Virus record (IMG/VR): IMGVR_UViG_3300008108_006704
Span: 1-28,701 of that record
Length of the DNA stretch: 28,701 nucleotides
Strand: one strand, 5' to 3'
From: a virus
Shown piece after piece: positions 1-28,701 of the stretch (within the stretch, counting starts at the first letter, position 1; every line of letters begins with the position of its first letter). The translations under genes were made by a program, and so were the position numbers. The notes beneath the pieces are model-generated. The model had not been told where the DNA came from. It was given only the letters and a program-made list of their open reading frames with translations, and did no database searches.

Positions 1-399
1 ATCAACTGCTTCAGGTGAACCGATTGGTGCGTAGTGTTGTGTACCGTTAGCACCACCAACATACTGTTGAATTTTAGGTACGAAGTAGAACAATTTACCG
101 ATAGGTAAGTTCATAGCTTGTACTGATACGATATCGTTAGCCAATAATTTAGAGAATACTCTTCTAACGATAGGGAAAACAACTGTCTCAAATGAACCTG
201 TGTCAGATGTAGACGATGCTTCGTTGATTAGGTATGAAGCTTGGTTTTCGTAAAGTTGAGCCACATTTTCTCTCATGTGACCTTTCACACCTTCCAAGAA
301 ACCTAACTTATCCCATTTGTTGATTGTGTCTTCTTTGATAACTTTCAAGTGCTTAAGACCGATGTTACCTACAAGACCTGATTCTAATAATGCTCCCAT
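1..399 (-). CDS. Major capsid protein, T4 gp23-like (N-terminal part, cut by window edge)
   Basis: Main shell protein of the phage head. Translating the minus strand from the ATG at 399-397 gives 133 open codons to the window edge, so the C-terminal part is missing. The segment PIVRRVFSKLLANDI followed by VSVQAMNLPIGKLFYF corresponds to the gp23 region that in T4 reads roughly MVRRAIPNLIAFDICGVQPMNSPTG, which is diagnostic of the family. It is the last gene of the terminase-portal-protease-scaffold-capsid order, as in T4. The start is preceded by AACTAAAATG with no Shine-Dalgarno; the same nine bases precede the scaffold start at 1903. In T4 the gp23 N-terminus is removed by the prohead protease, and a protease homologue lies at 2128-2838. 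Identity is confident; the cleavage site is not determined. Confidence 0.9.
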   Translation of the reverse strand, partial: MGALLESGLVGNIGLKHLKVIKEDTINKWDKLGFLEGVKGHMRENVAQLYENQASYLINEASSTSDTGSFETVVFPIVRRVFSKLLANDIVSVQAMNLPIGKLFYFVPKIQQYVGGANGTQHYAPIGSPEAVD

Positions 400-433
400 T
401 TTAGTTTTTATTTAGTTTTGTTTTAGTTTATTT

Positions 434-1903
434 TTATTTTTGTAATTTACTCATTAAATCTTTCATTCTTAAGAACTGTGGATTTTCATAAGTTTTTGAC
501 TCAATAAGGTTTGTAGAAGCTCCTCTCGATGGAGTTTTAGCAACTTTAGCCTCAACAGATTCGGAAATTGTTGAAGTTTCTTTGCTTTCATATTCTTCTT
601 TCAAAGTCTTATAAAGAGTCTTTGATTCTTTTAAAGTTTCGACAGTGTCGAATCTTCTCAAAATGTTGATTTTTTCTTGTTTCGTTGTCGTGTGCTCAGT
701 GAACAATCTTGTTGCGTAAGCTAAGTTTGAGTTGAATACAGCCACTTCATTTAATTTTTCTCTGAAAATATTTAATGCTTTTCTGTACTCTTCGTTTTTA
801 GCTCTCAAAGATTCAACTTCCTTACTCAACTCACTTTCAGAAACTGTTTTAACCTTTTGTTTTGGTAAACCATGTCTCTTTGGGTCGTTCTTAGAACCAT
901 TACCCAATGTGCGAGCCGCTTCAGTTGTTTCACCTTCTTCTTCCGACATTTCGAATGACTTCTTTTTCAAGTTCATACCAACACCCTTAGGTTTGATAGT
1001 CATTGAACCTTCTTTCATTTCACCGTCTTCTGTTTCAGAAAGGTCAAATGATTTTTTACCAAGATTCATTCCCATACCTTTTGGTTTAATAGTCATTGAC
1101 TCTTCAACCTCACCTTCGAATGCTTTTCTTTTTAAGTTCATACCTTTTTTTGTTGTGTAATCTTCATCACCTTTATGGGTTTTAGATTTATCACCCTTGT
1201 TCATTGCGTAGTCACCCTCAGTCATTTCCTCTTCATTCCAAGACTCCTGTACGTCATCGTACTCTTCATCAGAAGATTCATCTTCATAATCTTCCTCATC
1301 TTCGTCTTCTGAAATTTCGATTTCATAAACTACCTCATCATCTTCCATCTCATCAATTGTCATTTCTTCGTCCTCGCCTTCTGTGTGAATTTCATATTCA
1401 ACATCAGAATTTGTATCCTTAAGATGAATTGAATCTTCATCTTTAGAAACAATAATTCCGTCTTCTTCGCCCATAGCTTTGAAAACTTTTAAGATTTCTT
1501 CATCAGACGCAGTTCTAAGGTCTAACGGTAATAGAACTTCTTCTTCGTCATCCACTTCCAACTCATCACCAGGTAGGTCCAAAGCCAATAAGTCTTCTTC
1601 TCCTCCCAATGTTTCGTCTTCGTCAGAAAATTCCTCTTCAGATTCATCATCTAAAGATTCTTCATCGCCCATTTCAAGTTCAGCTTGTTCTTCCATTTCG
1701 TGAGTCATCTCACCTTCTTCCATTTCTGATACTTTCATAGACTCCGCTTCTTCAACCTCTTCAAGAGATTCCTTTACTAGTTCACTGATTTCTTCCTTCA
1801 TTGTTGAAGCAAGTATTCCTTTTGCATTTTGAGTTACGGCTTCTTCCAAATTTTTCATTTGTAAAAGTGCCTCTTCAACTAAAGATTTTTTTTCGTTTTG
1901 CAT
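434..1903 (-). CDS. Acidic prohead core/scaffold-like protein (gp22 position)
   Basis: Probable internal scaffold of the prohead. I place the start at the ATG at 1903 (489 residues; MQNEKKSLVEEALLQMKN), because an upstream in-frame start would overlap the preceding small gene and the sequence before 1903 (AACTAAAATG) matches the capsid gene leader. The first 250 residues are extremely rich in Glu and Asp. The middle contains two full and one partial copies of a repeat built around MTIKPKGxGMNLxKKSF. The C-terminal 150 residues are predicted coiled coil or helical (SELSKEVESLRAKNEEYRKAL). Position between protease and capsid genes matches T4 gene 22, whose product is also helical and acidic. 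I see no clear residue-level match to gp22, so the function rests on position and composition. Confidence 0.65.
   Translation of the reverse strand: MQNEKKSLVEEALLQMKNLEEAVTQNAKGILASTMKEEISELVKESLEEVEEAESMKVSEMEEGEMTHEMEEQAELEMGDEESLDDESEEEFSDEDETLGGEEDLLALDLPGDELEVDDEEEVLLPLDLRTASDEEILKVFKAMGEEDGIIVSKDEDSIHLKDTNSDVEYEIHTEGEDEEMTIDEMEDDEVVYEIEISEDEDEEDYEDESSDEEYDDVQESWNEEEMTEGDYAMNKGDKSKTHKGDEDYTTKKGMNLKRKAFEGEVEESMTIKPKGMGMNLGKKSFDLSETEDGEMKEGSMTIKPKGVGMNLKKKSFEMSEEEGETTEAARTLGNGSKNDPKRHGLPKQKVKTVSESELSKEVESLRAKNEEYRKALNIFREKLNEVAVFNSNLAYATRLFTEHTTTKQEKINILRRFDTVETLKESKTLYKTLKEEYESKETSTISESVEAKVAKTPSRGASTNLIESKTYENPQFLRMKDLMSKLQK
952..1157 (-). repeat. In-gene tandem repeat of the scaffold-like protein
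   Basis: Two full copies of a unit around MTIKPKGxGMNL(G/K)KKSF lie at about 1047-1100 and 952-1008. A third, partial copy (MNLKRKAFEGEVEES) lies at about 1120-1157. The period is close to 31-33 residues. Each copy is basic and is separated by acidic spacers, so charge alternates along the protein. The copies differ at several third-codon positions, so the expansion is not very recent. Confidence 0.75.
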
Positions 1904-1926
1904 TTTAGTTTTAAGCAAGAGTTTGT

Positions 1927-2112
1927 TTATTTTTTTACTGAAGTAATTCTCCAATCATAAGTAAAACCTTCGAATTTTTTAGTAACCTTAGCTTCAACAT
2001 CAGTGACACTAAAACCTTTAACTAACTTTTCTTCTCTAATTTTTTTTACTTTACCAGTGTCAGAATCAATTAAATCGTACTGAACTTTAGCTACAAAATA
2101 TTTTTCGTCCAT
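1927..2112 (-). CDS. Small DUF4494-like protein
   Basis: A 61-residue protein beginning MDEKYFVAKVQYDLIDSDTG and ending YDWRITSVKK. The pattern (aromatic start, K-V-x-Y-D, a KKIREEKLVKGFSVTDVEAK stretch, then a short beta-type end) resembles DUF4494 proteins, which are common in Bacteroidota genomes and have no firm function. It lies between the prohead protease (15 bases upstream) and the scaffold-like gene, so it is probably transcribed with them. In T4 small prohead core genes (67, 68) sit in this neighbourhood, but I see no similarity to them. Family assignment is by eye. Confidence 0.55.
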   Translation of the reverse strand: MDEKYFVAKVQYDLIDSDTGKVKKIREEKLVKGFSVTDVEAKVTKKFEGFTYDWRITSVKK

Positions 2113-2127
2113 AATTTTAAGTTTTTT

Positions 2128-2838
2128 TTAATAACCTAAATAATCGGAAAGTCTTCTCATTAAGTCAACAGACTTATCGGACTTAGTGATGTTTTCGGGT
2201 GATTTTTTTTCTTCTTCTAAGTTTTCTTCATATTTTGCTCTGTCATCTTTATTCAAGAACAAATATGCACCAGGAGTTGAAGGTGATGATACCAAGTCAA
2301 AACATATTAATTCAAAATCATCTTGTACTTCGTTTTGTTCACCTTTCTTGGCCAATGAGCCAATACCTCTTGATGAAACACCCATAGTAACGCCTTGCCT
2401 CATCAAATTAGCTGCCACGTCCCCTGGTGATGAAACAATACCTCTTTCATGAAATCCTGGTGTTGTTAATAATTTAATCTTACCCATTAGGACATTACCT
2501 TCCCACCACACATCTGTAATAAGGTGAGAAACTCTTTCCAAGTCAATCAAAGACGATTCAGGGTGATTTAATTCTGAGATAGACAATCCCTTACCAATCG
2601 CTTTTTTGTATTTTTCAACTTCTCTTTTTAGAATTCTTTCAGGGTATACTCTACCATTTCTATTTGGTACCCCATACTTTTGAAGTGTAGCATAAAACTC
2701 AAATGGTTTTGAATGCTCCAATTGACCATAAGATTCTCTTATAACTTCAGCATTTCTAAATTCACTTGGTGACACTAAACCTGCGTCCCATTCAACTAAT
2801 ATTCCTTTTCCCAAATCACTTGGACCTAATACTTTCAT
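2128..2838 (-). CDS. Prohead core protease, T4 gp21-like (peptidase family S80/U9)
   Basis: Serine protease that in T4-like phages matures the prohead by cleaving the scaffold, internal proteins and capsid N-terminus after short x-x-Glu motifs. It has 236 residues. The family signature is visible: NRNGRVYP near residue 60, the catalytic-His segment SELNHPESS (His92), the catalytic-Ser segment MGVSSRGIG (Ser155 or Ser156), and CFDLVSSPSTPGAYLF (residues 179-194). The last 40 residues are charged and could be a removable tail. The start ATG at 2838 follows TATTTATTAA by 11 bases, the presumed late-promoter motif. Position before the scaffold and capsid genes agrees with T4 gene 21. Confidence 0.88.
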   Translation of the reverse strand: MKVLGPSDLGKGILVEWDAGLVSPSEFRNAEVIRESYGQLEHSKPFEFYATLQKYGVPNRNGRVYPERILKREVEKYKKAIGKGLSISELNHPESSLIDLERVSHLITDVWWEGNVLMGKIKLLTTPGFHERGIVSSPGDVAANLMRQGVTMGVSSRGIGSLAKKGEQNEVQDDFELICFDLVSSPSTPGAYLFLNKDDRAKYEENLEEEKKSPENITKSDKSVDLMRRLSDYLGY

Positions 2839-2849
2839 TGTATTTTTTT

Positions 2850-2859
2850 TTAATAAATA
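2850..2859 (-). promoter_or_regulatory. Late-promoter-like motif TATTTATTAA before the protease gene
   Basis: On the minus strand TATTTATTAA ends 11 bases before the protease ATG. The same ten bases occur at nearly the same distance (9-10 bases) before rpsU, the 4365 gene and the 12016 gene. It does not fit the host TAnnTTTG element. Confidence 0.5.
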
Positions 2860-2869
2860 CTATGGATTG

Positions 2870-3307
2870 TCAAATGTTCTTAGATTTTGATTTTGATAAT
2901 TGAAAATATTCTGACCTAAGTAACTCATCTTGATAGACTGACTTAGCAATTTTTTTAATTCTTTCTTTTAAAATTTGTGATTTAAATTCTAAAGAATCTT
3001 TTAGAAATAATGTAATTTCTAAACTCATAAAACTTTTTTTGTTTAATTGAATCCCACTTGAACGAAGGTCTAAATCAACTATCGAGTTCTTTTCGAAGAT
3101 GTCTTGGTCAATTACCTCCAATAAATTATGTTTAATTTGTCTATTCAAATTACCCGTAACTCTATCCCAATTTTCTACTTCTTTTTTTGGTTCTACCCAA
3201 GATTGTATGTTTATATATAATGATTTAAAATTTATTGAGTCTACTGTGCCATACACACATTTCGCATTATCAAATATTGATAATTTCGAAGTTTTTCCTT
3301 TTTTCAT
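2870..3307 (-). CDS. Hypothetical head-module protein
   Basis: A 145-residue protein (MKKGKTSKLSIFDNAKCVYG...). I do not recognise a family. It has no signal peptide or membrane segment and alternates beta-type stretches (SLEITLFLKDSLEF) with a basic C-terminal helix (KERIKKIAKSVYQDELL) ending in a Ser/Lys-rich tail. It lies just upstream of the prohead protease in the same orientation, 31 bases apart, and the protease has its own motif between them. No clear late motif precedes this gene. A virion assembly role is only suggested by position. Confidence 0.6.
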   Translation of the reverse strand: MKKGKTSKLSIFDNAKCVYGTVDSINFKSLYINIQSWVEPKKEVENWDRVTGNLNRQIKHNLLEVIDQDIFEKNSIVDLDLRSSGIQLNKKSFMSLEITLFLKDSLEFKSQILKERIKKIAKSVYQDELLRSEYFQLSKSKSKNI

Positions 3308-3391
3308 TTAGTTTTCATCTAAAAAAATTTATTGTTAAATGAATTATAAACAAAAAAAAATCATTTGTCAAAAACTTCACAGTTTCAATAA

Positions 3392-3401
3392 TATTTATTA
3401 A
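3392..3401 (+). promoter_or_regulatory. Late-promoter-like motif TATTTATTAA before rpsU
   Basis: TATTTATTAA on the plus strand ends 9 bases before the rpsU ATG. It is identical in sequence and spacing to the motif before minus-strand head genes, including the one at 4376-4385. This makes rpsU look co-regulated with virion genes although it is on the opposite strand. There is no purine-rich Shine-Dalgarno between it and the ATG. Confidence 0.55.
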
Positions 3402-3410
3402 AATAGTATT

Positions 3411-3605
3411 ATGATAGTAATCGAAATTCAAAAAGGAGAAAGTATCGAAAAAGCATTGAAACGATACAAGTATAAAGTCATTAAGACTAAGCAGATTGAT
3501 AAGTTACGTGAAAGACAAGAATTTGTCAAAAAGTCTGTAACAAAAAGAATGAAAAAACAAAAAGCCAAGTACAAACAATATCTCCAACACATGGAAACAA
3601 AATAA
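3411..3605 (+). CDS. rpsU: Ribosomal protein bS21, phage-encoded
   Basis: A 64-residue basic protein with the whole bS21 pattern: MIVIEIQKGESIEKALKRYKxK, then LRERQEFVKKSVTKRMKKQKAKYKQYL. It binds the 30S platform near the 3' end of 16S rRNA. In Flavobacterium, bS21 together with bS18 and bS6 is reported to sequester the anti-Shine-Dalgarno; as I recall, a Tyr at position 54 takes part. Tyr54 is present here (KAKY54KQY57). The length equals Bacteroidota bS21, so it looks intact. It is a lone plus-strand gene inserted between minus-strand head genes, with a late-type motif upstream and its own bidirectional terminator. bS21 is the ribosomal protein most often reported in phage genomes. Its likely role is to exchange with host bS21 late in infection; that is inference. 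Confidence 0.93.
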   Translation: MIVIEIQKGESIEKALKRYKYKVIKTKQIDKLRERQEFVKKSVTKRMKKQKAKYKQYLQHMETK

Positions 3606-3631
3606 AAAAGTCCGACAAAGTCGGACTTTTT
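3605..3631. terminator. Bidirectional terminator between rpsU and the 4365 gene
   Basis: Perfect 12-bp stem AAAAAGTCCGAC / GTCGGACTTTTT with an AAA loop. A-run and T-run flanks make it work in both directions. It starts at the rpsU stop codon and ends 2 bases before the convergent minus-strand gene's stop. Confidence 0.9.
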
Positions 3632-3633
3632 CT

Positions 3634-4365
3634 TTATAATCCTTGTTCTAATTGTTTGAGTTTATATAGTGAAATCAAATCTGAATCACTCTCCTTTATT
3701 CTTTGAATCGTATTGTTGATTTTATCTTTCAACTCAACATCTTCTGACTCTTCAATTCTACCTTCTAATTTAGATATTACACTTTCTCTTAGTGATTTGA
3801 TTTCTTCTGAAATTTGTTTTTTATTCAAGGACAACAAAGATTTTAATTCTTTTTTCTCATCTTCAGAGATATTAGAATACTCTTTATTGAACGTGTTTGT
3901 AACAATCTTCAACATAGACGAAAGTGGAATATTAACACTTTCTTGTACTTTTTCTTTTTTGGTTGTTGTCAACAAATTTTTGATTTGTTTTTTTGTCTCT
4001 AATATCCTTTCAAGATTAGTAACTTTATTTTCATAAACTACAAAGTCTATATTAGAATATTCGTTATCAACATCCCCATCTAAATTTGTTTTTACCCACT
4101 TGTATAATTCATCAATTTTTTTCTGATTAGAGGAAATTAAATCTGACAATTTAACAAATGATTCATTTACATACTCATTTGCAATTTCTTTATTAATACC
4201 TTTTTGTGAAGACAAATCATTGTAAATAAAGTACATCTCAGAGATGGCTTTGTTGGACAAAATATTTTTTTTGAATTCTTTCATTACGGTTTTAAAGGTT
4301 TCCTTACCGTATGATTGAACCATCATTTGGTCTAAATTTGATTTTAATTGTCCGAACTTGTTCAT
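3634..4365 (-). CDS. Hypothetical helical protein between portal and protease genes
   Basis: A 243-residue, Lys/Glu/Ser-rich protein, largely helical with coiled-coil-like stretches (ISEDEKKELKSLLSLNKKQISEEIKSL and the C-terminal SDLISLYKLKQLEQGL). No recognised domain, signal or membrane segment. It follows the portal gene in transcription order by 20 bases and has its own TATTTATTAA motif 10 bases before the ATG. In T4 the space between genes 20 and 21 is occupied by small core proteins (gp67, gp68), so a prohead core or internal role is plausible but not shown. Confidence 0.62.
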   Translation of the reverse strand: MNKFGQLKSNLDQMMVQSYGKETFKTVMKEFKKNILSNKAISEMYFIYNDLSSQKGINKEIANEYVNESFVKLSDLISSNQKKIDELYKWVKTNLDGDVDNEYSNIDFVVYENKVTNLERILETKKQIKNLLTTTKKEKVQESVNIPLSSMLKIVTNTFNKEYSNISEDEKKELKSLLSLNKKQISEEIKSLRESVISKLEGRIEESEDVELKDKINNTIQRIKESDSDLISLYKLKQLEQGL

Positions 4366-4375
4366 AATATTTTTA

Positions 4376-4385
4376 TTAATAAATA
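4376..4385 (-). promoter_or_regulatory. Late-promoter-like motif TATTTATTAA
   Basis: Minus-strand TATTTATTAA ending 10 bases before the ATG at 4365. It overlaps the space immediately upstream of the portal stop codon. Same sequence and spacing as at rpsU, the protease and the 12016 gene. Confidence 0.5.
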
Positions 4386-6236
4386 TTACTTATTCAGTAA
4401 CTCATTTAGTTTATCTTCAATTTCACCTAAAGATTTTTTTCCTTTAGACAAATCCAAAATGTCTTGACCCCTCAAAATATCATCTTCTATTAAAAGATTC
4501 ATATCTCTATCTTTAACAGATTCAGGTGTTACCTCAGCTTCACCTCCACCAGGTGCTGGTGTTTCAGGGGTTTCAGGTATTTCAGGTGCTCCCGTTTCTA
4601 AGGATGCTGGTTCACCAAAACCACCTAAATCTCCAACAGCAGGTTCCGTAGTTTCACCTTCAGGTTGTTCGCCAGGTGCAGGTTGGGTTCCTTTATTACC
4701 GTATAACTTATCCAAATTATCAAAAATACCTGTTTTAGTAATAACCTGAGGAGTTTGTTCAAGTTCAGCAGCAACTGCTTTTTCAATTCTTTGTTGTTGA
4801 ATATCCAATTTGATTTCTTCATCTGAAAAACCAAGAATGTGTTTTTTAGCCCATGATGATGAAACTGCTTGAATTCCATTACCTGGGTCACTAACAGCAT
4901 CTTTGTATAGAAGAATCTTTTCTTTCCAAGTTTCAATCTTCAGAAGGTCTGCCTGTGAAGATGGGTTTGTAAGTCCTAATACAAAGTTGTTTAATTCATC
5001 TTCAAATCCAAGAATATAAAGGTGAATAATCGCAATTTTATTCAACTCTTGAATCATCGATTTTTGAATTCTGTTAATAGTTCTTGCGAAACGAATATCC
5101 TGTAATGATAAATTTTTACCATCACCCACAACTTCTTCAAACCCTAAAAAGGCTTTAGGCACTCTTAGAGCTGTTAATAGTTTCTTTTGGATATATTCAA
5201 TATCGGCAATCTCTGAAAGATTCTGAGCACCGGGAAGAGTATCAATAGGATTAGGAGCGTTAGGGTCACGTACAGGAATAAAGAAATCTTGGTCAACAGC
5301 CATTTGGTTGAATCTCAAGTCAACATTACCCGTTTGTGGGTCCGCAATTTGGTCTCTCTTAAATTTATTGGCAACACGTTGTACATACGGTTCAACATCT
5401 TTATCATCCATGTTTCCGACAAACACCTTGAACACACGTCTTTCAGGTGCTCTTGATGTTCTATATACTAACATCGCATCTTCCGACAAAATAAGTTGTT
5501 TCCAAATACGACGGGCTTTTTCTAACATTGATGTACCATATGGTAGTTTTCTATCGTCACCCAATAATCTAAAGTGAGCAATTTCCCAAGTATTAAATTC
5601 TAAATCCTTTTCATTCCAAATGAATTTCAAAGCATCCGTTGTAGAATCTGTTTGATACTTTCCTGAAGAAATTTTCATACCTCTTTCAATTCTTTCAAGT
5701 TGAATATTCGGTAATTGTTGAGAACCCATAACACCCTTCTCAGGGTCTAATTTTAAGTAGACAAAATTGTCTCCATACTTGCAAGTATTTCTTGTCCACA
5801 TAGGTAGATTAGTATTGATATCCAATCTATTATTGAACAAGTCTGCAAGAATTGATTTAATTCGCTTACTCTCAGAGTATATTTGTAATATAAATCCATC
5901 TTCATTTGCTGTAGTTGATTCTTCGGCATATATGTCAAGGGCAGCTGAAATTTCAGGAGTATATTCCATACTCTCATAATCATAATACGCAGCCAGTCTT
6001 GTTGGTTGATAGTAAACGGCTTGAGTATATAAATTACTTTCAACTTTGGTCCATTGTTGACCCAAATAAAGTGATTGTTGAGCTTGAAGTTTTTCCCTTT
6101 CGTACTCTTGTTTATCGGTTGTTTTAAGTAATTCCTTTTTGTCAAATTTGTAAACAGGAGCTTGCTGGTCCAAAGTTGAATCGGGACCAAATACTTTACC
6201 AAGTCTCTGCCAAATCGTTAAGTTATTTTCTGCCAT
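4386..6236 (-). CDS. Portal protein, T4 gp20-like
   Basis: Forms the dodecameric DNA gate at the head vertex and the start point of head assembly. I choose the ATG at 6236 (616 residues; MAENNLTIWQRLGKVFGPD); an in-frame TTG 11 codons earlier is less likely. Gp20 hallmarks are present in order: LPYGTSMLEKARRIWKQL (about 231-248), EDAMLVYRTSRAPERRVF (about 252-269), TLPGAQNLSEI (about 333-343) and QKKLLTALRVPKAFL (about 350-364). The last 120 residues are a Pro/Glu/Gly-rich linker (PETPETPAPGGGEAEVTPE) and a helical tail, longer than in T4. It follows the terminase by 47 bases. A weaker motif, GTATTATTAATAA, precedes the start. Confidence 0.93.
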   Translation of the reverse strand: MAENNLTIWQRLGKVFGPDSTLDQQAPVYKFDKKELLKTTDKQEYEREKLQAQQSLYLGQQWTKVESNLYTQAVYYQPTRLAAYYDYESMEYTPEISAALDIYAEESTTANEDGFILQIYSESKRIKSILADLFNNRLDINTNLPMWTRNTCKYGDNFVYLKLDPEKGVMGSQQLPNIQLERIERGMKISSGKYQTDSTTDALKFIWNEKDLEFNTWEIAHFRLLGDDRKLPYGTSMLEKARRIWKQLILSEDAMLVYRTSRAPERRVFKVFVGNMDDKDVEPYVQRVANKFKRDQIADPQTGNVDLRFNQMAVDQDFFIPVRDPNAPNPIDTLPGAQNLSEIADIEYIQKKLLTALRVPKAFLGFEEVVGDGKNLSLQDIRFARTINRIQKSMIQELNKIAIIHLYILGFEDELNNFVLGLTNPSSQADLLKIETWKEKILLYKDAVSDPGNGIQAVSSSWAKKHILGFSDEEIKLDIQQQRIEKAVAAELEQTPQVITKTGIFDNLDKLYGNKGTQPAPGEQPEGETTEPAVGDLGGFGEPASLETGAPEIPETPETPAPGGGEAEVTPESVKDRDMNLLIEDDILRGQDILDLSKGKKSLGEIEDKLNELLNK

Positions 6237-6283
6237 TATACTCTTATTAATAATACGTTCATTCTTCAATAAAGAAACAAGAT

Positions 6284-8050
6284 TTATTTACCGAATAACC
6301 ATAAATACTTCTGATAATCACTTTGTGTAGGTTGACCAAACTTTTGATTATCCCTTCCATAATTACCCATAGATATTCCCGGATTGAAATCTTTCATCGA
6401 ACCTTTAACTGGTGTTTCATTTACTGTCCAACTTTCAACCATTGCTTTTGTAGTTTCAGTAACCTTTTCCAACTGTGAAAATGAGTTTTCACCAACATAA
6501 ATCGCCATTGCACAAGACATAATAAGGTCATCGTGTTGTCCTTTAAGGTGGTCTGGTCGACCATTTACATAAACAAAAGTATTCAACTCATTCAACAATC
6601 TACTTGACCTGATGTGAAAACCATGTCTTAACGCTTCTTCAAATGCTGCGATAATTTGAACCCTCTTTGAGTTAAAGTTAATACCAGGTATCTTTTCTAA
6701 TGCTTTTGGGTCGTATTTCCATTTATCAGCAATATTGACACCATCAATGTATAAATTTTTATATCCGAGTTCTTGTAGTTTTCTTGATGTAGATACTCCC
6801 ATACCTCCCGTAATATCAATTACAATAAATGCACTGTACATCACAGCCCATTTAATCGCAACTTCAGCAGCAACATCTGGTGGTATTTTTCCAAGATATT
6901 CTAATACTTGTTCTCTTTCATCAAAATCAATAATGTTGAAAGTTGTAAAATCTTCAGAATCTCCTCGTGAAACGTCAATACCCATAATGTATTTGTGACC
7001 CGGTACTGGCTCTTTCCATTGCCACAAAGCACCACCCATAAATTTATAATCAGGATTTTTGATGTCATTTTCTTTCATCCTTTCAATAACATCTGAAGGA
7101 ATTACTGAGTCACCTGAACCCAAGAAGTTACATTCCAATTCCTGTGCAATTTTTCTCCTATCAAATTTTAATTTTTTAGCCATAGCTTCAAACCATGATG
7201 AGTATGGTTTGTATCCATCGGCAAAAAGTTTTTTAATTTCATCAAAATTTCTTTGATATGGGTCAACCTCAGAATAATCGATTGTTATTTCATCATCTTT
7301 ATAATCTCCACGATTTAACAGATAATGTACAATATCTTTTACTTTGATAAGTTTTAAATCTTTTGAATAACGTGGGTCACGATACCAATACATTTCTGTA
7401 ATCTTGAAATCGTTCATACCACGGAGGGCTTGGTCATAGATACTGTAATAAATTGGGTCGAATCCGTTAGGGGTTGAAATTACAATAACTTTACCACCAG
7501 TAGACAAAGACGCCATACACGCAGACCAAAAGTCATCATCAGCATCAATAAAGGCGGCCTCGTCAAAAATAAGAATAGTTGGTGTATATCCACGAAGTGC
7601 GTCTTTTGAAGTTGCAACAGCTTTAACTTCACACCCATTGGATAATTTAAAGTGTTTTTGTGCGTTTTTTTCACCTGAAAAAGTAACTCCCAACCATGAA
7701 GGCCACTGTTCAACAAAGGCTCTAACCTTGTTTGCCATTTCAATGGACGTATCCTGTTTATTGGCAATAATAAGAATTTTTTCAGGTTTTGTTTTTGAAG
7801 CAAATACTAACTTTTTAGAGACCCAAGCGGATGTTACTGTCGATACACCTGCCTGTCTGTATTTGAGTGCAATATTTTCTTCGTGAGTATCGTAGTCTTC
7901 AATTAACCGTACTTGGTCAGGGAAAAGTTCTAATGGGACGTACTTTGATTGTGTGTTATCGTAAGTCTGCAAATATGTTCTAAGTGCGTAAGGTGTATTC
8001 TTTACGCATTTAGCATACTCTAAAATTGCTTGTTCTTTTGATAACGCCAT
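6284..8050 (-). CDS. terL: Terminase large subunit (DNA-packaging ATPase-nuclease)
   Basis: Motor that pumps phage DNA through the portal and cuts it. It has 588 residues, the usual length. The ATPase domain shows a variant Walker A, KYRQAGVST (63-71), Walker B ILIFDE (159-164) and coupling motif ISTPNG (191-196). The C-terminal RNase H-like nuclease shows three acidic motifs: GIDVSRGD (Asp359), IVIDITGG (Asp412) and GQHDDLIMS (Asp507/508). The start ATG at 8050 is 19 bases after the preceding gene's stop. It heads the T4-ordered block of terminase, portal, protease, scaffold and capsid. All catalytic motifs are intact, so it should be active. Confidence 0.95.
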   Translation of the reverse strand: MALSKEQAILEYAKCVKNTPYALRTYLQTYDNTQSKYVPLELFPDQVRLIEDYDTHEENIALKYRQAGVSTVTSAWVSKKLVFASKTKPEKILIIANKQDTSIEMANKVRAFVEQWPSWLGVTFSGEKNAQKHFKLSNGCEVKAVATSKDALRGYTPTILIFDEAAFIDADDDFWSACMASLSTGGKVIVISTPNGFDPIYYSIYDQALRGMNDFKITEMYWYRDPRYSKDLKLIKVKDIVHYLLNRGDYKDDEITIDYSEVDPYQRNFDEIKKLFADGYKPYSSWFEAMAKKLKFDRRKIAQELECNFLGSGDSVIPSDVIERMKENDIKNPDYKFMGGALWQWKEPVPGHKYIMGIDVSRGDSEDFTTFNIIDFDEREQVLEYLGKIPPDVAAEVAIKWAVMYSAFIVIDITGGMGVSTSRKLQELGYKNLYIDGVNIADKWKYDPKALEKIPGINFNSKRVQIIAAFEEALRHGFHIRSSRLLNELNTFVYVNGRPDHLKGQHDDLIMSCAMAIYVGENSFSQLEKVTETTKAMVESWTVNETPVKGSMKDFNPGISMGNYGRDNQKFGQPTQSDYQKYLWLFGK

Positions 8051-8069
8051 TAACCATAGTATAAATCAT

Positions 8070-9356
8070 TTATGATAAATCTATACCTAACCCACCTAAA
8101 AAGTTTTTGAAGTCATCGTCATCATCTTCGTCATCATCTTCAGAACCGATAGCATCTTCATAATCGTATCTTTTAAGTTCTTCGATAATTTCATCTACCA
8201 TTTTCTTCACAATCTGTTTACCAGCAGGTGTCTTACCCATGATTTCTCTTGCTACTTGGAAGAATTCATCTGTAGTCAAAGAAGAAAAACGAGAGAACAG
8301 ATAGTTTTGAATTTCTCTCATATCATCTTCAAACAACTCATCAGGATATGATTCCAAGAATCTTTCCCAAATAACAGGACCTAATCTCAAATCCCACATT
8401 TCATATGGTAGTGTGTCTTGTGACATCATAACCATTTCTGCAGATTTAGGGTCATCAGGTAATCCTTGTGTACCTAATACTTCGTATACCCCTTTTAATA
8501 ATTCGTGAATAAGAATTGGGAAGAATAAACCTTTTACTTTAATAGTTGGGGGGTCAGTCTTATCGTCAACTTCTTCAGTTCCTTCAACACCCTGTCCGGT
8601 CTCACCCATCATATTCATCATTTGTTCTGGCATTATCCAATACAACAAATCGTTGATTGACATTAACACACCATAAAGATTTAACAATCTTGGGTCAATT
8701 CTATTAAGTTCTTCTTCAACTAAGTTGAACATATAGTGTCCTTTTTTGGATGCTCCTTGAATCAAAGAATTGATAAATCTTCTTTTGGCCTTTTCCATGT
8801 CAAACTTTTCGAAAGCTTTCATGAAGTTATCAATATCATCTTCAGCTTCATCTGGAGATACACCAAACTGTTTCATAACATCTTCTTCAGATGGCTCTTG
8901 AGATTTTTTTGGTAATTTAGAAGTATCAACTTGACCCATACCTGAAGTCAATTCAACATCAAATTGGAATGCATCTTCAGGTAAAGACATTTCTTTCTTT
9001 ACTAAATCTACTGCCAAGTTTTCCAAATATTCTTTGTTTTCGTTCTCGATTGATTTAACAGTGTTTACCGCACCATACATCAACATCATTAATTGTTGCA
9101 AACCATTATTACCTTGTGGAATATTTGTTAAACCTGTATAACGTTTAACTTTTTCAACAACATCTTTAAATCTTTTAGATGCAATCAATTCTTCGAAAGT
9201 GGAAACGACACCGTCTCCATCAATATCAATATCTAACGCAGGATTGTCCGAAAACGGAGTATCCTTATCTTCAATACTTCTCTGAATGTCTGGTGACATT
9301 CTTTCTGGTCCATCGTAACTGATTGGAGCTTCGTTAATTTTAATTCTCGTTTTCAT
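8070..9356 (-). CDS. Hypothetical acidic virion-module protein with an EF-hand loop
   Basis: 428 residues, no recognised overall family. Near the N-terminus it contains a textbook 12-residue calcium-binding loop, DIDGDGVVSTFE (44-55), with Asp at loop positions 1, 3 and 5, Gly at 6 and Glu at 12. The C-terminus is a run of Asp/Glu (EDDDEDDDDD) followed by FKNFLGGLGIDLS. The N-terminus, MKTRIKINEAPIS, contains I-N-E-A, which fits the T4-type prohead protease consensus (hydrophobic-x-Glu, then a small residue). It overlaps the upstream gene's end by 17 bases and lies 19 bases before the terminase start, so it is translated from the same message. A Ca2+-binding virion or portal-adjacent role is possible but unproven. 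Confidence 0.65.
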   Translation of the reverse strand: MKTRIKINEAPISYDGPERMSPDIQRSIEDKDTPFSDNPALDIDIDGDGVVSTFEELIASKRFKDVVEKVKRYTGLTNIPQGNNGLQQLMMLMYGAVNTVKSIENENKEYLENLAVDLVKKEMSLPEDAFQFDVELTSGMGQVDTSKLPKKSQEPSEEDVMKQFGVSPDEAEDDIDNFMKAFEKFDMEKAKRRFINSLIQGASKKGHYMFNLVEEELNRIDPRLLNLYGVLMSINDLLYWIMPEQMMNMMGETGQGVEGTEEVDDKTDPPTIKVKGLFFPILIHELLKGVYEVLGTQGLPDDPKSAEMVMMSQDTLPYEMWDLRLGPVIWERFLESYPDELFEDDMREIQNYLFSRFSSLTTDEFFQVAREIMGKTPAGKQIVKKMVDEIIEELKRYDYEDAIGSEDDDEDDDDDFKNFLGGLGIDLS

Positions 9357-10185
9357 CTCTGAATTGAATATTTAAGTTATCAAATTTTAAAAAATCAGGT
9401 AATTCCGCCTTTGGTGCTGGTTGATGTTTTGGTTGATATGGAGTTTTTCTCTCAGGTTTTACCGGAGTTTTTGTTGGTGTCTTAGTTGGTGCTTCTTTTG
9501 TATCTCCCGCCTTTGGTGCTGGTTGATGTTTTGGTTGGTATGGAGTTTTTCTCTCAGGTTTTACCGGAGTCTTAGTCGGTGTTTTGGTAGGGGCTTCTTT
9601 CGTATCCGCCTCTAATATATCTTTTTTAGTAATCTTATCAGTCATAACGTACTTTTGAATCAAAGATACTAAAGATTCTTCAATCTGTCTAACAGTTTCG
9701 TTTTGTTTTTTAACATCCTTAACACATCTCTCATACTTGTTCATTTGTTTAGCACTCCACTCACTTCTTTTAGTTGTTTTGAATTCTTTTCCAAGTTGTG
9801 ATGTACAAATTGCCCAAGCATTATCTTTTTCGACTTCCTCACCCATTGTAGTTCTGTTATTGTCAGAATCGTCATCCATACCGTCAGGTGCCATATCTTT
9901 TTCGTCGTGTGGTGTTTCTTGACCAGTATCGGTCTGCATAGCTAAATCACCTAAAGCATCATCTGCCTCAACATTGTCTTCTTCTGATGCAATTTTTTTT
10001 GCAATGTCATCCACAGTTTTATTTAAACCAACCAACTCTTCTTTTGCTTTTTGAGTTGCCGCTGAAATACTTTGTTCGTGAATTAATCTTCCATATAGAG
10101 TATTAATTTGTGATTCATTTAATTTAGATAATGTTTCGAATCTAAACCCTTCTCTTAGTAAGGCTATAACTTTGTTGGATTTCAT
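9340..10185 (-). CDS. Hypothetical repeat-containing virion-module protein
   Basis: 281 residues without a recognised domain. The N-terminal part (MKSNKVIALLREGFRFETLSKLNES...) is helical. The middle is acidic (DALGDLAMQTDTGQETPHDEKDMAPDGMDDDSD), followed by a segment with two Cys residues (ICTSQLGKEFKTTKRSEW...YERCVKDVKK). The C-terminus holds two nearly identical 34-residue Pro/Lys/Thr-rich repeats. The N-terminus carries L-N-E-S and I-H-E-Q, possible prohead-protease sites. It overlaps both neighbours by a few bases, so it belongs to the operon feeding into the terminase gene. The basic, extended C-terminus could bind DNA, as some internal head proteins do; this is inference. Confidence 0.62.
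   Translation of the reverse strand: MKSNKVIALLREGFRFETLSKLNESQINTLYGRLIHEQSISAATQKAKEELVGLNKTVDDIAKKIASEEDNVEADDALGDLAMQTDTGQETPHDEKDMAPDGMDDDSDNNRTTMGEEVEKDNAWAICTSQLGKEFKTTKRSEWSAKQMNKYERCVKDVKKQNETVRQIEESLVSLIQKYVMTDKITKKDILEADTKEAPTKTPTKTPVKPERKTPYQPKHQPAPKAGDTKEAPTKTPTKTPVKPERKTPYQPKHQPAPKAELPDFLKFDNLNIQFRDENEN
9407..9610 (-). repeat. Two-copy 102-bp tandem repeat coding a 34-residue Pro/Lys/Thr unit
   Basis: Copies span 9407-9508 and 9509-9610 and encode TKEAPTKTPTKTPVKPERKT plus PYQPKHQPAPKA and a two-residue joint. The unit is an exact multiple of three. The two DNA copies differ at only a few, mostly synonymous, positions, which points to recent duplication. Confidence 0.88.
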
Positions 10186-10583
10186 GATACTAATGTTTTT
10201 TCATAATTTAATACGATGTCTCTTTCGTATATTTTATCTTCTACTTCTTTTACAGATTCACCAAAATGAAAAACAAGTCTTTTCATTTTTTCTTCTGTAA
10301 TGGCTTCAGAGTCTGAATCTTCCCAAGCTAATGCAATCACACCTTCGACTGAATCATAAACTGAAAAAAAATCTGAATTCTGTATCAGATTTAAATGTAT
10401 TCCTGAATTTTTTAGAACGCCCACTTTCTTTATAAAATCAATTTGGGGTGGTGTGGGTTTACCTGAAGCTGGTTCAGCATCCCACTCATCACCCCAAACG
10501 TCATCAATATCAGAGAAGATAAACTCGTAAATGTTATCGCCTCTAAAATTAGGTCCTAACTCATTTACGTATACTAACTTCAT
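10182..10583 (-). CDS. Hypothetical small acidic protein
   Basis: 133 residues (MKLVYVNELGPNFRGDNIYEFIFSD...). It overlaps the genes on both sides by 4 bases (ATGA-type overlaps at 10182-10185 and 10580-10583), which indicates translational coupling. It is rich in Asp/Glu, has the motif FSDIDDVWGDEWDAEPASGKPTPPQ near the N-terminus (about residues 23-48), and a helical C-terminus (EEKMKRLVFHFGESVKEVEDKIYERD). No domain is recognised. Tight coupling to virion genes suggests an assembly role. Confidence 0.62.
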   Translation of the reverse strand: MKLVYVNELGPNFRGDNIYEFIFSDIDDVWGDEWDAEPASGKPTPPQIDFIKKVGVLKNSGIHLNLIQNSDFFSVYDSVEGVIALAWEDSDSEAITEEKMKRLVFHFGESVKEVEDKIYERDIVLNYEKTLVS

Positions 10584-11803
10584 AAAATTTCGCCTTTTCG
10601 TGTAATTTTAAGTTGTTGACCTTCGTGTTCAAAAACTAAATTACCCTTGTTTGTTTTACCCAAAAATTTGATATCCTTATGTTCTTTGATTAGGAAATCA
10701 GATGTCAATTCTTGTTCGATTGTTTCAGAAAGCTCTTTAACGTGAGTTTTGATAGTTACCTTATTTCTAATTTCAGAAATGTAGTTGTTAACTTTTCTAT
10801 CCTCAACATCTTTCTTTTCAGATTCAGTTACTACAAAATATTTTGACAAAACTTTATCTATTTTAGATTCAGAAAAAATCTCATCCATAATTTTGTTATA
10901 ACCTGTATCACCTTCAGCCATTTCAGGTTCTTCTGCAGGTACAGGTTCAGACAGTTCAGTAGCCGCATCAATGTCTAAATCTATTTCATCATCTACACCG
11001 TAGTCGATAGTATCTTCATCACCTTCAAGCTTATTCATAATATCATCAAAATCTTCTTCAGTAAGTTTTGATAAATCCATGGCAGATAATATGGAATTTA
11101 TCACGTACTTCATATTTTCTGATGTCAAACCTTGTTGCTCGTCTAAAGTTCTTAGTTTTTGTGTAATTTTACCTGTCAACTTTTGAATTGACTTAAATGA
11201 CAATTCTTCATCTTCACCATCTACAGGTTCAGAGTCCATAGACATATCTAAGTCCATGTTCAAATCTTCTTCACCACCATCAACTGCAGGTTCGTCTAAA
11301 TTTAAATCTAAATCTAACTCATCAGTTGCAGGTGCTGCATCAGCTGCCGGTGCTGCGTCAGCCGCAGGTTCTGCAGGTGCAGGTGGTAAATCGAATGACG
11401 GTTCAGGTGTTGGTTCTTCTGATTTTGGTGTTTTAAGAACAAACTTCTTTTGTTCACCAAATAAAGAAAGACCTTCCTCATTACCATGAACTCTATTTAA
11501 TTCTTTTGCTAATAAGTTGAAACTTTTAAATGCCTGTGAATATGAAGAATAGTATTTTCTATTTTTCATAGGCTCCATATAATCTCCTGTTGATTCGTCG
11601 ATGCTCGACTTGATTATATAACCATTTTTTTCATTTACGATGTGATAAGTTTTCCCATCAGCCAACTGACGGCTATATTCAGTAGTTGATGTTTCGTTGA
11701 TGTTCGAACGGTCAACTTCGTTAAAACGTGCGATTTCCATAATACGTCTTAACTTAGCATCTCCCGTTAACTTTTCACTACCAATTGGTTTTAAATCTGC
11801 CAT
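10580..11803 (-). CDS. Hypothetical acidic, Ala/Pro-rich virion-module protein
   Basis: 407 residues. It begins with a folded-looking part (YSRQLADGKTYHIVNEKNGYIIKSS), has a central low-complexity Pro/Ala/Asp segment (APAEPAADAAPAADAAPATDELDLDLNLDEP), a second acidic stretch, and ends with a compact basic beta-type module (KFLGKTNKGNLVFEHEGQQLKITRKGEIL). I do not recognise the family. It is 18 bases downstream of the 12016 gene, which carries the late-type motif, and couples to the next gene by a 4-base overlap. The composition resembles prohead or portal-associated proteins, but the function is not established. Confidence 0.62.
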   Translation of the reverse strand: MADLKPIGSEKLTGDAKLRRIMEIARFNEVDRSNINETSTTEYSRQLADGKTYHIVNEKNGYIIKSSIDESTGDYMEPMKNRKYYSSYSQAFKSFNLLAKELNRVHGNEEGLSLFGEQKKFVLKTPKSEEPTPEPSFDLPPAPAEPAADAAPAADAAPATDELDLDLNLDEPAVDGGEEDLNMDLDMSMDSEPVDGEDEELSFKSIQKLTGKITQKLRTLDEQQGLTSENMKYVINSILSAMDLSKLTEEDFDDIMNKLEGDEDTIDYGVDDEIDLDIDAATELSEPVPAEEPEMAEGDTGYNKIMDEIFSESKIDKVLSKYFVVTESEKKDVEDRKVNNYISEIRNKVTIKTHVKELSETIEQELTSDFLIKEHKDIKFLGKTNKGNLVFEHEGQQLKITRKGEIL

Positions 11804-11821
11804 TTTTCTATATTTTTTTTG

Positions 11822-12016
11822 TTAGTTGTTTAGTCCATTAAACCCGCCCAATGTAAAGGACTGACATTGGATTGCAATAACCTCAGGCGCACCACCCTCA
11901 GTCCAAACTGGATGTGGTAAATCCCACGTTACAATTTCACCAACAGTTTGACCTGTTCCTGGAACATATCCTGTTAGTTCTGCGGTGTAATACGAAGTAC
12001 ATGCACTTATTGCCAT
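11822..12016 (-). CDS. Small hypothetical protein, first gene of the pre-terminase operon
   Basis: 64 residues: MAISACTSYYTAELTGYVPG...FTLGGFNGLNN. No charged clusters, rich in Thr/Gly/aromatics, beta-type, with two Cys residues. It is not a signal peptide. It directly follows a TATTTATTAA motif (10 bases before ATG) and is the first gene of the run leading to the terminase. A small beta-rich virion protein is plausible; I do not recognise it. Confidence 0.55.
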   Translation of the reverse strand: MAISACTSYYTAELTGYVPGTGQTVGEIVTWDLPHPVWTEGGAPEVIAIQCQSFTLGGFNGLNN

Positions 12017-12026
12017 AATTTTTTTC

Positions 12027-12036
12027 TTAATAAATA
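12027..12036 (-). promoter_or_regulatory. Late-promoter-like motif TATTTATTAA heading the pre-terminase operon
   Basis: Minus-strand TATTTATTAA ending 10 bases before the ATG at 12016. It is followed by five closely spaced or overlapping genes and the terminase, consistent with one long transcript. Confidence 0.52.
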
Positions 12037-12070
12037 TACTGAAATATCACATTTTTCAGCGTTTTATAAA

Positions 12071-12823
12071 TTATTCAGTAACTTCTTGTTCTAATGACAG
12101 ACGTTTGTCTGTTAATTCATTAGCAAAATCAAAAAGTTTTTGAATATATCCGTTTCTTCTGAGGAACTTAAATACCAAATTTTCATATGAATATTCACCC
12201 TCTCTCTCTAATCCCGCACTTCTATAATCCTTCAATCTTTCTTTGATTTTTTCAATCATTTTTAGTGCTGAATCCAAATCATCATTTTCTGAATTATCAA
12301 TAGTCATATCAATGATGTCCATCCACTGCTCAACTTTCTCTTTTATTTTTCTACTATCGATGGACACTTCCTCCAATGAAGGTTCGTTAATCCACTCATC
12401 AAATAATACAGAATAAACTCCCGAAGATATATGTTGTTCTTCACTATCTTGAACATATAATTCAACTTCATATCCCTTTACTGTAATATCGTGGGTTGAA
12501 TTAAAAAGAGTTTTTTTCATTTTGAATAGTTCTTTATATATTTCTTTGAATTCTCCTGCTTCGTCAAAATTATACATAATGTGTAAATCAACATCTGAAA
12601 AATCAGACCAGTTGAAGTTAGCTAAAGAACCCGTCATAGTTATATCGGATACAAAAATATCAACGTTTAAAAATTCAATAAATTCATTCGCAATTGCCAA
12701 TAAAGAATCACGAACATCATCTCTCATTTTTGTTTGTTCTTCATTATCAACATTTGTCCATATCTTAGGATTCAAAGTATCCTTGACGTAAAAACTTGAT
12801 AATATTTTTTTGAAACTATCCAT
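12071..12823 (-). CDS. Nucleotidyltransferase-fold protein (Pol beta superfamily)
   Basis: A 250-residue protein starting at ATG 12823 (MDSFKKILSSFYVKD); an earlier in-frame TTG is less likely. The core signature is clear: TGSLANFNWSDFSDVDLHI, with G65-S66 and Asp77/Asp79 as the metal-binding D-x-D pair, and a probable third acidic residue in VKGYEVELYVQD (Glu121). The C-terminal half is helical. The family includes tRNA- and antibiotic-modifying enzymes, MNT-type toxin/antitoxin partners and cyclic-nucleotide synthases; the sequence alone does not decide which. It sits among small minus-strand genes of unknown function. Its start lies only 2 bases after a TATTTATAA motif. Confidence 0.72.
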   Translation of the reverse strand: MDSFKKILSSFYVKDTLNPKIWTNVDNEEQTKMRDDVRDSLLAIANEFIEFLNVDIFVSDITMTGSLANFNWSDFSDVDLHIMYNFDEAGEFKEIYKELFKMKKTLFNSTHDITVKGYEVELYVQDSEEQHISSGVYSVLFDEWINEPSLEEVSIDSRKIKEKVEQWMDIIDMTIDNSENDDLDSALKMIEKIKERLKDYRSAGLEREGEYSYENLVFKFLRRNGYIQKLFDFANELTDKRLSLEQEVTE

Positions 12824-12825
12824 TG

Positions 12826-12835
12826 TTATAAATAC
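12826..12835 (-). promoter_or_regulatory. TATTTATAA motif abutting the nucleotidyltransferase start
   Basis: Minus-strand GTATTTATAA ends 2 bases before the ATG at 12823 and overlaps the last base of the preceding gene's stop codon. The spacing is shorter than at head genes (9-11 bases), so if it is a promoter the true start may lie further downstream. Confidence 0.35.
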
Positions 12836-13419
12836 TAATAACCCACCCAATTTTCAATCTCCAAATTGCTGAAGTAATCATCGTACTTTCTAATTATATC
12901 AACCGCAATTTTATATATACTTTTTACATCTGAACGATAAACCTCATCTTTGTCTTCATCAAACGGCCTATCACCTGTAACCATAAGAGTTATATCATAA
13001 TATTCATCTTCATCTTTTATATAAAGTTCGATATTCAAATAAGAGTCATCTAATGATTTTTCAGAAAAACCTAAATTAATTAATTCTTTTCTAAATTCTG
13101 AATTCATCTTTTCAACAATATCATACAGAATACTACTTTGAATTGTCTTATATCTCAAATCTAATTTACTTTCACTTGGATGGTAACCAACATATTTGAA
13201 AGTATCATTTAGTTTGTCAGGTAAAGATACAATTAGGTTGTAATATTTTCCTGAGGTGTCAACTAATCTATTACAAAATAAATCCATATCAACGTTTACT
13301 AATAAAACTGTGAGTTTACCACTTCCAAATTCATGAAAGTCCAATTCATAATCTATTGGAAATTCTGCAAATACAAAATTATCCAATAGTTTTTTTAAAG
13401 TTTTTTCGTTGATGTCCAT
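12835..13419 (-). CDS. Hypothetical protein
   Basis: 194 residues (MDINEKTLKKLLDNFVFAEFPIDYELDF...), acidic, mixed alpha/beta, no signal or membrane segment. It ends 11 bases before the nucleotidyltransferase start, so the two could share a message. Two segments end in acidic beta strands (YLNIELYIKDEDEYYDITLMVTGDRP, about residues 127-152). I do not recognise the family. A GTATTTATAG motif lies 11 bases before the ATG. Confidence 0.6.
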   Translation of the reverse strand: MDINEKTLKKLLDNFVFAEFPIDYELDFHEFGSGKLTVLLVNVDMDLFCNRLVDTSGKYYNLIVSLPDKLNDTFKYVGYHPSESKLDLRYKTIQSSILYDIVEKMNSEFRKELINLGFSEKSLDDSYLNIELYIKDEDEYYDITLMVTGDRPFDEDKDEVYRSDVKSIYKIAVDIIRKYDDYFSNLEIENWVGY

Positions 13420-13430
13420 AGGTTAGTAAC

Positions 13431-13440
13431 CTATAAATAC
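13431..13440 (-). promoter_or_regulatory. Late-promoter-like motif GTATTTATAG
   Basis: Minus-strand GTATTTATAG ending 11 bases before the ATG at 13419, with a small inverted repeat (AGGTTA / TAACCT) between motif and start. Confidence 0.42.
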
Positions 13441-13442
13441 TA

Positions 13443-13691
13443 TCACTTAGAAAGTTTTACAAATTTGTGTTTTTTAGCAATCTCCGTGCTAAAATATTTT
13501 CCTTGTGATTCGGCCATTCTGAATTTTGTATATGACTGATGAGGTACCTCCTCATATTCATATTGTTGACCATTATTAAAAGTTACAATTAGTTTTTTTG
13601 ATGTTGTATCGTATTCCGTTTTAGAAATGTTTGAGGACTCAATCTCGTTGATGATTTTAGTACCTTGTATTTTTTCACTCTTGATTGCCAT
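13443..13691 (-). CDS. KTSC-domain protein
   Basis: 82 residues. The central region, ISKTEYDTTSKKLIVTFNNG followed by QQYEYEEVPHQSYTKFRMAES and QGKYFSTEIAKKHKF, matches the KTSC domain pattern: a beta hairpin L-x-V-x-F-x-x-G-x-x-Y-x-Y, then V-P, then A-x-S-x-G-x-Y-F. Domain spans about residues 22-78. KTSC domains occur alone in many phages and bacteria and fused to lysyl-tRNA synthetase; their biochemical role is unclear. The start overlaps the upstream gene's end by 17 bases, so it is probably translated from the same message. Confidence 0.78.
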   Translation of the reverse strand: MAIKSEKIQGTKIINEIESSNISKTEYDTTSKKLIVTFNNGQQYEYEEVPHQSYTKFRMAESQGKYFSTEIAKKHKFVKLSK

Positions 13692-14007
13692 AGTTAGTAT
13701 CTTTTAAAGGTGTTTCCTCATCTATAGTATGAAATTTATCTTGGATGTAATTAATAAATTCATTTTTGTTGTCGGACAATAACCCGTATTTTTCTAAGTC
13801 ATTTGTGATTTTACTTAACAACGAAAGAATTTTATCTCTTTCCATATACATAAACCTATCAAGTCCCTCACCTTTCTCTAACTGCGAATTTTCTACATTA
13901 CTATTTTGAAACATTTTTCTAAGAGTGTAATAACTCGATATTAGTTTTTCATAGTCTTTTTGAATGACCGTATGTAAAAATTTTTTCCAAGAAGGTTCCA
14001 TAAACAT
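13675..14007 (-). CDS. Hypothetical helical protein
   Basis: 110 residues, mostly helical (YEKLISSYYTLRKMFQNSN, RDKILSLLSKITNDLEKYGLL). Two starts are possible: MFMEPS at 14007 or MEPS at 14001. A TATATTTATG sequence immediately precedes and overlaps the first. It overlaps the KTSC gene by 17 bases and is separated from the UVR gene by a terminator, so it starts a new transcript. No domain recognised. Confidence 0.55.
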   Translation of the reverse strand: MFMEPSWKKFLHTVIQKDYEKLISSYYTLRKMFQNSNVENSQLEKGEGLDRFMYMERDKILSLLSKITNDLEKYGLLSDNKNEFINYIQDKFHTIDEETPLKDTNYGNQE

Positions 14008-14015
14008 AAATATAC

Positions 14016-14045
14016 AAAAAACCCCCTTTTTTTGGAGGGGGTTTT
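14016..14045 (-). terminator. Terminator downstream of the UVR-motif gene
   Basis: CCCCCT (14022-14027) pairs with AGGGGG (14036-14041). Flanking A-run and T-run extend the stem, and on the minus strand it ends in GGGGGTTTTTT. It lies 4 bases beyond the stop of the 14049-14477 gene. Confidence 0.82.
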
Positions 14046-14048
14046 CAT

Positions 14049-14477
14049 TTACTCGTATTTTCTAAGTTCGTCTCGAACCTTGATTGCCTCTTCGAAGTCT
14101 TGTTTTTCGATACATTCCTTTAACTTATTTTGAAGGTCTGAAATTAAATCCTTATTTTCCTCAAGTTCTTTAATCATGTCACGAAGTTTGATAGCTAGTA
14201 GGAAGTCTTCGTTTTCCACTGCAATTTTCAACTCGTCTTTGAGTCTTTCAACTTTATCGTGTTTTGGTTTCTTGTTAGGTGTACCACCTACTGAATAAAT
14301 TATAGTAGATTTGATTGTACCATCAGGTGATGTGTAAGACTCACTGGTCCATTCCCCATCCGTTTTCTTAAATTTTTTAAACGATAATGGGTCTCCACCC
14401 ATGAAACCTGCACCAAGCATAGCTTCGAGTTCTTTTAACATTTCTTCAAGACTTTTACGATTGCCAAATAAATCCAT
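14049..14477 (-). CDS. Double UVR-motif protein, possible ClpC adaptor
   Basis: 142 residues. Two UVR (UvrB/UvrC) motifs are visible in the C-terminal half: KVERLKDELKIAVENEDFLL followed by AIKLRDMIKEL (about 75-105) and DLQNKLKECIEKQDFEEAIK followed by VRDELRKYE (about 114-142). The N-terminal half starts MDLFGNRKSLEEMLKELEAM and includes a Gly-rich turn and a small beta segment, without the zinc Cys pairs of McsA. UVR motifs occur in UvrB/UvrC and in the ClpC partner McsA, and also in the middle domain of ClpC. The gene is divergent from a phage clpC that itself carries a UVR motif, so an adaptor role is a reasonable inference. On the minus strand TATAAATA (14502-14509) lies 24 bases before its ATG. 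Confidence 0.8.
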   Translation of the reverse strand: MDLFGNRKSLEEMLKELEAMLGAGFMGGDPLSFKKFKKTDGEWTSESYTSPDGTIKSTIIYSVGGTPNKKPKHDKVERLKDELKIAVENEDFLLAIKLRDMIKELEENKDLISDLQNKLKECIEKQDFEEAIKVRDELRKYE

Positions 14478-14551
14478 AATATTTTTTTGTTTTAAAATTT
14501 TTATTTATATTTGTATTCCCAATATACAAAAGTGTGCCAACATATCAACAC

Positions 14552-14595
14552 TGACATATTGTCATATTATTTTTTTTCAGTATGACATTTTGACA
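14552..14595. promoter_or_regulatory. Possible operator: repeated TGACA boxes upstream of clpC
   Basis: A perfect 13-bp palindrome TGACATATTGTCA (14552-14564) is followed, after a T-rich gap, by TGACATTTTGACA (14583-14595), a direct repeat of the same half-site. They end 4 bases before the -33 TTTG of the clpC promoter and lie between two divergent genes. The placement suits a repressor or activator site; no regulator is visible in the window. Confidence 0.45.
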
Positions 14596-14599
14596 AAAG

Positions 14600-14630
14600 T
14601 TTGAAAGTTTCATAATCTTTGTTATATTTG
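14600..14630 (+). promoter_or_regulatory. Host-type (Bacteroidota sigma) promoter of clpC
   Basis: TTTG (14600-14603), 19-base spacer, TATATTTG (14623-14630), matching the TTTG/TAnnTTTG consensus exactly. The predicted start at about 14635 leaves a leader of about 15 bases. Confidence 0.82.
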
Positions 14631-14649
14631 TGGTGTAAACATAAATACT

Positions 14650-16692
14650 ATGATTGAAGAAATGGACCCTAACGAAAAGTCTGGTCGACGTAATAAAGAC
14701 CAAAACACACAGTCATCCACTCCTGTATTGGATAACTTCTCACGAGACCTAATTAAGTTGGCTGAGAAGGGAAAATTGGACCCTGTGATTGGTCGAGACC
14801 AAGAGATTGCACGTATTGCTCAGATTCTTTCCCGTAGAAAGAAAAATAACCCAATCATCATCGGCGAACCAGGTTGTGGTAAAACCGCAATCGTTGAGGG
14901 TTTAGCGATGAAGATTTTCCAAGGTGAGTGTCCACAGAATCTATGTGATAAAAGAATCGTTTCTTTGGACATGACTTCTATTGTTGCCGGTACAAAATAC
15001 CGTGGACAGTTTGAAGAACGTTTGAAGGTGATTCTTGAAGAACTTCACAACAACCCTGAAATCATCGTATTCATTGATGAGATTCATACAATCATCGGAG
15101 CAGGTAATTCTTCAGGTTCTTTGGACGCATCGAACATCTTTAAACCCGCCTTGGCACGTGGTGAACTCCAATGTATCGGAGCAACCACTTTGGATGAGTA
15201 CCGTGAAAACATCGAAAAGGATGGGGCGTTGGAGCGTCGTTTTCAAAAGGTTATGGTGGACGCAGCATCACCTGAAGAAACTCTTCAAATCTTAAACAAC
15301 CTCAAGGACCGTTATGAGGCACACCACAAAGTAGAGTATTCAAAAGAATCACTTGAAGCATGTGTTTATTTGGCGGACCGTTACATCACCGACCGTGAGT
15401 TCCCTGATAAAGGTATCGATATCATGGACGAAGTTGGTGCACGTTCTCAAATCAATGTCAAGCTCCCTGAAGAGATTGAGCAACTAAAACAAAAAGCGGC
15501 CGACATTAAAGAACAAAAACTTCTGGTGGTTAAAAAACAGAACTACGAAGAAGCCGCTCAACTCCGTGACAAGGAAAAGAAAATCCTCAAACAACTTGAG
15601 GACGCAAAGAAGGATTTTGAATCAAAACAAAATACTCAACGCAAACCTATCACTGAGGAAATGGTCTACGAGGTTGTTTCACTTATGACCAAAATCCCTG
15701 TAAACAAACTATCACAAAAAGAAATGGAAGGTTTGTTGGAACTCGAGAACAACTTGAAACTGAATGTTATCGGTCAGGACTCGGCAGTTACAAAGATTGC
15801 CAAAGCAGTTCGTCGTAACCGTGTAGGTATCAAGGACCCTAACAGACCAATCGGTTCGTTTATTTTCTTGGGTTCAACGGGTATTGGTAAAACTCATTTG
15901 GCTAAACAGTTAGCCAAAGAAATCTTTGGAGCTGAAGATTCACTCATCCGTGTGGATATGTCAGAATACCAAGAGAAGCATTCAATGTCACGATTGATTG
16001 GTTCACCTCCGGGTTATGTCGGATTTAACGAAGGTGGTCAACTGACTGAAGCTGTGAAAAACAAACCATACTCCGTAGTATTGTTTGATGAGGTCGAGAA
16101 GGCAAACAAAGATATCTTCTCTCTTCTACTTCAAGTTTTAGATGACGGTCACCTAACAGATGGTATGGGTCGTAAGATTAACTTCAAAAACTGTATCATC
16201 ATCATGACCTCTAACATCGGAGTAAAAAAACTTCAGGACTTCGGTACTGGTGTTGGTTTTGAAACCTCATCACGTATGTCGTCAAATGAAGAACTAAAAG
16301 TACAACTTCTTCAAAAAGAACTTAAGAGTTATTTTACTCCCGAGTTTTTGAATCGTCTTGATGAGGTGGTTGTGTTTAACTCACTCGGAGAAAACGAAGT
16401 AAAACAAATCGTGAATATCGAATTGTCAAAACTTACAAAACGTTTGACTCGTTTAGGTTATCACGTCAACTTCGATGAAAGTCTACACTTGTTCTTGGCT
16501 AAAGTTGGATTCGACGAAAAGTACGGTGCCCGTCCTATCAAACGAGCAATCCAAGAAAAAGTAGAAGACTTTATTTCTGAAGAAGTACTACGAAGTAACA
16601 TTAAGATTGGTGAACATTACCAACTTTCGGTTACTGATGAAGTAGTCACCATCACAAAACAAGAAGAAGAAGTTTTAGAAGGGGGAATTTAA
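14650..16692 (+). CDS. clpC: ClpC-type AAA+ unfoldase lacking the N-domain
   Basis: ATP-driven protein unfoldase of 680 residues. The first AAA+ ring has pore loop KYRG (117-119), Walker A GEPGCGKT (72-79), Walker B FIDE (141-144) and Arg finger ERRF (195-198). A short middle region carries a UVR motif ([13 protein letters not shown], 298-310), as in ClpC. The second ring has Walker A GSTGIGKT (408-415), Walker B LFDE (478-481), pore loop GYVG (455-458) and sensor 2 GARPIKR (626-632). The loop FGTGVGF (531-537) matches the VGF loop by which ClpC docks on ClpP. Host ClpC carries about 140 more N-terminal residues (the adaptor-binding repeat domain); here only about 24 precede the [11 protein letters not shown] start of D1. 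Sequence is clearly of Bacteroidota ClpC type. Likely works with host ClpP. Confidence 0.93.
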
Positions 16693-16707
16693 TCCCCCTT
16701 TTTTTTT
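16681..16707 (+). terminator. Terminator overlapping the clpC stop codon
   Basis: GGGGGA (16681-16686) pairs with TCCCCC (16693-16698), followed by nine T. The clpC stop codon TAA lies in the loop, so the last Gly codons form the stem. The T-run also supplies the -33 TTTG of the next promoter. Confidence 0.88.
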
Positions 16708-16736
16708 GTTTATTAAATATTTTTTTATTATCTTTG
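16705..16736 (+). promoter_or_regulatory. Host-type promoter of the M20 peptidase; near-leaderless
   Basis: TTTG (16705-16708), 20-base spacer, TATCTTTG (16729-16736). Predicted transcription start at about 16741 is only about 4 bases from the ATG at 16745, so the mRNA is leaderless or nearly so. Confidence 0.78.
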
Positions 16737-16744
16737 TAGTCAAT

Positions 16745-17821
16745 ATGGAAAACAACACTCTTGAACGATTCATGGAACTCCTATCAGTTCCCAGTAAAAC
16801 CTACCGTGAAGACCGCATGGTAAACTATCTTATGGGTGTTATTTCCAAAATGGAAGACGTAAGTGTCTATAGTGACGAGATGGGAAACATCTACGCAACC
16901 AAAGGTATTTTAGCCACTGGTTACTACCCATTGTTTATCGCCCACACCGACACAGTCCACGAAATGATTGACGATATCATCGTGGTAAAAACTGAACTAC
17001 CAAAACCAAATACTTTTGGTATGACGTATAACCCAACAGTTTTACATAAATCACTTAAGGCAATTGACAACGACGGTAACCCAACAGGTATTGGTGGGGA
17101 TGATAAGTGTGGTATTTTCATTTGTTTAGAATTACTCAGGAAATTAGAAAATTGTAAAGTGGCTCTTTTTGTTTCAGAAGAAACAGGATGTGTTGGTTCA
17201 TCAAAATGTGATGTGGATTTCCTAAAAGATGTGGGGTATGCCGTTCAGTTTGACGCACCGGGTGATGGATTGATTACTGAAATTTGTTCAGGGGTACGTC
17301 TGTATCAAAAAGACGGTGATTTCATAAATAAAGTACTACCTATTATTGAAACAAGTATGGGTACTAAAATGTTACGTCAATCTCACCCTTACACGGATGT
17401 CTCACAAGTCAAAAAGAAGGCTGACTTTTCTTGTATCAACATCTCTTGTGGATACTATAACATGCACACGGCAAATGAATTCATAGTTATTGAAGATGTT
17501 GAAAGAGCGATTGAAGCCGGTATTGGTATCGTAGAAAATTTGGGTTACAATAAATTTGAGTATCAGTATGAAAAACCGAATTTTCTACAGTACGGACTTT
17601 TTAATTTAGGTGATACTGATGATGAAGAAGAAGATTCGTTCAATATGGGTGATGAAGACTTCGAACTTGATTTGGATTATAATACCATTTCATACCAAGA
17701 CGGTCTGTTGAGTATTACCGATAAGGATTTGGATATTTCGGTGGTTTTGACCGATTCTGAAGTTGAAGAACTTTACAACAGATTAAGGGAAGTAATGACT
17801 AAAAGATACTGGGATTATTAA
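16745..17821 (+). CDS. M20-type zinc peptidase, PepT-like aminopeptidase
   Basis: 358 residues from ATG 16745 (MENNTLERFMELLSVPSKTY). An upstream in-frame TTG would start inside the promoter, so it is rejected. All di-zinc motifs of the family are present in order: FIAHTDTVHE (His67, Asp69), GIGGDDKCG (bridging Asp119/120), FVSEETGCVGS (catalytic Glu145, ligand Glu146), VQFDAPGDG (Asp170), a dimerisation-domain motif SHPYTDVS, and NMHTANEF (His241). Peptidase T removes N-terminal residues from tripeptides. After residue 280 an acidic extension (GDTDDEEEDSF...) and a 40-residue C-terminal module are not part of the classic enzyme. The gene follows clpC with its own promoter. It could finish peptides released by ClpCP, returning amino acids; that pathway link is inference. 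Confidence 0.88.
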   Translation: MENNTLERFMELLSVPSKTYREDRMVNYLMGVISKMEDVSVYSDEMGNIYATKGILATGYYPLFIAHTDTVHEMIDDIIVVKTELPKPNTFGMTYNPTVLHKSLKAIDNDGNPTGIGGDDKCGIFICLELLRKLENCKVALFVSEETGCVGSSKCDVDFLKDVGYAVQFDAPGDGLITEICSGVRLYQKDGDFINKVLPIIETSMGTKMLRQSHPYTDVSQVKKKADFSCINISCGYYNMHTANEFIVIEDVERAIEAGIGIVENLGYNKFEYQYEKPNFLQYGLFNLGDTDDEEEDSFNMGDEDFELDLDYNTISYQDGLLSITDKDLDISVVLTDSEVEELYNRLREVMTKRYWDY

Positions 17822-18912
17822 TCAAAAATATCAAACAGGGAATAATTGTTGAATAATCTATCTATAGTTTCAACATCACCGTTCGCCTTTTTTCTACGAT
17901 AAGTTTTATCCTCAACAACCGTATAATCAATTGTACCATCCGGATTAATTTTATCAAACTTTAAACGTACATCTGAATTAGGAATTTTGATAGCAGTATT
18001 CATTCCACCTTTTTTCTGAATATAAGAATATGATTTTTTTATATCATCTAAATTATATTCACCAGTTTTGATACTTTCCAAGACATCATCAAGTAATGAG
18101 TCAACATAACGGTCAAAAATCCCTCTGAACTCCTCCTCATCTCTTCCAATATTCCAAGCAGTTTCCATGGGTTCTGAATCTAAAAAGTCAAAATCTGCAG
18201 ACCTCTCCAAATTCTTCTTAACCACATCAAAAATCGATAAGTTAGTCTCACCTCTTCTTGAGTACATCGCAATAATATCATCGATAGGTATTGATAATGT
18301 TTCAGTACCTCTCCAAGAATCCCATTTTGAATTCAAAGACATAGCATCTTTTAATGCTTTGAATTTTTTATTAGTATATTCCTCCATTCTTGCGGATATT
18401 GCACGGTCTTCAGCCTCACAATACGCATCTTGAATTTTATCGGCAAAACCATCAATCTTATTTAATTCTTCTATTATATTATCCCATGTATTCGACAAAG
18501 CTGTATTTTGACGATTATCTTCAAAATCACTAACAAGACCTGGATTTAAATAACTTATAATTTCTTTAGTTTTTTCAATTTGTTCAGGTGTAAAAGCATA
18601 TGGAAATATGTAACCGTTGTCCCAATCTTCTTTAGTATTATAACAATCATACCAGTCATAACTGTATGGTTGATTCCAAGCCCAAACCCAAGAATCTAAT
18701 GTTCCCTCATCATTTTCAACAAACTCTTTCAAGAAGTCTGTAAAACTATCAAAAGAAAGTGTCACAGTATCTCTATTAACATCGGCAATTCTTTTGTCGG
18801 GAAATGAAACATCATAAGGTGAAATTTTTTTCAACTTAATTTTCATAAGTGTCAAAAAATCATTCACCGCCTGATTCTCGTCCTCTTCCAGTATGATGTT
18901 CTTAAATTTCAT
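17818..18912 (-). CDS. Hypothetical 364-residue phage protein
   Basis: Acidic, aromatic-rich protein. Two Trp/Tyr-rich segments stand out: DSWVWAWNQPYSYDWYDCYN and TKEDWDNGYIFPYAFTPEQ (about residues 73-110). The N-terminus MKFKNIILEEDENQAVNDFL resembles short N-terminal helices on other proteins here. The C-terminus is a basic beta module (DVRLKFDKINPDGTIDYTVVEDKTYRRKK). No family is recognised and no signal or membrane segment is seen. Its stop codon overlaps the M20 peptidase stop (17818-17821), convergent. CTATTTATAA lies 5 bases before the ATG. Confidence 0.62.
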   Translation of the reverse strand: MKFKNIILEEDENQAVNDFLTLMKIKLKKISPYDVSFPDKRIADVNRDTVTLSFDSFTDFLKEFVENDEGTLDSWVWAWNQPYSYDWYDCYNTKEDWDNGYIFPYAFTPEQIEKTKEIISYLNPGLVSDFEDNRQNTALSNTWDNIIEELNKIDGFADKIQDAYCEAEDRAISARMEEYTNKKFKALKDAMSLNSKWDSWRGTETLSIPIDDIIAMYSRRGETNLSIFDVVKKNLERSADFDFLDSEPMETAWNIGRDEEEFRGIFDRYVDSLLDDVLESIKTGEYNLDDIKKSYSYIQKKGGMNTAIKIPNSDVRLKFDKINPDGTIDYTVVEDKTYRRKKANGDVETIDRLFNNYSLFDIFD

Positions 18913-18917
18913 ATTTA

Positions 18918-18927
18918 TTATAAATAG
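18918..18927 (-). promoter_or_regulatory. Late-promoter-like motif CTATTTATAA
   Basis: Minus-strand CTATTTATAA ending 5 bases before the ATG at 18912. Its complement reads TATAAATA toward the divergent plus-strand gene at 18963, so direction is ambiguous here. Confidence 0.38.
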
Positions 18928-18950
18928 TTGTGTAGAAAGAAAATTTATCG

Positions 18951-18958
18951 TATATTCG
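18951..18958 (+). promoter_or_regulatory. Probable -7 element (TATATTCG) of the secreted-protein gene
   Basis: TATATTCG differs from TAnnTTTG by one base. It ends 4 bases before the ATG at 18963, so a start about 5 bases downstream would give a leaderless mRNA. The -33 region has only a weak TTGT match at 18928. Confidence 0.5.
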
Positions 18959-18962
18959 TAAT

Positions 18963-19310
18963 ATGAAAAACATCATAATCATCCTTATCTCAATATTGTC
19001 TTTGTCTGTAAAAGGTCAGAACATCCCTGTTAAGTATCAAGGACAATATGTGATTAAACACTCTTGGGTTGAGCAATGTTTATCAAACTTATCTGCAAAT
19101 CCTTTTCAAATGTTTGAAATGACTGCAGATGAAAAAAATATCTACAATAAGTTAGTTTCTCAGAAAAAAGGATTTACTGCCACTAACGGTATCAAATACG
19201 AATACTTCATTCAGGGTGTTGTTAAAGCACACGGAAAAACTTGGGTTATCTACACTGCAACTTATCCAGGTTACGAAAACTCTCAATTTGTGGAATTGAG
19301 TGAGTATTAA
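18963..19310 (+). CDS. Small secreted protein of unknown function
   Basis: 115 residues. The N-terminus MKNIIIILISILSLSVKGQN is a typical Bacteroidota Sec signal peptide, with likely cleavage after Gly18, before Gln. The mature part is about 97 residues, with KYQGQYVIKHSWVEQCLSNL and a beta-rich end (VVKAHGKTWVIYTATYPGYENSQFVEL, from about residue 84). It contains one Cys and no lipobox. It stands alone on the plus strand between minus-strand genes and abuts the next gene's stop exactly (stop codons adjacent at 19310/19311). A periplasmic role such as superinfection exclusion is possible, but nothing in the sequence shows it. Confidence 0.7.
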   Translation: MKNIIIILISILSLSVKGQNIPVKYQGQYVIKHSWVEQCLSNLSANPFQMFEMTADEKNIYNKLVSQKKGFTATNGIKYEYFIQGVVKAHGKTWVIYTATYPGYENSQFVELSEY

Positions 19311-20477
19311 TTAACAGAAAGGTGTGATTGCAAAAACAGTGTTGTCCAAAGGTGCGTAACTACCAACCTTAATCGATGGAGTCTGTTGCATGTTCACATT
19401 AAACGGACTTCCATTAGGGTTGGTAACAATCTTTGGAGATTTACTAAACACATCTTTTAGAACCGCAGCATTTGCGTTGAATACCTGTACCGATAAAATA
19501 TTACTAGCTTTTACCAAATCACCGTACAACTTCTGAAGTTCAGGTGTTAAATCCGATTGAACACTACCTAACAGTTTTACTAATACCGCACCTGTTTGTT
19601 GTTGTGCACTGACCCCACCTGAGATATATGGACGTATTTTAGATGCATAAGCGTCTACTATCTCAACACCCTTAAACGCCTCAGAACTCGGATATAAATG
19701 GAATTTCAAAGCCAATTCCAATGGGAATGTTTGTTCTTGATATCCCTCACCTTCTTTTTCTCTAACAAAATATGGTGGAGATGTTCTTTCACCATTCGCA
19801 TTTATCAAAATAGGTCTGTCAGGAATTGTATATGCCTGATAATTAATCCCTTTAATTTTTGGGTTCAAATTTAATTCTTCGTTATATACAAATTCAAAAT
19901 TTGGTGCTTCACCTTTTTTACCCTTAACAGGGAATGGTTCATTACATTTTAAAGTCTTACCAAAACCAGTCAATCTCATACTAACAAACTGTTCTTGTTT
20001 GTACTTTTCTAATTTTGCCGGGTCATTTTGGTCACCAGTTTTGTAAGGTGTTTTACCAATCTGAACCTCACCTAATGCTGGCATAACAATTTTTAATCTA
20101 CCTGAATTAATCAAATCTGAATATACATCATTAAGAATACTTGCAACTGTTTTAGCTCTTGCCAATGCCAAGGAACCTTTTTGCTTGAACTCTGCAGGGT
20201 TCGTTACTTGCGATTCACCAGCAATAATCTTAGCGGTGAAGTTAGCAAAATCTTGTGAATTCATAAATTTAATTAATGCCTCCTTATCAGACTCAATAGC
20301 TTGTCTGATTTTGCCGTTAGTATCTTCATATTTTCCTAAGTCAAACAAAGAACCGTAATTCTTAGGTGTGAATTGAGATTCTTTATATGCTGATGGCTGT
20401 GCTTGTGCTTGTTCCTTGAGAACTTTCTCTACAATCTTGGATAATTGAGCTTCTGTTATCTTAACAACTTTTTTCAT
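19311..20477 (-). CDS. Probable virion protein with weak OmpA-like segment
   Basis: 388 residues. The N-terminus MKKVVKITEAQLSKIVEKVL is a short amphipathic helix containing I-T-E-A, a possible prohead-protease site. Around residues 83-118 (KIIAGESQVTNPAEF...KGSLALARAKTVASILNDV) the spacing of G-E/S, N, LA, RA and V resembles the OmpA C-terminal peptidoglycan-binding domain, but the match is weak. The remainder is beta-rich with Pro and Gln, ending VFAITPFC. No signal peptide. A GTATTTATAA motif lies 15 bases before the ATG. Likely virion-associated; OmpA relation is tentative. Confidence 0.58.
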   Translation of the reverse strand: MKKVVKITEAQLSKIVEKVLKEQAQAQPSAYKESQFTPKNYGSLFDLGKYEDTNGKIRQAIESDKEALIKFMNSQDFANFTAKIIAGESQVTNPAEFKQKGSLALARAKTVASILNDVYSDLINSGRLKIVMPALGEVQIGKTPYKTGDQNDPAKLEKYKQEQFVSMRLTGFGKTLKCNEPFPVKGKKGEAPNFEFVYNEELNLNPKIKGINYQAYTIPDRPILINANGERTSPPYFVREKEGEGYQEQTFPLELALKFHLYPSSEAFKGVEIVDAYASKIRPYISGGVSAQQQTGAVLVKLLGSVQSDLTPELQKLYGDLVKASNILSVQVFNANAAVLKDVFSKSPKIVTNPNGSPFNVNMQQTPSIKVGSYAPLDNTVFAITPFC

Positions 20478-20492
20478 ATATGATAATTTTTA

Positions 20493-20502
20493 TTATAAAT
20501 AC
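20493..20502 (-). promoter_or_regulatory. Late-promoter-like motif GTATTTATAA
   Basis: Minus-strand GTATTTATAA, 15 bases before the ATG at 20477. Its outer edge touches the -33 TTTG of the oppositely directed tmRNA promoter, so a late and a host-type promoter are back to back here. Confidence 0.45.
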
Positions 20503-20534
20503 TTTGTCATCCCAATAAATGTATTTATATTTGT
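20502..20534 (+). promoter_or_regulatory. Host-type promoter of the leader RNA and tmRNA
   Basis: TTTG (20502-20505), 21-base spacer, TATATTTG (20527-20534). The predicted start at about 20539 falls at the first bases of the inverted repeat that closes the leader RNA. Confidence 0.8.
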
Positions 20535-20536
20535 AT

Positions 20537-20622
20537 AGAAATCACGGGTGGCTCCCTTAATAGTTAAGGCTGACCTTAAGCATCTGACCAAAAGTCTATA
20601 CAGGGGGCGAAAGTGATTTCTG
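20537..20622 (+). ncRNA. Uncharacterised structured leader RNA upstream of tmRNA
   Basis: AGAAATCAC (20537-20545) pairs perfectly with GTGATTTCT (20613-20621). Inside it GCTCCC (20551-20556) can pair with GGGGGC (20603-20608), leaving GAAA unpaired at the junction. The interior holds CCTTAA-TAG-TTAAGG and TTAAGG-CTGA-CCTTAA, two hairpins that share the middle strand and exclude each other, and a small GAC-CAAAA-GTC hairpin. There is no ORF and no T-arm, so it is not a tRNA. It starts at the predicted transcription start and ends 18 bases before the tmRNA. It could be a cleaved 5' leader, a separate small RNA or a switch. I do not recognise a known riboswitch or ribozyme. Confidence 0.55.
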
Positions 20623-20640
20623 TTTGTTATTTGAAATAAT

Positions 20641-21032
20641 GGGGGTGCCTTGGTATCGATTGGCAGGATTAGTCATCGGGGGCATGCAGTGAGAAGTTTC
20701 CTATCACTATAATCTATGGGGGCGTTTTTTAGGTGGCAACACTTTGAACAAACTTCAGGCTGTAGGTCTTCTACGTACTGAAGAGGTAACTGTAGCCTAA
20801 GCTATAGTTCCAATCGGGTCGGTGGACATATAACCCAGGAACAGAAGTCTTTACAAAGGTGTGGTTTCTACCCTAAAAGGAACAAGTGGAGGATTAGTTC
20901 TCAGTAAACCGAACCACTATAAAATAAGGGAATTGTGAAATTTCGGATTGTTAGCTAAACAATGACCTAAGCATGTAGTCCCTTATGGGTAGACTGAGCA
21001 AGACAGGGGTTCGACTCCCCTCACCTCCACCA
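20641..21032 (+). ncRNA. ssrA: Transfer-messenger RNA (tmRNA)
   Basis: 392 nt. The 5' end GGGGGTG pairs with CACCTCC near the 3' end to form the acceptor stem, followed by an encoded ACCA. The T-arm reads CAGGGGTTCGACTCCCC. Family-conserved segments are present: GGTATCGATTGG after the 5' stem, GGGGGCATGC near position 40, and GACCTAAGCATGTAGTCC before the T-arm (compare E. coli GACTAAGCATGTAGTACC). A PK1-like hairpin uses AGTGA (20688-20692) and TCACT. The tag frame lies at 20735-20800. tmRNA with SmpB frees stalled ribosomes and tags the product for proteolysis. tmRNA genes are known but rare in phages. No smpB is in the window, so host SmpB is probably used. Confidence 0.95.
20735..20800 (+). 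other. Predicted tmRNA tag reading frame (21 residues)
   Basis: By analogy with E. coli (TAG plus two bases, then the resume codon), resume codon GGC follows TTTTTTAGGT. The frame reads GNTLNKLQAV, GLLRT, EEVTVA and stops at TAA (20798-20800). The other two frames stop after 3 or about 15 codons with non-tag-like sequence. Resumption one codon earlier (GGT) is possible. The tag is longer than most and ends TVA rather than the usual LAA. The 9-bp helix AGGCTGTAG / CTGTAGCCT encloses its second half, like helix H5. Confidence 0.6.
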
Positions 21033-21124
21033 AAAGAAATTGATGGGTTTTTTTATTACAGCCACTTGTCTATTTGACACTTTCTACTATATTTATTTAA
21101 CTGATAAACAAAATTTTTTACACT

Positions 21125-21301
21125 ATGAAAAACGTAATTTTCGCAATCTTCGCAGTAGCCATGTTGGCTTCTTGCTCACAATCAACTGAAACTACATCAA
21201 CTGACAGCGTAGCTGTTGATAGTTTGGCTGTAGATACAACAGTTGTTGAGGGAAAAGACACCACATTCTCTTCAGAAGAAATGAAAGACACATTGAAGTA
21301 A
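21125..21301 (+). CDS. Small lipoprotein
   Basis: 58 residues. The N-terminus MKNVIFAIFAVAMLASCSQS is a signal peptide with lipobox LASC (Cys17), so the mature protein would be a lipid-anchored peptide of about 42 residues. That peptide is Thr/Ser/Val/Asp-rich (TDSVAVDSLAVDTTVVEGKD), unstructured and acidic. This composition resembles many tiny Bacteroidota host lipoproteins. It lies 92 bases downstream of the tmRNA. Upstream are TTTG (21073) and TATATTTA (21088-21095), which overlaps TATTTATT, so either promoter class could drive it. A bidirectional terminator follows. A role at the cell surface, such as exclusion, is only a guess. Confidence 0.78.
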   Translation: MKNVIFAIFAVAMLASCSQSTETTSTDSVAVDSLAVDTTVVEGKDTTFSSEEMKDTLK

Positions 21302-21326
21302 TCTTTAATTTTCGTCTTAAAAAAAC

Positions 21327-21352
21327 ATGGGGGTCAATGACCCCCATTTTTT
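21327..21352. terminator. Bidirectional terminator
   Basis: ATGGGGGTC (21327-21335) pairs with GACCCCCAT (21339-21347), followed by T6 and preceded by an A-run. It separates the convergent lipoprotein and the 21623 gene. Confidence 0.9.
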
Positions 21353-21623
21353 ATTGGTTATAATTTGGATTGTTTTCCCAATTGTATCCTCCCGAACCGT
21401 TTTCCACTAGTTTGTAGAATCTACCACTGTAATCTCCTGGTACTTCCAATGTTGAATCATCAATGTTAAGTACTTCCATACCGTTTCCTGTTCCCCATCC
21501 TTCAACGGGTTCAACAATTTCTGTGCAACCTGCAGATTCTGCAGTCCACTCGGTTAAGCTAACCGCTCCTGATTTTGTAACAAAGTAAACTACCTTGTCT
21601 TCTGTTTTTCTAATAATCCACAT
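21351..21623 (-). CDS. Small hypothetical protein
   Basis: 90 residues from the ATG at 21623 (MWIIRKTEDKVVYFVTKSG); an upstream TTG two codons earlier is less likely. The sequence is beta-rich with several Trp, Gly and Asn residues and ends FYKLVENGSGGYNWENNPNYNQ. No charged cluster or signal peptide. The style resembles short tail- or fibre-associated phage proteins, but I do not recognise it. TATTTATTTG lies 13 bases upstream of the start. Confidence 0.6.
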   Translation of the reverse strand: MWIIRKTEDKVVYFVTKSGAVSLTEWTAESAGCTEIVEPVEGWGTGNGMEVLNIDDSTLEVPGDYSGRFYKLVENGSGGYNWENNPNYNQ

Positions 21624-21636
21624 AGTCAAATATTTT

Positions 21637-21646
21637 CAAATAAATA
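21637..21646 (-). promoter_or_regulatory. Late-promoter-like motif TATTTATTTG
   Basis: Minus-strand TATTTATTTG, 13 bases before the ATG at 21623. It shares TATTTATT with the other copies but ends TG. Confidence 0.35.
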
Positions 21647-21680
21647 TTTTTAAAATGTGATAAAGTTCAAATCCGTGCCG

Positions 21681-21688
21681 TATATTTG
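21681..21688 (+). promoter_or_regulatory. Host-type -7 element of the DUF6011-like gene
   Basis: Exact TATATTTG; predicted start at about 21693 gives a leader of about 16 bases. No clear -33 TTTG is present at the expected distance. Confidence 0.65.
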
Positions 21689-21708
21689 TATTGTTAAACA
21701 ACCACACC

Positions 21709-22455
21709 ATGACAAACAAAACCATCATCCTCGACAAAGTTAAGTCTTACAACGGAAGCAACGACTTCATCCGCAAAATGAGCGAGACCCTCCACAAGTG
21801 GGGTCGATTGACTGAAAAACAATACTCAGTAGTTGAAAAATTGGTAATCAACGAAGACCGCACGAAAGAAGTAGACGTTGAGTCTCTCCCCGCAGAACTC
21901 CGTGCAATTGTCGAGTACGATGGTAACAACACCTTCATCGTGGACCTTAAGTCAAAGTACTTGACCTACCGCAACCTCACCGACGCACAAATCAAAAAGG
22001 GTTACGAGGCAGTAAATCGTGAGAAGGCTAAAAACTCTCAGGTGACCTTGAACCTTCGTTTGGTAGGTAACACCATCAAGTTGGGTCGTACCATCGCCGA
22101 GCGAATCAAAAAAGAAAAGGGTATCGAGTTCCACCCAATCTTGGTAGACGTAACTGAGGTGATGGTTATGAGTGAAAAAGCTTTCAAATTGAAGGCGAAA
22201 CTCACCAAAGAAAACGGAGGTATCTGCCGTTGTTGCGGAAAGACCTTGACCGACGAGATGTCTCGATTGACTGGTATGGGTCCTGTGTGTTCTAAATACG
22301 TAGGTGTAAAACACCCCGTAAGTAAGAGTGACCTTCCTGCCTACCGTGCAGAAGTGAACGAAAAAATCGACGAGATTGGTGAGTTTGAGTTTTGGATTCC
22401 AAAACGTGGAATCATCCAATGGAACGGAAATGCTGGTGTGATGTTGAAGTTCTAA
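21709..22455 (+). CDS. DUF6011-like Cys-cluster protein
   Basis: 248 residues from the ATG at 21709 (MTNKTIILDKVKSYNGSNDF). Near the C-terminus GGICRCCGKTLTDEMSRLTG followed by MGPVCSKYVG (about 170-199) gives the C-x2-C...G-x-GP-x-C pattern seen in DUF6011-type zinc-binding segments, which are common in phages and of unknown role. The N-terminal 100 residues are helical and basic, with KMSETLHKWGRLTEKQYSVV. Codon use is richer in GC-ending codons (CTCCACAAG, GACCGC) than neighbouring virion genes, similar to clpC, which suggests high early expression. Has its own host-type promoter and a strong terminator. Confidence 0.72.
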   Translation: MTNKTIILDKVKSYNGSNDFIRKMSETLHKWGRLTEKQYSVVEKLVINEDRTKEVDVESLPAELRAIVEYDGNNTFIVDLKSKYLTYRNLTDAQIKKGYEAVNREKAKNSQVTLNLRLVGNTIKLGRTIAERIKKEKGIEFHPILVDVTEVMVMSEKAFKLKAKLTKENGGICRCCGKTLTDEMSRLTGMGPVCSKYVGVKHPVSKSDLPAYRAEVNEKIDEIGEFEFWIPKRGIIQWNGNAGVMLKF

Positions 22456-22463
22456 AGAAAAAC

Positions 22464-22488
22464 GGGGGGAGAAATCCCCCCAATTTTT
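22464..22488 (+). terminator. Terminator after the DUF6011-like gene
   Basis: GGGGGGA (22464-22470) pairs with TCCCCCC (22475-22481) around a GAAA loop, followed by AATTTTT. Confidence 0.88.
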
Positions 22489-22495
22489 GATTATT

Positions 22496-23239
22496 ATGAA
22501 ATACCTATTATTTTTTCTCCCCACAATTCTTTTTGGACAAGTTCCAACATACAACGGAACATCATTTCTTGGTGAACACAATGGTTATTACTATTACAAA
22601 TCAAACAATACATTTAATTGGTCAGGAGCCCAAGAAGATGTAAAAACAATTGACACATCATTTGATTTGATTTCCATTCACACACAACAAGAACAGGACT
22701 TTTTATTTTCAGTATGTCCAAGTGGGATGCATTGGATTGGTTTTACTGACACAACAAGTGAAGGTGATTTTATATGGACTGACGGTTCACCTGTTGATTT
22801 TGTTTTTTGGGACATCAACGAACCAAATAACTCAACGGCAGGTAATGAAGATTGGACTTTGTTTGGGTATGGACATTTGGGTAGTTGGAATGATGGGACC
22901 AACTACACGTGGGACAAATATCCGTACCTATTTAAAGTCGAAAAAATCGTACCTCCACCACCACCTCAACCAAAATACACGGAAGTAAAAATTTACCCGA
23001 CAATGGTAAACCGTTCCGTATATTACAAAACCAAAGTTGAGTTTCCGATTGAGTATGTTTCAACAATGGTTAAAGTGTATCTACATAGTGAATCAGGAGT
23101 GTTGGTGAGTTACAAAGAAACTGTGGTTAACGATGAACTGATGGAATTTGATTTACCTTGGGTATCACAATCTATGTGTTACTTGACTGTGGTTGTCGGG
23201 GGTAAAAAGTACTTTGAAAAAATTATTGTTGTCGAATAA
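22496..23239 (+). CDS. Secreted C-type-lectin-like protein with a T9SS-type C-terminal domain
   Basis: 247 residues from ATG 22496. MKYLLFFLPTILFGQ is a signal peptide (cleavage likely before Gln15). Residues about 24-149 form a C-type lectin-like domain: WIGFTDTTSEGDFIWTDG (80-97), FWDINEPNN (104-112), NEDW (117-120) and GSWND (129-133), then YPYLFKVE. EPN and WND are the usual Ca2+/sugar-site motifs, but only one Cys (Cys74) lies in the domain, so the usual disulfides are absent. A Pro linker (PPPPPQP) leads to residues 161-247, which begin VKIYPTMVN and end GGKKYFEKIIVVE, as in type IX secretion sorting domains (Por_Secre_tail). The host T9SS would export it to the cell surface. Its 3' end overlaps the convergent glycosyltransferase gene by 17 bases. 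Confidence 0.8.
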   Translation: MKYLLFFLPTILFGQVPTYNGTSFLGEHNGYYYYKSNNTFNWSGAQEDVKTIDTSFDLISIHTQQEQDFLFSVCPSGMHWIGFTDTTSEGDFIWTDGSPVDFVFWDINEPNNSTAGNEDWTLFGYGHLGSWNDGTNYTWDKYPYLFKVEKIVPPPPPQPKYTEVKIYPTMVNRSVYYKTKVEFPIEYVSTMVKVYLHSESGVLVSYKETVVNDELMEFDLPWVSQSMCYLTVVVGGKKYFEKIIVVE

Positions 23240-23981
23240 AGTTAACGTCATCGGTCTCTGTTAGAGAATTACCTGCAGATTCAAATCGTGTTTGTCCGAT
23301 ATAGTTAGTTTTTGTTGCGACCGCTCGGATATTTGGGATATACATTTCTCTCATGTCTTTTCTCGGGTGTGTAGAAATAACAGCAGATAAAAACTCATCC
23401 GACACTACAATGTTTTGTTTTAATACATCCAAATGGTCCTCTACAAGTCTGATTAAACCGTTACTTTTTAAGATATATGAGTGAGTATTATAAAAGAAAG
23501 ATGGACGAATAAAATGTTCTTTCCCTATTCTTGATGGGGGTATAACATCACCAAAATAATCATGAAGTGAATTGTGAGCTAACAAACAAAAATCCCAATC
23601 ATAGTCTTCAAGTTCGTCAAAAATATTCCAATCGATACCTTCAAGAATACTAAAATCATCTTCAAGAATTAAAATACTCGTATAATCATTATTGTAGGCA
23701 TGTTCCCAACATTTCGTATGTGATATCATACCACCCGCTTCACCAGCCAATGCGGGTCGTTGCCACCACCACCATCCACCGTCATTCAAATTCCAATTAG
23801 GGTAAATTCTATATTCAGGAAAATTTTCAGGATTCTCCAATAATTCTTTTCCTATGAATCCTGGCATAATCATAATTGGGCTATCATCACTCAAAGGTAT
23901 TTGTCTTGCACGCTCAATGAGTTCTTGATGATATTCAGGTCGGTGGTCAATTGAAATAATGTATACTTGGTCGAATCTCAT
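23223..23981 (-). CDS. GT25-family-like glycosyltransferase
   Basis: 252 residues. The family pattern is visible: N-terminal VYIISIDHRPEYHQEL (6-21), GEAGGMISHTKCWEHA (80-95) and ILEDDFS (105-111), in which EDD corresponds to the metal/sugar-nucleotide binding acidic motif. GT25 enzymes add sugars to lipooligosaccharide or to proteins. A run of four Trp (GGWWWWQRPAL) lies between the motifs. No signal or membrane segment, so cytoplasmic. In phages such enzymes may modify host surface glycans or virion proteins. It lies next to a secreted lectin-like gene, but on the opposite strand. Confidence 0.75.
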   Translation of the reverse strand: MRFDQVYIISIDHRPEYHQELIERARQIPLSDDSPIMIMPGFIGKELLENPENFPEYRIYPNWNLNDGGWWWWQRPALAGEAGGMISHTKCWEHAYNNDYTSILILEDDFSILEGIDWNIFDELEDYDWDFCLLAHNSLHDYFGDVIPPSRIGKEHFIRPSFFYNTHSYILKSNGLIRLVEDHLDVLKQNIVVSDEFLSAVISTHPRKDMREMYIPNIRAVATKTNYIGQTRFESAGNSLTETDDVNFIRQQ

Positions 23982-23987
23982 AATAAA

Positions 23988-24010
23988 AAAAGGGGATTAA
24001 ATCCCCTTTT
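23988..24010. terminator. Terminator after the holin gene
   Basis: AAAAGGGGAT pairs with ATCCCCTTTT around a TAA loop (10-bp stem). It stops minus-strand transcription leaving the lysis cassette, 30 bases past the holin stop and just before the GT25 start. Confidence 0.88.
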
Positions 24011-24040
24011 ATTATAGTAAATTTATGTTCTATTTAAACA

Positions 24041-24388
24041 TTATTCTGAAGTATTAGAAAGACTTTCACCATCTTCCTCATCTACTTTCTGAATTAACAT
24101 TTTATCTCTATCTTCTGAGTTGAACCAGTAATCAACAACTTTGTTAAGGTTACCTACGAATGCACCGAAAAGGATTAATAACATCTCTTTCCAGTTTTCT
24201 TGAATTTCAATACCAAAGAAAACCGCAGAGTTAATACCTAAAATGATAAAGAAAAATAAGAATAAAACAATCAAAGTTATTCTCCAACGGTTTGTCTGCA
24301 TCTGTTGTAACATGTAGTAGAATCTGTTTTTATCATCTACTTTTACATAACTACCGTTACTAGTAAACATATCTTTAAGTTTTGCCAT
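24041..24388 (-). CDS. Probable holin, two membrane segments
   Basis: 115 residues. Two hydrophobic helices: about 36-59 (ITLIVLFLFFFIILGINSAV) and 68-86 (EMLLILFGAFVGNLNKVVDY). The second, followed by YWFNSEDRDK, resembles the end of phage holin families that read FGAxxxxxxxVVxYWFGSS. The C-terminus is charged and acidic. It overlaps the endolysin stop by one base (TAATG), which gives translational coupling and the standard lysis-cassette layout. Holin identity rests on topology, motif similarity and context. Confidence 0.75.
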   Translation of the reverse strand: MAKLKDMFTSNGSYVKVDDKNRFYYMLQQMQTNRWRITLIVLFLFFFIILGINSAVFFGIEIQENWKEMLLILFGAFVGNLNKVVDYWFNSEDRDKMLIQKVDEEDGESLSNTSE

Positions 24389-24981
24389 TATGCTAAATCA
24401 CTAGATTCGATTAATGTATATGTGAAAGAATTACCATGAACTGCAGAAGCCTTTTCACATAACGCCATAAATTTATCAAAATCAGTTACTGTTGCAAAAA
24501 CCTGACATCCTTCAGACCAGTTTTCAACATAAGTTGATGTACCCGTCGCAGATGAACGGTGGATGTTAATACCGAAGATTCCTTCTGCAATTTTTGTTTC
24601 ATCATAAGTTAAGTCACGGTTTGGGTCACGATAAACTTTAACGGGTTTTGCTTGTTTCAAAGCTTTATATTTTCCTTGGTGTAAACCGATAGAGTGAGAA
24701 CCTCTATATTGACCCTCAACTAATCTTGCAACTCCCGCTGCGTTGTGATATTCCATCACACCTTTTTTACCTGGGTCTGTAGTGGCATTCCATTCGTGAA
24801 ATTGCCATTCACCATTTAGTTTATAAGAGACAGTAATTTTATCGTCAAATAAATTTGTCACTTTGTTTCCTGTTGCCGAGTTTCTTACTCCAACAATGTT
24901 TAGGTCATAGTCTTTAGTTCCTTCAAACCAAGCGTAACCTTTGCCCTTTACAGCTTTTTCAATTTGTTCCCTTGTGTACAT
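24388..24981 (-). CDS. Endolysin-like protein with a YkuD-type active-site motif
   Basis: 197 residues. INIHRSSATGTSTYVENWSE followed by GCQVF (138-162) carries the H-x(14)-S-x-G-C arrangement (His141, Ser156, Gly158, Cys159) seen in YkuD-fold L,D-transpeptidases and related phage lysis enzymes. Upstream, GVMEYHNAAGVARLVEGQYR and GSHSIGLHQGKYKAL (about 74-108) probably form the rest of the fold. No signal peptide, so release would depend on the adjacent holin. Whether it cuts peptidoglycan as a peptidase or acts as a transpeptidase cannot be told. GTATTTATTC lies about 26 bases before the ATG. Confidence 0.75.
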   Translation of the reverse strand: MYTREQIEKAVKGKGYAWFEGTKDYDLNIVGVRNSATGNKVTNLFDDKITVSYKLNGEWQFHEWNATTDPGKKGVMEYHNAAGVARLVEGQYRGSHSIGLHQGKYKALKQAKPVKVYRDPNRDLTYDETKIAEGIFGINIHRSSATGTSTYVENWSEGCQVFATVTDFDKFMALCEKASAVHGNSFTYTLIESSDLA

Positions 24982-25007
24982 AATTAAAATTTTAGTTTAT
25001 TTATTTA

Positions 25008-25018
25008 TGAATAAATAC
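25008..25018 (-). promoter_or_regulatory. Late-promoter-like motif GTATTTATTCA before the lysis cassette
   Basis: Minus-strand GTATTTATTCA, 26 bases before the endolysin ATG, at the boundary with the divergent HNH promoter. Confidence 0.42.
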
Positions 25019-25020
25019 TT

Positions 25021-25051
25021 TTTGATTTCATGAAATCATTTAGTATATTTG
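25021..25051 (+). promoter_or_regulatory. Host-type promoter of the HNH gene
   Basis: TTTG (25021-25024), 19-base spacer, TATATTTG (25044-25051): exact consensus. The predicted leader is about 13 bases. Confidence 0.82.
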
Positions 25052-25068
25052 CATAGTAATAAAAAGAC

Positions 25069-25560
25069 ATGGACAAAGTACTCGTATTAAATTCTGACTT
25101 CACACCGCTGAATGTTACCACTCTTAGGAGAGGTTTTATTTTAGTGCAAAAAGGTCGTGCAGAAGTTCTGAAGAAAGGTGATGATATTGTTACTACTATT
25201 GGAAATTTTGTTAGACCTGTAATAATTCGTTTATTAAACTTTGTAAGGTTTCGTCCTCACAATCTAAGCGTATCTCGTAAAAGAATCTTCAAACGTGATA
25301 ATTATGAGTGCGGATATTGTGGTTCTAAAAAAAATCTAACAATTGACCACGTACAACCAAAGTCACGTGGTGGTTTGAATACATGGAATAACTTGATTAC
25401 ATGTTGTAGTCGTTGTAACAGCATCAAAGGTGATAAAACACCCGACGAGGCAAACATGAAGCTTAGGTTTAAACCAACGGTACCCGGATTATTCTCAAAA
25501 GTTATTGATGATAATGTTGAGAAAATTTGGAATGAATTTGATTACAGCTTTTCTTGGTAA
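25069..25560 (+). CDS. HNH endonuclease
   Basis: 163 residues. The N-terminal part (KVLVLNSDFTPLNVTTLRRG) matches a widespread HNH subfamily found in bacteria and phages. The HNH core has CGYC (81-84), LTIDHVQPKSRGG (90-102; Asp93, His94), WNNLITCCSRC (106-116; Asn108, Cys113, Cys116) and SIKGDKTPDEA. The four Cys bind a structural zinc and His94 is the general base. The core is intact. Free-standing HNH genes in phages act as homing endonucleases or in packaging; with no intron and no terminase next to it, a free-standing nuclease is most likely. It precedes tRNA-Leu by 32 bases, though the tRNA seems to have its own promoter. Confidence 0.88.
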   Translation: MDKVLVLNSDFTPLNVTTLRRGFILVQKGRAEVLKKGDDIVTTIGNFVRPVIIRLLNFVRFRPHNLSVSRKRIFKRDNYECGYCGSKKNLTIDHVQPKSRGGLNTWNNLITCCSRCNSIKGDKTPDEANMKLRFKPTVPGLFSKVIDDNVEKIWNEFDYSFSW

Positions 25561-25571
25561 CAATTATGTCG

Positions 25572-25579
25572 TATATTTG
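25572..25579 (+). promoter_or_regulatory. Host-type -7 element of tRNA-Leu
   Basis: Exact TATATTTG; the predicted start at about 25584 is 9 bases upstream of the mature tRNA. Only a weak -33 match (TTGG near 25555) is seen. Confidence 0.65.
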
Positions 25580-25592
25580 TTATCAAGTTAAT

Positions 25593-25677
25593 GCCGATGT
25601 GGTGTAAAGGTAGCCACGAGGGACTTAAAATCCCTTGGACAGTGATGTCCGTGCCGGTTCGAGTCCGGCCATCGGTA
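25593..25677 (+). tRNA. tRNA-Leu (anticodon UAA)
   Basis: 85 nt with acceptor stem GCCGATG / CATCGGT, discriminator A, anticodon stem AGGGA / TCCCT with loop CTTAAAA (anticodon TAA), a long variable arm (TGGACAGTGATGTCCG) typical of class II leucine tRNAs, and T-arm GCCGGTTCGAGTCCGGC. CCA is not encoded (followed by CAA), so host tRNA nucleotidyltransferase must add it. It reads TTA and TTG codons, which are abundant in these AT-rich genes. Confidence 0.95.
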
Positions 25678-25707
25678 CAAAAAAAAAGGTGTACTTTCGT
25701 ACACCTT
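25678..25707 (-). terminator. Terminator for the minus-strand 26332 gene
   Basis: AAGGTGTAC (25686-25694) pairs with GTACACCTT (25699-25707) around TTTC. On the minus strand the stem is followed by a run of T (25687-25679), 35 bases past the stop at 25742. On the plus strand the T-tail is weak. Confidence 0.8.
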
Positions 25708-25741
25708 CCTTAGATGAAATCACCCCCTTTCTTTTAGTGAT

Positions 25742-26332
25742 TTATGAAAGAATATTATCTCTAATATCTTTCAGTTTCAACTCCATTTTGGAATTGATGT
25801 CTCCCATCATGGGACACAGTCGGTCAACAAAAGAATCTTCCAATTGTTTCTTTGTTGTATTATCTTTTACAAAATCAGCCATTTTGTTTTTCATGAATTC
25901 AGGTAAGTCATTCAAGTAAGTACCTGAAAAATCTTCAGTATAAACCTCAGCCAATTTTGACGCTAAAAATCTGCAATCAGTAAATAATTTTGGAACGTCA
26001 TCATATTCAGTATCACCAATAGCCTTCATGATAACTTCTTTTTCAAAACCCTCATAACCTAATTTAGTCACTAAGTAATCCGATAGTTTTGATTTAACAG
26101 TATCCATAAACGATTTACCATCGTCTTGGAACATTGTATTTAAAACTTGTAACAAATTTTCATTAATATTGTTACTGTCAAAAGATTGTTTGTTCAAGTA
26201 TTTTATTTCAGAGAATAATCCGTCAAAAGATTCAACCATCGTAAATCTCTTTTTGATTATTGAATTTTCAATAACCATTTTTTCTCTTTTTTGTTCAATC
26301 TCTTTAATATAATTTTTTAAAGTACTATTCAT
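25742..26332 (-). CDS. Hypothetical helical protein
   Basis: 196 residues (MNSTLKNYIKEIEQKREKMV...), highly helical and charged with no signal or membrane segment. The N-terminal 50 residues could be coiled coil. It begins one base after the stop of the next upstream gene (26334), so translation is probably coupled. I do not recognise the family. It belongs to a three-gene minus-strand run that enters from the right edge; the gene type and spacing suggest a virion or assembly role. Confidence 0.6.
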   Translation of the reverse strand: MNSTLKNYIKEIEQKREKMVIENSIIKKRFTMVESFDGLFSEIKYLNKQSFDSNNINENLLQVLNTMFQDDGKSFMDTVKSKLSDYLVTKLGYEGFEKEVIMKAIGDTEYDDVPKLFTDCRFLASKLAEVYTEDFSGTYLNDLPEFMKNKMADFVKDNTTKKQLEDSFVDRLCPMMGDINSKMELKLKDIRDNILS

Positions 26333-26333
26333 A

Positions 26334-27590
26334 TTACTCGATATCTAAAAGGTTTGCACCACATCCGACAGATTTCTCTGCGAAGTTAATTTTATACTTA
26401 CAATATTCAGTATTAACAAATTTATTCTCAATATCGTTCAAATAAACGTTTGTCTTACTTTTTACTAACTTTCCATTTAGGAATCCCGCATCTTTTGTTC
26501 CCCATCCGTCTCTGAATTGTGCTCTACAAGCGATGATAAATTCAGCATATGCCTTTCTAGCTCCATCACTCATAGTTTTTCTATCCATTGCACCGTCATG
26601 ATATGTTTTAATATAAGTCTTACAACTATCTTCTGTAACATCTTGAGATGTTAATCCTGATGCAATTGCTTCTAAACCAGTAGTACCCAATCTTTTGATT
26701 TTGTACATCTTAAATGTTGGAAAAGTATCAAATGCTGATTCAATACCCTTCAAATCAATAGTATCATACATATTCATATCAGCATCCGCAGGTTTTGAAG
26801 TTTCCCAACCTTCGTTAGAATATCTTTGTACTACTCTTTTTTGTTCGTCATTTAAGGTTTTCATTGCCGGTATGGTACCTTGTGTTTCGGCTACTTTTAC
26901 AACAGCCTCAGGTTTTGGTGCAACACCCATTTCTTGTTCAGGTCTTGGTTGAGTCTGATTTGGTGTTGTTGAACCTGATTGTGTAGGTTGTGAAGTTACT
27001 CTTTGAACTGTTCCTCCACCCATCTTAGGTTGTTTATCTGCGGTTAATCCGAAGTTACCATTACCTAAATTTCTTACATACATTCTTTGTTTGTAAGATT
27101 GCTCCAATAATACTGAAAGTCCTAATCCAATTCTATTATGATTATCAGCAACTAATTTAATGTCAGGAGTTGCTAAGAAATCAACATAATATATCATGGT
27201 GTTTTTTTCATCTTGTTTCCAAAATATTGCAGCTCTTACAAAGGCATCATCGTCATCATATTTCTTACCACCAATATTTTTAAATTTAGGTAGTAAGTCC
27301 ATCACCATTTTCTTTTCATCGTCAGAAAATTTTACTTCCTTTTCATCTTGGTCATAAAATGTAAAATCGTTAAAATATCTTAACGTATCTTTTGATGGTT
27401 GAGTAACAACCGGTTGTTGTTGATTTGTTGTAACAACAGGTGGTGTTGTTTGTTGTTGTGGTACCGTATTATCACCCTGTTGGATATTGGTATCCTGTTC
27501 TTTTGGTGGTTGTGTTGAACCTCCACGACTAGGTTGAGCACCTTGTTTAGGTCTCAATTGTTCTTGTAATATTTTTTTCAAACCTTCCAT
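26334..27590 (-). CDS. Hypothetical Pro/Gln-linker virion-type protein
   Basis: 418 residues. A short N-terminal helix (MEGLKKILQEQLRPKQ) is followed by about 60 residues of Gln/Pro/Thr-rich low complexity (PQQQTTPPVVTTNQQQPVVT). A folded domain (RYFNDFTFYDQDEKEVKFSD... up to RNLGNGNFGL) follows, then a second linker (QSGSTTPNQTQPRPEQ). A C-terminal domain with Cys residues (EDSCKTYIKTYHDG, FIIACRAQFRDGWG, NTEYCKYKINFAEKSVGCGA) ends the protein. Multi-domain layout with linkers is typical of internal or tail virion proteins. No family is recognised. It starts one base after the stop of the upstream gene. Confidence 0.62.
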   Translation of the reverse strand: MEGLKKILQEQLRPKQGAQPSRGGSTQPPKEQDTNIQQGDNTVPQQQTTPPVVTTNQQQPVVTQPSKDTLRYFNDFTFYDQDEKEVKFSDDEKKMVMDLLPKFKNIGGKKYDDDDAFVRAAIFWKQDEKNTMIYYVDFLATPDIKLVADNHNRIGLGLSVLLEQSYKQRMYVRNLGNGNFGLTADKQPKMGGGTVQRVTSQPTQSGSTTPNQTQPRPEQEMGVAPKPEAVVKVAETQGTIPAMKTLNDEQKRVVQRYSNEGWETSKPADADMNMYDTIDLKGIESAFDTFPTFKMYKIKRLGTTGLEAIASGLTSQDVTEDSCKTYIKTYHDGAMDRKTMSDGARKAYAEFIIACRAQFRDGWGTKDAGFLNGKLVKSKTNVYLNDIENKFVNTEYCKYKINFAEKSVGCGANLLDIE

Positions 27591-27591
27591 T

Positions 27592-28701
27592 TTAAAATCC
27601 TTCTACATCTGATAGTTTATACCATGACCCATCTATTTGAACCTCCCATTGGTTATTATGAAGTTCTAAAGGATAAACAACACCCGCTTGTTTAATATAA
27701 TAACCCTCACCAGATTCATTTCTGAATACGTTATCACGAATTGTAACAGGTAATTGGGATTTTAATTCATCAAATTGAGTATCTCTATCTATAAGTGAAA
27801 TAAGGTTGGATAACCAACTTACTGGTGGTACCAACAAATCAAAAACAAACTCTTCAATAGAACGTCCTTTAAACATTGCATTTACCTTATCCTGCCAAGT
27901 TAATTCATAACCCTTTTTTTGTTGTGCCGTTAAATTAGTAACATCGTATAATATACGTACAGCTTGGACCGCAACTGAGGCCGCCCATATATTACGAATT
28001 CTCTTCCAAAATAATGGTAAAGAAAATTCATTATCGGCACCTTTTATAATGTATTCAGTTAATTTTTGTACATTAAACAAATCTTTATAACCAAACGGTA
28101 TTGTTTTAGTAATACCCTCAATTGATTTTTTAGCGAAATCTCTTTTTTGTACCAAAGTCATCTTATCCCAAACCTTTGATAAGTCAGCATAAACAACATC
28201 AATTTGAGTAGATTTTTCAAGATTTTGTCTCAATACATCTGTCATCTGCTCTATATAAAGTTTAATTTCTTTTGGATTATAAAATTTAGATAAGGTAGTT
28301 CCGTTAGCCCGTAAATATTCGTTTAAGACATCATCAATCGATTTAGTACCGTCAATAATACTTTCCATATTTTGGTCAAAAATATTTCTGAGCGCATCAT
28401 ACAAAGTACTGTCAGTAATCTTTGATGATGCCCTTACCCCATCGTCAATAATATTTTTTAATTCATTTTTAAGTGACTGTACTAATTCAGGTGGGGCTCC
28501 TCTTAGATAAGTTAATTTGTCAATCGTGTTATTAAATTGTTCAATAACACTATCATAATTTTTTGGATTATTTTTTAAAAATAAAATGGCTTCATCAATA
28601 TTTGAATCAAATTGAGTTCCTAATAATTTATTATCAAATATTATTTTAGATATGCTCTCAAAGTCCAAATTCTTTATTAATTTTACTATAATATCATCCG
28701 A
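27592..28701 (-). CDS. Hypothetical protein, 5' end beyond the window
   Basis: The frame is open to the right edge (SDDIIVKLIKNLDFESISKI...), so the N-terminus is missing; the in-frame TTG at 28668 is not a convincing start. At least 369 residues remain. Helical and charged, with ERIRNIWAASVAVQAVRILY-like segments (KRIRNIWAASVAVQAVRILYD, about 120 residues before the end) and LLVPPVSWLSNLISLIDRD, which are amphipathic or weakly hydrophobic. The C-terminus is a small beta module (GEGYYIKQAGVVYPLELHNN). Not recognised. It may be a large internal virion protein. Confidence 0.6.
   Translation of the reverse strand, partial: SDDIIVKLIKNLDFESISKIIFDNKLLGTQFDSNIDEAILFLKNNPKNYDSVIEQFNNTIDKLTYLRGAPPELVQSLKNELKNIIDDGVRASSKITDSTLYDALRNIFDQNMESIIDGTKSIDDVLNEYLRANGTTLSKFYNPKEIKLYIEQMTDVLRQNLEKSTQIDVVYADLSKVWDKMTLVQKRDFAKKSIEGITKTIPFGYKDLFNVQKLTEYIIKGADNEFSLPLFWKRIRNIWAASVAVQAVRILYDVTNLTAQQKKGYELTWQDKVNAMFKGRSIEEFVFDLLVPPVSWLSNLISLIDRDTQFDELKSQLPVTIRDNVFRNESGEGYYIKQAGVVYPLELHNNQWEVQIDGSWYKLSDVEGF

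Follow-up and report, generated by a model that had tools for sequence, protein, structure and literature searches.

A phage-encoded bS21 gene in a T4-type head block, with a putative late-type upstream motif and no Shine-Dalgarno sequence

Background

The ribosomal protein most often carried by phages is bS21, and a gene for it, rpsU, lies within the head gene block of the viral sequence analysed here (IMG/VR record IMGVR_UViG_3300008108_006704, positions 1 to 28,701; this whole stretch of 28,701 nt is referred to as the window). When would such a copy be made during infection, and how does it stand towards the circuit by which some hosts control their own bS21? In the portions of McNutt et al. 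2023 drawn on here (PMC9976891), Flavobacterium johnsoniae rpsU is reported to be best translated by bS21-free ribosomes by way of an extended Shine-Dalgarno (SD) sequence, an rpsU SD that is found in ~80% of Flavobacteriales and no Bacteroidales, and phage bS21 is discussed merely as a possible intruder. The corresponding portions of Chen et al. 2022 (PMC9723584) describe 47 Bacteroidetes phages in which bS21 is encoded within the same block but against its strand, all with an aromatic residue 54 and with divergent residues around 21-28, together with metatranscriptomes in which bS21 is highly expressed along with structural genes and a proposal that phage bS21 is substituted into ribosomes late in infection. 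The leader of phage rpsU receives no comment in the portions used of either paper. Here we put forward, at a probability of about 0.6, that a late phage bS21 made outside the host loop, with the anti-SD kept hidden and host rpsU repressed, is the best explanation of this locus.

Results

The rpsU gene and its protein

The first-pass annotation had called a full-length bS21 with Tyr54, placed against the strand of the head genes, and each of these points is borne out. The rpsU gene (3411..3605, +) encodes 64 aa that match Pfam Ribosomal_S21 (PF01165) at 43.6 bits (cut-off 27) over profile positions 2-55 of 55, its residue 54 is Tyr, and it is the sole + strand gene within a - strand T4-type head block. 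An aromatic residue 54 is of the Bacteroidia type, and Tyr54 is constant in 48/48 distinct phage relatives and 54/54 host bS21 proteins. A comparison with host bS21, which that annotation had proposed, shows that beyond this common residue the two sets differ completely at loop positions 21, 23, 24, 27, 28 and 30, which read R-F-D-G-T-R in the 54 hosts and Y/H-V-I-K-Q-E/D in the 48 phages, with V/K/Q at positions 23/27/28 near-invariant in phages against F/G/T in hosts; the loop of the window protein (Tyr21, Val23, Lys27, Gln28) is of the phage type. In a bS21 tree built from few alignment columns the 48 phage copies form one group with support of 91/94. We also noted a complement of the anti-SD, AAAAAGGAGAA, at 3430-3440 (+) within codons 7-10 of rpsU; this probably reflects simply the codons for K-G-E.

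These features of the protein bear on two other explanations. Phage bS21 could be equal to that of the host and only keep up the stock when host genes are silent, with no preference or regulation involved. The invariant Tyr54 fits such a supply role, as do the poor initiation on SD-less mRNAs described for F. johnsoniae ribosomes without the C-terminal region of bS21 (PMC9976891, in the portions used) and the late co-expression with structural genes in related phages (PMC9723584, likewise), but the uniform replacement of the loop in all phages is unexpected for a plain duplicate of a host protein, and we consider supply alone an unlikely account, if one to be taken seriously. The second explanation is the selective hijack set out in the cited portions of Chen et al. 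2022, in which the altered N-terminal half and loop shift mRNA selection to phage transcripts. The fixed loop differences do fall on the face placed near the mRNA by Chen et al.; however, we found no shared late-gene translation signal beyond A-rich leaders, and host mRNAs are SD-less as well, so that selection would have no evident target, which leaves this proposal doubtful in our estimation.

Setting of rpsU in the head block

The reading we favour, a late bS21 made outside the host loop, turns on how rpsU is expressed. Its surroundings comprise a prohead protease of the T4 gp21 type (2128..2838, -; PF03420, 86.5 bits), a portal protein of the T4 gp20 type (4386..6269, -; PF07230, 264 bits) and the terminase large subunit (6284..8050, -; PF03237, 53 bits). 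Directly beside it are two conserved proteins with no assigned function, a divergent one of 145 aa (2870..3307, -), which flanks rpsU in relatives and gave no Pfam or PHROG match, and a convergent one of 243 aa (3634..4365, -). A two-way intrinsic terminator (3604..3632, both strands), consisting of a stem of 12-13 pairs and T-runs each way, parts rpsU from the convergent gene and so makes rpsU a unit of its own. At the level of sequence elements rpsU is shown to be self-contained, with its own putative late-type box and its own predicted terminator, running against the head-block strand. An empty site is found at L258:857-2144, where both rpsU-flanking genes stand side by side with no rpsU, their products being 39% (the 243-aa gene) and 50% identical to those of the window.

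In L028, L029, L031, L064 and L069 rpsU is followed directly on its 3' side by another small gene of the + strand (79-100 aa), which in L028, L031, L064 and L069 has a TATTTAT of its own. Elsewhere in the window a ClpB/ClpC-like AAA+ unfoldase (14650-16692, +) is preceded by a host-type TATATTTG box, with a UVR-motif protein (14049-14477, -) divergent from it; McNutt et al. speculate, in the portions used here, about a possible phage-encoded protease that would remove host bS21 in such phages (PMC9976891).

Upstream of rpsU, the divergent 145-aa gene has a sigma70-like promoter, TTGACA-17-TATAAT (3343..3371, -; 12/12 match). Bacteroidota hosts have promoters of the TTG/TAnnTTTG type, and such a perfect TTGACA-17-TATAAT is unusual for a Bacteroidota phage; its TTTTGAC is kept in distant relatives. 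At first we took TTGTCAAAA, a conserved element that ends up 22-24 nt ahead of TATTTAT, for a -33 element of rpsU. This was rejected, as it is better taken as the TTTTGAC of the divergent promoter just described, as TTTGAC persists in L258, which is without rpsU, and as no TTG was seen at a fixed -33 position before other TATTTAT genes across the relatives' loci.

A strand-specific motif in the window and its relatives

The putative phage promoter box of rpsU is an exact copy of the motif TATTTATTAA (core TATTTAT) at 3392..3401 (+). There are four exact copies in the window against 0.40 expected, a number reached in 0/100 shuffles, and all four directly precede a start codon on its sense strand, the gap being 9 nt to rpsU, 10 nt to the 243-aa gene (start 4365, -; motif at 4376-4385, -), 10 nt to a 64-aa gene (start 12016, -) and 11 nt to the prohead protease (start 2838, -; motif at 2850-2859, -). 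That rpsU shares motif and spacing with the head genes, as had been stated at first pass, is therefore correct in that the motif is exact and the gaps agree to within 2 nt, but of the three other carriers the prohead protease alone is an identified head gene. No exact TATTTAT lies within 45 nt of the portal, terminase or visible MCP start in the window, although relatives often have one there.

An incidental TATTTATTAA before rpsU might be expected in an AT-rich genome, and copies with one mismatch number 20 against 11.4 expected in the window. The excess and placement of the exact copies speak against chance, as do the 37 sense and 0 antisense occurrences of TATTTATTA in 18 relative loci and the conservation of the motif before rpsU in relatives, and we find a chance origin hardly credible. 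These 18 non-redundant loci span 276 kb, and of their 316 upstream regions 132 have TATTTAT on the sense strand and 24 on the antisense strand, counts in which homologous genes of different loci are entered separately and which are thus not fully independent events. The TATTTAT core precedes rpsU in most relatives, the base before it is almost never T, A makes up 67-83% at +11 to +14 from its first T, and its distances to the ATG fall into classes of ~11, ~21 and ~40 nt with a gap at -14 to -18.

If the A peak (+11 to +13) marks the transcription start, the ~11-nt class would be leaderless and the ~21-nt class would have leaders of ~7-13 nt. For rpsU of the window we infer a start at ~3403, guided by the A peak that lies 11-13 nt beyond the motif's first T, which would leave a leader of ~8 nt, AUAGUAUU (3403..3410, +), without an SD, and rpsU of the relatives L030 and L033 would be leaderless. 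TATTTAT starting 10-13 nt before an ATG is seen at 12823 (-) in the window and in L074, L077, L064, L031, L029, L028 and others, and a start 11-13 nt downstream predicts leaderless mRNAs for this class. Genes of the class include late-type terminase, portal, the 243-aa head-block gene and a nucleotidyltransferase-like gene. Phage bS21 had been suggested at first pass to favour leaderless or SD-less mRNAs, but these predicted leaders do not tie bS21 to any such preference.

Translation in Bacteroidota prefers unstructured A/U-rich leaders. This, together with the AT-rich genome, could be taken to mean that TATTTAT is a feature of the RNA, an A/U-rich initiation region and no promoter. We judge this quite improbable: three separate distance classes with a gap between them do not readily fit a ribosome-binding element, the strand bias is strong, the 7-mer core is fixed, and host-type boxes cluster elsewhere in a 162-kb relative. 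In that genome host-type TTG-TAnnTTTG promoters stand at 10/84 genes of the first 60 kb and at 0/86 genes of the remaining part, which holds head, tail and replication genes. TATTTAT was also considered as a form of the host -7 box TAnnTTTG, of which the window does have examples (14650, 21709, 25069), and this was rejected: TATTTAT has a fixed core and flanks that set it apart, and TAnnTTTG lacks sense bias in the same loci.

Taking TATTTAT as a putative promoter element, as we prefer, the late expression proposed for rpsU can be soundly inferred, as the motif is common with late-type genes and published metatranscriptomes of related phages agree. TATTTAT is also found near DNA polymerase and DnaB genes, so that middle genes may be covered too. 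The rpsU box itself differs by clade, being TATTTAT or one of the off-consensus forms TATTTGT, TATTTTT and TATTTCT. The rpsU genes of L072-L074 have a host-type TTG-N18-TATATTTG box (e.g. L074 9950-10000) and not the late-type motif, suggesting that expression may be earlier in that branch, and rpsU of L077 has neither box. Late wiring of rpsU is thus common but not universal.

A candidate sigma factor in relatives

A sigma-like protein of ~250 aa, which matches the T4 late sigma family weakly, is encoded by 9/12 large relatives, among them the contigs that hold the nearest relatives of the window (L308, L310); the window itself is without it. In the examined loci (L310:1501-2247, +; L200:1342-2100, +) its gene is found beside a glycosyltransferase-like gene. 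Profile comparison with nine gp55 proteins gave a moderate result (P 5e-5, probability 67%), a PDB profile search gave E 0.16, and phrog_12791, another late sigma family, gave no match in a search whose controls were silent too. The predicted model (mean pLDDT 72) aligns almost solely with sigma factors, by way of region 2, with weak Foldseek E-values, and its alignment with gp55 (7d7c) has Z 5.7 over 97 residues at 3.5 A. A sigma region 2 fold is thereby supported for the modelled protein, which would be a candidate for the factor that reads TATTTAT. A fuller scheme can be entertained tentatively, as the less probable outcome, in which these phages would combine a sigma factor of their own with a late promoter built like that of T4, RTATTTATW with a start 11-13 nt downstream, to give leaderless or ~8-nt-leader late mRNAs, rpsU among them, and the bS21 so made would stand outside the SD-dependent feedback of the host and shut host rpsU off by taking away the bS21-free ribosomes that translate it.

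Shine-Dalgarno sequences in phage and host leaders

The absence of a purine-rich box before rpsU, noted at first pass, is upheld: the last 25 nt before the ATG contain no AGG, GGA or GAG, and these are likewise absent from the last 25 nt of all 31 distinct relatives' leaders. Pairing energies were calculated with ViennaRNA against a 16S tail, GGAUCACCUCCUUUCU, assumed to be of the F. johnsoniae type, and do not coincide exactly with those of McNutt. For hosts we used the 80 rpsU genes nearest to F. johnsoniae bS21, which gave 46 distinct Flavobacteriales-type leaders with a median of -22.0 kcal/mol (range -24.8 to -17.6). The 31 distinct phage leaders had a median of -1.5 kcal/mol (range -3.2 to +0.2), so that phage and host energies show zero overlap. 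None of the 31, one of which is identical to that of the window, falls below -13 kcal/mol as an extended SD would, and rpsU is also SD-less in a second, more divergent phage set.

SD-lessness is nevertheless the default of these phages' genes (306 leaders, median -2.6, ~5% below -8 kcal/mol), and the absent SD before rpsU is for this reason no evidence of selection for escape. The idea that the phage copy escapes autoregulation survives in part: it follows soundly from the very strong SD of the host-type gene and the lack of one in the phage gene, but it is weakened by the phage-wide default and by the uneven occurrence of the SD among hosts. Judged by its leader the phage rpsU is outside the SD-based host loop, and SD control of rpsU may be missing from the group of bacteria to which the phage's host belongs.

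Two host chromosomal rpsU loci filed among viral records, L163 (5001) and L273 (1501), have no SD, in keeping with its lack in Bacteroidales in McNutt et al., and adjoin tyrosine recombinase and HPF-like genes; L163 had been considered as a phage rpsU with a host-like protein and was rejected, as these neighbours mark a host chromosome. In L274 (LR756501, a 735-kb phage) a strong SD, AAAGGAGGATAAATG (1485-1500; -12.1), precedes the bS21 gene, a counter-example that lies outside the window's phage group.

Discussion

In the mechanism we propose, a phage-directed RNA polymerase, with a candidate gp55-like sigma in relatives, would transcribe rpsU late together with the head genes. The rpsU mRNA would have a leader of ~8 nt, too short for an SD and lacking its sequence, and would for that reason be translated by ordinary ribosomes with a hidden anti-SD, outside the host loop, in which bS21-free ribosomes alone would translate host rpsU well; phage rpsU would be indifferent to bS21 status. 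Phage bS21 would then join 30S subunits and keep the anti-SD sequestered through Tyr54, and the sequestered anti-SD would support initiation on SD-less phage mRNAs. By consuming the bS21-free ribosomes that host rpsU needs, the phage protein would lower host rpsU translation and repress host bS21, the feedback of the host being turned on its own protein.

The strong SD in the host gene and its absence from the phage gene join the accounts of host rpsU autoregulation and of phage bS21, with the joint prediction that phage bS21 would lower expression of a host rpsU'-gfp reporter and leave a phage-leader reporter unchanged. The TATTTAT motif and the sigma candidate offer a first way into the late transcription of Bacteroidota T4-type phages, whose late promoters are described in none of the papers searched; the same search of open-licence papers, a weak negative, gave no earlier account of the motif or of the SD status of phage rpsU. 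Gene order, aromatic residue 54 and high expression with structural genes are already published (PMC9723584, in the portions used), and the full separation of host and phage leaders, the strand-specific, phage-wide TATTTAT motif and the predicted ~8-nt or absent leaders are new.

Comparison with known systems

Membership of the window in the bS21-encoding, T4-related Bacteroidota phages is well supported. As in the phages of Chen et al., which have TerL in clades a-e and genomes of 293-331 kb, bS21 runs against the strand of the TerL/portal/protease/MCP region and has a conserved hypothetical gene on either side, with Tyr at 54 and the same divergent residues at ~21-28, late co-expression being reported for theirs. 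The differences are that the window is a 28.7-kb fragment, and that promoter motif, SD status, terminator and sigma factor do not figure in the cited portions of their report (PMC9723584). With host rpsU of Flavobacteriales the phage gene shares the protein family, including the Tyr54 that is needed there for anti-SD occlusion according to the portions used (PMC9976891), and differs in having no extended SD, a predicted leader of ~8 nt, another loop and a site in the head block.

T4 late promoters (PMC2988020) resemble the putative phage promoters in having a single AT-rich 8-bp box approximately one turn upstream of the start, predicted in the case of these phages, with no -35 element and A/T-rich sequence downstream, and the window's relatives encode a candidate sigma of the region-2 fold. 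The T4 late box TATAAATA and the phage sense sequence TATTTATW are nearly reverse complements; the phages do not follow the T4 orientation, ATAAATA being the rarer one in the surveyed upstream regions (24 against 132 TATTTAT). T4 gp55 has 185 aa, whereas the candidate sigma has ~250 aa with further C-terminal helices. Finally, bS21 of the Pelagibacter phage HTVC008M, likewise phage-encoded but from a phage whose host lies outside Bacteroidota, is reported to enter E. coli ribosomes (Mizuno et al. 2019, as cited in the portions used of PMC9723584).
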